Assembly: GCA_027491155.1 (NCBI GenBank)
Contig: JAIXWR010000021.1
Span: 62,001 to 126,000, forward strand
Direction of reading: 5' to 3'
Source: Verrucomicrobiaceae bacterium
GTDB lineage: Bacteria > Verrucomicrobiota > Verrucomicrobiia > Verrucomicrobiales > Akkermansiaceae
Length of the DNA stretch: 64,000 nt
How positions within the stretch are numbered: position 1 is the stretch's first letter; every line of letters starts with the position of its first letter. Below the pieces are notes generated by a model. The model had not been told where the DNA came from, did no database searches, and worked only from the letters and a program-made list of their open reading frames with translations. Shown here piece after piece: positions 1-64,000 of this stretch. The translations under genes and the position numbers were made by a program.

Positions 1-182
1 GCTGGGGGGATGCGGTTTTCATAGTGGGGGGTGAGGCGAACGTAACAGGGATCGCGGCGGGCAACATCACGTGATCGCGGAATCCCGGGCGGACCGCGCA
101 AAGGTGTCGGACAACTCTTCCTTGACGGATCTCTCCCGAAGCGATTCCTCTTATGTGAACCCATTTAAAACCCCTGATACCG
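1..182. other. Upstream region of the first gene, no gene called
   Basis: This stretch holds no convincing complete gene. A TTGACG hexamer lies at 122-127 and an AT-rich TTTAAAA stretch just before the start at 183; they may belong to the promoter of the beta-strand repeat gene, but no well-spaced -10 box is clear. An ATG on the minus strand at position 22 could begin a divergent gene leaving the window, but only seven codons are visible. Confidence 0.3.
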
Positions 183-3100
183 ATGAAACCCAATACCCCG
201 GCGGACTCCGCCTCCTTTGCCGTGCGCTTTGCCCTCCTGGCCACCGCCCTCGCCTTCACCGGAGGCCATGCACAGGCCCAGCTCACCTGGAATTCGGCCG
301 GTGCCACCAACAACTGGAGCACCGCCTCGGGGAATGAAAACTGGCTCCCGGGCGGCGTGGTTTGGACCCAGAATTCCAACGCCGTTTTCGACGCGGGCGC
401 CGAGTCGATCAACGTCACGACGGTCAACACGTTCAACAACCTCAGCTTCGACGTTTCCGGCTTCATCATCACCAGCAGCGGGGCCGGATCCCTCGCGCTC
501 GCCAACGACTTCGCGTCCACCATCGCGGTCACCAACTCCGGCGACACCGCCACGGTCAACGAGACCCTGGCCAACAACAGCGGCATCCCCAGCACCCTCA
601 CCAAGACCGGTGCCGGCACGCTGATCCTCTTCGGCACCGCCGCCAACACCTTCTCCGGCGGCCTTTCCGTCTCGGAAGGAACTCTCGTCGCATCCCACGA
701 AGGCGCACTCGGGACCGGACCCGTCACGGTTGCAAGCGGGGCCACCCTCGACGTGAACAAGGGCAACGTGACGTTCACCGGCCTTTCCAACTCGCTTTCC
801 GGAAGCGGCACCGTCCGCGTGACCGCGCTCGGCACGGGGACCAACACGGTCAACCTCAACGGCAACCATTCCTCCTTCACCGGCAACCTCGTGGTCGGCG
901 TCGGCGCCGCCGCGGGAGCCGGCAAGATCCAGCTCAACGGTGCCGACAACGCCTCCACCGCCATCACGGTCGAACCGAACGCGACGGTCTTCACCTCCGC
1001 CGGATCCCACAACGCCTCCATCACCCTCAAGGGCGGCGACACCGGTGAAAGCATCGGCCAGCTCCGCGTCGACGGCGCGGCCACCGTCTGGGCCGGGCCG
1101 GTGATCCTCGACGGGGCGATGACCGGAGCCAACGACGGCATCGTCGGCAGCAACTCCGGCCCCGCCACAATCAGCGGCGTGATTTCCGAGCTGAACGGAC
1201 CGCGCGATCTGACCAAAGCGGGCGCCGGCACCCTGGTCCTCACCAACACCAACACCTACACCGGGCTCACCCGCATCTTCGGCGGCAACCTCAGCGTCGC
1301 CACCATCGGGAACGCCGGCAATCCCGGACCCATCGGCACCAACAGCACGATCGCCCTCGGCAACCTCGCCACCGGCGGCACCCTGATCTACACCGGTGCC
1401 GGCGAAAGCACCGACCGGGTGATCGACCTGGGCGGCACCTATGGCAACGGGGGAGTCAGCCAGTCGGGCACCGGCTTGCTGAACTTCACCAGCGCCCCGA
1501 CCGCCAGCGGGGTGGGAGGCAAGACACTGGTCCTCAGCGGAGACACCGCGGGGATCGGCGAAATCTCCGGGACCATCGGCAACATCTTCAACAACGGCGG
1601 CACCGTCTCGACCACCGCCAGCGCTGCTTTCGCTGCCGCCGCGACCTCGATCACCGTGGCATCGGTCACCGACGTCGTCATCGGCTCCATCGTTTCCGGA
1701 ACCGGCATCACCAGCTCGCAGCGCGTCACCAGCATCACCGGCGCGGGTCCCTTCACCATCGGCTTGAGCGCCGGGGCGAATGCCGCCGGCACCCTCGGCC
1801 AGACCATCACCTTCACCCAGCCCAACGCGATCAACAAGCAAGGCACCGGCACCTGGGTGCTCTCCGGAGTCAACAGCTACACCGGCATCACCAACGTCGC
1901 CGGAGGGGTGCTCCGCGTGACCAACAACAGCTCCCTCGGCTCCGACACCGGAGCCACCCGGATCACCGGCGATGTCAGCGGCTCCGGCCGCGTGGAGTGG
2001 GCCGGCGACTTTACCTTTACCGAGCCCTTCATTGTCAGCGCCCGACAAGGGGTCACGTTGAACATTCCCTCACTTTCTCACGTCTCCGGCACGACCACGC
2101 TCACGGCACAGGTCCAAGGCCAGACCGGCGGATCCACCTACAACATCGAATCCCAGTCCGGCCTGCTCACCCTCGCCGGCGGCTTCACCCTCTCCGGCGG
2201 TGCCACCGGCACCGGACGCGTGCTGCAGCTGCAAGGCGCGGGCGACGGTGTCGTCAGCGGGGAGATCTCGAACGGCACCGGCACCCCCACCGTCAACAAG
2301 CAGGGCACCGGCACCTGGACCCTCAGCGGACCCAACACCTACACCGGTGCCACCACCGTCAACGGCGGCACGCTCGTGCTGGCCGGCACCGCCAGCAACG
2401 CCAGCAACCGCACCGTCAACACCGGCACGCTGGTGATCTCCGGCGACTACTCCGGCGCCGGCGGCACCACCACCGTGAACGGCGGCACCCTCCGCCTCGA
2501 CTACTCGACCACCGACACGAGCAAGCTTCCCGAATCCACCCTCACCCTCTCCGGCGGCACCGTCGAACTCGTCGGCGGCACCCACCCCGAAACGGTGGCC
2601 TCCACCACGCTCGTCAACGGCAGGTCCACCCTGATCACCCGGCCCTCCGGCACCGCCCGCCTCGACCTGCGCGCCGTCACCCCGGCCGGCACCGGCACCG
2701 TGGTCCTCGCCGAAAGCGGGATCGCCACCACCGACACCACCAACACCAACGGCATCCTCCCCTGGTCCCGCGTGCTGGTCGGCGGCATCCCGGTCATCGG
2801 CACCAATTCCACCAACGGAACCGACGGCCCGATCGTCGCCTACGCCGCGTTCTCGGCCGTCGAACGCCTCGGCCCCAACAGCATCCCCAACGACATCACC
2901 AAAAACGTCCAGATCGTCAACGGCGGCACCATCGGCAATGTCGGCCTCACCGCCACGCCGCTGAACCGGATCAACCTGCTCCAGATGGTCGCCGACGAAG
3001 GCCCGTCCACGGTCGATCCCGCCAATTCCACGGACGTGCTGATGGTCGGCGATGAAGCCGGCGGCCTGATCTGGCAAAGCCCCGGCGCGGACAGCCTGAC

Positions 3101-5873
3101 CCTCGGCACCGCGGCCAACGACGGCATCCTCACCACCGGCAATGTCGACAACCTGGGCGCCGCCACGCTCAGCATCCTGAACGACAGCGCCGAGCCGCTG
3201 ACCGTCAACTCCGCCATCGCCAACAACGGCTCCGACCCTGTCGGCGTCGTCCTCGGCGGCAGCGGCAGCATCGCGCTGGCCGGCAACAACACCTTCACCG
3301 GCACCTTGGTCTCCAACGCCGCTTCGGTCCTCCTCGGCGGATCCAACAACTCGCTCGGCGGCATCACCGTCAACAGCGGCACGTTCAGCATGACCGGGGA
3401 CAATTCGTTCACCACCCTGCTCACCGTGAACAGCGGCAGCACCGCCATCCTCAGCGGAAACAACGTCGGCCGCCCCGGCAACCTCGCCACCCGCACGGTC
3501 GTCAACGCCGGAGGCATCCTGCAGCTGCAGGCCAACGCCGGAAACACCACGGCCGGCGTTTCCACCGCGCTCTCCACCGAGCAAAGCGGCACCGTCCAGC
3601 CCTTCAACCTCTTCAACGGCGGCCTGCTTCAGCTCCGCTCGGACGACTCGGTGACCTTCGCCGGCGGCAACAACGCCGGCGGCTTCAACGGCGCGACCCT
3701 GGGCATCGATGTCGACCGCATCGGCGCCAGCGCCACCGGCCAGACCCTGACCTTCGCCCCGGGCACCCTCCTGCCCTACGGCAACGCCGTGACCTTCAAC
3801 ATCACCGGCGCGAACGGCTACAAGCTCGCCCTCGGCACCTTCCGCAACGTCACCGGCGGCGCCAGCAACCTGACGCTCAACCCGACCACCGCCGACCTCC
3901 TGATCGCCGGCTATTCCAACCAGCAGAACAACGCCAACGCCAGCACCCTGACCCTCGCCGGAACCTCGGCCGCCAGCGAGGTGACCGGTGCCATCACCAA
4001 CCAGTCGCCGACCTCGACCGGCACCGGCGCGGTCAACGTGGTCAAGAACGGCAGCGGCACCTGGACGCTCTCCGGCGCCAGCACCTACACCGGTGCCACC
4101 ACCGTCAACGCCGGCCTCCTGAAAGCGAACAACGCCGCCGCTTTCGGCGTCACCAGCAGCCTCACCGCTGCCGGCACCGGCACGGTGGACCTGAACGGCT
4201 TCAACCTGACGGTCGGCAACATGGGAGCCGGTGCCGCCACCGCCACCATCACCGACAACAGCGCCGGCGCCGGAACCACCACCCTCGCCATCAGCGGCCA
4301 GACCAACACCGTCGCCAGCCTGATCACCAACGGGCCCGCCAAGGCCGTCCGGATCAGCCTCCGGAACGCCAACGGCGGCGCCACGCCCTTCACTCTGTCC
4401 AACGCCAACACCTTCTCCGGAGGCTTGCTGCTGGCCAACACCGCCACCGGCACCCGCCTCCGCATCACCGCCGCCCCGGTGACCGTCGGCTCGCCGGGCG
4501 CCATCGTCAGCAGCCCCTTCGGCACCGGACCGATCACCATCGGCGAGGCTCCCACCGACAAGGCCGGCATGCTGCTCGATACCGCCCCGAACTACACCAT
4601 CGCCAACGACATCGTCTTCAACACGACCCTCGGGACCGACCAGCCGGGCATCCGCCTCGATACCTTCGGCCACGTCTTCTCCGGAACCATCACCGCCAAC
4701 CTGTCCAACGCCCTCTTCGGCAACGTCGGCTCCGCCCGCCTGACCGGCCGGGTGACCGGTCCGAACGGCCTCCAGCTCAACGCCTCGGCGGTCAGCATCA
4801 CCCTCGCCAATGCCACGGCCAGCCCGAACGATTACGTCGGCGACACCACCATCGGCGCCGGGGCCACCCTTTCCATGGGCGCCCCGAACCAGATCCCCAA
4901 CGGCGCCGGCAAGGGCAGTGTCGTCCTCAACGGCACCCTCAACCTCGCCGGCCACGACCAGACGATCAACGGGATCAGCGGCTCCGGCACGATCTCCTCC
5001 TCCTCCGGCAGCCCGACGCTCTCCGTCGGCGGTAGCAACGCCAGCGCCACCTTCACCGGCAGCACCGGCGGCTCGGTCGGCCTCAACAAGATCGGCTCCG
5101 GCTTCATCACCATCACCGGCACCATCGGCCACCTCGGCGACACCACCGTGACCCAGGGCACGCTCGCCATCGCCGGGGCCTCGACCTTCGCCGATGGCGC
5201 GGACATCCGCCTCCTCACCGGCGGCACGCTCAACCTGCCCGCCGGCACCGATGTCGTCGACCAGCTCTTCATCAACGGCACCCCGCAAGCCGCCGGCAAG
5301 TGGGGCCGCCTCGGATCGATCGCCGCGCTCGGCGCCGACTTCGAGACCGCCCTGATCAACGGCGACGGCCTGCTCAGCGTGACCTCCTCCGGCGCCACGC
5401 CCTACGGCACCTGGATCAATGCCTTCTTCCCGGGCGAGACCAATCCCGCGATCATCGGCCAGACCGCCGACCCGGACAAGGACGGCTTCGACAACCTCAC
5501 CGAGTTCGGCTTCGACGGCAATCCCGGCAGCGGCAGCCTGAACCCGAAGGTGTTCGTCTTCACCGCCGACAGCACCTTCGACGGCGACACCGACAAGGAG
5601 CTGGTCCTCACCGCCGCCATCCGCACCGGTGCCGCGGCCTTCACCAATGCCGCGCCCTCGACCGCCGCCTCGGTGGCCGACGGCATCACCTACCGGATCG
5701 AAGGCAGCAGCACGCTGGCGAGCTTCCCGACCACGGTGAACGCGGTCCCGACGGCCATCACCACCGACCTGCCCGCCCTGAACCCCGGCTACTCCTACCG
5801 CAGCTTCAGCCTCGGCGGCTCGAACGGTCTGCCCTCCAAGGGCTTCCTCCGCGCCAGCGTGAGCGCCCCCTGA
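183..5873 (+). CDS. Giant secreted autotransporter-associated beta-strand repeat protein
   Basis: This 1,896-residue protein begins with a Sec signal peptide (basic start, hydrophobic stretch, A-Q-A cleavage near residue 32). The body is a Ser/Thr/Asn/Gly-rich repeat array in which segments like KTGAGTLVLTNTNTYTGLT recur with GG-L turns, the pattern of the autotransporter-associated beta-strand repeat (PATR) family, expected to form a long beta-solenoid on the surface or outside the cell. No beta-barrel translocator is visible at the C-terminus. Instead, from about residue 1,743, a W-I-N-A-F-F segment is followed by a D-x-D-x-D-G calcium-loop-like motif and an ending F-L-R-A-S-V-S-A-P; a similar end occurs on the CotH giant at 28709. 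It stands alone and a strong terminator follows. Role unknown; adhesion or polysaccharide contact is an inference. Confidence 0.9.
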   Translation: MKPNTPADSASFAVRFALLATALAFTGGHAQAQLTWNSAGATNNWSTASGNENWLPGGVVWTQNSNAVFDAGAESINVTTVNTFNNLSFDVSGFIITSSGAGSLALANDFASTIAVTNSGDTATVNETLANNSGIPSTLTKTGAGTLILFGTAANTFSGGLSVSEGTLVASHEGALGTGPVTVASGATLDVNKGNVTFTGLSNSLSGSGTVRVTALGTGTNTVNLNGNHSSFTGNLVVGVGAAAGAGKIQLNGADNASTAITVEPNATVFTSAGSHNASITLKGGDTGESIGQLRVDGAATVWAGPVILDGAMTGANDGIVGSNSGPATISGVISELNGPRDLTKAGAGTLVLTNTNTYTGLTRIFGGNLSVATIGNAGNPGPIGTNSTIALGNLATGGTLIYTGAGESTDRVIDLGGTYGNGGVSQSGTGLLNFTSAPTASGVGGKTLVLSGDTAGIGEISGTIGNIFNNGGTVSTTASAAFAAAATSITVASVTDVVIGSIVSGTGITSSQRVTSITGAGPFTIGLSAGANAAGTLGQTITFTQPNAINKQGTGTWVLSGVNSYTGITNVAGGVLRVTNNSSLGSDTGATRITGDVSGSGRVEWAGDFTFTEPFIVSARQGVTLNIPSLSHVSGTTTLTAQVQGQTGGSTYNIESQSGLLTLAGGFTLSGGATGTGRVLQLQGAGDGVVSGEISNGTGTPTVNKQGTGTWTLSGPNTYTGATTVNGGTLVLAGTASNASNRTVNTGTLVISGDYSGAGGTTTVNGGTLRLDYSTTDTSKLPESTLTLSGGTVELVGGTHPETVASTTLVNGRSTLITRPSGTARLDLRAVTPAGTGTVVLAESGIATTDTTNTNGILPWSRVLVGGIPVIGTNSTNGTDGPIVAYAAFSAVERLGPNSIPNDITKNVQIVNGGTIGNVGLTATPLNRINLLQMVADEGPSTVDPANSTDVLMVGDEAGGLIWQSPGADSLTLGTAANDGILTTGNVDNLGAATLSILNDSAEPLTVNSAIANNGSDPVGVVLGGSGSIALAGNNTFTGTLVSNAASVLLGGSNNSLGGITVNSGTFSMTGDNSFTTLLTVNSGSTAILSGNNVGRPGNLATRTVVNAGGILQLQANAGNTTAGVSTALSTEQSGTVQPFNLFNGGLLQLRSDDSVTFAGGNNAGGFNGATLGIDVDRIGASATGQTLTFAPGTLLPYGNAVTFNITGANGYKLALGTFRNVTGGASNLTLNPTTADLLIAGYSNQQNNANASTLTLAGTSAASEVTGAITNQSPTSTGTGAVNVVKNGSGTWTLSGASTYTGATTVNAGLLKANNAAAFGVTSSLTAAGTGTVDLNGFNLTVGNMGAGAATATITDNSAGAGTTTLAISGQTNTVASLITNGPAKAVRISLRNANGGATPFTLSNANTFSGGLLLANTATGTRLRITAAPVTVGSPGAIVSSPFGTGPITIGEAPTDKAGMLLDTAPNYTIANDIVFNTTLGTDQPGIRLDTFGHVFSGTITANLSNALFGNVGSARLTGRVTGPNGLQLNASAVSITLANATASPNDYVGDTTIGAGATLSMGAPNQIPNGAGKGSVVLNGTLNLAGHDQTINGISGSGTISSSSGSPTLSVGGSNASATFTGSTGGSVGLNKIGSGFITITGTIGHLGDTTVTQGTLAIAGASTFADGADIRLLTGGTLNLPAGTDVVDQLFINGTPQAAGKWGRLGSIAALGADFETALINGDGLLSVTSSGATPYGTWINAFFPGETNPAIIGQTADPDKDGFDNLTEFGFDGNPGSGSLNPKVFVFTADSTFDGDTDKELVLTAAIRTGAAAFTNAAPSTAASVADGITYRIEGSSTLASFPTTVNAVPTAITTDLPALNPGYSYRSFSLGGSNGLPSKGFLRASVSAP

Positions 5874-5892
5874 TCCGCGGCTCCGCTCCTTC

Positions 5893-5946
5893 GCGGCCAC
5901 CCCGACCCCGGCACCACGCCGGGGCCACCGGGGTGGCCGCTTTTGT
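5893..5946 (+). terminator. Intrinsic terminator after the beta-strand repeat gene
   Basis: A long GC-rich hairpin with arms GCGGCCAC (5893-5900) and GTGGCCGC (5933-5940), with further pairing inside, runs straight into TTTTGT. It lies 20 bases after the stop of the 1,896-residue gene. Confidence 0.8.
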
Positions 5947-5965
5947 AAGGTGGCATCCCTCTATT

Positions 5966-6030
5966 GGAGCGCCGGCTTCAGCCGGCTTGGACGGCCTGCC
6001 CTTCGTAGCCTTTGGCGAAGAAGGGTCGGG
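5966..6030. repeat. REP-like palindromes
   Basis: Two short palindromes sit side by side: GCCGGCTTCAGCCGGC at 5971-5986 and a CCCTTCGTAGCC...GGCGAAGAAGGG hairpin at 5999-6025. Relatives of the second occur at 22533-22557 and, inverted, inside uvrA at 55555-55582. Just downstream (6038-6072) is a decayed tract resembling the AAGTNNN heptad repeats found in uvrA. Confidence 0.6.
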
Positions 6031-6140
6031 TCGGAGGAGGTGCCAGGTGAGAAGTTCCAATTGCCAAAGAGGCAGCTGGTGGTTGGCACGGAAGGCGGTC
6101 CGCTGGCTCCGAACCATCCACGAGCAGCCATCCACTCCCC

Positions 6141-7118
6141 TCAAGCCGCTCCGCGCAGCACCGTCGCCGCCCGGGTGAAGCTCGCCTCGTTGAAGCCCAT
6201 CCTCCGCTTGAGTTCCGCGTCGCGCTCCAGCGGGTTCGCGATCCGCCCGGCAACCCGGTGGTCGCTCCACGAGATCATCCCGAAGGCCGCCGGTAGCAGC
6301 CCGCTCGGCGGCACCGGCAGGTCGCTGCCGTGCAGGATGCGTCCTTCCATCACCGCGGAAGTCATCGCCCGCAGCGCCGAAGGCCGGAGCCGGAAACTCA
6401 AGCCCGCCAGCGCGCTGTTATCGCCGTAGAGGTTCGGATGCTTTTCCAGCATCTCCGCGAAAAGGTCGAAGTAGTCCGGATCTAACAACATCATCCCGGT
6501 CCCCGCATGCGCCGCGATGCAGGTGACGCCGATCTCCAGCGCCCGGGTCAGCACCCGCGGCGAGGCCAGCGCGTGGTCCATCACCGGCATCGTCCGCTCG
6601 CTGCCGGTATGCGCCAGCAGTGGCAGCCCGGCCTCCGCCATGCGTTCGAGGAAGCGGGTGTAGCGCGGGTCGTTCCAATCGATCCCCTGCACGTTCGGCA
6701 GGCATTTCAAGGCCGCGGCACCTCCGGCCAGGCATTTCTCGAGCTCGTCCATCGCGTCGCGACGCGCCGGATGGATCGACACCCCGGCGAGGAACTCCGG
6801 ATGCCGCCGCGCCAGTTCCAGCACGTGGTCGTTCGGCACGTAAAGCGACGAGCGCTCCGGCAAGGCCGTGCCGTCGGCATGGTGTGGCAGCTCGTGGGCC
6901 AGCAGCAGCGCGCGGTCGATCGACGAACCGCGGATCATCTCTAACAGCTTTTCCGTATAGAGCCGGTCGAACTCCGGCCCGTGCAAGTCGCGCGTCGTCA
7001 GCCCGACCGCCTTCACCAGAAACGGCTCGCCGATCTTCGTGAGACCCTTCGGCCGGTACCAGCAGCCGGAGCCATCGGTCCCGGTGCCGACGAAGTGGAC
7101 GTGAGAGTCGATGCGCAT
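6141..7118 (-). CDS. Amidohydrolase family metal-dependent hydrolase
   Basis: The protein (325 residues from the ATG at 7118) opens with M-R-I-D-S-H-V-H, the metal-binding H-x-H strand of the amidohydrolase (TIM-barrel, PF04909-like) superfamily. Later candidates are H-T-G-S-E-R, A-H-A-G-T-G and H-G-S-D-L-P, which would supply further metal ligands and the catalytic Asp. The substrate cannot be told. The start is chosen because the reading frame upstream of 7118 is just the shadow of the neighbouring gene. It follows the GDSL/esterase gene by 8 bases on the same strand, so the two are probably co-transcribed. No signal peptide, so cytoplasmic. Confidence 0.8.
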   Translation of the reverse strand: MRIDSHVHFVGTGTDGSGCWYRPKGLTKIGEPFLVKAVGLTTRDLHGPEFDRLYTEKLLEMIRGSSIDRALLLAHELPHHADGTALPERSSLYVPNDHVLELARRHPEFLAGVSIHPARRDAMDELEKCLAGGAAALKCLPNVQGIDWNDPRYTRFLERMAEAGLPLLAHTGSERTMPVMDHALASPRVLTRALEIGVTCIAAHAGTGMMLLDPDYFDLFAEMLEKHPNLYGDNSALAGLSFRLRPSALRAMTSAVMEGRILHGSDLPVPPSGLLPAAFGMISWSDHRVAGRIANPLERDAELKRRMGFNEASFTRAATVLRGAA

Positions 7119-7126
7119 GGCCAAGT

Positions 7127-8611
7127 TCAGGGAAGCAACTTCCTTTCCGCCAGCCATTTCAGCACCCCGGCTTGCCAGGCGTCCCACATCGGACCCTTGT
7201 AGCCGTCGAGGCCGTGGTCGCCGGAGGGGAGTTCGAGGTATTCCACGGCAACCTTCTTCTCCTCCAGCGCCGCGTGGAAGGCACGGCTGTGGGACACCGG
7301 CACGATGCGGTCGTTCACCGCGTGGGTCAGGTAGGTCGGCGAGGTCTTCTCCGTGACCTGCTTCTCGGCGGAGTAGAGCGCGATCGCTTCCGCCGAAGGA
7401 TCCGGACCTAACAGATTCTTCCGCGATCCGCCGTGCGTGCTCTCGCCCATGGTGATCACCGGATAGACCAGCACCGCGAAATCCGGCCGGCAGCCCTGGC
7501 GCTCGACCGGGTCCTTCGCCGCGGGATCGCCGTCGTCGTGGCGCGTCGCCGCGGTCGCCGCCAGATGCCCGCCGGCGGAAAAGCCGATGATGCCCACCTT
7601 GGACGGATCGATGCCCCAGTCCTTCGCTTTCGCCCGCACCGTGCGGATCGCGCGCTGCGCATCGAGAAGCGGCACCGCCGAGCGGCCTTTCGGCAGGCGG
7701 TATTCGAGCACGATGCCGGTGATGCCGTGGCCGTTCAGCCATTTCGCGATGCCATGGCCTTCGGGTCCGACCACCAGCCCGCCGTAGCCACCGCCGGGGC
7801 AGATCACCATCGCCGCGCCGTTGGGCTTCTCCGCACGGTGCACGGTGATGAAGACCTCCGCTTTCTCGAAGTTCCCGTCACCCAGCGGCGCCTGGTCCGG
7901 CCAAAGGGAAACCTTCTCCGCTGCCGCCGCGGGAATGCCCAGCGCCTTCAGCAATGCGGGCGTGATCACCTCCCGGCATCCTTCCGGGCCCGGATGAATG
8001 CCGTCCGGCACGTAGCGGTCGAAGCGCGCGCGGTCGTTCGCCAGGATCGGCGCCCAGTTCGCCGCGTGGTCGACGAGTTGCAGTTTCCGCTTCTTCGCCA
8101 CGCTACGATACATCTCGTAGTATTCGGCGATCGCCGGCCGGCGTTCGAGATGCACCCCGACCGGCGGGTTCATCGTCATCAGGATGATCTCGGTGTCCGC
8201 CTTCGCCGCGAGGATGCGGTCGATCATCGCCTCCAGGTTCGCCCGCGCTTCGGCGACAGGGGTCTTGTACTGCAGGAAGGCGTCGTTGATGCCGAACTCG
8301 ATCAGGACGGTGTCCGGCTTCTTCGTGATCACCCGTGCGTCGAGGTTATCGACCCCCCACTTCGACCACATCCCGCCCTTGCCGCTGTTGATCACCTTCG
8401 CCCGCCCGGGCCAACGGGCTTCGAGCGCCGCGCCGAACTGGCCGACCCAGGCGCCGCCGGCGGTCAGGCTGGTGCCGTAGGTCACCACCGTCTGCGGCTT
8501 GCCGGCTTCGAGGTTCTTGACGAGACCCGCGCCGGCTTGGGCGGTGGCGAACAGCATGCAGATCAGGAAAAGCAGCCGTTCTAACATCAGGCGGGGGATT
8601 CGGAAGATCAT
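7127..8611 (-). CDS. Two-domain secreted esterase: SGNH/GDSL hydrolase fused to BD-FAE-like alpha/beta hydrolase
   Basis: From the ATG at 8611 this is 494 residues; an ATG at 8587 would also keep the signal peptide (L-L-F-L-I-C-M-L-F-A-T-A-Q-A). The first half carries SGNH blocks: G-T-S-L-T nucleophile strand, N-S-G-K-G-G, G-I-N-D and D-G-I-H-P with the catalytic D-x-x-H. The second half is an alpha/beta hydrolase with P-G-G-G-Y oxyanion strand, G-F-S-A-G-G nucleophile elbow, N-D-R-I-V-P acid region and G-D-H-G His, as in BD-FAE/acetyl-esterase enzymes. Such fusions usually deacylate plant or algal polysaccharides; the exact ester is inference. Likely periplasmic or secreted. It heads a two-gene unit with the amidohydrolase. 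Confidence 0.85.
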   Translation of the reverse strand: MIFRIPRLMLERLLFLICMLFATAQAGAGLVKNLEAGKPQTVVTYGTSLTAGGAWVGQFGAALEARWPGRAKVINSGKGGMWSKWGVDNLDARVITKKPDTVLIEFGINDAFLQYKTPVAEARANLEAMIDRILAAKADTEIILMTMNPPVGVHLERRPAIAEYYEMYRSVAKKRKLQLVDHAANWAPILANDRARFDRYVPDGIHPGPEGCREVITPALLKALGIPAAAAEKVSLWPDQAPLGDGNFEKAEVFITVHRAEKPNGAAMVICPGGGYGGLVVGPEGHGIAKWLNGHGITGIVLEYRLPKGRSAVPLLDAQRAIRTVRAKAKDWGIDPSKVGIIGFSAGGHLAATAATRHDDGDPAAKDPVERQGCRPDFAVLVYPVITMGESTHGGSRKNLLGPDPSAEAIALYSAEKQVTEKTSPTYLTHAVNDRIVPVSHSRAFHAALEEKKVAVEYLELPSGDHGLDGYKGPMWDAWQAGVLKWLAERKLLP

Positions 8612-8724
8612 GGTTCGGATACGGGTTCCGCGCAGCCTACGCGCATCCCTGCCGCCACGGGAAGCCCCCATCCTTCCGAAATGTGATCAAGCACCGGCGG
8701 CGGCGACGTTTTCTCCCGCGCCCG

Positions 8725-10695
8725 ATGATCCCGACCCGCCTGCTCCTTTCGTTCCTCTGCCTGGCTTCCCCGCTCGTCGCGGAAACCTTGCCGCCTTTGG
8801 AGGCAGGGAAGGTCCCGATGAGCGTGGAGGAACTCCACGCTCCCTTCGATCCCGCCAAGGAACCGCTGGATGTGACGGTCGTGAAGGAGCACGAGCAAGA
8901 CGGCATCGTCGTGCGGCGGCTGACCTATGTCGTCGGCACCTTCAAGGGCCGCAAGTCGGTGATGGGAGCCTTTTACGCGTTCCCGAAGACCCGGGAAGGC
9001 AAACTGCCGGGCATCCTACAGATGCACGGCGGCGGCCAGGTGGCGCAGGCGGAAACGGTGGTCGCCTGGGCGAAGAACGGCTACGCGGCGATCGCGATCA
9101 ACTGGGGCGCCAAGCCGATGGCCGGCCAGCTCCCGGGCGAGCCGGGCACCGACTGGGGCGCGGTCGATGCCACCCAGACCGGCCACAACAGCCACTACGC
9201 GTCCTGCCTGCCGGACGGGAAGACGCTCGATCCCTTCGAGTCGCCGCGGAACAACAACTGGTTCCTGATCACCCTCGCCGCCCGCCGCGCGGTGACCTTT
9301 CTCCAGCAGCAGCCGGAGGTCGATCCCGCAAGGATCGGCGCGACCGGGCACTCGATGGGCGGCACGCTCACGGTCATGCTTGCCGGCTGCGATCCCCGCA
9401 TCACAGCGGCCGCCCCGTCCTGCGGCGGCGTCGGCGAGGCTCCCGACCGCCTGCGCGCCCGGCCGGGGAATGCCGCCCGCCCGAAGAACCCGAGCCGGAT
9501 CCACACCGCGACGATCGACGAAACGAACTACCTGCGACGCATCACCTGCCCCATCGTCTATCTCGGCCCGCAGAACGATTTCAACGGCCTGCTCGACGAG
9601 CTCTTCATGAACTGGGAGGCGCTGCCTTCGAAGCAGGTCGCCTTCGCCATTTCGAAGCACCTCAACCACCGTCAGGACCCCGGCGCGTCCTTCGTCGATG
9701 CCCTCTGGTTCGAGCAGCATCTGAAAGGCCGCATCACCCTGCCGCGCACCCCGGAGATCGCCGCCGTGCTGAAAGGGCCGCAGGGAGAACCGCTCGTCAC
9801 CGTCCGCCCCGACCCCGGGCATGCGGTGGACAAAGTGGAGATCCTTTATTCCTGCGACCCGAACGGCCAGTTCCGTTTCTGGCGCGGCGCGGAGGTGCGG
9901 CGCGATGGCGATGCCTGGCTCGCCCGCTGCCCGGTGTTCTCGGCCGATCTGCCGCTCTACTTCATCGCGAACGTTCACTACAAATTCCCCGATCTCGACC
10001 TCGCCGGACCGCCGTGGAACCAGCGCCCTGGAAAGTACTACTTTCTCAGTAGCAAGCTGCTCGCCTTCGAGGCCCCGGCCGTGAAGGCAGCCGCGCCGGT
10101 CGCGACCGATACCCATGACCGGCTCGTCGAGGCGGACTTCGCCACGCTCGGCGACTGGTATGAACTCGAGCGCGGCCACCCGGAGTTCCGCCAGATGGTC
10201 ACCCGCAAGGCCAAGGACCCGAAGTGGCGCGGGCCCGACGGCGCCACCCTGGCGATCGATGTCCGCGATCCCCGCGGCGGCGCGTTGGCGCTTAGCTTCG
10301 AGTTCAACAGCTACCGCCAGTACGGCGCGGAGCGGGTGTCGGGCGAGTTTGCCGCGGAGCTGCCTTTCCCCGCCTCGCCGGAGTGGCAGACGTTGGAGCT
10401 GAAGCTTTCCGAGCTTATCCCGGTGGATGGGAAATCCGCCCTGCCGGAAAACTGGCAGACCCTTTGCGCACTCGGCATTTCCGGTCGCATCAAGACTGCT
10501 GCAGGAAAGAATCTGGGTGCCGGCCGTTTCGATGCCGAACGCCAGCTCCGCAACTTGCGCTGGGTCGGCGGGACCGTGCCTGAAGCCCTCTTGATGCCCG
10601 GCGGCACGGTGCTCGACCCCGCCGCCCGCGCCCGCGAGTTTCAACAACAGATCGACCGCTCGATCGAGCTGGAGAACCGGGAGCAGCAGAAGTGA
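8725..10695 (+). CDS. Secreted acetyl-xylan-esterase-like alpha/beta hydrolase with C-terminal beta-sandwich domain
   Basis: The start at 8725 gives 656 residues with a clean signal peptide (M-I-P-T-R-L-L-L-S-F-L-C-L-A-S). An alpha/beta hydrolase domain of about 380 residues follows with H-G-G-G oxyanion and G-H-S-M-G-G nucleophile elbow motifs, closest in pattern to acetyl xylan esterase/dienelactone-hydrolase-type proteins. From about residue 465 a second domain (L-V-E-A-D-F...W-Q-T-L-E-L-K-L-S-E-L) looks like a galactose-binding-type jelly roll that could bind carbohydrate. It is divergent from the GDSL esterase gene with only about 110 bases between the two starts, and its end nearly meets the convergent DUF3472-like gene. 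Confidence 0.8.
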   Translation: MIPTRLLLSFLCLASPLVAETLPPLEAGKVPMSVEELHAPFDPAKEPLDVTVVKEHEQDGIVVRRLTYVVGTFKGRKSVMGAFYAFPKTREGKLPGILQMHGGGQVAQAETVVAWAKNGYAAIAINWGAKPMAGQLPGEPGTDWGAVDATQTGHNSHYASCLPDGKTLDPFESPRNNNWFLITLAARRAVTFLQQQPEVDPARIGATGHSMGGTLTVMLAGCDPRITAAAPSCGGVGEAPDRLRARPGNAARPKNPSRIHTATIDETNYLRRITCPIVYLGPQNDFNGLLDELFMNWEALPSKQVAFAISKHLNHRQDPGASFVDALWFEQHLKGRITLPRTPEIAAVLKGPQGEPLVTVRPDPGHAVDKVEILYSCDPNGQFRFWRGAEVRRDGDAWLARCPVFSADLPLYFIANVHYKFPDLDLAGPPWNQRPGKYYFLSSKLLAFEAPAVKAAAPVATDTHDRLVEADFATLGDWYELERGHPEFRQMVTRKAKDPKWRGPDGATLAIDVRDPRGGALALSFEFNSYRQYGAERVSGEFAAELPFPASPEWQTLELKLSELIPVDGKSALPENWQTLCALGISGRIKTAAGKNLGAGRFDAERQLRNLRWVGGTVPEALLMPGGTVLDPAARAREFQQQIDRSIELENREQQK

Positions 10696-10705
10696 CCCAC
10701 CCGCA

Positions 10706-11632
10706 TCAGGGGGCCGGCGCCACGACATGCCGCCGCTCCGCCTCGGGCCGCTTGAAGATGGGCCCGACGGTGACGACGCAGTTCGTTCCATCCGCGTTGA
10801 TCTTCGCGCAGTCCGGGCTATCGGGCCCGCCTTTGTCCGGGTAGTAGGCGATGGTCTGTTTCGACGGCAGCGCGACGCCGTTGATCCGCGGCGCGCCGAA
10901 CGTGACCACCACCTTCGGGATCCCGGACCGCGGGATCTTCGCCGTGCTGTAAACTTCCACGAAGGCCGAGTGCCTGGCCCAGTAGGTGAATTCCTTCCCT
11001 TCGAAACGCAGGCTTCCGATCTCGTGCGCTTCGCCGCCGGCCGGCTTCACGCGGCAGGTGAACCAGGTGTGGGTCTTGCCGCCGATCTCCTCGGTCGCGC
11101 CTTTCGTCAGGCTCCAGGTGTAGGTGCCTTTGGTCCACGCGAAGGGCCGGCGGACGCTCGCGAACTCGCCCTCGTAGCCGGCGCTTTCCACCAGGCAGTC
11201 GTCCGCCGCGGTGTGGACGTGATCGAGGCCGATCGGGGTCTTCTTGTCCGACGACCAGCGCGAGAAGATCGCGCCCTTGCCGCGGTGGACCCGCTCGCGG
11301 CTCTCCTTGTTCGCCCAGCCGTTGATGTTCGTCTGCAAGCCGCCGTAGAAGCTCATCCCGTTCATGTCCGCGGTGCCGCAGGGCGAGATGTAGAAGTTGT
11401 AGGTGTCGGGAACGTCGCGATCGATCGTGATGTCCACTTCCAGCGAGCTGAAGTTCTCAACCGGCTTTTCGAAGTTCCACCAGATGTTGGCGACGTGCCA
11501 CGGCAGCTTCGGCAGCGTGACGCCGGCTGCTTCGGCCATCGCTTCCGGCGTCGGCTGGGCGCAGGCGTCTTCGGCCGCGGCCGGCAGCATGAGGGACAGG
11601 CAGGCTAGGGACAGCGGAAGGAATGACTTCAT
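10706..11632 (-). CDS. Secreted DUF3472-like protein
   Basis: This 308-residue protein has a signal peptide (M-K-S-F-L-P-L-S-L-A-C-L-S-L-M-L-P-A-A-A) and an aromatic-rich beta-sheet domain with F-Y-G-G-L-Q, I-F-S-R-W and G-T-Y-T-W-S-L segments that match the pattern of the DUF3472/DUF5077 family, usually secreted by polysaccharide degraders. Two cysteines near residues 24 and 85 may form a disulphide. It is the last gene of a minus-strand run that starts at 15023; 49 bases separate it from the methyltransferase upstream. Enzymatic role is unknown. Confidence 0.65.
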   Translation of the reverse strand: MKSFLPLSLACLSLMLPAAAEDACAQPTPEAMAEAAGVTLPKLPWHVANIWWNFEKPVENFSSLEVDITIDRDVPDTYNFYISPCGTADMNGMSFYGGLQTNINGWANKESRERVHRGKGAIFSRWSSDKKTPIGLDHVHTAADDCLVESAGYEGEFASVRRPFAWTKGTYTWSLTKGATEEIGGKTHTWFTCRVKPAGGEAHEIGSLRFEGKEFTYWARHSAFVEVYSTAKIPRSGIPKVVVTFGAPRINGVALPSKQTIAYYPDKGGPDSPDCAKINADGTNCVVTVGPIFKRPEAERRHVVAPAP

Positions 11633-11681
11633 GCCGCGAAGCTGGACGGCCCTCGACGACTTGGAAAGCCTGCCGGCAGAA

Positions 11682-12152
11682 TTAATAGAGACCCGGAACC
11701 AGACGTTTCACCCGCCGCCTGTAATCGGCATATCCGCAGAATCGCGCGATCAAATATCGCTCCTCGCGGCGCGCCTTCACATCGAGGAAAACCGCCTGCC
11801 CCATCGCCAGCCCGAGCACCGGCCAGCTCCGCCAGATCATGGCCCAGGCGAAACCTAACAGGATCAGCGAGGCATACAGCGGGTGACGGATCAGACCGTA
11901 GATCCCGCCGGTCACCAGCTCCCCGTCGGGCCGCGGCTCCGGCCGGGTGATACGGTTCTTTCCAAGGTCCGCCTTGCCCTTCAGTCCGATCCAGGCCCCG
12001 AGCAGGAACAAGGGAACGCCGGCCCAAAGGCTGCCGTGCCCCGACCACCCGAGACCGGGCCACGCCGCCGCAAGTAGCACGGCGGTCATCAGGAGAAACT
12101 GGATGGCCACCCAGCCTCTGCCGCTGACGGGCATTGGAGACGAAACGTTCAT
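11682..12152 (-). CDS. Isoprenylcysteine carboxyl methyltransferase-type membrane protein
   Basis: The protein is 156 residues from the ATG at 12152 and has about four hydrophobic helices. The G-G-I-Y-G-L-I-R-H-P-L-Y-A-S motif followed by a distal E-E-R-Y-L...F-C-G-Y-A-D-Y-R-R-R-V-K-R segment is the hallmark of the ICMT/phospholipid-methyltransferase superfamily (PF04191/PF04140), where R-H-P and E-E-R-Y bind S-adenosylmethionine. Bacterial members methylate unknown lipids or small molecules. It lies 8 bases behind the beta-helix gene. Substrate unknown. Confidence 0.75.
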   Translation of the reverse strand: MNVSSPMPVSGRGWVAIQFLLMTAVLLAAAWPGLGWSGHGSLWAGVPLFLLGAWIGLKGKADLGKNRITRPEPRPDGELVTGGIYGLIRHPLYASLILLGFAWAMIWRSWPVLGLAMGQAVFLDVKARREERYLIARFCGYADYRRRVKRLVPGLY

Positions 12153-12160
12153 GTTCCGGA

Positions 12161-13594
12161 TCAGCGCTTCAAGGGCTTCGCTTCCCAGCCGTCCACCACG
12201 ACCTCGCCGTGCACGCCACATTCGAACTTCAGCGGCTTCTCGAGGCCGGCGGTGGATTTGGTACTACGGTTCTCGTAGCGCGCCATGTCGCTGATTCCGG
12301 TGAGCCGGTTGTTGATCACCGCGGATCCACCGCTCTCGTCGTTCCGGAACAAGGGCCGGTCCTGATCCCGGCATTCGATGATGTTGTCCTCGAAGCGGAA
12401 GGTCTTGAAGTCGCACGCCGCGGCGAAGCCGAACAGGCCCTCGTCCCGCGGCGTCGCGGTGCGGCGGGCGATGATGTGGTTGTTGCGCACGGTTAGGTTG
12501 GCATAGGGCTCGTTGATCCAGATCACGCCGCGGCCGGGGTTGTTCACCAGGTTGTTGTGGAACAGCGCGGGGCCCGCCGCCGCGGCCTGACCGAAGCCGG
12601 AGATCGTGTTGCCGTGGTCCTTCGCGGGATCGAAGTCGAAGAGGTTGTGGGAGATCTCCACGCCGTTGCGCACGAACTCGATCGAGTAGCTGTCCTTCAT
12701 CCAGTTGTGGTGGAGGTGGAAAGTCCGCCCGCTCGCCGGGACCGGCCCGCCGGCATGCTTGGGGATGGAAATCGTGCCATGGCAGATGTTGTGGGAAATC
12801 TCCACGTCCTCGTCGTTCTCGAAGGGGAACTCCATCGAGAAGTTCGTTTCGATCGTATTGTGATGGATCCGGCAGCGCTTCGCCTGGCGGACCTTGATGC
12901 CGTAGAATTCGTCGGCCGGGCCAAGCTGGGTGCGGGTGAAGCGGTTGTGGGAGATCTCGCTGTCGGCCATCCAGATCGCGAAGATCCCGCCGCCGGTGAT
13001 GCCGCCTTTCTCTCCCGGCACGCCCTTTTCCCAACGGCCGCCGGCATCGATGAACTCGCAGTCGTGAATCTTCGCCCGCTCCATCGAGAAGGTCCGGATG
13101 CCCGACCACAGGAAGTCTTCGATCCGCAGGTGATGGAGGTGCAGGTCGGGATTGCCGAAGCCGAAGATCGCCCCGTGGAGCTGAGGTGCGCGCAGCGTCA
13201 GATCCGACACCGTGACCTTAGCCGCCTTGTCTTGCAGCCGGATCAAGTAGGCGCGCGTGTCCATCCCCTCGGTCTTCATCTCGGGATCGGGCAAGGTGGT
13301 AACGGGCGGCTTCCAACCTGCCTTCGCGGTGAGGATCGTCTTCTCCATCCCCGCGCCTTTCAGGGTCATGCCGGACTTCGGCTCCAGCGGTTCCGCCAAT
13401 TCATAGGTGCCCGGCGCGATCTCGATCACCGCTCCTTCCGCCCCGTCACGGACCGCTGCCACGAGTGCTTCCGCCGTGGCGACCGGGGCGCTGAAACAGC
13501 GCGCGCTTGCCAGGAAGACAAGCACGACAGCAAGCGGCAATCCTTTCGTCACGAGCATCCCCGACGAACGGAGGCCGGACGCGGCTTCTTCCAT
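12161..13594 (-). CDS. Right-handed parallel beta-helix (polysaccharide-lyase-like) secreted protein
   Basis: 477 residues from the ATG at 13594, which overlaps the stop of the gene upstream (ATGA); an inner ATG at 13558 gives a cleaner signal peptide (M-L-V-T-K-G-L-P-L-A-V-V-L-V-F-L-A) and may be the true start. The body is rich in short N-x-I/H-x-N rungs (E-I-S-H-N, F-H-L-H-H-N, V-R-N-N-H-I), with A-P-G-T-Y at the start of the solenoid, as in NosD/pectate-lyase-fold proteins. Binding or cleavage of polysaccharide is a family-based inference; no catalytic set can be assigned. Confidence 0.8.
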   Translation of the reverse strand: MEEAASGLRSSGMLVTKGLPLAVVLVFLASARCFSAPVATAEALVAAVRDGAEGAVIEIAPGTYELAEPLEPKSGMTLKGAGMEKTILTAKAGWKPPVTTLPDPEMKTEGMDTRAYLIRLQDKAAKVTVSDLTLRAPQLHGAIFGFGNPDLHLHHLRIEDFLWSGIRTFSMERAKIHDCEFIDAGGRWEKGVPGEKGGITGGGIFAIWMADSEISHNRFTRTQLGPADEFYGIKVRQAKRCRIHHNTIETNFSMEFPFENDEDVEISHNICHGTISIPKHAGGPVPASGRTFHLHHNWMKDSYSIEFVRNGVEISHNLFDFDPAKDHGNTISGFGQAAAAGPALFHNNLVNNPGRGVIWINEPYANLTVRNNHIIARRTATPRDEGLFGFAAACDFKTFRFEDNIIECRDQDRPLFRNDESGGSAVINNRLTGISDMARYENRSTKSTAGLEKPLKFECGVHGEVVVDGWEAKPLKR

Positions 13595-14007
13595 CAGCGC
13601 TCGTCGTATTCGTAATCCGGCTCCGGAAAGGCCGACTTGATCCGCGCGATGATCTCTTCCCTCCGGCCCTCCGCCCAGTCGGGAAAGCGGATCGATTTGA
13701 AATAGATCACATGATGCGCCCGGCCCGTCAGCATCTCGCCGTCGATCGGGACCCGCCGCCAGCTCCCGCCGTGCTTCTCCTCATAGAACATCGCGTCGCG
13801 GCCCTCGTGGCCGACGCGCCAGCCTTGTGCGGGGTTCCCTGGTATCGTCGGGCGGCCCTTGCCGTTCCCGCGGATCAAAACCAGCACGATCATGACGCCG
13901 ACGGCTCCGAGCAAAACCGGCCAGTATTCCCGCCAGACATCGGTCGGGATGTGGACCGGCGCGGCCAGAAGCCCCCTTGCGGCAATCTCGGGCAAGTTCA
14001 GCGGCAT
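13594..14007 (-). CDS. Small single-pass membrane protein, unknown
   Basis: 137 residues from the ATG at 14007. One hydrophobic helix lies near residues 28-45 (W-P-V-L-L-G-A-V-G-V-M-I-V-L-V-L-I), followed by a soluble tail with many charged and aromatic residues and an acidic end (P-D-Y-E-Y-D-E-R). I do not recognise the family. It is 41 bases behind the GYF_2 gene and overlaps the beta-helix gene start by one base, so it is an operon member. The frame upstream of 14007 is non-coding shadow. Confidence 0.65.
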   Translation of the reverse strand: MPLNLPEIAARGLLAAPVHIPTDVWREYWPVLLGAVGVMIVLVLIRGNGKGRPTIPGNPAQGWRVGHEGRDAMFYEEKHGGSWRRVPIDGEMLTGRAHHVIYFKSIRFPDWAEGRREEIIARIKSAFPEPDYEYDER

Positions 14008-14048
14008 GGCATCTAACAAAAACGGTTCCTCTCTCGACGCGACCGCCC

Positions 14049-15023
14049 TCACCCCAGCGCGACATTCCTTCCGTGCTGCATCCAGCGGTAGGCGACATAG
14101 GGTGCCAGATAGACCACCGGCAAGGCGGCGATCAGACCCACCAGCAAGGCCAGAAGCCCGGCCAGCACCACCAGGAAGCAAAGTAGGTAAAGACCGAATA
14201 GGTTCATCTTGTTGCCCTCCGTCAGCCGGGCGCTGTACTGGAGCGACTCGATCGGGCCCAAGTCCTTGTCGACGATCGCGACCCCGTACTGCGAGAAGCG
14301 CAGTGCCAGATAGATGCCCGGGACGATCAGCAGGATCAGCCCCACCAGCACCATCGCATAGTACATGATCGATGCCGCGGCCATCGGCAGCAGCTTCCGG
14401 CCCTCGCCGAAGAGCATCGAAACGTCCGCATCCTTGCCGGAGACGAGGTTGATACCGATGCGCGCCAGGCCGAGCCCGAAAAAGAGATCGACCAGCGAGG
14501 ACAGGACCCATTGAACCAGTCCGGGGCCGGTCGGGGTCGAACTTCCCGTGGCGAAGCCGATCTCGTTCTCGGCTTCCGAATTCACTCCGAGCGCCGCGGA
14601 AGTCGCGTAATCAACGCCGCCGCTCAGGACCGCATAAATGACCCCGGTGGCGATGAGCAGCCCGAAGTGGCGCTTCGTCAGCTCCCAGGCACGCTTGATA
14701 CAAGCCATCGAGTCGACCGGGTCGCTGCCCGGCACGATCTCTTCCCCGACCGCCGGGGCGGCTTCCACCCACGACGATGCCGGAGCCTGGTAGGGATTGA
14801 GCGGCTGGCTTTCGGCCGGGATGGCCGGGTGCGCCACCTCGGGAGACGCCGGGGGCGGCGGGGCCAGTTCGTTTACCTGCGCGGCGGGGAGCCAGTCTTT
14901 CATGCCCTCCCGCCATACCAGATCGGTCGGGGCGACGGTGCCGGTCCCGACCAAGCGGACCAGATCTTCCAATGGAACCGGACCGTTTTGCTGCCCGTCT
15001 TTCGCGTAGTACCAGGAATTCAC
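14049..15023 (-). CDS. GYF_2-domain (DUF4339) integral membrane protein
   Basis: I start this at a GTG (15023), giving 324 residues beginning M-N-S-W-Y-Y-A-K-D-G-Q-Q-N-G-P-V, the classical first strand of the GYF_2 domain; an in-frame ATG 12 codons upstream adds a tail unlike the family. After the GYF_2 domain (about 1-55, with W-R-E-G-M-K-D-W) a Pro-rich linker leads to a membrane part with about five helices containing L-I-V-P-G-I-Y-L-A-L-R-F, the motif of the DUF975/glycerophosphodiester-type membrane domain often fused to GYF_2. Probably a membrane-organising protein; function unknown. First gene of the minus-strand run to 10706. Confidence 0.75.
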   Translation of the reverse strand: MNSWYYAKDGQQNGPVPLEDLVRLVGTGTVAPTDLVWREGMKDWLPAAQVNELAPPPPASPEVAHPAIPAESQPLNPYQAPASSWVEAAPAVGEEIVPGSDPVDSMACIKRAWELTKRHFGLLIATGVIYAVLSGGVDYATSAALGVNSEAENEIGFATGSSTPTGPGLVQWVLSSLVDLFFGLGLARIGINLVSGKDADVSMLFGEGRKLLPMAAASIMYYAMVLVGLILLIVPGIYLALRFSQYGVAIVDKDLGPIESLQYSARLTEGNKMNLFGLYLLCFLVVLAGLLALLVGLIAALPVVYLAPYVAYRWMQHGRNVALG

Positions 15024-15071
15024 GATGCCGTTTCTAACAGGCTGACGGGAAGCCGGCAAGCAGGGGAAAGG

Positions 15072-15102
15072 AAAAAGCCGCCCCGGTCTCCCGCAGGCGG
15101 CC
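15072..15102 (-). terminator. Intrinsic terminator of lpd
   Basis: Complementary arms GCCGCC (15077-15082) and GGCGGC (15096-15101) flank a 13-base loop; on the minus strand the hairpin is followed by a T5 run. It sits about 20 bases beyond the lpd stop. The opposite strand also ends in TTTT, so it may work both ways. Confidence 0.7.
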
Positions 15103-15123
15103 TTTTCGTGAAAGCGGATCCGC

Positions 15124-16506
15124 TCAGAAGTGAATCGCGTGGCCTTCCGCGGCGAGGGTCGCCTCGTGGATCACCTCGCTCATCGTCGGATGCGCGTGGA
15201 TGGTCGAGTGGATCTCCTCGGCGGTCAGTTCCTGGTCGAGCGCCAGGCCCATCTCGGCGATGAGCTCGGTGGCGTTGTCGCCGATGATGTGCGCGCCCAG
15301 CAGCTCGCCGTGCTTCTTGCCGTAGAGCAGCTTCGCGAAGCCGTCCGGCTCGCCGGCGGCGATCGCCTTGCCGATGGCGACGAAGGGGATCTTGCCGACG
15401 GTGTATTCGACGCCTTCCTCCTTGAGCTGGCGCTCGGTCTTGCCGACCGAGGCGACCTGCGGGTGGCAGTAGGTGCAGCCGGGGAAATTGGTCACCTTGC
15501 GGACCTTGTGGCCTTCGACGTAGAGGCCTTCGACGCACTGGATGGCCTCGAACGACGCGGTGTGCGCCAGCAAGGGCGGGCCGCTGACGTCGCCGATCGC
15601 ATAGACGCCGGGGATCGAGGTCTCGTAGCGGTCGCCGGTCTTGACGAAGCCGCGCTCGGTCAGCTCCGGTTGCAAGCCGCCGGGCAGGACGGGCACGACG
15701 CCGATGGCGACCAGCACGACGTCCGCAGAAAGCACGCCGTTTTCCTTGGCGCCCTCGACCGTGACTTCGACCTGGCTACCCTTGACTTCGGTCTTGGTGA
15801 TCTTGTGGTTGGAAAGGCAGCGGATGCCCTGCTTGGTGAAGGATTTCTCCAGCGCGTCGCCGATCTCGTCGTCCTCGACCGGGACCATCCGCGGGGCCAT
15901 TTCAACGACGGTGACCTTGGTGCCGTAGGCGTTGTAGATGTAGGCGAACTCCACGCCGATCGCGCCGGCGCCGATGATGATCATGCTCTTCGGCTGGGTC
16001 GGCAGGTTCATCGCCTCGCGCGAGCTGATGACCGTGGTGCCGTTGAAGGGCAGCGGCGGCAGCGGGCGGGACTTGGCGCCGGTGGAGATGATGATGTGCT
16101 TGGCCTCGGCGGTCTGCTTGCTGCCGTCGGCCGCGGTGACCTCCACCTTGCCCGGGGCGACGATCGCGCCGTGGCCGCGGACGTAGTCGACCTTGTTCTT
16201 CTTGAAGAGGAACTCGATCCCGCCGGCGAGGCGGTCGGCGACCTTGCGCGAGCGGCCGATCACGGTGGACCAGTCGTATTGGAGGTTGTCGAAGGAGAAG
16301 CCGAACTCCGCGGCGCGGTGGCTCAGGGTGTGGAAGAGTTCCGCGTTCTTGAGGAGCGCCTTGGTCGGGATGCAGCCCCAGTTCAGGCAGGTGCCGCCGG
16401 CCCGCTCGGCTTCGACGCAGGCGACTTTTTTGCCGAGTTGGGCGGCGCGGATGGCGGCGACGTAGCCGGCCGGGCCGCCGCCGATGACGATGAGATCGTA
16501 GGCCAT
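15124..16506 (-). CDS. lpdA: Dihydrolipoyl dehydrogenase (E3)
   Basis: 460 residues, the normal length of E3, which reoxidises dihydrolipoamide in pyruvate/2-oxoglutarate dehydrogenase complexes and glycine cleavage using FAD and NAD+. The FAD fold starts at residue 6 (G-G-G-P-A-G), the redox-active disulphide is in G-G-T-C-L-N-W-G-C-I-P-T-K (residues about 37-49), the NAD fold shows G-A-G-A-I-G-V-E-F, the second FAD motif is Y-A-I-G-D-V, and the catalytic pair is in H-A-H-P-T-M-S-E near the C-terminus. No E1 or E2 genes are next to it. Cytoplasmic, housekeeping. Confidence 0.97.
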   Translation of the reverse strand: MAYDLIVIGGGPAGYVAAIRAAQLGKKVACVEAERAGGTCLNWGCIPTKALLKNAELFHTLSHRAAEFGFSFDNLQYDWSTVIGRSRKVADRLAGGIEFLFKKNKVDYVRGHGAIVAPGKVEVTAADGSKQTAEAKHIIISTGAKSRPLPPLPFNGTTVISSREAMNLPTQPKSMIIIGAGAIGVEFAYIYNAYGTKVTVVEMAPRMVPVEDDEIGDALEKSFTKQGIRCLSNHKITKTEVKGSQVEVTVEGAKENGVLSADVVLVAIGVVPVLPGGLQPELTERGFVKTGDRYETSIPGVYAIGDVSGPPLLAHTASFEAIQCVEGLYVEGHKVRKVTNFPGCTYCHPQVASVGKTERQLKEEGVEYTVGKIPFVAIGKAIAAGEPDGFAKLLYGKKHGELLGAHIIGDNATELIAEMGLALDQELTAEEIHSTIHAHPTMSEVIHEATLAAEGHAIHF

Positions 16507-16580
16507 GATTGGGAGTGCTGGTGGAGTTCGCGCGGAGCGTGGTCGGGGGTTCCCGGATTGTCAAAGGGGAAGGGGGAGAC

Positions 16581-17510
16581 TCACTTCCCGATCTCCCACG
16601 CCGTCATCCACTCCTCGCCGGCCTTCGTCCAGCCACCCTCCACCAGCCGCTTCTCCATGTCCGGGAAATGCGCGGCGCCGTAGAAGATCCCGAGCTTCTT
16701 CTTCCCTGCCAGCACCTCGCGGTCGAGCACCTCCAGGCACTTCGCGTTGCGGTCGCCGATGATGACGTTGTCGCCGGCCAGCGCCGCGACCTGGTCGTCG
16801 CCCGCGCCGAGGGTGTGGACCAGCTCGCGCTTCAGCCCGTTCTTGTCGCCGCGGACCAGCGAAACCAGCAGCTTCAGCGAACTCGGCTCCTTCACCGGCT
16901 TGTCGGGCTTCTTGAGGCCGGACTTCAGCATGAACCCGAGCAGCGATTCGCCGCGCTGCTGCTGGAGCGCGGTGAACTCGGCCATCGAGAGATCCGCGTG
17001 GACGAAGTTCGCCTTCCGGTAATCGATCACCTTCATCTGGTAAGCCAGTCCAAGCCACTTCGCGCCGGACTCGTAGGCGGTGTGGAGGCCATCGAGCTTC
17101 TCCTTCTTCGCCGGCACCTTCGCCGCGGGGATTTCCTCCACGGGAGCCTCGTCCACCGGAGCCTCCTCGGCCGCTTCGTCCCCGCCGGCCGCTTCCGCGG
17201 GTTCCGGAGCCGCTGCCGGTTGGTCCCCGCCGATTCCTTCAAAAAGCAACGCCTCATAGCCCTCGAAGCGCTGGTTCAAGGCCTCGTAGTACTTCCGGTC
17301 CGCGATGTGGACCGCCCCGATCAGGTCCACGCTGGCCTCGCCCTTGGTGAAACGGACCACCGCGGTCTGCAGGTGGGTCGCCGTGTCCGTTTCCTCCACC
17401 CGGATGAACTCCGGGGCCTCCGCCGCGACCCCCGCCGCCTCCACGGGCTCCGGCTCGGCGCGGGCGCAGGAAAGGAAGCAGGTCAAAAGCAGCAGGAAGC
17501 GGTTTTTCAT
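16581..17510 (-). CDS. TraB/GumN-like secreted protein
   Basis: 309 residues from the ATG at 17510, with a signal peptide (M-K-N-R-F-L-L-L-L-T-C-F-L-S-C-A-R-A) that may be a lipoprotein signal (L-S-C). Next comes a domain with V-D-L-I-G-A-V-H-I-A-D-R-K-Y-Y-E-A-L and, near the C-terminus, F-Y-G-A-A-H-F-P-D-M-E-K-R-L, the paired G-x-x-H motifs of the TraB/GumN/Tiki-like family (PF01963), thought to be metal-dependent proteases. An acidic Ala/Glu/Pro-rich insert lies at about 105-150. Divergent from ispG with a 103-base gap. Confidence 0.75.
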   Translation of the reverse strand: MKNRFLLLLTCFLSCARAEPEPVEAAGVAAEAPEFIRVEETDTATHLQTAVVRFTKGEASVDLIGAVHIADRKYYEALNQRFEGYEALLFEGIGGDQPAAAPEPAEAAGGDEAAEEAPVDEAPVEEIPAAKVPAKKEKLDGLHTAYESGAKWLGLAYQMKVIDYRKANFVHADLSMAEFTALQQQRGESLLGFMLKSGLKKPDKPVKEPSSLKLLVSLVRGDKNGLKRELVHTLGAGDDQVAALAGDNVIIGDRNAKCLEVLDREVLAGKKKLGIFYGAAHFPDMEKRLVEGGWTKAGEEWMTAWEIGK

Positions 17511-17613
17511 GGCCGGCGGGGAGCTTACCCCGTCCAAGCGCCGCCGAAAGCGGAAATCGTCCGCCCTTTCGCCGCCGTTGCCGAGTCCCCGATCATCGTG
17601 TATCTCCCGCGAA

Positions 17614-19401
17614 ATGAGCGACCACGCACTGCTGCGATACTGCCCCGACCTGCTGGCCTACAACCGGCGCAAAACCCGTGAAGTGATGGTCGGCCACGTC
17701 GGCATCGGCGGCGGGAACCCGATCCGCGTGCAGTCGATGATCACCTCCGACACCCGAGACACGCCCGCCTGCGTCGCCGAGGTGCTCCAGCTCGCGGAGG
17801 CCGGCTGCGAGATCGTCCGCATCACCGCCCAGACGAAAATCTACGCCGCCAACCTGGAAAACATCGCCCGCGAGGTCCGCGCCGCCGGCTGCCAGGTGCC
17901 GCTGGTCGCCGACATCCATTTCAAGCCCGACGCCGCGATCGAGGCCGCCCGCTGGGTCGAGAAGGTCCGCGTCAACCCCGGCAACTACGTCGACAAGAAG
18001 AAGTTCGCCGTGCGCGAATACTCCGACGACGAGTACGCCGAGGAAGTCGCCAAGATCCGCGAGGAGTTCATCCCGCTGGTCGAGCTCTGCAAATCGCTCG
18101 GCCGCGCGATGCGGATCGGCACCAACCACGGTTCGCTGTCGGACCGGATCATGAACTACTACGGCGACACGCCGCTCGGCATGGTCGAAAGCGCTCTGGA
18201 GTTCGCGCGGATCGCCCGGGAGTTCGACTACCACAACTTCGTCTTCTCGATGAAGGCCTCCAACCCGAAGGTGATGATCGAGGCCTACCGCCTGCTGGTC
18301 GCCCGCCTCGACCAGGAAGGCCCGGACTGGAACTACCCGATCCACCTCGGCGTGACCGAGGCCGGCGACGGCGAGGACGGCCGGATCAAGAGCGCCATCG
18401 GAATCGGCTCGCTGCTCGCGGACGGCATCGGCGACACCGTCCGCGTGTCCTTGACCGAGGACGCCATCCACGAAATCCCGGTCGCGCGGGCGCTCGCCCT
18501 GCCTTTCCAAACGAAGGCCGACCAGCCTCCCGGCCCGGACCTCGCGCCTTCCTACGATCCCTTCTCCTACGAACGTCGTAAATCGTCCCCGATGGAGATC
18601 ATGGGCCACGCCCTCGGCGGGGTGAACGCGGTGCGGGTCTTCACGACCCAGGAGAAATGGAACGCCGTCGCCCACAAGATCGAGAAGATGGGCGACTTCA
18701 AGCCGGAGATCATCCTCGAGAAGTCCGGCGCGGTGGAGATCGACCCGCGCGACGAGGCCGCGCTGTCCGCCCTCAACCACGGCAGCGAAGTCCACCTCGT
18801 CACCGTGAAGGACGGCCTCGACCTCGACGTCATCCCGGCCTTCCGGATGCTCGCCTTCCGCCTCGACGCCCGGCACCCGATCCTGCTGAAGGACACGCTG
18901 GTTCCGGCTAAGGAAAGCGGCGACTTCGTCGACACCCTCCTCACCGCCGCGCGCCACATCGGCTCCTTGCTTTGCGACGGCATCGGCGATGCCGTCCTGA
19001 TCCAGGGCGAGCCCGCGCCCGGCCAATCACTACGACTCTCGTACAACATCCTGCAGGCGGCCGGGACCCGGATCTTCAAGACCGACTACGTCGCCTGCCC
19101 GAGCTGCGGCCGCACCTTGTTCAACCTGCAAAGCACCACCCAGAAAATCCGCGCCTCGACCGGCCACCTCAAGGGCGTGCGGATCGCGGTCATGGGCTGC
19201 ATCGTCAACGGCCCGGGCGAGATGGCCGACGCCGACTTCGGCTACGTCGGCGGCGCGCCGGGCAAGATCAACCTCTACGTCGGCAAGCAGCCGGTGAAGT
19301 TCAACATTCCCGAGGAAGAGGCGGTCGAGCGCCTGATCGACCTGATCCGCGAACACGGGAGGTGGATCGACGCGCCGGCCGGCGAAACGGTCGAAGTCTG
19401 A
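17614..19401 (+). CDS. ispG: 4-hydroxy-3-methylbut-2-enyl diphosphate synthase (long, plant/chlamydia-type)
   Basis: IspG reduces 2-C-methylerythritol 2,4-cyclodiphosphate to HMBPP in the MEP isoprenoid pathway using a [4Fe-4S] cluster. From the ATG at 17614 the protein is 595 residues, against about 370-400 in most bacteria; the extra domain lies between the TIM barrel (N-P-I-R-V-Q-S-M...V-A-D-I-H-F-K) and the reductase domain, as in plants, Chlamydiae and other PVC bacteria. Cluster ligands are visible as C-P-S-C-G-R-T-L-F and M-G-C-I-V-N-G-P-G-E. It heads a tight operon: clpS begins 2 bases after the stop. The reading frame upstream of 17614 is shadow. Confidence 0.96.
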   Translation: MSDHALLRYCPDLLAYNRRKTREVMVGHVGIGGGNPIRVQSMITSDTRDTPACVAEVLQLAEAGCEIVRITAQTKIYAANLENIAREVRAAGCQVPLVADIHFKPDAAIEAARWVEKVRVNPGNYVDKKKFAVREYSDDEYAEEVAKIREEFIPLVELCKSLGRAMRIGTNHGSLSDRIMNYYGDTPLGMVESALEFARIAREFDYHNFVFSMKASNPKVMIEAYRLLVARLDQEGPDWNYPIHLGVTEAGDGEDGRIKSAIGIGSLLADGIGDTVRVSLTEDAIHEIPVARALALPFQTKADQPPGPDLAPSYDPFSYERRKSSPMEIMGHALGGVNAVRVFTTQEKWNAVAHKIEKMGDFKPEIILEKSGAVEIDPRDEAALSALNHGSEVHLVTVKDGLDLDVIPAFRMLAFRLDARHPILLKDTLVPAKESGDFVDTLLTAARHIGSLLCDGIGDAVLIQGEPAPGQSLRLSYNILQAAGTRIFKTDYVACPSCGRTLFNLQSTTQKIRASTGHLKGVRIAVMGCIVNGPGEMADADFGYVGGAPGKINLYVGKQPVKFNIPEEEAVERLIDLIREHGRWIDAPAGETVEV

Positions 19402-19403
19402 TC

Positions 19404-19679
19404 ATGTCCGACACCCTCACCCAGCTCCGCGAGTCCGTTTCGTTGGACGTGCCGTGGAACGTCATCGTCCACGACGATCCGGTGAACCTGATGGGCTACG
19501 TTACCTGGGTGCTGATGAAGATCTTCGGCTACCCCGAGAACCGCGCCGCGGCGATGATGATGGAGGTCCACAAGCGCGGCCGCTCGGTGGTCTGGAGCGG
19601 CGAGCGCGAGAAGGCGGAGTTCTACGCGCAGCAGCTTCAGGCACACCAGTTGAAGACTTCCCTCGAAAAGGCCGAATGA
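19404..19679 (+). CDS. clpS: ATP-dependent Clp protease adaptor ClpS
   Basis: 91 residues. ClpS binds N-degron substrates and hands them to ClpA/ClpC-ClpP. The family core is clear: W-N-V-I-V-H-D-D-P-V-N-L-M-G-Y-V (the D-D-x-x-N-x-M-x-Y-V binding pocket), V-H-K-R-G-R-S-V-V and the A-E-x-Y-A-x-Q-L helix with L-x-T-S-L-E-K at the end. It starts 2 bases after ispG and its stop overlaps the next ATG (ATGA), so translation of the three genes is likely coupled. No clpA/clpC is in the window. Confidence 0.95.
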   Translation: MSDTLTQLRESVSLDVPWNVIVHDDPVNLMGYVTWVLMKIFGYPENRAAAMMMEVHKRGRSVVWSGEREKAEFYAQQLQAHQLKTSLEKAE

Positions 19680-20134
19680 AAGTGGCACCGGTACTGAAGG
19701 GCGGGCTGCGCATCGACGTCGAGTCGGCGATGGACTGGATGGTGCTGCGCTGCATCCCCTACGACGCCCGGGCCGGCGGCCTGGATCTCGCGGACCGGGT
19801 CTCCGCGCCGATGGACGGCGACGAGGGCATCGGGGATTGGCGGGAGTTCGTGCTGCCGGACCTGCGCGACGGCTTCAACGCCCAGCTCGCGGCGATCGAG
19901 GCCGCGGTGGACGCCGCGGGCGACGAGGACGGGCCGGGGCAGGTGTTCATCCTCAAGGAGGACGCCGAACTCTGGTACGGCGGCCTGAACCAGGCACGGC
20001 TCGCCTTGGAAGAGCGCTACGACCTTTCCAACGCGGTGCTGGCGGAAATGACCCCCGGCAAGCGCTCGGCCTGGTTCCGCTCGCAGTTCTACCTGCACGT
20101 CCAGAGCCTGCTGCTGGATCACGTGATGCGGTGA
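19676..20134 (+). CDS. DUF2017-like small protein coupled to clpS
   Basis: 152 residues, acidic, no signal or membrane segment. In actinobacteria clpS is followed by a DUF2017 gene; this protein has similar size, place and a mostly helical C-terminal half, so I suggest a DUF2017-type partner, mainly by synteny. Its ATG overlaps the clpS stop. The gene ends 16 bases before the palindromic repeat at 20148. Alternative: an unrelated verrucomicrobial protein. Function unknown; a role in ClpS-dependent degradation is inference. Confidence 0.65.
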   Translation: MKVAPVLKGGLRIDVESAMDWMVLRCIPYDARAGGLDLADRVSAPMDGDEGIGDWREFVLPDLRDGFNAQLAAIEAAVDAAGDEDGPGQVFILKEDAELWYGGLNQARLALEERYDLSNAVLAEMTPGKRSAWFRSQFYLHVQSLLLDHVMR

Positions 20135-20147
20135 GGTGTCGCCCTCG

Positions 20148-20284
20148 AATGGAGTGTCGCCTTGCAGGCGACATAACGATGGACCTGCGCTTTCCAAAGC
20201 GCCCGTCCTTGCGAAAAGGAAGAATCCGGACGGCAGAATGCCGTCCGTCCATCGTCATGTCGCCTTGCAAGGCGACACTCCATT
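20148..20284. repeat. 137-bp palindromic element (GGAGTGTCGCC family)
   Basis: The outer ends are inverted repeats: AATGGAGTGTCGCCTTGCAG at 20148-20167 and its near-complement ending at 20284. Each end also forms its own hairpin (GTCGCC-TTGCA-GGCGAC and GTCGCC-TTGCAA-GGCGAC). A third palindrome (GGACGGCAGAATGCCGTCC, 20228-20246) lies inside. The right arm supplies the last codons and stop of the glycosyltransferase gene. Confidence 0.75.
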
Positions 20285-21226
20285 CAACACCCGCAGCACC
20301 TCGTCCACCTCCAGCTCGTTCTGGCAGCGCAGGTCCATCCGGCACTTCGGCGCGTGGCAGGGCGAGCACTCGACCTTGCGCCGCACGATGACGTGCTGCT
20401 TGCCCAGCGGCCGCATCCACTCCGGCTCGCCGGGGCCGAAAAGTACGACGCACGTCGTACCGACATGCGCCGCAAGGTGCGGCACGCTGCCATCGGCCGC
20501 GAGGCAAAGCGCGCACGACGAAAGATCGTCCAATCCGGGAAACGCCAGCGCCACCCCCGTCGCCTCCGGCACGGCCTTTGCCAGCGCCGCACCTTTCGGT
20601 CCCGCGGTCGCGATCCACAGTTGCTTGCCGCGCTCTAACAAATCCTTCGCCACCGCTTCCCAGCGCTCGACCGGCCATTCGAAATGACTGCCGAAATCCG
20701 AGTCCGGCACCAGCAGCACCCGCTCCATCGCGCGGGGCACCCCGGTGACGAGCGGCGCGAAATTCTCCGCGACCATCGCCTGCGCGCCCAGCTTCTCGAC
20801 CAGCCCCAGATAGAAACGCACCCGGTGCTGGACCGGTCCCGGCCGCTCGATGACTTCCACCGGCTCCGTCAAGCGCTTCACCAACCCGCTCACCAGCCCC
20901 TTGGCCGGCGGTCCGAGCCGCCGCGGAATGCCGGCCTTCGCCAAGGCATCCGCCGCCACCCCGGCTTCCCAGGCAAGCGAGACCGTCGCACCCTTCAAGC
21001 GGCCCGCGATTTCCCGCACCGAGGCCCGGTCGGAATAGCCCGTCATCCGGCTGAAGCCGCTCGCTTCCCAGAATCCCGTCTGCCGCTCCGGGCAGAGCAC
21101 CGAAACGGCCACGCCAAGCCGCTTCAGCGCGCGCATCGCCGGCATCGACAAGCAAGCCTCCCGCCATGCCGCCGGCGCGGCGACGAGCAAGGCGTCGCCG
21201 GGAGAGAGCTTCGGGGAATCGGACAC
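20255..21226 (-). CDS. Glycosyltransferase family 9 (heptosyltransferase-like)
   Basis: 323 residues. GT9 enzymes add heptose to lipopolysaccharide core on the cytoplasmic face of the inner membrane. The N-terminal half has the short D-A-L-L-V-A-A-P-A-A-W-R-E-A variant of the family start; the C-terminal Rossmann half has L-V-P-D-S-D-F-G, V-G-T-T-C-V-V-L-F-G-P-G-E-P and a Cys cluster (C-S-P-C...C-R-M-D-L-R-C) usual in heptosyltransferases. The last nine residues (N-G-V-S-P-C-K-A-T) and the stop are encoded by the palindromic element, so the original C-terminus has been replaced or extended. It follows the gene at 21269 by 42 bases. Confidence 0.8.
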   Translation of the reverse strand: MSDSPKLSPGDALLVAAPAAWREACLSMPAMRALKRLGVAVSVLCPERQTGFWEASGFSRMTGYSDRASVREIAGRLKGATVSLAWEAGVAADALAKAGIPRRLGPPAKGLVSGLVKRLTEPVEVIERPGPVQHRVRFYLGLVEKLGAQAMVAENFAPLVTGVPRAMERVLLVPDSDFGSHFEWPVERWEAVAKDLLERGKQLWIATAGPKGAALAKAVPEATGVALAFPGLDDLSSCALCLAADGSVPHLAAHVGTTCVVLFGPGEPEWMRPLGKQHVIVRRKVECSPCHAPKCRMDLRCQNELEVDEVLRVLNGVSPCKAT

Positions 21227-21268
21227 GCGGGGAGTTAGAAGGGATTCGCAGCGGCGGGCAAGCCGGGG

Positions 21269-22462
21269 TCATTCGCCGGCTTTCTCCAGTGCCTGAAGGA
21301 TTTCGGCCGCCCTTTCTGGCTCGAGGAGCAGGAGCATTTTCAATTGAGCCGGATGAAGCCGGGTCGGGTCGTTGATTCGAAGGAATTTCTCACCCTCGAA
21401 CAGCTGGGCTTCCTCCAGCGGAAAGATCTGCCCGGCAGCCGCCAGCTCGCCGAATTCTCCGTCTGCTATATGAATCTCTCTCTTGTCGGTGAGACTGGTT
21501 CGGAACGGTGTGCCTCGAACCAACCAGGTGGGCGCATCGTAAAGATCCTGATGCGCGCTGGCTTCCTCGTGCAGGTGCATTTCCTCCTCAAATTCCGAAC
21601 GGCGCGTTACTGCCTCCTGCTCCGGGCTGAGGTCACAGACTACCCACGGCGCATATCGTTCATCCGCCAGCCAGCTTGTGGTCTCGAGAAACCTCAGGTA
21701 GGTCGTTCCTTCAAAGAATCCATGCGAGACTTGCTCGCCACCCGAAAGACGCCCAATTTTTTCGGTGATCTCCGGGGTTAGACCCGAGCCGTCTGAGGCC
21801 GTGCCTTCTACAAACAAGGCGAACGCTTTCACGCGGTTTTCAAACTGCTCGCGATCCACGGCTAACGCGGCATTCAACCGCTCTTTCAGCGCCTTCTTTT
21901 GAGCCGCATCCAGCCTCAGGCCATCGGCCAGTGCGTTCCCGTACCATTCTCTTTGGTTCCGGGCACATTCTAGGCTGGCCGTCCTCAATTGCACCGCCAG
22001 TTCGGTATTGATTTTGCCCTCGGTCACTCGGGACGGATCGTTAACGAGGCGCCCAGTGTTGGTTAGAACACTCCCCTGTCCTTCACCCAGCCCCGCCCTC
22101 TGAAAATCCTCCACGATCCACCGCACCTCCTGCGCGGTCATCCCCTTCTTGCAGCGGGCGAGGTAGTCTTCCACCACGTCCACCGGCTTTTCATCCTCCG
22201 CGCGCGCCGTCCGCTGCGACACCTTCCCCGGCAGCATCTCACCGGCCAGCGCGGCGGACTCCGGTTGTTCGTCGGTTCCCCCGCCACCGGCCCGCAGCGC
22301 CAACCAACAGGCGAGGACGCTCAGCAAGATCGCGGAGATCAACCACAGCGGATTCGCGCGCGGCCGCGGCACTTCCTCCGGCTCGCGGAATTGCTCGAGC
22401 AATTCCTCGAGATCCGCATCGGCGGCGGGTTCTTCTTCTTCCGGTTCGGGCGGCTCCGACAC
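21269..22462 (-). CDS. Membrane-anchored protein of unknown function
   Basis: 397 residues. The N-terminus is very acidic (M-S-E-P-P-E-P-E-E-E-E-P), followed by one transmembrane helix near residues 40-57 (L-W-L-I-S-A-I-L-L-S-V-L-A-C-W-L-A-L) and a long, mostly helical, charged domain. The topology resembles a cytoplasmic acidic tail with a periplasmic domain. I do not recognise the family. Codon use is a little more AT-rich than its neighbours in the region 21300-22100. Probably co-transcribed with the downstream glycosyltransferase, which could tie it to the envelope; that is inference. Confidence 0.6.
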   Translation of the reverse strand: MSEPPEPEEEEPAADADLEELLEQFREPEEVPRPRANPLWLISAILLSVLACWLALRAGGGGTDEQPESAALAGEMLPGKVSQRTARAEDEKPVDVVEDYLARCKKGMTAQEVRWIVEDFQRAGLGEGQGSVLTNTGRLVNDPSRVTEGKINTELAVQLRTASLECARNQREWYGNALADGLRLDAAQKKALKERLNAALAVDREQFENRVKAFALFVEGTASDGSGLTPEITEKIGRLSGGEQVSHGFFEGTTYLRFLETTSWLADERYAPWVVCDLSPEQEAVTRRSEFEEEMHLHEEASAHQDLYDAPTWLVRGTPFRTSLTDKREIHIADGEFGELAAAGQIFPLEEAQLFEGEKFLRINDPTRLHPAQLKMLLLLEPERAAEILQALEKAGE

Positions 22463-22512
22463 GCCTGCTTCCTAGGCGGCACGGGCCGCCGCGGCAAGTG
22501 CCGCGCTTCCTT

Positions 22513-22672
22513 TGTAGCGGCCGTCTGCCTGTCCTTCGTAGCCTCGGCGGAGAAGGATGACCGCTGCACTTTGTAAGGAAGCCCCCCTTGAAGCCGCCCC
22601 TTCCCGCGGGGTGAATCCGGCCTCCCCGGTTGCTACATGGACAACCAGCGGCGGTCGCAGACGGCCGCTACA
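22513..22672. repeat. 160-bp element with perfect 16-bp inverted ends
   Basis: TGTAGCGGCCGTCTGC at 22513-22528 is exactly complementary to GCAGACGGCCGCTACA at 22657-22672. Inside lies a CCTTCGTAGCC-type hairpin (22533-22557) like those at 5999-6025 and 55555-55582. It looks like a miniature palindromic element; no transposase is nearby. Confidence 0.7.
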
Positions 22673-22687
22673 GGGAGGAGCGGCACC

Positions 22688-22847
22688 AAAAGAAAAACCC
22701 GCTGGCACCGTTGGGGGGAACGAAGTCAGCGGGTTTTCCCGTGGGGGTCGGGGGGGATGTTTTCGGTCCGGGGGGAGACCTTGCAAACCCGGCCGTGGGG
22801 GGGATCGGCTTGGCTTACGAACGGAGAATGCCCGATTTTCTGTGTTT
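22688..22847 (-). ncRNA. Putative C-rich small RNA, copy 1, ending in an intrinsic terminator
   Basis: Read on the minus strand this unit begins near 22847 with AAACACAGAAAATCGG. A first hairpin pairs 22832-22836 with 22804-22808, with a seven-C run just after. A hairpin at 22780-22765 has stem GGUC/GACC and a C6 loop. A free seven-C run and a five-C run follow. It ends with a terminator: stem AACCCGCTG/CAGCGGGTT (22735-22727 with 22704-22696), an inner CGUU/AACG stem capped by C6, then UUUUUCUUUU. The near-identity with copy 2 over 160 bases, and structures set in the same order, argue for an RNA. Promoter not identified. Confidence 0.55.
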
Positions 22848-22890
22848 TACAAGTACGCCATCGCGTGGTGTCCCGCGAGCAAGGCCCGGG

Positions 22891-23049
22891 AAAAGAAAAA
22901 CCCGCTGGCACCGTTGGGGGGAACGAAGGCAGCGGGTTTTCCCGTGGGGGTCGGGGGGGATGTTTTCGGTCCGGGGGGAGACCTTGCAAACCCGGCCGTG
23001 GGGGGATCGGCTTGGCTTACGAACGGAGAATGCCCGATTTTCTGTGTTT
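22891..23049 (-). ncRNA. Putative C-rich small RNA, copy 2, in the 3' region of the CBM9-like gene
   Basis: This 159-bp unit differs from copy 1 by one substitution (G for T at 22929) and one missing base in a G run. It has the same order of elements on the minus strand: stem 23038-23034/23010-23006, C6-loop hairpin 22983-22968, C runs, and terminator 22938-22899 with a C6 inner loop and a U-rich end. It begins 29 bases after the stop of the gene at 23078, so it could be a processed 3'-UTR RNA. A 43-base spacer separates it from copy 1. Confidence 0.55.
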
Positions 23050-23077
23050 CCGCCATTACGTCATGACGGGAGCGCGA

Positions 23078-23671
23078 TCACGCATCCGCGAACTCGACCG
23101 GCCCGAACTTGGCCGGCTGGTGGAAGTCCGGTTCGCCGCCGCCGAGATCGACCGCGCTCAGAAAGCGCTGCTCCGGCGAGCCGAGGATGAAGTTCACGTT
23201 CAGCCGGCTCTTCGCCCCGAAATCCAGCCGCGCCTGGAGCAGATCGAGCGGGATCGCCATCGCCGCCACCCAGCCTCCGTCCGGCGCCAGCTCGGCAAAG
23301 GTCGCCACCTCGGGAAAGGCGATCTCCACCTGTTCCGCCCGCACCCGCGGCGCGGTGAACTCGCAGCTCCACCACGCGCCGTTCGGGGAAAGATTGAACT
23401 CGAAGTAACGCCCGCTTGTCGGATCGGTTAGAAAAAGTTCGGCGACATCGTGTTTCCAAAGCTCCGGCGTGAAGCGCCCGGGCCGGGCCGCAGGGTGAAG
23501 CCGCGCAGGGCGACCATGCGACGCGACGAACCACAGCATCCGGGGATCTACGGCAACGCAAAATGCCGCTTGCGGGTCGACCGCGTTTCCATACCAATCC
23601 CGCCCGAGACCGAACAGAGGCAGGTCCAATTCGCCCCAAGCCAAGGCTTTCGCACTGCGGATGACCGTCAT
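23078..23671 (-). CDS. CBM9/DOMON-like carbohydrate-binding protein
   Basis: 197 residues from the ATG at 23671; another in-frame ATG at 23737 would add 22 residues with no signal character. The sequence shows the CBM9-like pattern for sugar recognition: L-W-K-H-D-V-A-E-L-F-L-T-D, R-Y-F-E-F-N-L-S-P-N-G-A-W-W, and a late R-L-N-V-N-F-I-L-G-S-P-E-Q-R-F-L-S. These match the D-x-x-E-x-F and F-E-x-x-x-x-P motifs of the family. No signal peptide is evident. The putative C-rich RNAs lie directly downstream. It is divergent from the DUF1287 gene. Confidence 0.7.
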   Translation of the reverse strand: MTVIRSAKALAWGELDLPLFGLGRDWYGNAVDPQAAFCVAVDPRMLWFVASHGRPARLHPAARPGRFTPELWKHDVAELFLTDPTSGRYFEFNLSPNGAWWSCEFTAPRVRAEQVEIAFPEVATFAELAPDGGWVAAMAIPLDLLQARLDFGAKSRLNVNFILGSPEQRFLSAVDLGGGEPDFHQPAKFGPVEFADA

Positions 23672-23795
23672 GGCGAAAGGGGTAGAAAGCTGCCGACGCC
23701 AGGTCGAGGACAGGAATTTTCGAAAAACTTGAGGCACCCCGAGAATTTAGGTGGCCTCCCGATCGTGGATTTGCTTTACTTTTCTTAATAGAACC
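23672..23795. promoter_or_regulatory. Divergent promoter region
   Basis: The 124 bases between the divergent genes contain an AT-rich stretch (TTGCTTTACTTTTCTTAATA at 23771-23790) that ends only 5 bases before the ATG at 23796. This suggests a promoter for the plus-strand gene with a very short or absent leader; no Shine-Dalgarno is present. Confidence 0.35.
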
Positions 23796-24596
23796 ATGGC
23801 GAAGCGCCGTCCCAGCCAACATTTAGGCACCATCGAATACATCGGACCCCGCCCGCAGCCGAAGCCTGCGCGGAAGCCGGCCAACTTCCTCGGCGGCTGG
23901 GTGGTCCTCCTGATCGCCGCCGGTGCGGTCTGGTTTTTCGGAAAGCCGCTGGTCCCCCTGCTCCGCGCCGAGCAGTCGGTCGCCACGGTGGAAAGCGCCG
24001 ACGTCTTGATCGGCGAGCTGGCCCCGTCCCCGAACTTCGGCGACCGCCTGGCCTCCGCCGCCCTGCAGCGGACCAAGATGCCGAGCGTGCACGACACGGC
24101 CTACTACCAGATCGCCTACCCGGGCGGCGACATCCCGCCCACCGCGGACGGCAAGTGGAAGGGCAAGGCGGAAGACCTGATCGTCCGCAGCTACCGCAAC
24201 CTCGGCATCGATCTCCAGGAGCTGGTCCACGAGGACATGGCCGCCAATTTCTCGGTCTATCCGCAGCTCTGGTCGCTGCGCGAGCCCGACCGCAACATCG
24301 ATCACCGCCGGATCCAGAACCTCCAGCGCTTCTTCCAGCACCAGGGCGCCGAGCTCAAGCCGGCCGCCACCCGCAGCGCCGCGGATTACAAGCCGGGCGA
24401 CGTGGTGGTCTGGATGCTCGCCCAGGGCGAGCTGCACTGCGGCATCGTGGTCCCCGGCCCGGGCGAACGCCGGAACGAGGCCTGGATCGTCCACGACATC
24501 GGCTCCGGCCCGAAGTGGGAGAACGTGCTCACGGACTACCAGATCCACGGCCACTACCGCTATTCCGGCCCGCAGGGCGAGGTCGCCGGGAAGTAA
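23796..24596 (+). CDS. DUF1287 domain protein with N-terminal membrane anchor
   Basis: 266 residues from the ATG at 23796. One helix near residues 32-51 (G-W-V-V-L-L-I-A-A-G-A-V-W-F-F-G) anchors it; the rest should be periplasmic. The DUF1287 pattern is plain: Y-P-G-G-D-I-P, D-L-I-V-R-S-Y-R-N-L-G-I-D-L-Q-E-L-V-H-E-D-M, N-I-D-H-R-R-I-Q-N-L and Y-K-P-G-D-V-V-V-W, then H-C-G-I-V-V. The family belongs to the NlpC/P60-like peptidase fold and usually has Cys-Thr-Asp before the V-V-R helix; here that position reads A-E-D, so the usual Cys is missing and activity is doubtful. It precedes the esterase at 24622 by 25 bases. Confidence 0.8.
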   Translation: MAKRRPSQHLGTIEYIGPRPQPKPARKPANFLGGWVVLLIAAGAVWFFGKPLVPLLRAEQSVATVESADVLIGELAPSPNFGDRLASAALQRTKMPSVHDTAYYQIAYPGGDIPPTADGKWKGKAEDLIVRSYRNLGIDLQELVHEDMAANFSVYPQLWSLREPDRNIDHRRIQNLQRFFQHQGAELKPAATRSAADYKPGDVVVWMLAQGELHCGIVVPGPGERRNEAWIVHDIGSGPKWENVLTDYQIHGHYRYSGPQGEVAGK

Positions 24597-24621
24597 ACCC
24601 CCGGGGCCGGATCCCGACGCC

Positions 24622-25455
24622 ATGAGCGGGCTCCTTCGCCTCTTCCGCCGCTGGTCGCCCGGCACCCTCGCAGGCCCGTGGTCGATCCCGGATGATCCCG
24701 CGGAATTCCCGGTTTTCCTGCTGATGGGGCAGTCGAACATGGCCGGCCACGGCTGCATCCGACCCGGCGATCCCTGGCAAAAGGGCGACCGCTCGCCCGT
24801 GCCCGGCGTGCTCGTCCTCGGCGGCCAGTGCAGCCTCCGTTCGCCCCGCCCCCGCGGCTGGACCCGCTGGCGGCCGGCCGCCCACCCGCTCCACCTGAAC
24901 CAGGGCAGCGCCGGCTTCGGGCTCGGCCTGCCTTTCGCCGTCCAACTGCTGGAGGAGACTCACGCGACCCGCATCGGCCTGATCCCCGCGGCCTGGGGCG
25001 GTGCCGGCATCGATTCCCTCGGCCGCGGCACCCCGCTCTATGAAAACGCCGTCCGCCGCTCCCGCATCGCCGCCCGCCACGGCACCCTGGCCGGCGTGCT
25101 CTGGCACCAGGGCGAGACCGATGCCAGCCGCGAACCGCTGGTCCGCAGCCACCCGGCAAAGCTGACGCGGCTGATCGGCGACCTGCGGGAGGATCTGGAA
25201 AACCCCGCCCTGCCCTTCGTCATCGGGGACCTCGCCCCCTTCGGCGACGACCGCCGCAAGCTGGAAGCCATCGAGCGCCGCGCCCGGATCCGCGCCGGGC
25301 TGCGTCAGGTGGCGGCAGAGGATCCCCACGCGGCCTTCGTCGAAAGCGACGGCCTCACCGGCAGCGACAACGTGCACTTCGACCGCGCCTCGCTGATCGA
25401 GTTCGGCAAGCGCTATGCCGCGGCCTTCCTGGAAGCCGCGGTGCCGCGGAAGTAG
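24622..25455 (+). CDS. Sialate O-acetylesterase/SASA-type carbohydrate esterase
   Basis: 277 residues. The SGNH-hydrolase fold of the SASA family (PF03629) is visible from L-M-G-Q-S-N-M-A-G (nucleophile Ser, about residue 38), through W-G-G-A-G-I-D and L-W-H-Q-G-E-T-D, to D-N-V-H-F-D near the C-terminus with the catalytic Asp/His. These enzymes remove O-acetyl groups from sialic acid or xylan side chains. Unlike most relatives it has no signal peptide at the chosen start, so it may act in the cytoplasm. Same strand and 25 bases after the DUF1287 gene. Confidence 0.85.
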   Translation: MSGLLRLFRRWSPGTLAGPWSIPDDPAEFPVFLLMGQSNMAGHGCIRPGDPWQKGDRSPVPGVLVLGGQCSLRSPRPRGWTRWRPAAHPLHLNQGSAGFGLGLPFAVQLLEETHATRIGLIPAAWGGAGIDSLGRGTPLYENAVRRSRIAARHGTLAGVLWHQGETDASREPLVRSHPAKLTRLIGDLREDLENPALPFVIGDLAPFGDDRRKLEAIERRARIRAGLRQVAAEDPHAAFVESDGLTGSDNVHFDRASLIEFGKRYAAAFLEAAVPRK

Positions 25456-25649
25456 CGCGACGTTGCACGTTGCGCGGGGGTGCGGCGGACCCCACCCCAA
25501 GCGCCGCAGCCACCCCGGCGCGGCAACCCGCACCCGATCACAAGGTGCAACCTTGTGCTGTTTCCGTCGCGGCGACCCCGCCCCACTCCAAGGCTTTACT
25601 CCCGAAAGCCTTTCGCCCACCTTCGCCGCCCTTTCCGCCTCAACGACCC
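25456..25649. repeat. Diverged palindromic element upstream of alaS
   Basis: This gap has a GGGTGCGGCGGACC-type core (25476-25498) and a perfect hairpin ACAAGG-TGCAA-CCTTGT (25540-25556). The core resembles the inner part of the 145-bp elements at 33753 and 39344 and the gap after alaS (28551-28571). I see no clear alaS promoter. Confidence 0.5.
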
Positions 25650-28490
25650 ATGACCGCAGCCGAGATCCGCCAATCGTTCCTCGATTTCTTCCGCGAGAAA
25701 CAGCACACCATCGTGCCCTCCGCCTCGCTGCTGCCGCAGTCGCCCGGCCTGCTGTTCACGAATGCCGGGATGAACCCCTTCGTCCCCTACTTCCTCGGCG
25801 TCGAAAAGGCCCCCTACGATCCGCCGCGGGCCGCCGACACCCAGAAATGCATCCGCGCCGGCGGCAAGCACAACGACCTCGAAGACGTCGGCTACGACAC
25901 CTACCACCACACCTTCTTCGAAATGCTGGGGAACTGGTCCTTCGGCAACTACTTCAAGAAGGAAGCCATCCAGTGGGCCTGGGAACTCGTCGTCGAACGC
26001 TGGGGCCTGCCCGCCCATCGCCTCCATGCCTCCGTGTACGCGCCGAAGCCCGGCGACCCCGGTGAATTCGACCAGGAAGCCTACGACATCTGGGCTGAAC
26101 TGTTCCGCTCCAAGGGCTGCGATCCCGCCGTGCAAATCGTCAACGGCAACGTGAAGGACAACTTCTGGATGATGGGCGAAACCGGCCCCTGCGGCCCCTG
26201 CTCCGAACTCCACGTCAACCTCACCCCCGAAGGCGATCCGGCGACCGGCCGGCTGCTGGTCAACAACGACTCCGACCTCTGCATCGAGATCTGGAACCTC
26301 GTCTTCATCCAGTACAACGCCGAGGCCGACGGCTCCTTCCGCGAGCTGCCCGCCAAGCACATCGACACCGGCATGGGCTTCGAGCGCGCCTGCTCGATCA
26401 TCCAGGGGACGAAGCGCTTCACCGACTTCTCGCAGAAGCCCAGCAACTACGCGACCGACGTCTTCCAGCCGATCTTCCGCAAGCTGGAAGAACTCAGCGG
26501 CAAGAGCTACGTCAACATCTACCCCGCCCTCGGTGCCGACCGCTCGGCCTTCACCGAGGAAATGAAGGACGCCATCGCCTTCCGCGTGATCGCCGACCAC
26601 CTGCGCACGCTGAGCTTCTCCATCGCCGACGGCATCATGCCCGGCAACAACGGCCGCAACTACGTCCTCCGCCGCATCCTCCGCCGCGCTGTTAGATACG
26701 GCCGCCAGCTCGGCTTCTCCGGCGACAAGCCCTTCTTCGGCGCGCTGGTGGAAACGCTGGTGAATGAGATGGGGGGCGTCTTCCCGGAACTCAAGAACCG
26801 CCAGGACACCGTGCGGGCGACCTTGGAGCAGGAGGAAGCGAGTTTCAATCAGACGTTGGATCGCGGGCTGAAGCGCTTCGAAGATGCGATGCCCGACGTG
26901 AAGGATCACACGCTTTCCGGCGACGTATCCTTTGAGCTCTACGACACCTACGGATTCCCGGTGGACCTCACGGAGCTGCTCTGCTCGGAACGCGGGCTGA
27001 AGGTCGACATGCCACGCTTCGAGGAGTTGATGGAGCAGCAGCGCGATCGCGCCCGCGCCGCCCAGAAGTCCACCGTCGTCCGCGCCCTCGACATCTCGAC
27101 CGAAGCCGTCACCGAATTCCTCGGCTTCGACGCCGACGAGACCGAAGCCACCGTCCTCGAAGTCCATCCGCAGGAAGACGCGCTGTTCATCATCACCGAC
27201 AAGACCGTCTTCTACGCCGAAATGGGCGGCCAGTCCGGAGATACGGGAACTCTCGTACTTGGCGGCGTCGAAATCCCCGTCACCGGCGTCCAACAAGTCG
27301 GCAAGGCCCGCGCCCACGTCGTTCAACAATCGGCAATCGGCAATCATCAATCGTCAATCCAGCCCGGCTCCACCGTCACGCTCAAGCTCGATACCCAACG
27401 CCGCCGCCCCATCGAAGCTCACCACAGCGCCACCCACTTGCTCCACTGGGCCCTGCACGAAGTCGTCTCGAAGGACGCCGCGCAGCAGGGTTCGTCGGTC
27501 GATGAAAACCGCCTGCGCTTCGACTTCAACAGCGCCGCCGTCACGCCGGAGCAGATCGCCGCGATGGAGGAGAAGGTGAACGCCGCGATCCAGGCCAACG
27601 ACGCGGTGTCGTGGAAGGAAGTCCCGCACGCCTCGATCAAGGGCCGGCCGGACATCATGCAGTTCTTCGGCGACAAGTACGGCGACCTCGTCCGCGTCGT
27701 GCAGATCGGCGGCGGTCGCGGCGACCTGACCGGCTACTCGATGGAACTCTGCGGCGGCACCCACGTCCGCAACACCGGCGAGATCGGGCTTTTCAAGATC
27801 AAGAGCGAGGGCGCGATCGCGTCCGGCGTCCGGCGCATCGAGGCCGCCTGCGGCGAGGCCGCGTGGGCCTACCTGAACGAGGCGGTCGAGAAATGGGACG
27901 CCGAGCTCAAGGTCGCGAGCGAGAAGCTGAAGGCGGCGAACGACAAGCTCGCGTCGATCGGCGAAGCGCCGGTGACCGTGAACGAGTTCCCGCACATCAT
28001 GAGCGCCATGCTGGTCGAGCGGGCCGACATTTCCCAAATCAACGCGCTGTTCGCCCACGGCCAGCGCACGCTGGAAGAGACCAAGGAAGCCGCGGTCGAG
28101 GCGGAGAAGCGCTTCAAGAAGCTGCAAGCCGGTGCCGCCGCCAGGCAGGCCGATGCCGCGCTGGCGGAACTCATCGCCGCCGGCGGACCGATTGTCGCGA
28201 CTTTCGAAGCCGATGCCTCGCTGCTGCAGGAACTGCTCAACGGCATGAAGAAGCAGGGCTTCGGCGGTGCGGGCTTCGTGATCGTGGACGACGGCGACAA
28301 GCTGCACCTCGGCGCCTATTGCGGCGACGCGGCGCAGGCGGCGGGCTTCAAGGCCGGCGACCTCTTGCGCGACCTGGCGGCCATCGCCGGCGGCAAGGGC
28401 GGCGGCAAGCCGGATCAGGCGCGGGGTGCCGCCCCGGAGCGCGGCAAGCTCGCGGAACTCGAAGCCGCGGCGAAAGCGAAGCTGATGTAG
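25650..28490 (+). CDS. alaS: Alanine-tRNA ligase
   Basis: 946 residues from the ATG at 25650; the frame upstream of it is non-coding. AlaRS charges tRNA-Ala and edits mischarged Ser/Gly. The catalytic domain starts with I-R-Q-S-F-L-D-F-F and contains N-F-W-M-M-G-E-T-G-P-C-G-P-C-S-E and G-M-G-F-E-R; the editing domain has the zinc ligands H-S-A-T-H and C-G-G-T-H; the C-Ala oligomerisation domain ends with G-G-K-G-G-G-K-P-D-Q-A-R-G-A. Oddity: residues 560-571 (Q-S-A-I-G-N-H-Q-S-S-I-Q) are encoded by a heptanucleotide tract (CAATCNN, 27327-27360) inserted in the loop just before the editing core, like those in uvrA. Confidence 0.98.
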   Translation: MTAAEIRQSFLDFFREKQHTIVPSASLLPQSPGLLFTNAGMNPFVPYFLGVEKAPYDPPRAADTQKCIRAGGKHNDLEDVGYDTYHHTFFEMLGNWSFGNYFKKEAIQWAWELVVERWGLPAHRLHASVYAPKPGDPGEFDQEAYDIWAELFRSKGCDPAVQIVNGNVKDNFWMMGETGPCGPCSELHVNLTPEGDPATGRLLVNNDSDLCIEIWNLVFIQYNAEADGSFRELPAKHIDTGMGFERACSIIQGTKRFTDFSQKPSNYATDVFQPIFRKLEELSGKSYVNIYPALGADRSAFTEEMKDAIAFRVIADHLRTLSFSIADGIMPGNNGRNYVLRRILRRAVRYGRQLGFSGDKPFFGALVETLVNEMGGVFPELKNRQDTVRATLEQEEASFNQTLDRGLKRFEDAMPDVKDHTLSGDVSFELYDTYGFPVDLTELLCSERGLKVDMPRFEELMEQQRDRARAAQKSTVVRALDISTEAVTEFLGFDADETEATVLEVHPQEDALFIITDKTVFYAEMGGQSGDTGTLVLGGVEIPVTGVQQVGKARAHVVQQSAIGNHQSSIQPGSTVTLKLDTQRRRPIEAHHSATHLLHWALHEVVSKDAAQQGSSVDENRLRFDFNSAAVTPEQIAAMEEKVNAAIQANDAVSWKEVPHASIKGRPDIMQFFGDKYGDLVRVVQIGGGRGDLTGYSMELCGGTHVRNTGEIGLFKIKSEGAIASGVRRIEAACGEAAWAYLNEAVEKWDAELKVASEKLKAANDKLASIGEAPVTVNEFPHIMSAMLVERADISQINALFAHGQRTLEETKEAAVEAEKRFKKLQAGAAARQADAALAELIAAGGPIVATFEADASLLQELLNGMKKQGFGGAGFVIVDDGDKLHLGAYCGDAAQAAGFKAGDLLRDLAAIAGGKGGGKPDQARGAAPERGKLAELEAAAKAKLM
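27327..27360 (+). repeat. In-frame heptanucleotide tract in alaS
   Basis: Five tandem units of the form CAATCNN (the first two are CAATCGG). It is the same unit and orientation, relative to the coding strand, as tracts in uvrA at 54621-54655 and 58638-58672. Confidence 0.75.
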
Positions 28491-28708
28491 CACGACCTTG
28501 CACATTGTGCGGAGGGCGGGTCGACACACCGGGAGGGCTGCGAAGCCTCCGGGTGCGGTCCGCCTCACCCTGACGCCACTTGCAAATCCGCGCTGCGTCG
28601 CCCGCGGGCATCCCACCAAGGGTCCGCCCTGCACCGCTCCCCGACTCCGGGTTTGCGGTCGGCCGGATTCGCAGGCATTCTGTCCGCCACCCTTTCCATC
28701 CGCCCTTC
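28491..28708. repeat. Gap after alaS with a diverged palindromic element
   Basis: The 218-base gap begins with CGACCTTGCACATTGTGCGG, similar to the start of the gap before alaS (25458 onward), and carries a GGGTGCGGTCCGCCTCACCC core at 28551-28570. A CCGGGAGGCTTCGC-type hairpin lies at 28530-28552. No gene is seen. Confidence 0.5.
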
Positions 28709-31700
28709 ATGCGCCTGCCCACCCTTTCCGGCCTGCTCGCCCTGTGCAGCCTCCTTTCCTCCGCCGCGGATCCGGTGATCAGCGAGTTCATGGCGGATAA
28801 CCTTTCGACCGCGGTGGACGAGGACGGCGCGTTCTCCGACTGGGTCGAGATCCACAACCCGACCACCTCGCCGGTCGCTCTGAACGACTGGTATCTGACC
28901 GACAGCGCCACGGACCTGACGAAATGGCGCTTCCCGAACGTCACGCTGGCCCCGGGCGAGTTCCGCATCGTCTGGGCGTCCGGCAAGAACCGGCGTTTCC
29001 CGAACCAGCCGCTCCACGCGAATTTCTCGCTCGCGGCCGGCGGTGAATACCTCGCGCTGGTCCGCCCGGACGGACTCACCGTGGCGCAGCACTTCTCCCC
29101 GGAATACCCGGCCCAGGATGGCGACGAAGCCTACGGCGCCCGCTTCAACCGGACCGTGCTGGTCGCCCCCGGCGCGAACACCCGCTACATCGCCCCGTCG
29201 AGCTCGACCAGCCCGGCCGCCACCTGGAACCAGCCGGGCTTCGCCGACAGCGCCTGGGCATCCGGTCCGAGCGGCCTCGGCCACGGCTTGACCACCCCTG
29301 GCATCACCGTGCGGCACGTTTTCAAGAACGGCACCCTCTACGGCGGCCTGACCGAAGCGGACGCCCTGCTCGCCCTGCCGCCGGGAAACTCCGGGATCCT
29401 CTCCGAAGCCACCGTGGTCGCGAACGTCGTCAACTACCTCGGCGAAGGCAGCGAAGGACGCTTCGCCAACAATGCCGTGCTGCCCGGCGGCTCGGGCGAC
29501 CACTACGCGATGCGGGCCACCGGCTTCGTCGAGATCCCCGTGTCGGGCTACTACACCTTCGGCCTCAACACCGACGACGGGGGGCGGATCCGGATCAACG
29601 GGACCAACCTGATGGTCGACGACTCCTACCACGGACCCGAGGACCGCTTCGGCAACCGCTTCCTGGCGGCCGGCATCCACAGCTTCGATGTCGTCCAGTT
29701 CGAAGGCAACGGCGGCGACTCGATGGAATTCTTCGCCGCGCCCGGGCAGTTGACTTCCTGGGACGCGGCTGTCTTCCGGCTGGTCGGCGACACCGCGAAC
29801 GGCGGCCTCGCGGCCACCACCCTGCCGCAAGGCGCGGGCGGGATCTTCGCCACCAGCACCCAGACGCTGCTGTCCGGCAAGCCCGGCGCCTATTTCCGCA
29901 CCGCCTTCCCCGCCAGCGGTCCGGGCAGCGCCACCACCTTGTCGCTGGTCACCCGGCACAACGACGGCTTCGCCGCCTGGCTCAACGGCACCAAGGTCGC
30001 CTCCGACAACGTCCCGAACACACCGGCCTGGAACTCCACCGCCAGCTCCGCGCGGTCGAACGCCGCAAGCCTGCGCCGGGTCCCTTTCAATCTCACCGCG
30101 AACCTGCCCCTGCTCGCCAACGGCAGCAACGTGCTGGCGATCCACGGGATGAAGAACACCGGCTCGGACAGCAGCTTTCTCATCCTGCCCGAGCTCATCG
30201 CCGGCTCGCTCGATGCCGCCGCGGCCCCCGCCTTCTACGGCGCGGGCAACGCCACTCCCGGCTGGATCAACGGCACGCCCAGCTCGCTCGGCAAGGTGCA
30301 GGACACCCAGTTCAGCGTGAAACGCGGCTTCTTCACCGCGCCCTTCCAGCTCGCCATCACCACCCCCACCCCGGGTGCGACCATCCGCTACACGCTCGAC
30401 GGGTCCACCCCCTCCGCCACCACCGGCCTGGTCTATTCCGCACCGCTCGCGATTTCATCGACCACCGTGGTGCGGGCCATCGCCGTGCGGTCCGGCTGGG
30501 ACCCCACCGACGTCGACACCCAGACCTACCTCTTCCTCGACAGCGTCATCGCCCAGTCCCCCGACGGCAGCCCCGCTCCCGGCTGGCCGGCCGCCAGCGG
30601 CACCGACCAGGTGCTCGACTACGGGATGGACCCCGAGATCGTGAACCATGCGGATCCCAACCTCGGCGGTCCCGCTTCGGTCAAGGCCGCGCTCGCCGCG
30701 CTGCCCGCCGTCGCCATCACCACCGACCTCCCGAACCTCTTCAACATCGGCGGCTCCCAGGGCATCTACTCCAATCCCTACAACCGCGGCTTCTCGTGGG
30801 AACGCCCCGCCTCCTTCGAATGGATCAACCCGCCCGATGCCACACGGCCGAACGGCTCCGGCGAATTCCAAATCAATGCCGGCCTGCGCCTGCGCGGCGG
30901 ATTCTCGCGGAGCACCGACAACCCGAAGCACTCGTTCCGCCTCTTCTTCCGCAGCGATTACGGCGACGCCAAGCTGAACTACCCGCTCTTCGGCCGGCGC
31001 GGCGCGCAGGAGTTCGACCAGATCGACCTGCGCACCGCCCAGAACTATTCGTGGGCCTTCGACGGCGGCGGAGGCGGTGAAAGCAACACCTTCCTGCGCG
31101 AGGAAGCCAGCCGCCAGGCCCTGCTCGACATGGGCCAGCCGGGCTCCCGCGTCCGCTACTTCCATCTCTATCTCAACGGCCAATACTGGGGCCTCTACAA
31201 CCTCGACGAACGCACCGAGGCCTCCTTCTCCGAAACCTACTTCGGCGGTGCCAAGGAGGAATACGACGTCGTCAAGGCAGAGCAAGAGGCCGGCTACACC
31301 ATCGGCGCCACCGACGGCAACCTCGCCGCCTGGCAGGACCTCTGGAACAAGGGCAAGACCCACCGCGCCTCGCCGACCAACGCCAACTACTTCCGCCTCA
31401 TGGGCCGCGCCGCCGACGGCGTGACCCCGACGGCCGATCCGGTTCTGTTAGACGCGGACAACCTCATCGACTACCTGCTGCTCACCTTCTGGACCGGCAA
31501 CCTCGACGGCGCGACCTCCTGGTTCCTCGGCAACGACCGCGCCAACAACTGGTTCGGCAGCCGCCGCCGCGACAACAACCCGGGCCAAGGCTTCCGCTTC
31601 TTCGCCCACGACTTCGAGCACTCGTTCTTCAACGTGAACGAGGACCGCACCGGACCCTTCACCGCGCCGAACGAATCCGACTTCGCCTACTCCAACCCGC

Positions 31701-33739
31701 TCTTCCTCCACCAGGACCTGGCCGCCAACACGGAATACCGCATGCGCTGGGCCGACCGCATTCACAAGCACCTCTTCAACGGCGGTGCCCTCACCCCGGC
31801 CTCCTGGAACAACCGCATCAACGCCTTCGCCACGCTGGTCGACCAGGCGATCATCGCCGAAAGCGCCCGCTGGGGTGATGCCAAGGTCGCCATCCCGCGA
31901 AACCGGCAAACCTGGATCAACGCCCAGAACAACCTGCTCGGCTTCCTCTCGCCGCGCGCCGCGGTCGTGCTCGACCAGCTCCGCGCCGACGGCCTCTACC
32001 CGGCCATCGACGCGCCCGTCCTCACCCCCTCCGGCGGCTACCAGGCGAGCGGCGTGGAAGTCGTCATCGCCGGTCCGTCCGGCGCCGCCCTCCACTACAT
32101 GCCCGACGGCTCCGACCCCCGCGCCATCGGCGGCGCGCTCAAGCCCGGCGCGCTGACCTACGTCCCGGGCACCTCGTCGGAGAGCCTGATCCCCTGGTCC
32201 GCCGGCGGCTGGAGATACCTCGCCAACGGCAGCAACCAGGGCACCGCCTGGCGCGGCACCGCCTTCAACGACAGCTCCTGGCCGACCGGCACCGCGGAGC
32301 TGGGCTACGGCGACGGCGACGAGGCCACCGTGATCCCGATCACCGAGGTCTCGCCCGGCCAGAAAGCCGCCACCTCCTATTTCCGTCGTACTTTCTCCGT
32401 CGCCAGCCTGACGGGCATCACCAACCTGAGGGTGAACGTCGAGTACGACGACGGCTACGCGGTCTATCTCAACGGCACCCGCGTCGCCGGCACGCTGCCC
32501 GTCGATCCCGCCCACAACCTCTACACCAACAACGCCATCGAGGACACCCAGGCCGAAACCCAGGTCAACCCCGCCCTGCTGGTCGCCGGCACGAACGTCA
32601 TCGCCGTGGAAGTCCACCAGGCAAACGGCACGAGCTCCGACCTCAGCATGAACCTCTCGCTGACCGCCACCCGCTCGAACGCCGCCACCCCGCTGTTCCT
32701 CACCGGCCAGGGCGAACGCAGGCTCCGCGTCCGCGCCCTGAACGGCGGCACCTGGAGCGCGCTGAACGAAAGCACCTACCTGCTCGATACCGACCCCGCC
32801 TCGCCCGCCAACGTGGCGATCTCCGAAATCCACTACCACCCGGCCGACCCCTCGCCGTCGGAAATCGCCGCGGGCTTCACCGATGCCAACGACTTCGAAT
32901 TCATCGAACTGCTCAACACCTCGTCGCGCCACGTCGACCTCGACGGCTGCTACTTCTTCGGCCCGGTCGATTTCAACTTCACCGGTGCCGCCACCGGCCG
33001 GACCCTCGCCCCCGGCGCTCGCGTCCTGGTGGTCTCCAACGCCGCCGCCTTCCAGCTCCGCTACGGTCCCGGCAAACCCGTCGCCGGCGATTACGGCGGC
33101 CAGCTCAACAACGCGGGCGAGCAACTCGTCCTCCACACCCCCGGCGAGGTCCCCATCCGCAGCGTCGCCTACGACGACGCGGCACCCTGGCCCGCCGCGG
33201 CCGATGGCAGCGGCGTCTCGCTTGTCCGCCGCCATCCCTCCGAAGCATCGGGCGACAACCTTGCCGACGGCTGGACCACCAGCGGCGCGATCGGCGGCTC
33301 CCCGGGCGAGGCCGACGTCCCCGCGCCGGGATCCTTCGACGCCTGGGCCGCGGCGAATTTCACCGCGCCCCAGCTCGCCAGCTCCGCCTTCTCCGCGCCC
33401 GCCGCGGATCCCGATGGCGACGAGCGCCCGAACTTCGAGGAATACGCGCTGGCCACCATGCCGCTCGCCGCCGACCGGCCGGACGCCACTTTCATCTGGA
33501 GCATCACGGGGCCCGACCGCTACGCCGCCATCCGCCTGCGCCGCCCGCAGAATCCCGCCGGCGTGCTCTACGAACTCCTCGCCACCGACAGTCTCGCCGC
33601 GCCCTGGCTCCCGGTCGCCACCCAGCCCGCCGCGAACATCCCGCTCGGCGGCGGCATCGAACACGCCGTCTTCCGCGAGCCCCTGCCCGCCACCGCCCCG
33701 CGGAAATTCCTCCGCATCCGGGTGACGTGGGCACCGTGA
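28709..33739 (+). CDS. Giant secreted CotH-kinase/lamin-tail protein
   Basis: 1,676 residues from the ATG at 28709 with a signal peptide (L-S-G-L-L-A-L-C-S-L-L-S-S-A-A). Domains in order: lamin-tail domain (about 22-135: V-I-S-E-F-M-A-D-N, W-V-E-I-H-N-P), a PA14-like sugar-binding domain (about 260-360: G-Y-Y-T-F-G-L-N-T-D-D-G), a chitobiase-type beta-sandwich (about 540-605: I-R-Y-T-L-D-G-S-T-P), a CotH kinase domain (about 670-1,090: L-R-L-R-G-G-F-S-R, G-L-Y-N-L-D-E-R, F-F-A-H-D-F-E-H), a second PA14-like region (about 1,220-1,310), a second lamin-tail domain (about 1,370-1,500) and a D-P-D-G-D-E C-terminal module ending F-L-R-I-R-V-T-W-A-P. CotH domains can phosphorylate proteins; the extracellular target is unknown. 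Confidence 0.9.
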   Translation: MRLPTLSGLLALCSLLSSAADPVISEFMADNLSTAVDEDGAFSDWVEIHNPTTSPVALNDWYLTDSATDLTKWRFPNVTLAPGEFRIVWASGKNRRFPNQPLHANFSLAAGGEYLALVRPDGLTVAQHFSPEYPAQDGDEAYGARFNRTVLVAPGANTRYIAPSSSTSPAATWNQPGFADSAWASGPSGLGHGLTTPGITVRHVFKNGTLYGGLTEADALLALPPGNSGILSEATVVANVVNYLGEGSEGRFANNAVLPGGSGDHYAMRATGFVEIPVSGYYTFGLNTDDGGRIRINGTNLMVDDSYHGPEDRFGNRFLAAGIHSFDVVQFEGNGGDSMEFFAAPGQLTSWDAAVFRLVGDTANGGLAATTLPQGAGGIFATSTQTLLSGKPGAYFRTAFPASGPGSATTLSLVTRHNDGFAAWLNGTKVASDNVPNTPAWNSTASSARSNAASLRRVPFNLTANLPLLANGSNVLAIHGMKNTGSDSSFLILPELIAGSLDAAAAPAFYGAGNATPGWINGTPSSLGKVQDTQFSVKRGFFTAPFQLAITTPTPGATIRYTLDGSTPSATTGLVYSAPLAISSTTVVRAIAVRSGWDPTDVDTQTYLFLDSVIAQSPDGSPAPGWPAASGTDQVLDYGMDPEIVNHADPNLGGPASVKAALAALPAVAITTDLPNLFNIGGSQGIYSNPYNRGFSWERPASFEWINPPDATRPNGSGEFQINAGLRLRGGFSRSTDNPKHSFRLFFRSDYGDAKLNYPLFGRRGAQEFDQIDLRTAQNYSWAFDGGGGGESNTFLREEASRQALLDMGQPGSRVRYFHLYLNGQYWGLYNLDERTEASFSETYFGGAKEEYDVVKAEQEAGYTIGATDGNLAAWQDLWNKGKTHRASPTNANYFRLMGRAADGVTPTADPVLLDADNLIDYLLLTFWTGNLDGATSWFLGNDRANNWFGSRRRDNNPGQGFRFFAHDFEHSFFNVNEDRTGPFTAPNESDFAYSNPLFLHQDLAANTEYRMRWADRIHKHLFNGGALTPASWNNRINAFATLVDQAIIAESARWGDAKVAIPRNRQTWINAQNNLLGFLSPRAAVVLDQLRADGLYPAIDAPVLTPSGGYQASGVEVVIAGPSGAALHYMPDGSDPRAIGGALKPGALTYVPGTSSESLIPWSAGGWRYLANGSNQGTAWRGTAFNDSSWPTGTAELGYGDGDEATVIPITEVSPGQKAATSYFRRTFSVASLTGITNLRVNVEYDDGYAVYLNGTRVAGTLPVDPAHNLYTNNAIEDTQAETQVNPALLVAGTNVIAVEVHQANGTSSDLSMNLSLTATRSNAATPLFLTGQGERRLRVRALNGGTWSALNESTYLLDTDPASPANVAISEIHYHPADPSPSEIAAGFTDANDFEFIELLNTSSRHVDLDGCYFFGPVDFNFTGAATGRTLAPGARVLVVSNAAAFQLRYGPGKPVAGDYGGQLNNAGEQLVLHTPGEVPIRSVAYDDAAPWPAAADGSGVSLVRRHPSEASGDNLADGWTTSGAIGGSPGEADVPAPGSFDAWAAANFTAPQLASSAFSAPAADPDGDERPNFEEYALATMPLAADRPDATFIWSITGPDRYAAIRLRRPQNPAGVLYELLATDSLAAPWLPVATQPAANIPLGGGIEHAVFREPLPATAPRKFLRIRVTWAP

Positions 33740-33752
33740 GGTTCTTCCTCAT

Positions 33753-33897
33753 GAAGTGCTGCGGCACGACGCAGCTTAGGCGTCGGGTGCGGCCGCTTTG
33801 TTTTGCTGGCCACGGATTGACTAACCGGCGGGTCCGCGGTCGACGGGGTGGGGCGGACCTCACCCCGAGCCAAAGCGACGTCATGCCGTCGCAGTCC
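33753..33897. repeat. 145-bp palindromic element, copy 1
   Basis: Starts GAAGTGCTGCGGCACGACG and ends with GCCGTCGCAGTCC. The left tip hairpin is CTGCG-GCACGA-CGCAG and the right tip CGACG-TCATGC-CGTCG. It has exactly the same length as the copy at 39344-39488 and shares its ends and its GGTCGACGGGGTG core. It separates two convergent genes. Confidence 0.8.
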
Positions 33898-33922
33898 ATG
33901 GGTTGCCGATGATCCGGATCCA

Positions 33923-35242
33923 TCACCACTCCACCAGCCGCAGCATCGAAGGCTCGGGCAGCGGCGGCGTCCGCGGCTTGTCGCGGTTGGCTTCAAGCGT
34001 CTCCCACACCAGTTGGTAGCGCACGCCCTCCGGCGGCGTGCCGCTGTCGCCCGCCTTCCGGACTCCCATGCCCGGAAAGGTCGAGCGGAGCTTCGTGAAT
34101 TCGCGCGGCAGCGGCGCGACTGCCGGCGGCGGCTTGGCGCCGGGAACCGGCAGCAAGGTCTCTTCATCCAGCACCCAGGTGCCGCCCCCGCCTTCCCTCC
34201 GGTAGGCCAACTTCAAGCGGCCGCCGCCGATCGCTTCGACCGCGCCGATCCGCACCGGAAAGACGATCGAGCCACCGCCGCCGAACTCCACCCGGTGATC
34301 CGTCCAATCGCTCACCTTCACGACTTTCCAGCCGCCGCCTTCATGGCGTGCCGCGTAGGCATTGAGATCGCCGCGCTCGTCGTACTTGTGATAGGTCACC
34401 ACCGCCCGGCCCTTGTTGTCGAAGCCGACCTCGCGGTTGATGTTGAGCAGGCCCCCGCCGGACGGAACCGGATCGACCACGTCGCCGGTGGCCAGCGTGA
34501 TCGGCAGGGCGAGCGGCTTGCCGGCGGCGTCGGTCCACTTCACCAGGTCGCTACTACGGGCATAGGAGATCGTGTGGTTGGTCGCGCAGTCCGGCGTGTC
34601 GCGCCAGACCCAGACCATGTGGAAAGTCCCGTCCGGCGCGGCAACCGGCTCGGTGGCATAGGCGCTGCGCTCCCCTTCCCCGCAGAGCACCGGGCCGTCG
34701 ATCAGGCGGGTCCAGCTCTTCGTCGCGGGATCGTAAACGTTGTAGAGATCGTCGCCCTTTCCGCTGCCGCCGTCCCGGTAGCGGAAGATCATCCGCTTCG
34801 CGGCGTCGCGCAGGAAGATCGGATAAGTCACGTCATCCTCGCGATCGCCGGTCATCGACTTCACCGGCCGCAGCGACGCGGCATCGAGCGGCTTCTCGCT
34901 GCGGAAATAGACGAGCGGCACGCAGTGCATGTTGCCGGAGACGTGGAGATGACCCGCCGGATCGATCGCCAGCGTCACGTAGTTGTGCGAGTCCCAGCCG
35001 AGCTGGCTCGCCAGCCGGTGGAAGCTCCACTCCTTCGAATCCAGCCGCCGCTGCGCCACCGTCATCCGGCGTTCCGCATCGAAATAGGCCGCGAACTGGA
35101 ACGGCGGATGCGTGACCAGGGAAAACCCGACCGGATGCCCGGACCACACCGGCTCGAGTTCGATCACCTCCGGGGGCTTCGCGGAAGCCGTGGCGATCAG
35201 GACAGGGAGCAGCAGGCAGAATCTTCGGAAGCGATGGAACAT
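33923..35242 (-). CDS. Secreted BNR_4-type beta-propeller protein
   Basis: 439 residues with a signal peptide (F-C-L-L-L-P-V-L-I-A-T-A-S-A). The sequence follows the BNR_4 repeat family (PF15892) with Y-F-D-A-E-R-R-M-T-V-A-Q-R, W-D-S-H-N-Y-V-T-L-A-I-D-P-A-G-H-L-H-V-S-G-N-M-H and D-D-V-T-Y-P-I-F, expected to make a beta-propeller. Relatives are often encoded with polysaccharide-degrading enzymes, and one group (PL24-like) are ulvan lyases with His/Arg catalysis; the conserved S-H-N and G-N-M-H segments fit, but activity here is inference. Divergent from lepB with a 176-base gap. Confidence 0.75.
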   Translation of the reverse strand: MFHRFRRFCLLLPVLIATASAKPPEVIELEPVWSGHPVGFSLVTHPPFQFAAYFDAERRMTVAQRRLDSKEWSFHRLASQLGWDSHNYVTLAIDPAGHLHVSGNMHCVPLVYFRSEKPLDAASLRPVKSMTGDREDDVTYPIFLRDAAKRMIFRYRDGGSGKGDDLYNVYDPATKSWTRLIDGPVLCGEGERSAYATEPVAAPDGTFHMVWVWRDTPDCATNHTISYARSSDLVKWTDAAGKPLALPITLATGDVVDPVPSGGGLLNINREVGFDNKGRAVVTYHKYDERGDLNAYAARHEGGGWKVVKVSDWTDHRVEFGGGGSIVFPVRIGAVEAIGGGRLKLAYRREGGGGTWVLDEETLLPVPGAKPPPAVAPLPREFTKLRSTFPGMGVRKAGDSGTPPEGVRYQLVWETLEANRDKPRTPPLPEPSMLRLVEW

Positions 35243-35418
35243 GCCAAAGGGTAAGCCCGCCGCGGCCCGGGTCTTTCAAATTGCCCGAACGGATCGGCAT
35301 CGATCCACACGGGCGCAGCCCTTTTCCCTTCGGGCCATGCGGTCCTTCCATTTGTCCCTACAATTTCCCGCCGGTATTCCGATTGGCGGGGCGGTGGCCG
35401 TCGGGTCTTGATGCGATC

Positions 35419-36129
35419 ATGTCACGTATCAAGATCACTCACCTCAAATCCGCCGCGAATTATCTTTGGAGAGAATGGCTGCGGCCGCTGGCGGTCACCG
35501 CGGCGTTCCTGCTGCCGGTCAAGTCGTCGCTCGCGGATTGGAACTGGGTGCCGACGGGATCGATGAAGCCGACCATTCTCGAAGGAGATCTGGTCGGGGT
35601 GAACAAGCTGGCCTACGACCTCAAGGTCCCCTTCACCCTCAAGCGCGCCGCGACCTGGGCCGAGCCGGCGAAAGGCGAAGTCGTCGTGCTGTTCTCGCCG
35701 GAAGATGGCACGCGGCTCGTGAAGCGCATCGTCGCCGGGCCGGGAGACACGCTGGAGATGAGGGGGAACGCGCTGGCGATCAACGGCACGCCGCTGGCTT
35801 ACGAATTGCATTCCGCCGATCCCTTCCGCGATGAAGTTTACGAAGACCCGCGGCCGGTGATCGCCAGGGAGTCGCTGGGTGGCGGCGATCACTGGGTGAT
35901 GGCCCTTCCAAGCCGGGCGATGCCGCGGAGCTTCGCCAAAGTGGTGGTCCCCGCCGGCCACTATTTCGTGATGGGCGACTCGCGGGACAACAGCAAGGAC
36001 TCGCGCGCCTTCGGCTTCGTCCCGCGGGAAAAGATCGTCGGCCGGGTCTACGGCACGCTGGTGTCCTTCGACAAGAACCGCTGGTGCAAGCCGCGCTTCG
36101 GCCGCTTCTGCTCGGGCCTGGACGGTTGA
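35419..36129 (+). CDS. lepB: Signal peptidase I
   Basis: 236 residues from the ATG at 35419. The S26A peptidase cuts signal peptides at the outer face of the inner membrane. One membrane helix near residues 20-36 precedes the catalytic Ser in P-T-G-S-M-K-P-T-I (box B); the general base Lys lies in T-R-L-V-K-R-I-V-A-G-P-G-D (box D); box E is M-G-D-S-R-D-N-S-K-D-S-R. Upstream frame extension to 35281 lacks family features. The many secreted proteins in this window would be its substrates. The patatin gene follows after 55 bases on the same strand. Confidence 0.95.
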   Translation: MSRIKITHLKSAANYLWREWLRPLAVTAAFLLPVKSSLADWNWVPTGSMKPTILEGDLVGVNKLAYDLKVPFTLKRAATWAEPAKGEVVVLFSPEDGTRLVKRIVAGPGDTLEMRGNALAINGTPLAYELHSADPFRDEVYEDPRPVIARESLGGGDHWVMALPSRAMPRSFAKVVVPAGHYFVMGDSRDNSKDSRAFGFVPREKIVGRVYGTLVSFDKNRWCKPRFGRFCSGLDG

Positions 36130-36184
36130 GCTGCCGCTTCTTTGGCTCGCGCCGGGGGCGCGGATTCGTTAGACGGCGTCCGTC

Positions 36185-37294
36185 ATGGACCTGACGACTC
36201 CCCCTGCCTCCCGCGCCCGGCTGCTGGCCTTCGATGGCGGCGGGATCCGCGGCTTGTTCTCGTTGGAAATCGCACGGCGGATCGAGACGCTGCTGCGCGA
36301 GAAACACGGCCGCCCGGACCTGGTGCTGGCGGACCATTTCCACTACCTCGGCGGGACCAGCACCGGGGCGATCATCGCGACCTTCCTGTCGTGGGGACTT
36401 CCCGTCGACGAGGTGGTCCGGCTCTACCGCGAGAACGCGAAGGTGATGTTCACCAAGGCCGGCTTCACCAGCATGCACAAGAACCGCTTCGCCGGTCAGC
36501 CGATCTCGGACTTCCTGCGGAACTTCTTCGTGGAGGACGACGGTTCGCCCGCCACGCTGGGGACTTCGAAGTTGAAAACACTGCTGCTGGTGGTGACGCG
36601 CAATGCTTCGACCGGATCGCCGTGGCCGATGTCGAACAACCCGCGAGCGGTTTACAACGACCGCACCCAGCCGGGTTGCAACCTGGACCTGCCGCTGTGG
36701 CAGATCGTGCGGGCCAGCACCGCGGCGCCGACCTTTTTCCCGCCGGAGGTGATCGAGATCACCGACCAGAAAAGCGGCGTGGTGAAGAAGCACGTGTTCG
36801 CCTTCGAGGACGGCGGCGTGACGCCTTTCAACAACCCGGCCTACCTGCTCTACACGATGGCCACGCTGCCCGAATACCGCCTGCATTGGCCGGACGGCAA
36901 GGAACGGATGAGCCTGGTCTCGGTGGGCACCGGGCGGGTGAAGACGGGGCGCGGATTGAAAATCGACGAGAACCTGTTAGGCCAGGCGAAGTCGGTGCCG
37001 GCGGCCTTGATCGGATCGGCCCAGTGGATGCAGGACCTGGCCTGCCGCCAGCACGGCGAGTGCCGCCACGGCGAGCCGCTGGACAGCGAGCTGGGCGATC
37101 TGGTCCGCGAGAACCCGCGGGCGGCGTTCCTCTACTCGCGCTACGACAAGAGCATCGGCGAGGCGGAGATGGAAGGCGCGCTGAAGGTGAGCAAGAAGGG
37201 CTTCACGCTGGACAACATCGAGCTGATGGACTTCCTCGGCGAGATGGGTCAGGAATACGCGGAGCGGGTGGTGAAGCTGGAGCACTTTGAATGA
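36185..37294 (+). CDS. Patatin-like phospholipase, CapV-type candidate defence effector
   Basis: 369 residues. The patatin catalytic machinery is complete: oxyanion loop D-G-G-G-I-R-G (17-23), nucleophile Ser59 in G-T-S-T-G, and catalytic Asp209 in D-G-G. No signal peptide, so it should act on the inner membrane from the cytoplasm. Length and layout match the patatin effectors of CBASS (CapV) and related systems, which degrade membrane phospholipids after sensing a nucleotide. The partner gene starts 1 base after its stop, so the two are coupled. There is no CD-NTase, Cap2 or Cap3 gene nearby, so it is not a standard CBASS. Housekeeping lipid turnover is the alternative. Confidence 0.85.
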   Translation: MDLTTPPASRARLLAFDGGGIRGLFSLEIARRIETLLREKHGRPDLVLADHFHYLGGTSTGAIIATFLSWGLPVDEVVRLYRENAKVMFTKAGFTSMHKNRFAGQPISDFLRNFFVEDDGSPATLGTSKLKTLLLVVTRNASTGSPWPMSNNPRAVYNDRTQPGCNLDLPLWQIVRASTAAPTFFPPEVIEITDQKSGVVKKHVFAFEDGGVTPFNNPAYLLYTMATLPEYRLHWPDGKERMSLVSVGTGRVKTGRGLKIDENLLGQAKSVPAALIGSAQWMQDLACRQHGECRHGEPLDSELGDLVRENPRAAFLYSRYDKSIGEAEMEGALKVSKKGFTLDNIELMDFLGEMGQEYAERVVKLEHFE

Positions 37295-37295
37295 G

Positions 37296-38741
37296 ATGTT
37301 GGATCGCGGACGGCAGATGGATGAGGGTGGCTCGCCGTTCCGGCGGGTGTGGATCATCGGCTTCGCGGGGCATCGCGCGGTGGCGGATCCGGCGGCGCTG
37401 AAAGCAGCGATCGTGGCGGTGCTGCGGGAGTTTCAGAATGGCGTCGAAGGCGAGTTAAGCGGTCGGGCCAGCGCGGCGGCGGGGGCGGACCTGCTGTTCC
37501 TGGAAGCCTGCCGCGAGCTGGGGCTGGGCTACAGCGTGGTGCTGCCTTTCGGCGAGGAACGCTTCCGCGAGGACTTCGATGATCCGGCGGAGTGGGCGCG
37601 GGCGAAGGCGCTGATGGACGGCGCGGCGAACGTGGAGATCGCACCGGGCAACGAGGTCGCGCCGGAGGCCTATCATCTGGCGGCGCGGGAGATTCTCGAT
37701 GTGTGCGATGCGATGCTCTTCGCGTGGAACGGCCAGCCTGCGCGGGGGATCGGCGGCACGGCGGAGAGCGTGGGAGAGGCGCGGGAACGGGGCTTGCCGC
37801 TGCGGGTGATCGATGCGGCGACCTTGCAAGCCGGTCCGCTCGAAGGCGGGCGGCCCTTGCCGTGGCGCGATGAAGTGCTGGCAAAACTACCGGCCGCCCC
37901 GAACCTCGAGCGGCTGTTCGCGGAGCTGGACCGGCGGGCGGTGAAAGGCGCGCCGCGGTCGCGGTGGTTCGCGGCGGGATCGATCACGCTGAACCAGGTG
38001 GCGACGCTGATCTACGGCGTGCTGGTGGCCTTCGGGCCAGGCGTCGAAGCCGCGCCGGTGGTGAAGTTCGTGATCGTGGTGGTGGCGGCGTGCCTGCCGT
38101 GGGTCGGCGCTCGGCTACGGATCAACAACCAATGGGTGGACGAGCGGACGCGGGCGGAGCTGTTGCGTTCCTTGTTTGCCTCGCACGCCTTCGCTCCGCC
38201 GATGCGGCCCTTCGCGGCGGACTTGTTCGATGCCGATGCGGCCTTCCTGCGCAGCGCGGCGTGGCGGATGATCGGCAAGCGCGGATGCTGGCAGGAGGAA
38301 AAGGAGCAGTATCTGTTAGAGCGGCTGGACGGGCAGATCGACTATCTCTCGACGAAAGGCGAGCTCGCGGCGCGCTACCTGAAGGTGCTCCAGACGGCAT
38401 TCCGGATCGCGTCCGGCGGGGCGATGATCCTCGGCGCGGCGGCGATCTTCAAAGCGATCTACAAGTGGCCGGTGCCGCCGGCGGCCGACCGGATCCTGCT
38501 GATGTTCCTGCCGGTGGTGCTGCCGGCGCTGGCGGCGTGGTGCCTGGCGATGATCCCGCTGTTCGAGCACAAGCGGCGGGCCGGTCTCTACCGGCAGATT
38601 GTCGGGCAGTTGAAGGAGAAGCGGGCGCAACTCGTCGAGTCGAAGTGCCGGACCACGGCCGCGGCGGTGGTGGCGTCGTGCGAGCGGTTGCTGCTGACGG
38701 AGCTGTGGGAGTGGGCCGGAACGCGGGGGCGGAAGGTGTGA
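37296..38741 (+). CDS. SLOG-like sensor fused to a SLATT/DUF4231-like four-helix membrane region
   Basis: 481 residues from the ATG at 37296 (TTG at 37287 also possible); GGAG lies 14 bases upstream. Residues 15-180 form a Rossmann-like domain with I-G-F-A-G-H-R, a G-A-D-L-L-F-L-E-A segment, V-V-L-P-F-G-E-E-R-F and G-I-G-G-T-A-E-S-V-G-E-A, typical of SLOG nucleotide/ligand-binding proteins. Helices at about 229-250, 256-273, 369-389 and 400-421 follow, in two pairs separated by a soluble helical stretch, like SLATT/DUF4231 membrane effectors. SLOG and SLATT domains are known from predicted nucleotide-signalled defence systems. A pore-forming or sensing role with the patatin is inference. Confidence 0.7.
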   Translation: MLDRGRQMDEGGSPFRRVWIIGFAGHRAVADPAALKAAIVAVLREFQNGVEGELSGRASAAAGADLLFLEACRELGLGYSVVLPFGEERFREDFDDPAEWARAKALMDGAANVEIAPGNEVAPEAYHLAAREILDVCDAMLFAWNGQPARGIGGTAESVGEARERGLPLRVIDAATLQAGPLEGGRPLPWRDEVLAKLPAAPNLERLFAELDRRAVKGAPRSRWFAAGSITLNQVATLIYGVLVAFGPGVEAAPVVKFVIVVVAACLPWVGARLRINNQWVDERTRAELLRSLFASHAFAPPMRPFAADLFDADAAFLRSAAWRMIGKRGCWQEEKEQYLLERLDGQIDYLSTKGELAARYLKVLQTAFRIASGGAMILGAAAIFKAIYKWPVPPAADRILLMFLPVVLPALAAWCLAMIPLFEHKRRAGLYRQIVGQLKEKRAQLVESKCRTTAAAVVASCERLLLTELWEWAGTRGRKV

Positions 38742-38747
38742 GCGGAA

Positions 38748-39275
38748 TCACTCCAGCGCCTTCTCGATCGCCGCGGTGACTTCCGGGCTGTCGGGCTTCT
38801 GCTGCGGCTCGAAGCGGGCGATCGGCTTGCCGTCCTTGCCGATGAGGAATTTGCCGAAGTTCCACTTCACGTCGCCGGGGAAGGCGCCCTTCTCGCCGGT
38901 CAGCGCGGCGTAGAGCGGGTGCTGCTCCTTGCCCTTGACGTGGACCTTGTCCATCAGCGGGAAGGAGACGTCGAACCTGGTCTTGCAGAACTTTCCGATC
39001 TCCTCCGGGGTGCCGGGCTCCTGATTGCCGAAGTCGTTGCAGGGGAAGCCGAGCACGACGAAGCCTTTCTTACTATACTTGTCGTAGATCGATTCCAGGG
39101 CCTCGTACTGCGGGGTCAGGCCGCACTTCGAAGCGGTGTTGACGACCAGCACCACCTTGCCCTTGTAGTCGGCGAGCGAGGTCTCCTTGCCGTCGATGGT
39201 CTTGAACGGAATGGCGGACAGCTCGGCAGCGGAAGCGCTGGCAACGAGGGCGATGGCGGCAAAAAGCGGTCTCAT
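38748..39275 (-). CDS. Glutathione peroxidase-family thiol peroxidase, exported
   Basis: 175 residues from the ATG at 39275, with a signal peptide (M-R-P-L-F-A-A-I-A-L-V-A-S-A-S-A), so it should act in the periplasm. The GPx fold is clear: N-T-A-S-K-C-G-L-T (peroxidatic Cys), G-F-P-C-N-D-F-G-N-Q-E-P-G (with a possible resolving Cys) and W-N-F-G-K-F-L-I, giving the Cys-Gln-Trp-Asn tetrad. It reduces peroxides with thioredoxin-like donors. Convergent with the SLOG/SLATT gene, 6 bases apart. Confidence 0.93.
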   Translation of the reverse strand: MRPLFAAIALVASASAAELSAIPFKTIDGKETSLADYKGKVVLVVNTASKCGLTPQYEALESIYDKYSKKGFVVLGFPCNDFGNQEPGTPEEIGKFCKTRFDVSFPLMDKVHVKGKEQHPLYAALTGEKGAFPGDVKWNFGKFLIGKDGKPIARFEPQQKPDSPEVTAAIEKALE

Positions 39276-39343
39276 GGTGAAGTGGAGGCTAGCAGCAAGT
39301 CCGGGCGGCGCAATCTCCGGGCTGGCCGGACGGGAGGCCCCTT

Positions 39344-39488
39344 GGAGTGCTGCGGCACGACGCAGCTTTGGCTTGGGAGGCGGACGCTGAGCTCTGCTGG
39401 CCGCGGATCGCCCGGGCTGCTGATCCGCGGTCGACGGGGTGAGGCGGAGTTCACCCCAAGCCAAAGCGACGTCGTGCCGTCGCACTCC
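39344..39488. repeat. 145-bp palindromic element, copy 2
   Basis: The outer arms GGAGTGC...GCTTTGGCTT and AAGCCAAAGC...GCACTCC are inverted repeats. Each tip also folds alone: CTGCG-GCACGA-CGCAG on the left, CGACG-TCGTGC-CGTCG on the right, and the two loops are complementary to each other. Same length as the copy at 33753. Confidence 0.85.
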
Positions 39489-39514
39489 GAAAGGATGCGA
39501 TCTCCCGATCCCGC

Positions 39515-40612
39515 TCAGCGATACACCCTCACCACCCGCGGGGTGATGCCGGTGAGGATTTCCCAGGCGATGGTGCCGGCTTTCGCCGCGACTTCATCGA
39601 CGCGGATGTTCGGGCCGAACAACTCGACCTCGTCGCCCTCCGCGACGTCGCTGCCGGTGACGTCGACCATGAGCTGATCCATCGTCACGCGGCCGAGCAA
39701 GGGGAAGCGCCGGCCGCGGATAAAGACGTCGGCCCCGTTGCCCGAAATGTGCCGCGGATAGCCGTCGCCGTAGCCGATGCCGATGGTCGCGACTCGCGTC
39801 GGCCGGGTGGTGACGAAAGCACGGCCGTAGGAGACGCCGTGGCCGGCGGGCAAGGTGCGGACCAGGGTGACGCGCGACTTCAGGCTCATCACGTTCCGGA
39901 GTTCCGACTCATGGCCCGGCAGCGGCGAGATGCCGTAGAGCATGAGGCCGGGCCGGGCGAGGTTGCAGGACTCGCGGTCGTAGCCGAGCAGGCCGGCGCT
40001 GTTGGAAAGATGCCGCCACTTGAAGCGTTCCGGACCACCGAGCGAGCGGAGGATGCCGGCATACTGCGCGAACTGGGCGCGGGTGAATTCCTCGTCTTCG
40101 TCGGCCGAAGGCAGGTGCGAGCCGATGCCTTCGATCTCGAGGTTCGGCAAGGCTTCGAGCTGCTTCAGGATCTCCGGCAGCCCTTCCGCAACAAAACCGC
40201 CGCGGCCCATGCCGGTGTCGACCGCGAGGTGGACCTTGAGCCGGCTGCCGTGCTCGCGGGCGAGGGCATCGAAGTGGCGGGCTTCGTCGAGCGAGGAAAT
40301 GCAGGGCGTCCAACCGCGGCCGACGATCTCCGCGCGTTCTTCCGACCAGGTCGCGCCGAGCAGGTAGATCCGCGTGGTCACGCCGGTGGCGGCGATGCGG
40401 CGGGCTTCGCCGACATTGGCGACGCCGAAAAACGCGATGTCCTCCGCGGCAAGCACGCGCGCGACTTCTTCCAGACCGTGGCCATAAGCGCCGGCCTTCA
40501 CCACCGCCATGACCTCGCAACCGGCGGCGGCGCGGGCGGCGCGGAGGTTGTCGCGCAGGGCGGACAGGTCGATTTCCGCCCAGGCACGGGGCGGCGATGG
40601 CGGCGGGTTCAC
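39515..40612 (-). CDS. alr: Alanine racemase
   Basis: 365 residues, full family length. Alr converts L- to D-alanine for peptidoglycan using pyridoxal phosphate. The PLP lysine is in V-V-K-A-G-A-Y-G-H-G (about residues 37-46), the catalytic Tyr in G-I-G-Y-G-D-G-Y-P-R, and the C-terminal barrel has R-V-T-M-D-Q-L-M-V-D-V-T. Starts M-N-P-P-P-S-P-P-R-A-W-A-E-I-D-L, with the usual W-x-E-I-D-L strand. It is the last gene of a minus-strand stretch; a palindromic element separates it from the halogenase-like genes. Confidence 0.97.
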   Translation of the reverse strand: MNPPPSPPRAWAEIDLSALRDNLRAARAAAGCEVMAVVKAGAYGHGLEEVARVLAAEDIAFFGVANVGEARRIAATGVTTRIYLLGATWSEERAEIVGRGWTPCISSLDEARHFDALAREHGSRLKVHLAVDTGMGRGGFVAEGLPEILKQLEALPNLEIEGIGSHLPSADEDEEFTRAQFAQYAGILRSLGGPERFKWRHLSNSAGLLGYDRESCNLARPGLMLYGISPLPGHESELRNVMSLKSRVTLVRTLPAGHGVSYGRAFVTTRPTRVATIGIGYGDGYPRHISGNGADVFIRGRRFPLLGRVTMDQLMVDVTGSDVAEGDEVELFGPNIRVDEVAAKAGTIAWEILTGITPRVVRVYR

Positions 40613-40649
40613 GGTGGAAGGAAATCAGCAGGGGCGGCAGACAGCAACC

Positions 40650-40740
40650 CAAGGAGTGGCGGACTCCGATCCGCCCGTTGATTGGGTGGGGTGTTGGGAA
40701 AGGCGTGAAACACCGGCGGATCGGAGTCCACCGCTCCTTG
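40650..40740. repeat. 91-bp inverted repeat (GGAGTGGCGGACTCC family)
   Basis: CAAGGAGTGGCGGACTCCGA at 40650-40669 (continuing TCCGCC) is complementary, with two mismatches, to the arm ending GGAGTCCACCGCTCCTTG at 40740. The GGACTCCGATCC part adds inner pairing. It lies between the stop of the halogenase-like gene and alr and could end its transcript as a long hairpin. Confidence 0.75.
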
Positions 40741-40745
40741 TTCGA

Positions 40746-42236
40746 TCACGGCAACGGCACCCGCGGCTCCGGCTTCACGGCGCGGCGGGCGGCGCCGATG
40801 CAGAGTTCCGCGTGGACCGCTTGCTTGGCAAGCTGGCGGCGCTGCTGGCACTGGGAATCCCACGCCTTTCTGTCCGCCGCGGGGATTTCGGGATGATGGC
40901 GGAAGGGAACGCCGAGACCGAGCAACGCGGCCATCCAGGCATCGATGCCGAGCAAGCCAGGCCAGGTTGGCAGGGAGTTGGCGAGCAGCGAGGCCGGGCC
41001 GATGCTTTGATAAAGCGCGACCAGCTCGGAGTAGTCGGCCGGAGCCGCGGTGGCGCGCGCCATTTGCCAGAACGGCGTGTCGGCGGCGGTGTTGAAGCGG
41101 TAGTGGATCGCGTGGAAGTCGCGGTTTTCGTCCCAGGCCTGGGCGACGATGCCGTTGTAGGCCTGGCGGCTGCGCTCGCCGGGTTGGCCGTCGCTTTCCG
41201 CCAGGACCCGGGCCAGCCAGTGGACGTGGACGATGAGCTGCTGGATGCGCAGCGAAGCGAGCGGCTCGACGAAGCCGCTGGCATCACCGACCGCAATCAC
41301 CGGGCCGCTCCAGGCCTCGCGGCGGCGGCCGCAGTTCCAGTGATGGATCCGCGGCGTCAGGGTCGGGTCGCCAGCCTTCGCGACCAGCTCGGCGCAGGCC
41401 TCGTCATCGCTGATGAAATCCGGATGCCAGGCGTGGCCGAGGCCGATCGATTCGTCGTGCTCCACCCGCCAGCGCCAGCCGGTCGGCAGCGTCTCGAGCG
41501 TGGTGTAGGGCCGGATCGGCTCGCTGCCGCGGCGGCGGAGGACGGTGGCGGCACGGGAGGTGAGGCAGGCGTCCTCGTAGCCGACCCAGGCCGTGTTTCC
41601 GGCGAGGTTCGAGAGCCGCGCCTCGCTGCCGGTGGCGTCGACAAAGAGGTCCGCGGCGAGCGTGCTTCCGTCCTCGAGCTGCAATGCGTCCGGCTCCCGC
41701 GTGAAGCCGGCGATGCGGCCGTTGCGGACCGTCACGCCGAGCACCTGGCAGGCACGGAACAGGATCGCGTCGAGCAGGTCGCTGCGGAAATTCAGGCCGG
41801 TGATGTTTTCCAGCGGCTTGAAGGCGTTCGCCCCGTCGCGCGGGAACAGTTTCCCGGCGGCCATCAGCGCGCAGCCGGGCGAGGAGGCATCGAGCCCGCC
41901 GGCGGCGGCGAGGAAACCGGTGGTGCCGTTGGAAAAGGAAGCGTCGAAGGAGCGGAAGAAGGAGCCGTTCGCCCCCCACAGCGCCTTGAAACCGAGCGTC
42001 CAGACCGGCCGGCCGCGGAGGTGGATGTCGCCTCCCTGGAGGCCGATCGCGTTGCACAGGTGCTGGAGTACGGCAGGCGTCGTACTTTCGCCGACGGGAT
42101 CCGCAGCCGGAGCGGCGGGATCGCGGAGCAGGGTGACGGGAAGGCCGGGCAGCAGGCGGCGCAGGGTGGCGGCGGCGAGGAAGGCGTCGGTGCCGGAGCC
42201 GGCGATCACGACGTGTTGGACGGGACGGGAAGTCAT
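40746..42236 (-). CDS. Flavin-dependent tryptophan-halogenase-family protein, gene 2 of the pair
   Basis: 496 residues. The FAD-binding start V-I-A-G-S-G-T-D-A-F-L-A-A is a modified G-x-G-x-x-G motif, and V-G-E-S-T-T-P-A-V is the conserved segment found in tryptophan-halogenase-like flavoproteins. A late G-D-A-S-G-F-V-E-P-L-A-S motif closes the FAD site. The W-x-W-x-I-P motif of true halogenases reads W-R-W-R-V-E here. It sits 16 bases behind its paralogue (42253), so both are in one transcript. Substrate unknown; many relatives of this family have no proven halogenase activity. Confidence 0.8.
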   Translation of the reverse strand: MTSRPVQHVVIAGSGTDAFLAAATLRRLLPGLPVTLLRDPAAPAADPVGESTTPAVLQHLCNAIGLQGGDIHLRGRPVWTLGFKALWGANGSFFRSFDASFSNGTTGFLAAAGGLDASSPGCALMAAGKLFPRDGANAFKPLENITGLNFRSDLLDAILFRACQVLGVTVRNGRIAGFTREPDALQLEDGSTLAADLFVDATGSEARLSNLAGNTAWVGYEDACLTSRAATVLRRRGSEPIRPYTTLETLPTGWRWRVEHDESIGLGHAWHPDFISDDEACAELVAKAGDPTLTPRIHHWNCGRRREAWSGPVIAVGDASGFVEPLASLRIQQLIVHVHWLARVLAESDGQPGERSRQAYNGIVAQAWDENRDFHAIHYRFNTAADTPFWQMARATAAPADYSELVALYQSIGPASLLANSLPTWPGLLGIDAWMAALLGLGVPFRHHPEIPAADRKAWDSQCQQRRQLAKQAVHAELCIGAARRAVKPEPRVPLP

Positions 42237-42252
42237 GAGCGGATGGATGGGT

Positions 42253-43779
42253 TCAGGTCCACTGCCAGGAAGGCTTGCGGATGGCGTCGAGCGCCTGCCG
42301 GACGGTCGCGCCGTTCTTCGCGGCGTTCGCGTGCTGCGAGCGGTGGCGGTCGAAGAGCTCGCGTTCGGCCGGTGCCGCGAGATGCGGGCGGTCGTAAGGC
42401 ACCTGCATGCCGACGAGCATCGCGAGGAAGCCTTCGACGCCGTAGATGTTCGGCCGCTCCGGCAGGGCGTGGAAGAGCAGCACGGGGTTCGGCCCGACCT
42501 CGCGGTAGAGCTGGTAGAGTCCCTCGTAGTTGCCGAGGCTGGTGGCCTCGCGGCAGTGCTGCCAGAAGGGAGTGTCGAGGCGGGTGTTGAACTTGTAGTG
42601 GAAGGCCAGGAAGTCGCGGATCTCGTCCCAGGCGATGCCGATGATCCGGTTGTAGAAGGCGATGTTGGTATCGTCCGGCCGGCAGCCGGTGACGCGCAGC
42701 GACTCGGCCAGCCAGCGGCATTCGTAGATCGTCTGCGCCAGCGCGGTGGCTTCCAGCGGCTCGACGAAGCCGGAGGCGTTGCCCACCGCGACCACGTTGC
42801 CCACCCAGTTGCGATCGTGGCGGCCGCTGCGGAACTTCACCACGCGGGGCTTGGTGGTGACCTTCGGATTCTTCTCGAAGAACTCGGCGAGCGCGTCGTC
42901 GTCCGACACGAATTTCGAGCTGTAGACGTAGCCGCGGTTGATGAAGGTCTCGTGCTCGATCTGCCAGCACCACCCGTGGTTCATGGTCTCGGCGGTGGTG
43001 TAAGGCAGGATCGGCTCGTCGGTGCGTTCCCAACCGCCGATCACCGCGCGGTCGCAGAAGAGGGCGTCGGAAAAGCTCACGAAGGGTTCCCCGAGCGCCT
43101 TGCCGATCAGCTCGGCGCGGAAGCCGGAAGCGTCGACATAGAGGTCGGCCGTCATGCGCCCGCCGTTCTTGAAATGCAGCGCGGCCACCCGGCCGTCGGC
43201 CGTTTCCGCATGGTCGAGCGTGTCGTCGGCGATCGTCACCCCGGACCGGATCGCGATGGCCTCCAGGCACTCGACCAGACGGTGGTTCTCGATGTGGAAC
43301 GCGTACTGCCCCTTGACCAGCGGCTTGCCGAGCGGGCCGGTGGGGAAGGCTTTGGCCCGCTTCATCAGCGCGGTGGCCTGGGAGAGGTCGGTGCAATCGC
43401 CCGCGGCGTAGTAACCGGTTGGCTTCGGCATGCCCGGGAACTGGCGGTCGTATTGGAACTCGAAGTCGTAGAGGAATTCCTCGCGCGGCCCCCACAGGAA
43501 GCGGATGCCCTGTTTCCAGGTCGGCTGGGCCTCGCGGTAGAACTCCTCCTTGGAAATGCCCAGCGTGTCGAACAGGTGGGCCGGGAACACCGCGGTGGTG
43601 CCTTCGCCCACGCCGATCACCCCGATCTCGCTGCTGCGGACCATCCGCACGTCCAGCGCGGGATGGAGCCTTTTCAAGGTCAGGGCCGCCAGCAGTCCGG
43701 CGCTGCCGCCGCCGAGCACCAGGATGCTGCGGACCTCGGAAGGCAACGCGCCACGATCATTTTCAGGGTGGGAAACCAT
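42253..43779 (-). CDS. Flavin-dependent tryptophan-halogenase-family protein, gene 1 of the pair
   Basis: 508 residues from the ATG at 43779. FAD motif L-V-L-G-G-G-S-A-G-L-L-A-A, then G-V-G-E-G-T-T-A-V-F, the family signature, and V-G-N-A-S-G-F-V-E-P-L-E-A-T-A-L. The W-x-W-x-I-P motif is W-C-W-Q-I-E. It keeps the G-G-x-S-A-G start better than gene 2. The pair follows the ECF sigma gene by 56 bases on the same strand. Tryptophan or a peptide/phenolic substrate are family possibilities; nothing nearby names it. Confidence 0.82.
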   Translation of the reverse strand: MVSHPENDRGALPSEVRSILVLGGGSAGLLAALTLKRLHPALDVRMVRSSEIGVIGVGEGTTAVFPAHLFDTLGISKEEFYREAQPTWKQGIRFLWGPREEFLYDFEFQYDRQFPGMPKPTGYYAAGDCTDLSQATALMKRAKAFPTGPLGKPLVKGQYAFHIENHRLVECLEAIAIRSGVTIADDTLDHAETADGRVAALHFKNGGRMTADLYVDASGFRAELIGKALGEPFVSFSDALFCDRAVIGGWERTDEPILPYTTAETMNHGWCWQIEHETFINRGYVYSSKFVSDDDALAEFFEKNPKVTTKPRVVKFRSGRHDRNWVGNVVAVGNASGFVEPLEATALAQTIYECRWLAESLRVTGCRPDDTNIAFYNRIIGIAWDEIRDFLAFHYKFNTRLDTPFWQHCREATSLGNYEGLYQLYREVGPNPVLLFHALPERPNIYGVEGFLAMLVGMQVPYDRPHLAAPAERELFDRHRSQHANAAKNGATVRQALDAIRKPSWQWT

Positions 43780-43835
43780 GGTTTTATCCCATGCCAGCGA
43801 AACGGGACCTCGCTTGCAAGCGGGAAGGCGGATGC

Positions 43836-44534
43836 TCAGCCCCGACCGCCGACCCAGACGTCCACCAGATGGCGGAATTCCGCCTCCGCATCCGCGGGAT
43901 CGGTGGTCGTCGCCGCGATCTCGTCCCGAATCCTTTGACGGAAGCGCTGCCGCACCCGGTGAATGGCAACTTTCAAGGCGGTGGACGACAAGCCGAGGGC
44001 CTCGCCCGCGGCTGCCGCATCGCCCGCCGGACCACCATCGAGCCACGGTCGCAGGACTTCGAACTGAGCGCCCTTCCCCGCATCCCTCATTTCCCCCGCC
44101 AGGGATTCCAAGGCCCGGCCGATCAGCGCCAGCGCCCAGGCACGGTCGAACTCGCGCTCCCAGTCGGGCAACACACCGGGCTCCGGCGCCTCGTCGAGCG
44201 GCACCCTCTCAACACCGCCGCCGCGCTTCGCCGCCGCCGCATGCTCGCGCTGGCGGGAGAGGAAATGCTTCACCGCCGCCAGCAGGTAGCTCCGGAAGCG
44301 CCCCTTCGCCGGGTCCGCCGCGCCCAAGTTCTCGCGGCCCAACAGGTCCTCGAAAAACCCGTGCGCCAGATCCTTCGCCCGCTCCGCGTCGCCGCACCAG
44401 CGGCGCGTGAACTGAAGTACGGGCTCATAGTAGATGGAGCATAGCTCCGACAGCGCGGCCCGCGCCACCTCGCCACGGCCCTGCGCACGACGAACGAGGG
44501 TCCAGCGGGTGGCGTGGTCGGGCGAGTCGTTCAT
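43836..44534 (-). CDS. ECF-type RNA polymerase sigma factor
   Basis: 232 residues from the ATG at 44534. Region 2 shows L-S-E-L-C-S-I-Y-Y-E-P-V-L-Q-F and D-L-A-H-G-F-F-E-D-L-L (the D-L-x-Q-E-x-F variant), then a linker and region 4 with E-A-L-G-L-S-S-T-A-L-K-V-A-I-H-R-V-R-Q-R-F-R-Q-R-I. This layout matches verrucomicrobial/planctomycetal ECF groups paired with Ser/Thr kinases instead of anti-sigma factors. It starts 23 bases after the kinase stop, so kinase and sigma factor are co-transcribed and the kinase likely controls it. Confidence 0.88.
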   Translation of the reverse strand: MNDSPDHATRWTLVRRAQGRGEVARAALSELCSIYYEPVLQFTRRWCGDAERAKDLAHGFFEDLLGRENLGAADPAKGRFRSYLLAAVKHFLSRQREHAAAAKRGGGVERVPLDEAPEPGVLPDWEREFDRAWALALIGRALESLAGEMRDAGKGAQFEVLRPWLDGGPAGDAAAAGEALGLSSTALKVAIHRVRQRFRQRIRDEIAATTTDPADAEAEFRHLVDVWVGGRG

Positions 44535-44557
44535 GATTTCGTTTATTCGGCCGATCT

Positions 44558-47500
44558 TCAGCGGCCGATCTTGCTGAGCTTCCAGAGGCCATCTTCGAGA
44601 ACCATCTTGAGCCCGAATTCCTTCGTCGGGTCGTCGACTGGCTGCACCACCACCTGCGCGGTTGTCTCGCCGACCCGGCCGGTCCGCAGATAGCGGATCC
44701 GCGCGAAATCGCCAAAGAATACCGATCCATCGGATTCGCGCCGGACCTCGGAGGCAAAAGACCGTGAAATCCCCGCGAGAAAGGATTCTTCGTCCCGATC
44801 TCGGGCGGCGGCCAGAAGCGCTTCGACAGCATCTTGCGGGGACCCGGAAGGTACCCTGCTCGAAGAAATGGCGGCAGCTTCCGGAGGCTCCGGCACGTCG
44901 AAAGGGAGTTCGTCCAGCCGCCATTCCCCGTCCTCGAGGAGCATGTCGAGCGTGCCGCTGCCGTTCCTCATCTCGCGGAGAATCGAGCGGCGGTTGGGAA
45001 TGGATGGGTTTCGCTTCGATGCGCTGACCACCGCTCGCTGACCAAGGTTCTCCATTGCGATCTCCCATCCGCCGCGACTGTCGAGAAAGGTCCGGTTGCG
45101 CCGGCTCATGCCGCGTTTCACCGTCTCCAGGTCCCCGGTGTGGGCCGCCTCGAGAACGCTGCGTGCCGCCGTTTCCGGACTTGAGAAATCCGCGGGCGCG
45201 ACCGACGCCCGGAGCGGCGGAAGTGGATCGCCGTCAACCAGCACATCCCTCGCCAAGGGCGGTGCCAGCGCCATGGCAGCGGCCCCTGCGAGAAAGACCA
45301 GCACGGGATTCCACGAGGCCGGAAAGAGCGCCGATGCCGCGAGCACGGCGGACAAGGCCGTGGCGATCATGATGCAGGACGAGATCACGAAATGGCGGAA
45401 GGAGTCGTCCGGCCGTTGCCGGGAGTAGTCGCTCGCCAAGCCCAGTTGATTCCAATCGAGCGCAACATAAGACTCCGCCGGCAAGAAGGCGGCGAGGCGC
45501 TTGGCCATCGCCTGCCAGTGGGCGTCCCAGTGGTCCCTGTCCGTCGCGAAGTAGCGGACCATGATCGCGGGTCGGTTGAAGAGCGGATCCTCGCCTGTTG
45601 CGATCTCCATTCGATCCGCGTACGGCCCGGCGGCCTTTCGCAGGGCATCCTCGATGAGCGGAGCTTGTCGCTTCCAAAGGTCGGGCCGCTCCGTCTTTAC
45701 ATACATCGTTCCCCGGAAGTTCGCCACCGGCCAGCGGCCGTCGAGGCACTTGCCACCGGCGAGCGCGGCGACCGCGAGCACGATGGCCACGATGACGGTG
45801 GTCCGCCGCTGGCGGGTCGCACCCGTTTTCAAGGCAGCAAGGTGAAACAGCCCGGCCGCGGGAAGAAACGTCGCCGTGAAGACGAACGCCACCTTGGCGA
45901 GGTAGTCGCCCTTGCCTCCTAACCACGGGGAGAAATCGTCCGCGATCAGGAAAGCCACGGTCGCGGATCCGCCCAGCAGCGGCAGCCAGACCAGCAGCAT
46001 CATCAGCAGGACGCGGCCGGTGAGGGGCATGACACCCGTCTTCATCCGCCACAGCGCCCACCACCCGGCCGCGAAGCCCAGCACGAGGGCGCAAGCGCCA
46101 GGGGCGGCGATCAAGAGGCTCTCCGCCGCCGCCGCTATACCGAGCAAGGTGCCGCCCGCCAGCAACAGGCCGAAGGTCAGAGGTAACAAGCCGGGCGTCG
46201 GGGTTACCGGCAAGACGAGGGACACGGCCTTGGGAGATTCCGCCGCCGGGGCTGAAGGAAGGTCAGACGAGCGGTGCCGACCTTTGCGAATTCGCCTTAT
46301 CGCCCAAACCGCCCCTGCCGGGACGCCGATGACGACCAGTGCCAAGATCACGAATCGAACGAACGAACCCAAGGCTGCCAGGAGCGGCGCTCCAATCGCA
46401 AACCAAGCGGCCGGGGCTCCCCTCAACCTTCCGCCCGACTCGCGGATCTTGACGATCGACAGGATGCCGAGGATCACGCCGGTCGCGGTGAATAACAACG
46501 CCACCACCCCGACCACGATCGACAGGATCGCGCCGGGCGGCAGGAAGTCATACTCCTTGAGCTGCCTCAACTCGGAGATCACCGGGGCACCTGCCAGCAG
46601 CCCCATGCCCGTGAAGCCCGCGGCCACCACCGCCGAAACCAAAGTCTTCGGGCTCCCGGTGGCATCAGTCGATGTTCCGCCAGTATCATCGGCCGATGGC
46701 CGGTCCTGCGCCGCTCCCCTCCCCCCGGGCTCCCGATCAAAATCCCCGACGCCCGACTTCAGCTCGTCCGCGCTCTGGAACCGCTTCTCCCGCTCTTTCT
46801 CCAAAGTGCGGAACACCACCTCGTCCAGCCGCGGATCGCTCGCCGACTTCTCGCTCGGCGCGGGGAAGCGGCCGAGCGGGAGTTCGCCGGTGAGCATTTC
46901 GTAAAGCACCACGCCGAGGCTGTAGAGGTCGGCGCGGTGGTCGACCTCGTGCGGCCGCTCGATCTGCTCCGGCGCGACATAGGCGGCCGAACCGAGTACG
47001 CTGCCGGTCCGGGTGAGCGTGAAGTCCATCCGCTCGTCGCCCGCGATCCGCGCGATCCCGAAGTCGGCGACCTTCACGCGGCCCTTCGGATCCAACAGGA
47101 TGTTCTCCGGCTTGATGTCGCGGTGCAGCACGCCGTGGTCGTGGGCATACTGCAACGCCGCGCAGAGCTCGGGAATCAAGGCCAGCGCCTGGGCCGGGGT
47201 GAAGCGCGCGGCCTGCATGGCCTGGCGCAGGTTGACCCCGTCGACATATTCCATCGTCAGCCAGAAGTAGCCGCCGCTTTCGCCGAAATCGTGGACCGCC
47301 ACGATGTTCGGATGGCTCAGCTTCGCCAGGGCCCGCGCTTCCCGCGAAAAGCGCTCCGCGAAGCCGGGATCGTGCTCCAGCCCGGGCAGCAGGATTTTCA
47401 AGGCCACCAGCCGGTCGAGCTGCGGCTGGCGCGCCTTGTAAACGACGCCCATCCCGCCGCGGCCGATGCATTCGAGGATCTCGAACTGCGGCAGGGCGGC

Positions 47501-47638
47501 ACGGATGTCGTCCATCGCTGGCAAGTCCGGCGGCACGGCGTCCTCGCGGGCACCGAGCAAGACGCAGACGGGACAGAGGCCGCCGGGGGCATCCGGCGGC
47601 AGCGGGCGACGACAGGAGGGGCAGATTTCTTCAGTCAC
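44558..47638 (-). CDS. Transmembrane Ser/Thr protein kinase with N-terminal zinc ribbon
   Basis: 1,026 residues. A zinc ribbon (Cys 6, 9, 22, 25) leads into a complete kinase domain: G-R-G-G-M-G (59-64), Lys81, H-R-D-I-K-P-E-N (172-179), D-F-G (192-194) and A-P-E. About eight or more hydrophobic helices lie between roughly 330 and 610, then a soluble segment, two further helices near 745-790 and a C-terminal tail with two SnoaL/DUF4440-like stretches. It probably senses an envelope state and signals to the sigma factor encoded 23 bases downstream. The signal is unknown. Confidence 0.9.
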   Translation of the reverse strand: MTEEICPSCRRPLPPDAPGGLCPVCVLLGAREDAVPPDLPAMDDIRAALPQFEILECIGRGGMGVVYKARQPQLDRLVALKILLPGLEHDPGFAERFSREARALAKLSHPNIVAVHDFGESGGYFWLTMEYVDGVNLRQAMQAARFTPAQALALIPELCAALQYAHDHGVLHRDIKPENILLDPKGRVKVADFGIARIAGDERMDFTLTRTGSVLGSAAYVAPEQIERPHEVDHRADLYSLGVVLYEMLTGELPLGRFPAPSEKSASDPRLDEVVFRTLEKEREKRFQSADELKSGVGDFDREPGGRGAAQDRPSADDTGGTSTDATGSPKTLVSAVVAAGFTGMGLLAGAPVISELRQLKEYDFLPPGAILSIVVGVVALLFTATGVILGILSIVKIRESGGRLRGAPAAWFAIGAPLLAALGSFVRFVILALVVIGVPAGAVWAIRRIRKGRHRSSDLPSAPAAESPKAVSLVLPVTPTPGLLPLTFGLLLAGGTLLGIAAAAESLLIAAPGACALVLGFAAGWWALWRMKTGVMPLTGRVLLMMLLVWLPLLGGSATVAFLIADDFSPWLGGKGDYLAKVAFVFTATFLPAAGLFHLAALKTGATRQRRTTVIVAIVLAVAALAGGKCLDGRWPVANFRGTMYVKTERPDLWKRQAPLIEDALRKAAGPYADRMEIATGEDPLFNRPAIMVRYFATDRDHWDAHWQAMAKRLAAFLPAESYVALDWNQLGLASDYSRQRPDDSFRHFVISSCIMIATALSAVLAASALFPASWNPVLVFLAGAAAMALAPPLARDVLVDGDPLPPLRASVAPADFSSPETAARSVLEAAHTGDLETVKRGMSRRNRTFLDSRGGWEIAMENLGQRAVVSASKRNPSIPNRRSILREMRNGSGTLDMLLEDGEWRLDELPFDVPEPPEAAAISSSRVPSGSPQDAVEALLAAARDRDEESFLAGISRSFASEVRRESDGSVFFGDFARIRYLRTGRVGETTAQVVVQPVDDPTKEFGLKMVLEDGLWKLSKIGR

Positions 47639-47691
47639 ATGCGGTCCTGACGGAAAGCGGCGCGGCGGTTACACGGGACGGCAATCTTTTC

Positions 47692-48039
47692 TCAATGCCG
47701 CTTCTGGGTCATCATGAACTCGTTGCCTTCAGGGTCGATGCACATCGCGAGGTGCAGCGGGTCTTCCGGCGTGTCGTTCGGCTCGCGGGTCAAGGCACCG
47801 CCGCATTCCAACAGCCGGGCAATCCCCTCGCGCAGGTCGTCGACCTGGAACGACAGCCCGGTCCAGGTCCGCTTGCCCTCGCCGCCGCCGTGGATGCCGA
47901 GGGTGGCACCGGCGATCACGATCTCGCTCCACACCTCGGACTCGAAGCTGACCACGCCGCCGAAGAGTGCGCGGTAGAATTGCAGGCAACGCTGCCAGTC
48001 GGCGGCCCAGAGGACGTATTTTACTTTTTCGACATGCAT
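47692..48039 (-). CDS. VOC-family (glyoxalase/bleomycin resistance-like) protein
   Basis: 115 residues from the ATG at 48039 (M-H-V-E-K-V-K-Y-V-L-W); an upstream ATG at 48069 is possible. One beta-alpha-beta-beta-beta unit pair is seen, with F-Y-R-A-L-F-G-G, S-F-Q-V-D-D-L and the ending D-P-E-G-N-E-F-M-M-T-Q. VOC proteins bind metals and act as lyases, dioxygenases or antibiotic-binding proteins; the role here cannot be told. It lies 53 bases upstream of the kinase gene on the same strand and could be the first gene of that transcript. Confidence 0.8.
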   Translation of the reverse strand: MHVEKVKYVLWAADWQRCLQFYRALFGGVVSFESEVWSEIVIAGATLGIHGGGEGKRTWTGLSFQVDDLREGIARLLECGGALTREPNDTPEDPLHLAMCIDPEGNEFMMTQKRH

Positions 48040-48254
48040 GAGGGAAAGGCCACGAGGTGGCTTCGACACCCTGTTTGAAATGCCATCCCGCCTGCAATCA
48101 TTCCTTGCAGCAAAGGGTTCCGGTGACGTTTCCCGGCGTTTCCTTCTTTGCTATCCTTCGGATTGCGAGACGCTTGGACGAGATCACAAGGCCTGCGGCG
48201 ATCCCCGTTTGAATGAATCGCCTGCCTTTCCGTCTTTCCCGTGTAGCTTTCCCG

Positions 48255-48260
48255 AGGAGG
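48255..48260 (+). promoter_or_regulatory. Strong Shine-Dalgarno AGGAGG
   Basis: AGGAGG lies 8 bases before the ATG at 48269. It decides the start and stands out because most genes in this window have no such site. Confidence 0.85.
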
Positions 48261-48268
48261 GAACCATC

Positions 48269-50218
48269 ATGAAACCAAGACACTTCAGAATCATCGGCAC
48301 CCTTTCGGCCTTCACGATGGCCGCGGCGCTGAACTTTTCGCCGGGGGCCCTGGCCCTTTCTCCTGCCGCCGAGACCGTGCAGGACCTTGAAATCCTCACC
48401 CGCGGGCCGGTTCACGAGGCCTTCGCGGAGTCCGTCAGCTTCGAACCCGTGGCCGGGCTGATCGTGCGGGTCGCCCCGCCGGAACCGATCGAGGAACTTC
48501 CGCCCGAGCAGCAGCCCGAGGGCGACAACGTCACCTGGATCCCGGGTTACTGGGCTTGGGACGACGACCGCGGCGATTTCCTCTGGATCAGCGGCATCTG
48601 GCGCAACCTGCCGCCGGAACGCCAGTGGGTGCCCGGTTATTGGGACGACCTCGGCAACGGCGAATACCAGTGGACCTCCGGCTACTGGGCGGATGCGGAG
48701 ACCACGGAAACCGCCTACATTCCCGCGCCGCCACCCCGCAGCGTCGACGTCGGGCCGAACATCGCCGCGCCGTCCGCCGACCACACCTGGATCCCCGGGA
48801 ACTGGATCTGGACGGAGACCCGCTACGTCTGGCGTCCCGGCTACTGGAACGTGCTGCGCCCGAACTGGACCTGGGTGCCGTCCCGCTACTGCTGGACGCG
48901 CCGCGGCTACGTGTATGTCGACGGCTACTGGGACTACGCCGTCGCCCGCCGCGGGGTGATCTTCGCGCCGGTATATTTCAGCCGCCGGGTCTATGTGGAA
49001 CCCGCCTACTACTATACACCTAGTATCGTGGTCAGCCTGGATGTCTTTTCCGCCCACCTCTTCATCCGCCCGCGCTGCGGCCACTACTACTTCGGCGACT
49101 ACTACGCGCCCCGCTACCGCGATTCCGGCTTCTACGCCTCTTTCCACTGGCATTCCGGCGGCCGCGGCTACGACCCGATCTTCGCCTACAACCGCTGGGA
49201 CCACCGCCACGACCATCATTGGGTGCGGCAATGCGAGGAGAACTACGTTTTCTTCCGCGACAACGACCGCTACCGCCCGCCGCACACCTGGTCGGCGATG
49301 GAAAGGCTGCGCACGGAGAAGTTCGACGACGACCGCGGACGCAGCCGCCTGTTCGCGAACTCCTTCGCCGGTCTCGCGAAGAACCCGGAGCGCGGGCTGA
49401 AATTCCGCAAGGTGGACCAGGCGAGCCGCACCGAGTTCGTCGCCAAGGGCAAGGAGATGCGGAAGTTCAGCCTGGAGCGCCGCAAGGTCGAGGCAAAGCC
49501 CGTGTCGGCGGAGGACGTCTCGAAGAAGGTCGTCACCCGCGAGAAGATCAACCGTTCGCCGGTTTTCGGCCGCAATGCCGGGCAGCTTTCCAAGGAGCAG
49601 GCGCCGCCGGAGCGCCCCGAGCCTCGGGGAGGCCAGTTCAAGGAGAAGCGCGAGGCGAAGAAGGCGGAAAAAGCCGGCACGGTCGAGGAGTCGCCGGGAG
49701 CGGATCGCGAGCAGCAGCCCGGCGGCAACACCCGGGAGATGCCCGGGCGCAAGGTCAAGCCGGTGCCTGAAACCCGCGAAAAGCCCGAGCCCGAGCCGAA
49801 GGTCACCCCCGAGCGCAAGGTCAAGCCGGAGGCCCCGACCCGCGAGGTCCCGCAGCGCGAGCCGAAGGTCACGCCCGAACGCAAGGTCAAGCCGGAGGCC
49901 CCGACCCGCGAGGTCCCGCAGCGCAAGCCGATGGTCACGCCCGAGCGCAAGGTCAAGCCGGAGGCTCCCACCCGGGAGGTCCCCCAGCGCAAGCCGATGG
50001 TCGTTCCCGAGCGCAAGGTCAAGCCCGAGCCCCCGACCCGCGAAGTCCCGCAGCGCAAGCCGATGGTGACACCCGAGCGGAAGGTCAAGCCAGAGCCCCA
50101 AGTCCGGGAAACTCCCAAGCGCGAAATCCAGCGCCAGCCGCAACCCCAGCGCCAGATCCAGCCCTTCAAGCGGGACAAGGAGCCCGGGAAGGGAAACAAG
50201 GGCCTCCCTGACGCCTGA
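48269..50218 (+). CDS. Exported W-x-P-G-Y-W repeat protein with 22-residue tail repeats
   Basis: 649 residues from the ATG at 48269, set by a strong AGGAGG. A signal peptide (F-T-M-A-A-A-L-N-F-S-P-G-A-L-A) precedes an aromatic domain with repeated W-x-P-G-Y-W units (V-T-W-I-P-G-Y-W, R-Q-W-V-P-G-Y-W, T-W-I-P-G-N-W, Y-V-W-R-P-G-Y-W) of the YXWXPGYW family, then a Tyr/His-rich stretch with many Y-Y and R-H-D-H-H. The C-terminal third is basic and Pro/Glu-rich, with five perfect-length 22-residue repeats (residues about 509-618). Likely a periplasmic or wall-associated structural protein; function unknown. Confidence 0.8.
   Translation: MKPRHFRIIGTLSAFTMAAALNFSPGALALSPAAETVQDLEILTRGPVHEAFAESVSFEPVAGLIVRVAPPEPIEELPPEQQPEGDNVTWIPGYWAWDDDRGDFLWISGIWRNLPPERQWVPGYWDDLGNGEYQWTSGYWADAETTETAYIPAPPPRSVDVGPNIAAPSADHTWIPGNWIWTETRYVWRPGYWNVLRPNWTWVPSRYCWTRRGYVYVDGYWDYAVARRGVIFAPVYFSRRVYVEPAYYYTPSIVVSLDVFSAHLFIRPRCGHYYFGDYYAPRYRDSGFYASFHWHSGGRGYDPIFAYNRWDHRHDHHWVRQCEENYVFFRDNDRYRPPHTWSAMERLRTEKFDDDRGRSRLFANSFAGLAKNPERGLKFRKVDQASRTEFVAKGKEMRKFSLERRKVEAKPVSAEDVSKKVVTREKINRSPVFGRNAGQLSKEQAPPERPEPRGGQFKEKREAKKAEKAGTVEESPGADREQQPGGNTREMPGRKVKPVPETREKPEPEPKVTPERKVKPEAPTREVPQREPKVTPERKVKPEAPTREVPQRKPMVTPERKVKPEAPTREVPQRKPMVVPERKVKPEPPTREVPQRKPMVTPERKVKPEPQVRETPKREIQRQPQPQRQIQPFKRDKEPGKGNKGLPDA
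49793..50122 (+). repeat. Five 66-bp tandem repeats inside the gene
   Basis: Units start at 49793, 49859, 49925, 49991 and 50057 and encode variants of K-P-M-V-T-P-E-R-K-V-K-P-E-A-P-T-R-E-V-P. The unit length is a multiple of 3, so copy-number change would keep the frame. Confidence 0.9.
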
Positions 50219-50246
50219 GCGCATTTCACGGCCACCGTTGAATCAC

Positions 50247-50285
50247 CCGCCGCGCGGAGCACCGACTCCCCGCGGCGGTTCTTTC
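50247..50285 (+). terminator. Intrinsic terminator after the W-x-P-G-Y-W gene
   Basis: Arms CCGCCGCG (50247-50254) and CGCGGCGG (50271-50278) form a stem followed by TTCTTTC, 28 bases beyond the stop codon. Confidence 0.75.
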
Positions 50286-50338
50286 GGGAGCCATCCCGCG
50301 CCGGCCTCCACGAGAGCTTGTTCGAAAAGCCCGGCGCT

Positions 50339-51571
50339 TCAGAAATGGACGCGCATCGCCAGCCAGCCGGTGATGCCGTCGTAAACGGTGGTGCCGGTGG
50401 CGCTGTTCTCCATGCGCTCCCACTCGATGCCGGTCATCCACTTGAGGTGGGGATGGACGATGAACCAGTTGAGCCCGGCATAAAGCGAGGCATGCCGGTC
50501 GCCCCGGCCGCCGGCGAGCGCGGGCAGGTCCTCGTTCTCCAGTTCCCCGGCGAACCGGGCGTAGCGCGAGGCGAGGCGCAAGCCCTCCGACTCCGCGGCG
50601 ACGGCATATTCGGCACGCGCGGCAAACTGGAGCTTTTCCGGCACCAGCCACCAGGTCGGCAGCAGGTCGATGCCGCCGAAGGCACCGCCGCGGCCGGGAA
50701 TCGAACTACGATTGTCACCGTAGATCAGGCTGCCACGGATGGTCCACGGCCCCTCGCCGAAGCGTACCCAGGCGGTGGCGGTGTGATCGTAGGCGACCGC
50801 TTGCTGCTCTTCGCTGCCGGCGTCGTTCACCACGAGGTTCAGCGAGACTTCCGCCATCTCCATCCCCGCGAGATCGGTGAGGTCGCAACGCCAGGTCAGC
50901 CAATACAGCCGGCCGTCGCCCCAGTCGGCGAGTTCGCTGCCGTGGTCGGAGGAAAGGATGCCACCCGAGAAGCTATGGCGTCCCGATTTCAACTCGGCCC
51001 AGACGCCGGTCGGGTTCGCGGGCACCGGCACGCCGGGCAGGATGTAGGCGTCCAGCATCGAGCGCTCGACCGTGAGGATGTCGCGGGACGAGGTCGCGTG
51101 TTCTTCCGTGAGCTGTTGCTCGCGGCGGCCGTAGGAAAGCTTGAAGGAATCGACGGCTGGCAGGTCGATGAAGCGGCTCAGGTCCGCGGTGAGAAAGAGC
51201 TCGAACATCGAGTCGTAGCCGAACTTCAGATCCCCGCCGCCCGGAGACTCGTCGGCCACGAGGTTGGCATCGGCTTTCAGCGTGAAGAGATCGAGGAAGC
51301 GAATGTTCGGGCCGAAGTAGAAGCGCCGGAATTCCCCGCCGTTTTCGTACCAGAATTCATTGCCGTCGCTGTGCCCGGAGACCCACGCGTATTGCCAGTG
51401 GAGGCGGGTGTTGAAGGTCACTTCCTGAAGCCAGGGATTCGCGGCATCGACATGCAAAGTTCCGGGCTTCGAGGCGAGCCAGGTCGCGAGATCGGCCTCC
51501 GCCAAGCCGCGTGCGGGCAGCGCGAGCCAGACAGCCGCGAGAACGAGACACCGGAGGAAACGGACCCTCAT
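50339..51571 (-). CDS. Outer-membrane beta-barrel porin-like protein
   Basis: 410 residues with a signal peptide (C-L-V-L-A-A-V-W-L-A-L-P-A-R-G-L-A). Alternating hydrophobic/polar strands with many aromatic girdle residues (L-H-W-Q-Y-A-W-V, L-Y-W-L-T-W-R-C-D-L, A-T-A-W-V-R-F) run to a terminal V-H-F, the C-terminal Phe that targets outer-membrane barrels. It resembles the phosphate-selective-porin/alginate-export type barrels common in Verrucomicrobiota. Substrate not predictable. Divergent from fic; the gap between them holds the operator array. Confidence 0.75.
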   Translation of the reverse strand: MRVRFLRCLVLAAVWLALPARGLAEADLATWLASKPGTLHVDAANPWLQEVTFNTRLHWQYAWVSGHSDGNEFWYENGGEFRRFYFGPNIRFLDLFTLKADANLVADESPGGGDLKFGYDSMFELFLTADLSRFIDLPAVDSFKLSYGRREQQLTEEHATSSRDILTVERSMLDAYILPGVPVPANPTGVWAELKSGRHSFSGGILSSDHGSELADWGDGRLYWLTWRCDLTDLAGMEMAEVSLNLVVNDAGSEEQQAVAYDHTATAWVRFGEGPWTIRGSLIYGDNRSSIPGRGGAFGGIDLLPTWWLVPEKLQFAARAEYAVAAESEGLRLASRYARFAGELENEDLPALAGGRGDRHASLYAGLNWFIVHPHLKWMTGIEWERMENSATGTTVYDGITGWLAMRVHF

Positions 51572-51896
51572 CGCGCCAGCATTCCATCACCGGACGCGCC
51601 GGGACGCCACGCACCCTCTGCGTTTGGCCGACCGATTTCCGCTGGAAAGGGGAGCCTGACGGGGGGACTCGTAATCGAAATTCGAGGAAGTCGCCGTCCC
51701 GTAACGGTTTTTTGAGTTTTGTAATCGTTTTTTGAGTAGGAATCCATTCCGTAATCATTTTAGATCATCCCGTAACCGTTTCGGGAGTTGTGCCGGAAGA
51801 TCCGATCCTTTGACGGGCAAAAGCGGCCTTCCGTAATCGAAATTTTCGGAAAGTCGCGATTTGTAACCGTTTCTTGAGTCTAGTAATCGAAAAATC
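51572..51896. promoter_or_regulatory. AT-rich divergent promoter region with a GTAAYSG site array
   Basis: From 51671 on, copies of a decamer like GTAATCGAAA or GTAACCGTTT start at 51671, 51701, 51721, 51751, 51772, 51833, 51863 and 51883, with one more inside the fic frame at 51913. Distances are 30, 20, 30, 21, 61, 30, 20 and 30 bases, close to whole helical turns. All are in the same orientation. The 30-20-30 block occurs twice. The region is far more AT-rich than its surroundings. The part from 51572 to 51660 shows nothing special. Confidence 0.75.
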
Positions 51897-53465
51897 ATGG
51901 AAGAGCCCGAAAGTAATCGAATTGGGTATGCTTGGTTGGCCGATCACTTCGCAGTGGTGACCCTCCCCTACTGGCGGGAGAGCCGGGCGCTGGCCAAGGG
52001 TGTGAGGCGGCTGGTGGAAAAGGATGGCCGGCAGATCGAGTATCTCCCGGCGGCGCGGGATCTCGGGAACAACCTTTTCGCCCACTTGGAATTCGCGCTG
52101 AAGTGGGAAGGGCTCCACTTGGAGCTGCTGCGAAAGGTTCTGCCGCGGATGGATGCGGAGCAGGTCGCGGATTTCGTCCGCAGCAAGCCGACAGGGCGCT
52201 ATGCACGGGTGATTTGGTGGCTTTTTGAGAGCTTCTCGCAGGTGACGCTTGAGATCCCGGCCCTTGAAGTCGGCAACTACGTGGATCTTCTGGACGAGGA
52301 CGTCTATGTGCCGGGACCGGTCAGGAAAGCGAAGCGGCAACGGATCAACGTGAACCTGCTGGGCACCCTCGATTTCAGCCCGATGGTGCGATGGAAGGGT
52401 CTGGGCGCATGGAATGAATCGGAGATGCAGAAGCGCTGCGAGGAGATCGTGGGCGAGTATCCGCCCGAAATCTTCGCGCGGGCGGTCCGCTACCTCTACG
52501 CGAAGGAAAGCAAAAGCAGCCACGAGATCGAGCGGGAGACACCGGACCAGAAGCGGGCCGAAGCGTTCATCGGGCTTCTCCAACAGGCGTGGCACCGGAG
52601 TTTTCTCAAGAAAGACGCGCTGGTTGAACTGCATCGGGCCATCGTCGACCCTCGCTACTCCGACCCGGGCTGGCGCAGCGAGCGGATGGACGGCGACAAG
52701 CAGGTGTATGTGGGCGAAACGCTGGCACCAGGGGTGGAACGGGTGCACTACGCGGCGCCCAAGCCGGCGGACCTTGACGAACTGATGTCGGGCTTTCTGG
52801 AGATGGCGAAGCAGATCACCGCGCGACGGGTGCGGACCCCGGGCGGCCTCAAAGTGCTGCCGGCCCCGGTTCCCACCCTGATTTCTGCGGCGGTGATCTC
52901 GTTCGCGTTCGATTTCCTCCACCCCTTCAGCGACGGGAACGGGCGGATCCACCGCTTCCTGCTGCATCACGTGCTGGCCCGGAATGGATTTGGGCCGGAA
53001 GGAATCATTCTGCCGGTTTCAGCGGTAATTCTAAACCGCCCCCGGGAGTACGATCAGGCATTGGAGAGCGTCTCGAAGCCACTGATGGAACTCGTGGAAT
53101 ACACGATGGACGACCGCCAGCGGATGACGGTGACCAACGACACCGCGGACTTCTACCGCTACATCGACTGCACGGAGCTGACCCGCATCACGATCGATTT
53201 CATCCGTGAGACGATCGAGACGGAACTGCCGGCGGAGTTGCGGTATCTGGCGAGCTATGACGACGTGCGGCTGCGGATGAGGGAGGTGGTGGAACTGCCG
53301 GACCGGATCGCGGATCTGTTCGTGAAGCTATGCCGACAGAACGGCGGCAGCTTGTCGAAGAACAAGCGGAGCTTGGAGGAATTCGCACCACTCACCGATG
53401 GAGAAATCGAGGCATTGGAACGGTTGGTGCGGGAGGGACTGGGGATCAAGGGCGGGACGGTATGA
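51897..53465 (+). CDS. Fic-family protein (AMPylator/toxin-type)
   Basis: 522 residues. The Fic core motif H-P-F-S-D-G-N-G-R-I-H-R (about residues 342-353) is canonical and includes the catalytic His; Fic enzymes usually transfer AMP to protein hydroxyls. The inhibitory helix in front of it reads K-S-S-H-E-I-E-R-E, close to the (S/T)-x-x-x-E-(G/N) consensus but with Arg in place of Gly/Asn. A C-terminal helical domain (L-C-R-Q-N-G-G-S-L-S-K-N-K-R) resembles a winged-helix end. No separate antitoxin gene is beside it. The GTAAYSG array covers its promoter and start codon, so tight repression, perhaps by itself, is likely. Convergent with uvrA. Confidence 0.9.
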   Translation: MEEPESNRIGYAWLADHFAVVTLPYWRESRALAKGVRRLVEKDGRQIEYLPAARDLGNNLFAHLEFALKWEGLHLELLRKVLPRMDAEQVADFVRSKPTGRYARVIWWLFESFSQVTLEIPALEVGNYVDLLDEDVYVPGPVRKAKRQRINVNLLGTLDFSPMVRWKGLGAWNESEMQKRCEEIVGEYPPEIFARAVRYLYAKESKSSHEIERETPDQKRAEAFIGLLQQAWHRSFLKKDALVELHRAIVDPRYSDPGWRSERMDGDKQVYVGETLAPGVERVHYAAPKPADLDELMSGFLEMAKQITARRVRTPGGLKVLPAPVPTLISAAVISFAFDFLHPFSDGNGRIHRFLLHHVLARNGFGPEGIILPVSAVILNRPREYDQALESVSKPLMELVEYTMDDRQRMTVTNDTADFYRYIDCTELTRITIDFIRETIETELPAELRYLASYDDVRLRMREVVELPDRIADLFVKLCRQNGGSLSKNKRSLEEFAPLTDGEIEALERLVREGLGIKGGTV

Positions 53466-53505
53466 CTTAAGCGGGCCATAAGCCCGGTAATTCCCAGATC
53501 CAGCG

Positions 53506-59271
<5,766 letters not shown>

Positions 59272-59356
59272 GGCGGGAGATTAGGCGCGGCGTGGGCGCG
59301 TGCCAGCGGAGTTTGCGGGGCTTGCCGGGCCGGTGCGGGGATGCGATGACGCGGGC

Positions 59357-59734
59357 ATGGAATCGATGGAGGAGATCGTGGCGCGCGAGGTGGGCGCGGA
59401 CGGGCTGGCGGCGATGACGGCGGCTTTTTACCGGCGGGTGCGGACCGACGACCTGCTTGGGCCGATGTATCCGGAGCAGGACTTCGAGGGCGCGGAGACG
59501 CGGCTGCGGGAGTTCCTGCAGTTCCGTTTCCTCGGAGCCGAAGCCTATTTGGAGCACCGCGGCCACCCGCGGCTGCGGATGCGTCACATGCCGTTTGCGA
59601 TCGGCGAGGCGGAGAGCGCGCGCTGGGTCAGCCTGATGGAGGCGGCGATGGACGAATGCGGGATTGCCGGCGAGGCGCGATCGGTCATTTCGCCGTTCTT
59701 CGCGCAGGTGGCGGATTTCCTGCGGAACCGGTGA
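59357..59734 (+). CDS. Truncated haemoglobin (bacterial globin)
   Basis: 125 residues from the ATG at 59357. The 2-on-2 globin pattern is visible: F-Y-R-R-V-R-T-D-D-L-L-G-P-M-Y (E-helix region equivalent to F-Y-x-x-V-x-x-D), F-L-Q-F-R-F-L-G, and proximal His in R-M-R-H-M-P-F, then W-V-S-L-M-E-A-A-M-D-E. Group II-like by the W in the G helix. Roles in O2, NO or peroxide chemistry are family knowledge. Divergent from uvrA, 85 bases between starts, convergent with the kinase. Confidence 0.88.
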   Translation: MESMEEIVAREVGADGLAAMTAAFYRRVRTDDLLGPMYPEQDFEGAETRLREFLQFRFLGAEAYLEHRGHPRLRMRHMPFAIGEAESARWVSLMEAAMDECGIAGEARSVISPFFAQVADFLRNR

Positions 59735-59742
59735 CCGACCGG

Positions 59743-62652
59743 TCAATCGGCGGATTCGAGTTCGATCTCGTTGCCCCGGTCGTCTTCACCGACGTAGGAG
59801 TCTCCCTTCTTTCTCAAGCTGAGATTGCGGCCGTCCTCCCACTTCACCTCGATCTTGTCGCCGTCCTCTTCCCAGGATCCCTGGCGCTTGCCGAAGCCGG
59901 CAATGACAATGGTGCCATCGGCCATGGCCTCCCAGACGATCGGGATCGGTCCGGCGAGTTTCCATTTCCCGACGAAGTCCGAGTCGCCCGCGGCGAATCC
60001 CTTGCCATCTTTCCCGTCGTCCTCGTCGTCCTCGTCATCCTCCTTGGGCGCCTCGGGACTTGCCTCCAAGCCCATCGAGTCCAGCCAATCGGCAAGGTCG
60101 GTGGCGTTTTCGATCTCTTCTTCGATGGATTCGGCCATCTCCTTCTGGCCGCGGGTTTTCGCATCATCGCGCGCTTCCTTGAGCCGGGTGAGGTAGGCAT
60201 CCTGGATCCTGGCGGCCTTGAGTTCGAAATTGGTATCGATGGACTGCTGCTTCTCCAAGGCTTCGTAGCAGGCCTTTGCCATTTCCTGGGAAAGCTTGAT
60301 GCCGGTGTCCGGGCCGACTTTCGAGGGGACGCGGTTCTTGACGACGAGCTCCTTCAGGGCGGCGACCTCCGGGGTCCAGCGGTCGCTTTCGGTGCGGTTC
60401 AATCGGCGCTGCCAGATATCGAGGGTGGAGTTGAAGCTCTTCGCGTTGGCGGCGAGGTCGCGCTGGCGTTCCTGATCGAGCGCGGCGATGAGCTGCTTGG
60501 ATTTCGCGGCCAGTTCTTCAGGAAGAACGGGCTTGCGGGTGTCTTGCGGCTCGGCCGAAGCGGTGTCGCGGTCATTGCTCCACTCGATGATGAATCCCGA
60601 GGCGGTCCCCGACGGATCGGCATCGCGCCAGCCCTTGCCGGGAACGGCGATCAGGCCGTCGCCGTGGTCGCCGGGGTAACCGTCGTCCCAAGTGGCAAAC
60701 GCCCACGATTCGCCGGTGACCCATTGCCACTCGGCATCCTTGCGCGAGCCGCCGAGCCAGAGGCCGCCGGTGGCGGGAAGCGGGGCGATCGACTCGGCGA
60801 GCCAGCCGGCCTCGTCGCGGGAAGCGGGGACCATCAGGTTGCCACCGGCCGCTTCAGCGAAAGCGGCAGCGCGGGTGGCGTTGACCTCGCGCAGGACGAC
60901 GAGGACGTGTCGGGCTTCGTAGGCCACGGTGCCGGGCGGGAAAAGCGGGACGGGGAGTTGCAGCGAATCGCGGGTCCGCTTCAGCACGGCGCCGAGGTCG
61001 CCGGGGTTCGAACCGTCGCGCTGCCACTGGATGTAGAAGGGATAGCGGTCTTCGGCCTTGCGGACGCGGATCAGGCCGAGGTCGTCCACGGCCAGGTAGA
61101 TCCCGGTGCCGGCGGGTGTCTTGAGTTTCCACGGCGATCCGTCGACCAGGCTCCAGGCACTGCGGCCGGAACGGCCGGCTCCGAGCCAGAGCGCGGCGTC
61201 ATCGTTGCCTTCGACCGGGTCGGCGGGCACTTTGTTGGACATCCACGTGATATCTTCCTCGGCGAGTGGGAGCGGCAGGTGGCCGCCATGGGCATCGGCG
61301 AAGGAAGCCGCCTCCTGCCAGGTCATCGCGGTGGGGACGAAGAAGAAATCCGACTCGCCATGGCGGACGGTGCCGATGGGCATCTCCTCGCGCTTGCCGG
61401 CGGCGAGGTCGGCTTTCAGGCGGGCCAGCGATTCGAGCGGCTTTTCCGGTTCCGGCGGCGGGGGTGCCACCGGCGGAGCGGGCTTTTCCTTTTCCGGCTC
61501 GGTTTCCGGCGGCGGGTTGTTGAGCGCCATCCGCGCTTCGGCCGCCGCCTTGGCGCGCTCTTCGGCGGCCTTTTCGACGGCGAGCCGCTTGGAATCCTCG
61601 CGGGCGACCTTGGTGCGCTCGTAGGCCTTCCAGGTGACGGCGATGGTGACGAGGAGGACGGCGATGATGACGAGGTTGCGGACCAAGCTCCAGTTTCCGC
61701 CGCCGACCACGACCTGAGGAACCGCGGCGGCGGGTTTATCCGCGTCGGCACCGGCCGCGGGCGCGGCGGGCTTGGGACCGGCGGGGACGGCGAGCGCGCG
61801 CTTGGCGGGGCCGGCGGGGTTGGTGGCGACGAGCTTGCGGGATGGTCCCGAGGAGGACTTGTTGAGCCATTCGGTCAGGGCCTTGGACATCAGGCCGGCA
61901 TCGGCATAGCGGAACGCGGGGTTGGGATGGGTGGCATTCTGCCAGATCGTGTCGAGCGCCCGGTCGCAACCGCCCACGGCCGACGGAAGCGGGCAATTCG
62001 GCTCCTGTTTGCGACCGGTGAGCAGTTCGTAAAGGATGACGCCCACCGCGTAGATATCGGAGCGGCGGTCGGCGTGTTCCGGGTGCTCCATGACTTCCGG
62101 CGCGGTGTAGCCGGGGGTGCCCATGACGAGTCCCGGCCCTTCGGAGCCGGTGGGGCGGGCCAGGCCGAAGTCGCCGATCTTCGGCTCGCGCTTCGGGGTG
62201 AGGAGGATGTTGGCCGGCTTGATGTCGCGGTGGATCACGCCGTTCTCGTGGGCATGGGCGAGGCCGTCGCAGATGCCCTTGACGATGGTCGCGGCCTGGG
62301 CCGGATCGACGGCGAGGTTGTAGGCGGAGTAGTAGAGGGACTTGCCGTTCACGTACTCCATCGCGATGTAGAGCATCCCGTCCACGTCGCCCGAGTCGTA
62401 GACCCCGATGAGGTTGGGGTGGTTCAGGCGGGCCATCGCGCGGGCCTCGGTCTCGAAGGATTTGCGGAAATCGGGATCTTCCCCGAGTTCGCGGGGCAGG
62501 ACCTTGATGGCCACGTCGCGGTCGAGCGAGCGCTGGCGGGCCTTGTAAACCGCGCCCATGCCGCCTTGGGCGATGAACGCCTCGAACTCGTACGCGGGCA
62601 GCATGCCGGCGAGCGCTTCAAGCGTGGGAGCGACGAAAGGAGTGGAGCTCAT
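59743..62652 (-). CDS. Transmembrane Ser/Thr protein kinase with C-type-lectin-like sensor
   Basis: 969 residues. Kinase domain at the N-terminus with Q-G-G-M-G (29-33), Lys50, H-R-D-I-K-P-A-N (141-148), D-F-G (161-163). A Pro/Ala linker leads to one transmembrane helix near 323-343, a charged coiled coil, then two C-type-lectin-like segments (about 440-500 and 600-690, the second with W-L-G-G-S-R-K-D-A-E-W-Q-W and G-F-I-I-E-W), a helical region and an acidic D/E stretch. The lectin-like part faces the periplasm and may sense sugars, an inference. It follows the CPBP gene by 61 bases. Confidence 0.9.
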   Translation of the reverse strand: MSSTPFVAPTLEALAGMLPAYEFEAFIAQGGMGAVYKARQRSLDRDVAIKVLPRELGEDPDFRKSFETEARAMARLNHPNLIGVYDSGDVDGMLYIAMEYVNGKSLYYSAYNLAVDPAQAATIVKGICDGLAHAHENGVIHRDIKPANILLTPKREPKIGDFGLARPTGSEGPGLVMGTPGYTAPEVMEHPEHADRRSDIYAVGVILYELLTGRKQEPNCPLPSAVGGCDRALDTIWQNATHPNPAFRYADAGLMSKALTEWLNKSSSGPSRKLVATNPAGPAKRALAVPAGPKPAAPAAGADADKPAAAVPQVVVGGGNWSLVRNLVIIAVLLVTIAVTWKAYERTKVAREDSKRLAVEKAAEERAKAAAEARMALNNPPPETEPEKEKPAPPVAPPPPEPEKPLESLARLKADLAAGKREEMPIGTVRHGESDFFFVPTAMTWQEAASFADAHGGHLPLPLAEEDITWMSNKVPADPVEGNDDAALWLGAGRSGRSAWSLVDGSPWKLKTPAGTGIYLAVDDLGLIRVRKAEDRYPFYIQWQRDGSNPGDLGAVLKRTRDSLQLPVPLFPPGTVAYEARHVLVVLREVNATRAAAFAEAAGGNLMVPASRDEAGWLAESIAPLPATGGLWLGGSRKDAEWQWVTGESWAFATWDDGYPGDHGDGLIAVPGKGWRDADPSGTASGFIIEWSNDRDTASAEPQDTRKPVLPEELAAKSKQLIAALDQERQRDLAANAKSFNSTLDIWQRRLNRTESDRWTPEVAALKELVVKNRVPSKVGPDTGIKLSQEMAKACYEALEKQQSIDTNFELKAARIQDAYLTRLKEARDDAKTRGQKEMAESIEEEIENATDLADWLDSMGLEASPEAPKEDDEDDEDDGKDGKGFAAGDSDFVGKWKLAGPIPIVWEAMADGTIVIAGFGKRQGSWEEDGDKIEVKWEDGRNLSLRKKGDSYVGEDDRGNEIELESAD

Positions 62653-62713
62653 GGGCGGGGACCTTTGGAGTAGGAAATCGGAGGGCGCTTGGCGAGTGCA
62701 ACCGTGGCACCAA

Positions 62714-64000
62714 TCAAAGCGGTGCGTGATAAACGGTCCATTCCGGAATTTTGATGGCGGAATTGTAGAGCGCGTGGAGGACGATGGCCGTGGTCAGCCC
62801 GCCGGTGGCGGCATAACTCAGGGCACAGGCCGCACCGAGAAGTCCCACCGAGACGAGTCCGTAGGCGGTGTAGAAATGCACGATGGCAAACACCGCCGCC
62901 GAGACCAAGGTTGCGGCGGGAACCCGGATGCCATTGGCCAGCGAGCGGAAGAGCACCCCGCGGTAGAGGATTTCCTCGGCCACCGGGGCGGCGATGCAGG
63001 CGGAACTGATCATCAGGATCAACCCCCAGGCCCCCTCTTCCACGGACGAGAGCCCGCCGGTCGGGTCGGGCGCGGCCGAGGCGCCCAGGGTGTGCTTCAG
63101 CACCTGGTCGAGCAAGGCGAGCAGCGCGAAGCTGCCCAGAATCAGCGGCAGGTCAGGGCGGTCCGCCAGGCCGAGGCGGCTGACGGCGTGGCGGCTCCGG
63201 CGGAAAAGGAAGCCGACCGCCACCAGCGGCGGCAGGAAGCGGGTGGCGGCATCGAGGACGGCGAACAACCACGAGGGAAGGACCACCGGCGCGGCGCCTT
63301 CGCCGGCGAGGTTCCCGGCGATCAGCATGTCGATCGTTCTCCCGAAACCGATCGACGCGAGGTAGGCCATCAGGAACACGCCGAGGCCCAGCGGCACCGG
63401 CCAGGCGTGGATGTAGCCCCGCTCCCGGCTTCGCAGGGCGCGGCCGAAGAGCACCACGACCCGCGGCAAGAAGCCGAGGCCCACGAAGACCAGCAGCCAA
63501 ACCGCCCCGCGGGCGACGATCGCACGCCGCGCGAGGTCCCGGTTCCGCGGATCTTCGCCGAAATCGGCGGGCACTCCCCCGCCCTGCCGGTCCAGCCGGC
63601 CGTGGAAGCGGAGATATTCCCGGTCCCACCAGGCATCCTTGCCTTCCGCGGTTTTCCGGATCAGCTCGCCCGCATCGGGTGGCCCCGGAAGTCCCGCAAA
63701 AACCGCTTCCGCCGGATTCCGGCCGCGCTGGATCGCGTCCAGGATCAGCATCGCGTAAAGCCCGTCGCCATCCAGCGCCCCTTCCACCGCCAGCGCATCC
63801 AGCGAATCGACGGCGCGCCGGAGAACCGCCTCGCGATCCTCGATCGCCAGCACCTGGCGCAACAAGGGCGGCAAATCCCCGGTCGCGTCCGCCAGACGCA
63901 GGTCGCGGTCGATCTTGATCAAAGCCATCCGCCCGCTCTCCCGGTGGTATGCGATCGACGCCCCGAAATGGTTGTTCCAGAGCCACACGCCCATCACGAA
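62714..64000 (-). CDS. CPBP-family intramembrane metalloprotease, 5' end outside the window
   Basis: At least 428 residues; the frame is open to the window edge, and GTG 63997 or ATG 63994 are possible but the real start is probably beyond. The N-terminal half is soluble (with R-E-S-G-R-M-A-L-I-K-I-D-R), the second half has about seven membrane helices. The CPBP (ABI/Rce1-like) motifs are E-E-I-L-Y-R-G-V-L-F-R, a helix with A-I-V-H-F, and I-V-L-H-A-L-Y-N. The family cleaves prenylated or bacteriocin-like peptides, or acts as a membrane chaperone; substrate unknown. Confidence 0.85.
   Translation of the reverse strand, partial: FVMGVWLWNNHFGASIAYHRESGRMALIKIDRDLRLADATGDLPPLLRQVLAIEDREAVLRRAVDSLDALAVEGALDGDGLYAMLILDAIQRGRNPAEAVFAGLPGPPDAGELIRKTAEGKDAWWDREYLRFHGRLDRQGGGVPADFGEDPRNRDLARRAIVARGAVWLLVFVGLGFLPRVVVLFGRALRSRERGYIHAWPVPLGLGVFLMAYLASIGFGRTIDMLIAGNLAGEGAAPVVLPSWLFAVLDAATRFLPPLVAVGFLFRRSRHAVSRLGLADRPDLPLILGSFALLALLDQVLKHTLGASAAPDPTGGLSSVEEGAWGLILMISSACIAAPVAEEILYRGVLFRSLANGIRVPAATLVSAAVFAIVHFYTAYGLVSVGLLGAACALSYAATGGLTTAIVLHALYNSAIKIPEWTVYHAPL

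Follow-up and report, generated by a model that had tools for sequence, protein, structure and literature searches.

Tandem C-rich RNA units in a genome of the Verrucomicrobiales: members of a multicopy family of predicted small RNAs

Among the small RNAs of bacteria, the CcsR RNAs of Rhodobacter are C-rich and RsaE of staphylococci carries C-rich unpaired motifs. In sX13 of Xanthomonas, stable stem-loops have C-rich loops, and the RNA acts on G-rich sites independently of Hfq, the enrichment of these sites near translation starts being reported for repressed genes and not for all genes (PMC3771888). In alpha-r14/NfeR1, hairpins with divergent stems each present an unpaired C-rich motif, CCUCCUCCC, as an anti-Shine–Dalgarno element (PMC10746234), and in RepG of Helicobacter pylori a C/U-rich terminator loop pairs with a G repeat (PMC8295292). 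GsrN of Caulobacter uses a C-rich loop on G-rich sites (PMC5869019), and so does PmaR of Agrobacterium, for the most part outside the ribosome binding site (PMC6234868); taken over sX13, PmaR and GsrN, C-loop action leads to either repression or activation (PMC3771888, PMC6234868, PMC5869019). In Rhodobacter, RNase E releases CcsR1-4 from a common transcript with ccaF1 (DUF1127), which is driven by an RpoHI/RpoHII promoter (PMC10253847).

The locus described here lies on the minus strand of the window, the whole stretch of 64,000 nucleotides that was analyzed, and comprises two tandem units, A and B. It shares with sX13 the hairpins exposing C runs, and its genus has no Hfq match, sX13 being a small RNA that acts without Hfq; it differs from sX13 (4C) in its C5–C7 runs, which average 4.3 and reach 8 per RNA, in its several gene copies and in having no Rfam match at the cut-off. 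As in alpha-r14/NfeR1, one C-rich motif is repeated in unpaired regions; here, however, the motif is UCCCCCC, the phylum is a different one, and Shine–Dalgarno use is seemingly weak in the window's genus. By reading, the CCUCCUCCC motif of alpha-r14 and the cuckoo RNAs is absent from units A and B, whose loops are CCCCCC or CCCCCCC. The terminator loop is C-rich as in RepG, but where RepG has one C/U-rich loop, the window's family has at least three loops and linkers with C runs and several gene copies. GsrN and PmaR have different folds and a single C-rich loop region as opposed to many. Finally, several small RNAs stand in a row as in CcsR1-4, whereas in the window's family each unit has a control block and a terminator for itself; a DUF1127 gene as in the CcsR operon was not found upstream, where a 219-aa ORF has no Pfam match.

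Among the open-access papers covered by our literature searches, no description of such a small-RNA family in Verrucomicrobia was recognized. A covarying, multicopy family with a shared control site offers a handle on how small RNAs are used in bacteria that lack Hfq and are apparently poor in Shine–Dalgarno sequences, and it bears on whether the C-loop RNAs of unrelated phyla arose for one purpose or work differently here.

Sequence and predicted fold of the two units

Unit A occupies positions 22688–22849 and unit B positions 22891–23049 (162 and 159 bases on the plus strand), their starts being 203 bases apart. The initial annotation had described near-identical tandem units with only two differing positions, and the alignment agrees: there are 2 differences in 160 columns, namely one substitution and one single-C indel. 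The repeat of about 160 bp that it proposed is real, but about 30 bases of each copy are probably promoter, leaving an RNA of about 130 nt; likewise, the units do follow closely behind the upstream gene, although we count 28 bases from its stop codon to unit B and not 29.

The predicted RNAs are RNA A (22688–22818, minus strand, about 131 nt) and RNA B (22891–23020, minus strand, about 130 nt), each with its putative +1 at the G of GUAAGCC. Folding from this start reproduces the ordered set of C-loop hairpins that had been proposed for the minus strand: a first hairpin, H1, is followed by a GGUCU/GGACC hairpin, H2, with a C6 loop, then by free C runs of 5–7 and by the terminator. In unit B, H1 (22986–23020, minus) reads GUAAGCC..GCCG-AUCCCCCCA-CGGC..GGUUUGC, H2 (22968–22983, minus) reads GGUCU-CCCCCC-GGACC, and the terminator hairpin spans 22891–22940 (minus); the counterparts in unit A are H1 at 22783–22818, H2 with its C6 loop at 22765–22780 and the terminator hairpin at 22688–22737, all minus. 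The H1 loops also contain C6 or C7, the C7 being that of unit A. All six assignments are supported by the fold and by covariation (see below). As had been claimed, each unit possesses one terminator, with an inner CGUU/AACG stem closing a C6 loop and a U-rich tail; the 3' end is UUUUUCUUUU. The minimum free energies of the two predicted RNAs are −49.4 and −50.4 kcal/mol (z −3.9 and −3.4), and for neither of them was any of 200 dinucleotide shuffles as stable.

Generic scans of 22500–23150 returned no sigma-70 promoter and only two terminator sites, both on the plus strand and none on the minus strand; the unit terminators were missed because the tool restricts loops and tails. On the plus strand, each unit has five G runs of 5–7, which could fold as a G-quadruplex, be it in the DNA itself or in an antisense transcript. 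It is, however, a minus-strand RNA that accounts for the conserved stems, the U-tailed terminator and the control block, and we regard a quadruplex as the function of the locus as very improbable.

Several further repeats were observed in the window. Just downstream of unit A lies a perfect 16-base inverted repeat, TGTAGCGGCCGTCTGC / GCAGACGGCCGCTACA (22513–22528 and 22657–22672). Farther away are a 66-base tandem array at 49741–50164, also readable as 132-base units, with 86% matches, and seven-base tandem repeats of GATTGTT and GTTGATG at 54622–54654 and 56267–56296.

Distribution and covariation of the family

At the gathering cut-off, Rfam 15 gave no match anywhere in the window, and at a permissive E ≤ 5 the region 22480–23100 gave six matches, every one below the cut-off. 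This accords with the initial statement that no verrucomicrobial family like the two units was known to be described; RsaE was compared with the window's family via these Rfam scans alone, and again there was no match at the cut-off. The small-RNA family without an Rfam match is very probably real: its functional kind is known, while its sequence and layout are its own.

The window's own genome (G000) contains four units, the second tandem pair being located on contig C40. A DNA search of 38 genomes, this one included, gave matches in 10, all of them members of the genus, and in 0 of 20 genomes outside the genus. From 33 copies we assembled a 28-row MAFFT alignment, excluding one unit cut by a contig end (G007:C13), a degenerate one (G012:C174) and three units of G011, and built from it a covariance model, R1; a second model, R2, was built from 56 units, that is, from every match at E ≤ 1e-6 in the collected DNA, aligned to the model. 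The family model recovers unit A at 22686–22842 and unit B at 22889–23044. R1 matched 13 of 18 genomes of the genus and R2 15 of 18, with no R2 match in the other three, bearing in mind that sequences used for building match their own model by construction. Across the order, R1 matched 15 of 189 genomes, 11 of them in the same family and four in another one (G032, G086, G096, G139; E 5e-5 to 1e-3); G032, G086 and G139 were inspected by eye, were unconvincing and were set aside. Within the family, R2 matched 29 of 145 genomes, which represent 5 of 16 genera, with up to nine matches per genome; in the phylum it matched 11 of 387 genomes, ten of which belong to the family and one, outside it, is marginal (E 4.9e-4); searches over 40 genomes used stricter filters, by which weak matches are lost. 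In addition, a scan with a terminator pattern (60 stretches) revealed family members in Haloferula sp. BvORR071, in Luteolibacter marinus NBU1238 (now Neoluteolibacter) and in two MAGs, PH2015_07D_62_35 and MiE-16apr19-166, the latter labelled Akkermansia muciniphila; 12 further stretches with the pattern, read by eye, look like terminators or fortuitous hits that lack the remainder of the unit. The model is ready for annotating genomes of the family.

Tandem arrays comprise 2 to 6 units. The longest, in G011:C3 (L159 5035–6571), holds six units in about 1.5 kb that are unequal in length and in the number of C runs.

Of the 31 named base pairs, 12 show changes on both sides in the 28-unit alignment, where 88.4% of the cells can pair compared to 30–44% in slid controls. 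When 500 shuffles were evaluated by five measures, none reached the observed value in four of them and 6 did so in the fifth. Among all 56 units aligned to the model, double changes occur in 30 of the 31 pairs, but this alignment is biased towards the structure. RNAalifold, if unaided, recovers the terminator stem only (12 pairs, 6 with double changes), so that H1 and H2 rest on naming from single folds. A lack of conservation or covariation outside the locus had been named initially as a refutation of the proposed RNAs; in fact, both were found. Homologues of the units occur in further genomes and carry compensatory changes, so that the similarity exceeds chance, and the sequence comparison confirms that the two units are members of a structured, lineage-specific, multicopy RNA family.

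The loops themselves are C-rich in nearly all units of the family: with closing columns included, 53 of 56 H1 loops, 43 of 44 H2 loops and 54 of 56 terminator loops have a run of at least four C. Runs of at least five C number 4.3 per unit on average (range 1–8), as opposed to 0.04 for G runs of this length, and at least 204 C runs have a preceding U; the number of runs varies, and there is little conservation between them. Conserved hairpins exposing C runs and a terminator of its own, by which C-rich-loop small RNAs may be recognized, are thus both found. As to the transcribed strand, cells with G-U and A-C combinations number 132 and 85, or 80 and 85 if two columns are left out; since these counts are not decisive, the strand assignment rests on the U tail and on the side at which the control block is located.

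Being multicopy and tandem, and detected by R1 in 13 and by R2 in 15 of the 18 genomes of the genus, the units might also be a dispersed repeat without function, akin to REP elements. Yet such a repeat would hardly be expected to share neighborhoods across species, to preserve its stems by compensatory changes or to keep a control block at near-constant spacing, and we consider this explanation highly improbable.

Control block, predicted start sites and gene neighborhoods

Units A and B have a short upstream control block in common, embedded in otherwise different sequence. The block contains a palindrome-like element, ACGYSATNRCGTAAT, which appears as CCGTCATGACGTAAT before unit B (23055–23069, minus; pattern match G000:C23:85055-85068, corresponding to window 23055–23068) and as ACGCGATGGCGTACT before unit A (22852–22866, minus; pattern match G000:C23:84852-84865, corresponding to window 22852–22865). 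The strict pattern of the element, ACGYSATNRCGTRATRG, was found 39 times, in 13 of the 18 genomes of the genus, and its reversal not at all. Ten of these 39 matches precede units from a list of 52 and 29 do not, at least one of the latter (G007:C1) being a unit cut by a contig end. In a looser form, the element is found before 52 of the 56 units, and in 49 of these 52 it lies 41–44 bases ahead of H1.

From the 29 sites not assigned to listed units we removed one overlooked family unit and two sites that were G011 units read on the reverse strand, and aligned the remaining 26 on the palindrome alone. Of these, 21 have an A at +38 of the palindrome, 21 have a T at +42 and 19 have both; once similar sites had been collapsed, each base was still present in 16 of 21, and these were the two strongest positions. 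The −10 element of bacterial promoters has a conserved −11A and −7T, and we take A +38 and T +42 to occupy the places expected for these two bases. The corresponding −10-like hexamer would be CATTCT at 23027–23032 (minus) in unit B and, with the same sequence and the palindrome one base closer, at 22825–22830 (minus) in unit A. This signature puts +1 near the G of GUAAGC, at window position 23020 and at about 22818. Hence each unit is probably a gene of its own, with a predicted RNA of about 130 nt, and it appears very probable from the sequence evidence that the family as a whole consists of independently transcribed small RNAs.

The gene upstream of unit B (23078–23737, minus) encodes 219 aa if its uncertain start is correct; it has no Pfam match, an assignment as CBM9-like being without Pfam support and therefore discarded, and its neighborhood is common to seven other genomes. 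Downstream of unit A, an ORF of 397 aa (21269–22462, minus), likewise without a Pfam match and not called by the gene caller in the window, has counterparts with similar first residues downstream of units in other genomes. By our own reading, the called neighbors of the units fall into about six shared sites. The window's site, next to a DUF1287 gene (identified by Pfam in the window), is present in eight genomes (G000, G003, G006, G007, G008, G011, G012, G015). At another one, found in three genomes (L155, L150, L144), the units lie 10–227 bases from the 3' end of a convergent gene that, judged by its first residues, is presumably glmS-like.

These arrangements bear on two other origins of the RNAs. 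From their position shortly after a stop codon, the initial annotation had taken the units to look like RNAs derived from a 3'-UTR; they might also be mere terminators that are set free from the mRNA of the upstream gene. In favor of such an origin, unit B starts 28 bases past a stop codon, and many units have, as their closest called neighbor upstream, a gene of the same direction. This origin is at odds with the palindrome-bearing control block, which precedes units A and B and is found ahead of 52 of the 56 family units, with the position of unit A, which comes after the terminator of unit B, and with six sites (L162, L129_2287, L130, L133, L145, L144) where the closest called gene upstream runs in the other direction, and we deem it very unlikely. 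Alternatively, the terminal terminator and the same-direction downstream gene of some units could point to a cis-acting, riboswitch-like leader or to an attenuator of the next gene. However, the downstream genes vary between sites and often run in the opposite direction, and the units come in tandem arrays of 2 to 6 copies; a leader function thus has a very low probability in our view.

Possible targets and modes of action

For independently transcribed small RNAs of this kind, the following mechanism may be envisaged: A regulator would bind the palindrome and help RNA polymerase to start at the GUAAGC that opens H1, and the RNA of about 130 nt would end at its own terminator and act in trans. 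Its exposed UCCCCCC(G/A) loops would recognize, by base pairing, the G tracts of a restricted number of mRNAs and thereby alter their translation or stability without Hfq, while several loops and several gene copies would add dose. Because sX13, PmaR and GsrN are precedents for C loops acting on G-rich sites, and by analogy with RepG as well, pairing with G tracts is the likeliest mechanism; if the family does consist of independently transcribed small RNAs, we give it an even chance. Tandem, independent small-RNA genes whose C loops pair with G tracts therefore form the best explanation overall, which we hold tentatively and at slightly less than even odds.

The initial annotation had directed the C loops at G-rich ribosome binding sites and had suggested a scan of 5' regions for G-rich stretches. 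We derived start-region statistics with a rough gene caller of our own from parts of three genomes of the genus (0.79, 0.40 and 0.40 Mb), and they lend that claim no support. Runs of at least five G at −20..0 were not enriched, occurring at 2 of 416 called starts in G000, 1 of 165 in G009 and 0 of 179 in G002, and neither were GGAGG/AGGAG at these positions in the three partial genomes; G002, with its single weak unit, is no clean negative control. Targeting of ribosome binding sites as a rule was consequently dropped, and Shine–Dalgarno motifs look little used in the genus as far as these called starts indicate. A weak excess of such G runs at −50..−20 in G000 (14 of 416) concerns one bin of six and has no clear match in G009 (4 of 165) or G002 (4 of 179). 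Of the 132 runs of at least six G in 0.79 Mb, 22 lie within called CDS in sense and 23 in antisense orientation, which shows no strand preference, and 5 of the 132 have a called start at most 80 bases downstream. The contrast with sX13 has to be read with care, since our measure covers all called starts in parts of three genomes and that of the sX13 report repressed genes.

Matches to Hfq were found in 0 of 18 genomes of the genus (control: 5 of 14), and matches to RRM in 18 of 18, with 3–6 in each (control: 2 of 14). The count for Hfq agrees with the Hfq-independent pairing described above, and both counts also speak for the main rival of G-tract pairing, according to which the RNAs are decoys: UCCCCCC in their loops and linkers would bind an RNA-binding factor, for instance an RRM protein, and titrate it from mRNAs that carry the same element near their start, much as CsrB-type RNAs titrate CsrA. 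The presence of one short motif in variable number (1–8 runs of at least five C per unit), with little conserved in between, would suit such RNAs. Moreover, the element recurs at the starts of two palindrome-linked genes, as AUCCCCCCAUGA at the start codon of a MarR-type regulator gene in 4 of 4 orthologues, i.e. with AUCCCCCC directly before AUG, and in a 61-aa ORF that reads CCCUCCCCCCAUG; by comparison, 1 of 356 genes of G000 has at least six C no farther than 25 bases from its called ATG start. On the other hand, the binding partner is hypothetical, the link to the two genes was noticed post hoc, and the element is no general feature of leaders: raw counts had hinted at an enrichment of C runs, but those of at least five C upstream of starts in G000 are rarer than composition predicts (10 observed versus 45 in shuffles), and the idea of a general C-rich leader was abandoned. 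We therefore rate the decoys as possible but rather unlikely.

The MarR-type gene (Pfam) lies at G000:C23:296303-296761 (L210 7304–7762, minus), and a palindrome site also precedes a protein kinase gene (Pfam). A search for the MarR protein gave 21 matches, distributed over 17 of the 18 genomes of the genus; among 16 upstream regions inspected, the palindrome was present in four (G000, G006, G010, G015) and absent in 12. The four palindrome-linked orthologues are 84–100% identical to the query and have GUCAGCAAGC at the predicted +1. The pattern ATCCCCCCATGA has 23 matches in 14 of 18 genomes and none if reversed, but since the reversed control ignores how common ATG is at starts, we do not count these matches as enrichment; the largest set of related ORFs among them is the MarR group of four. 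LexA was considered as the regulator but not adopted.

Taking these genes together with the RNAs, UCCCCCC may be the regulatory word of one regulon: The palindrome, perhaps bound by the MarR-type protein in front of whose own gene it occurs, would switch on a battery of C-rich small RNAs that act as multi-site decoys for an RNA-binding factor, perhaps an RRM protein, which otherwise sits on AUCCCCCC-AUG start regions in bacteria without Hfq and with seemingly little Shine–Dalgarno use. This wider reading, which counts at least one further C-rich RNA type besides the family (e.g. at G000:C28:225474), is doubtful, and we assign it a low probability.

Other observations at palindrome sites are the following. 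The further RNA type just mentioned runs from G000:C28:225474 onwards (L213 about 4475–4620) as a second C-rich, RNA-like unit behind a palindrome, with a CCCCCC terminator loop, and similar stretches exist in G009 (L178), G004 (L191) and G012 (C174). C-rich, RNA-like stretches with GUAAG or GUCAG in the same position follow the palindrome at L168, L170, L173, L191 and L198. In G000:C38 (L206 3968–4108), a palindrome-linked ORF of 47 aa without a Pfam match starts near the predicted +1 and is possibly leaderless, and similar ORFs are present in G003, G007, G008 and G010.
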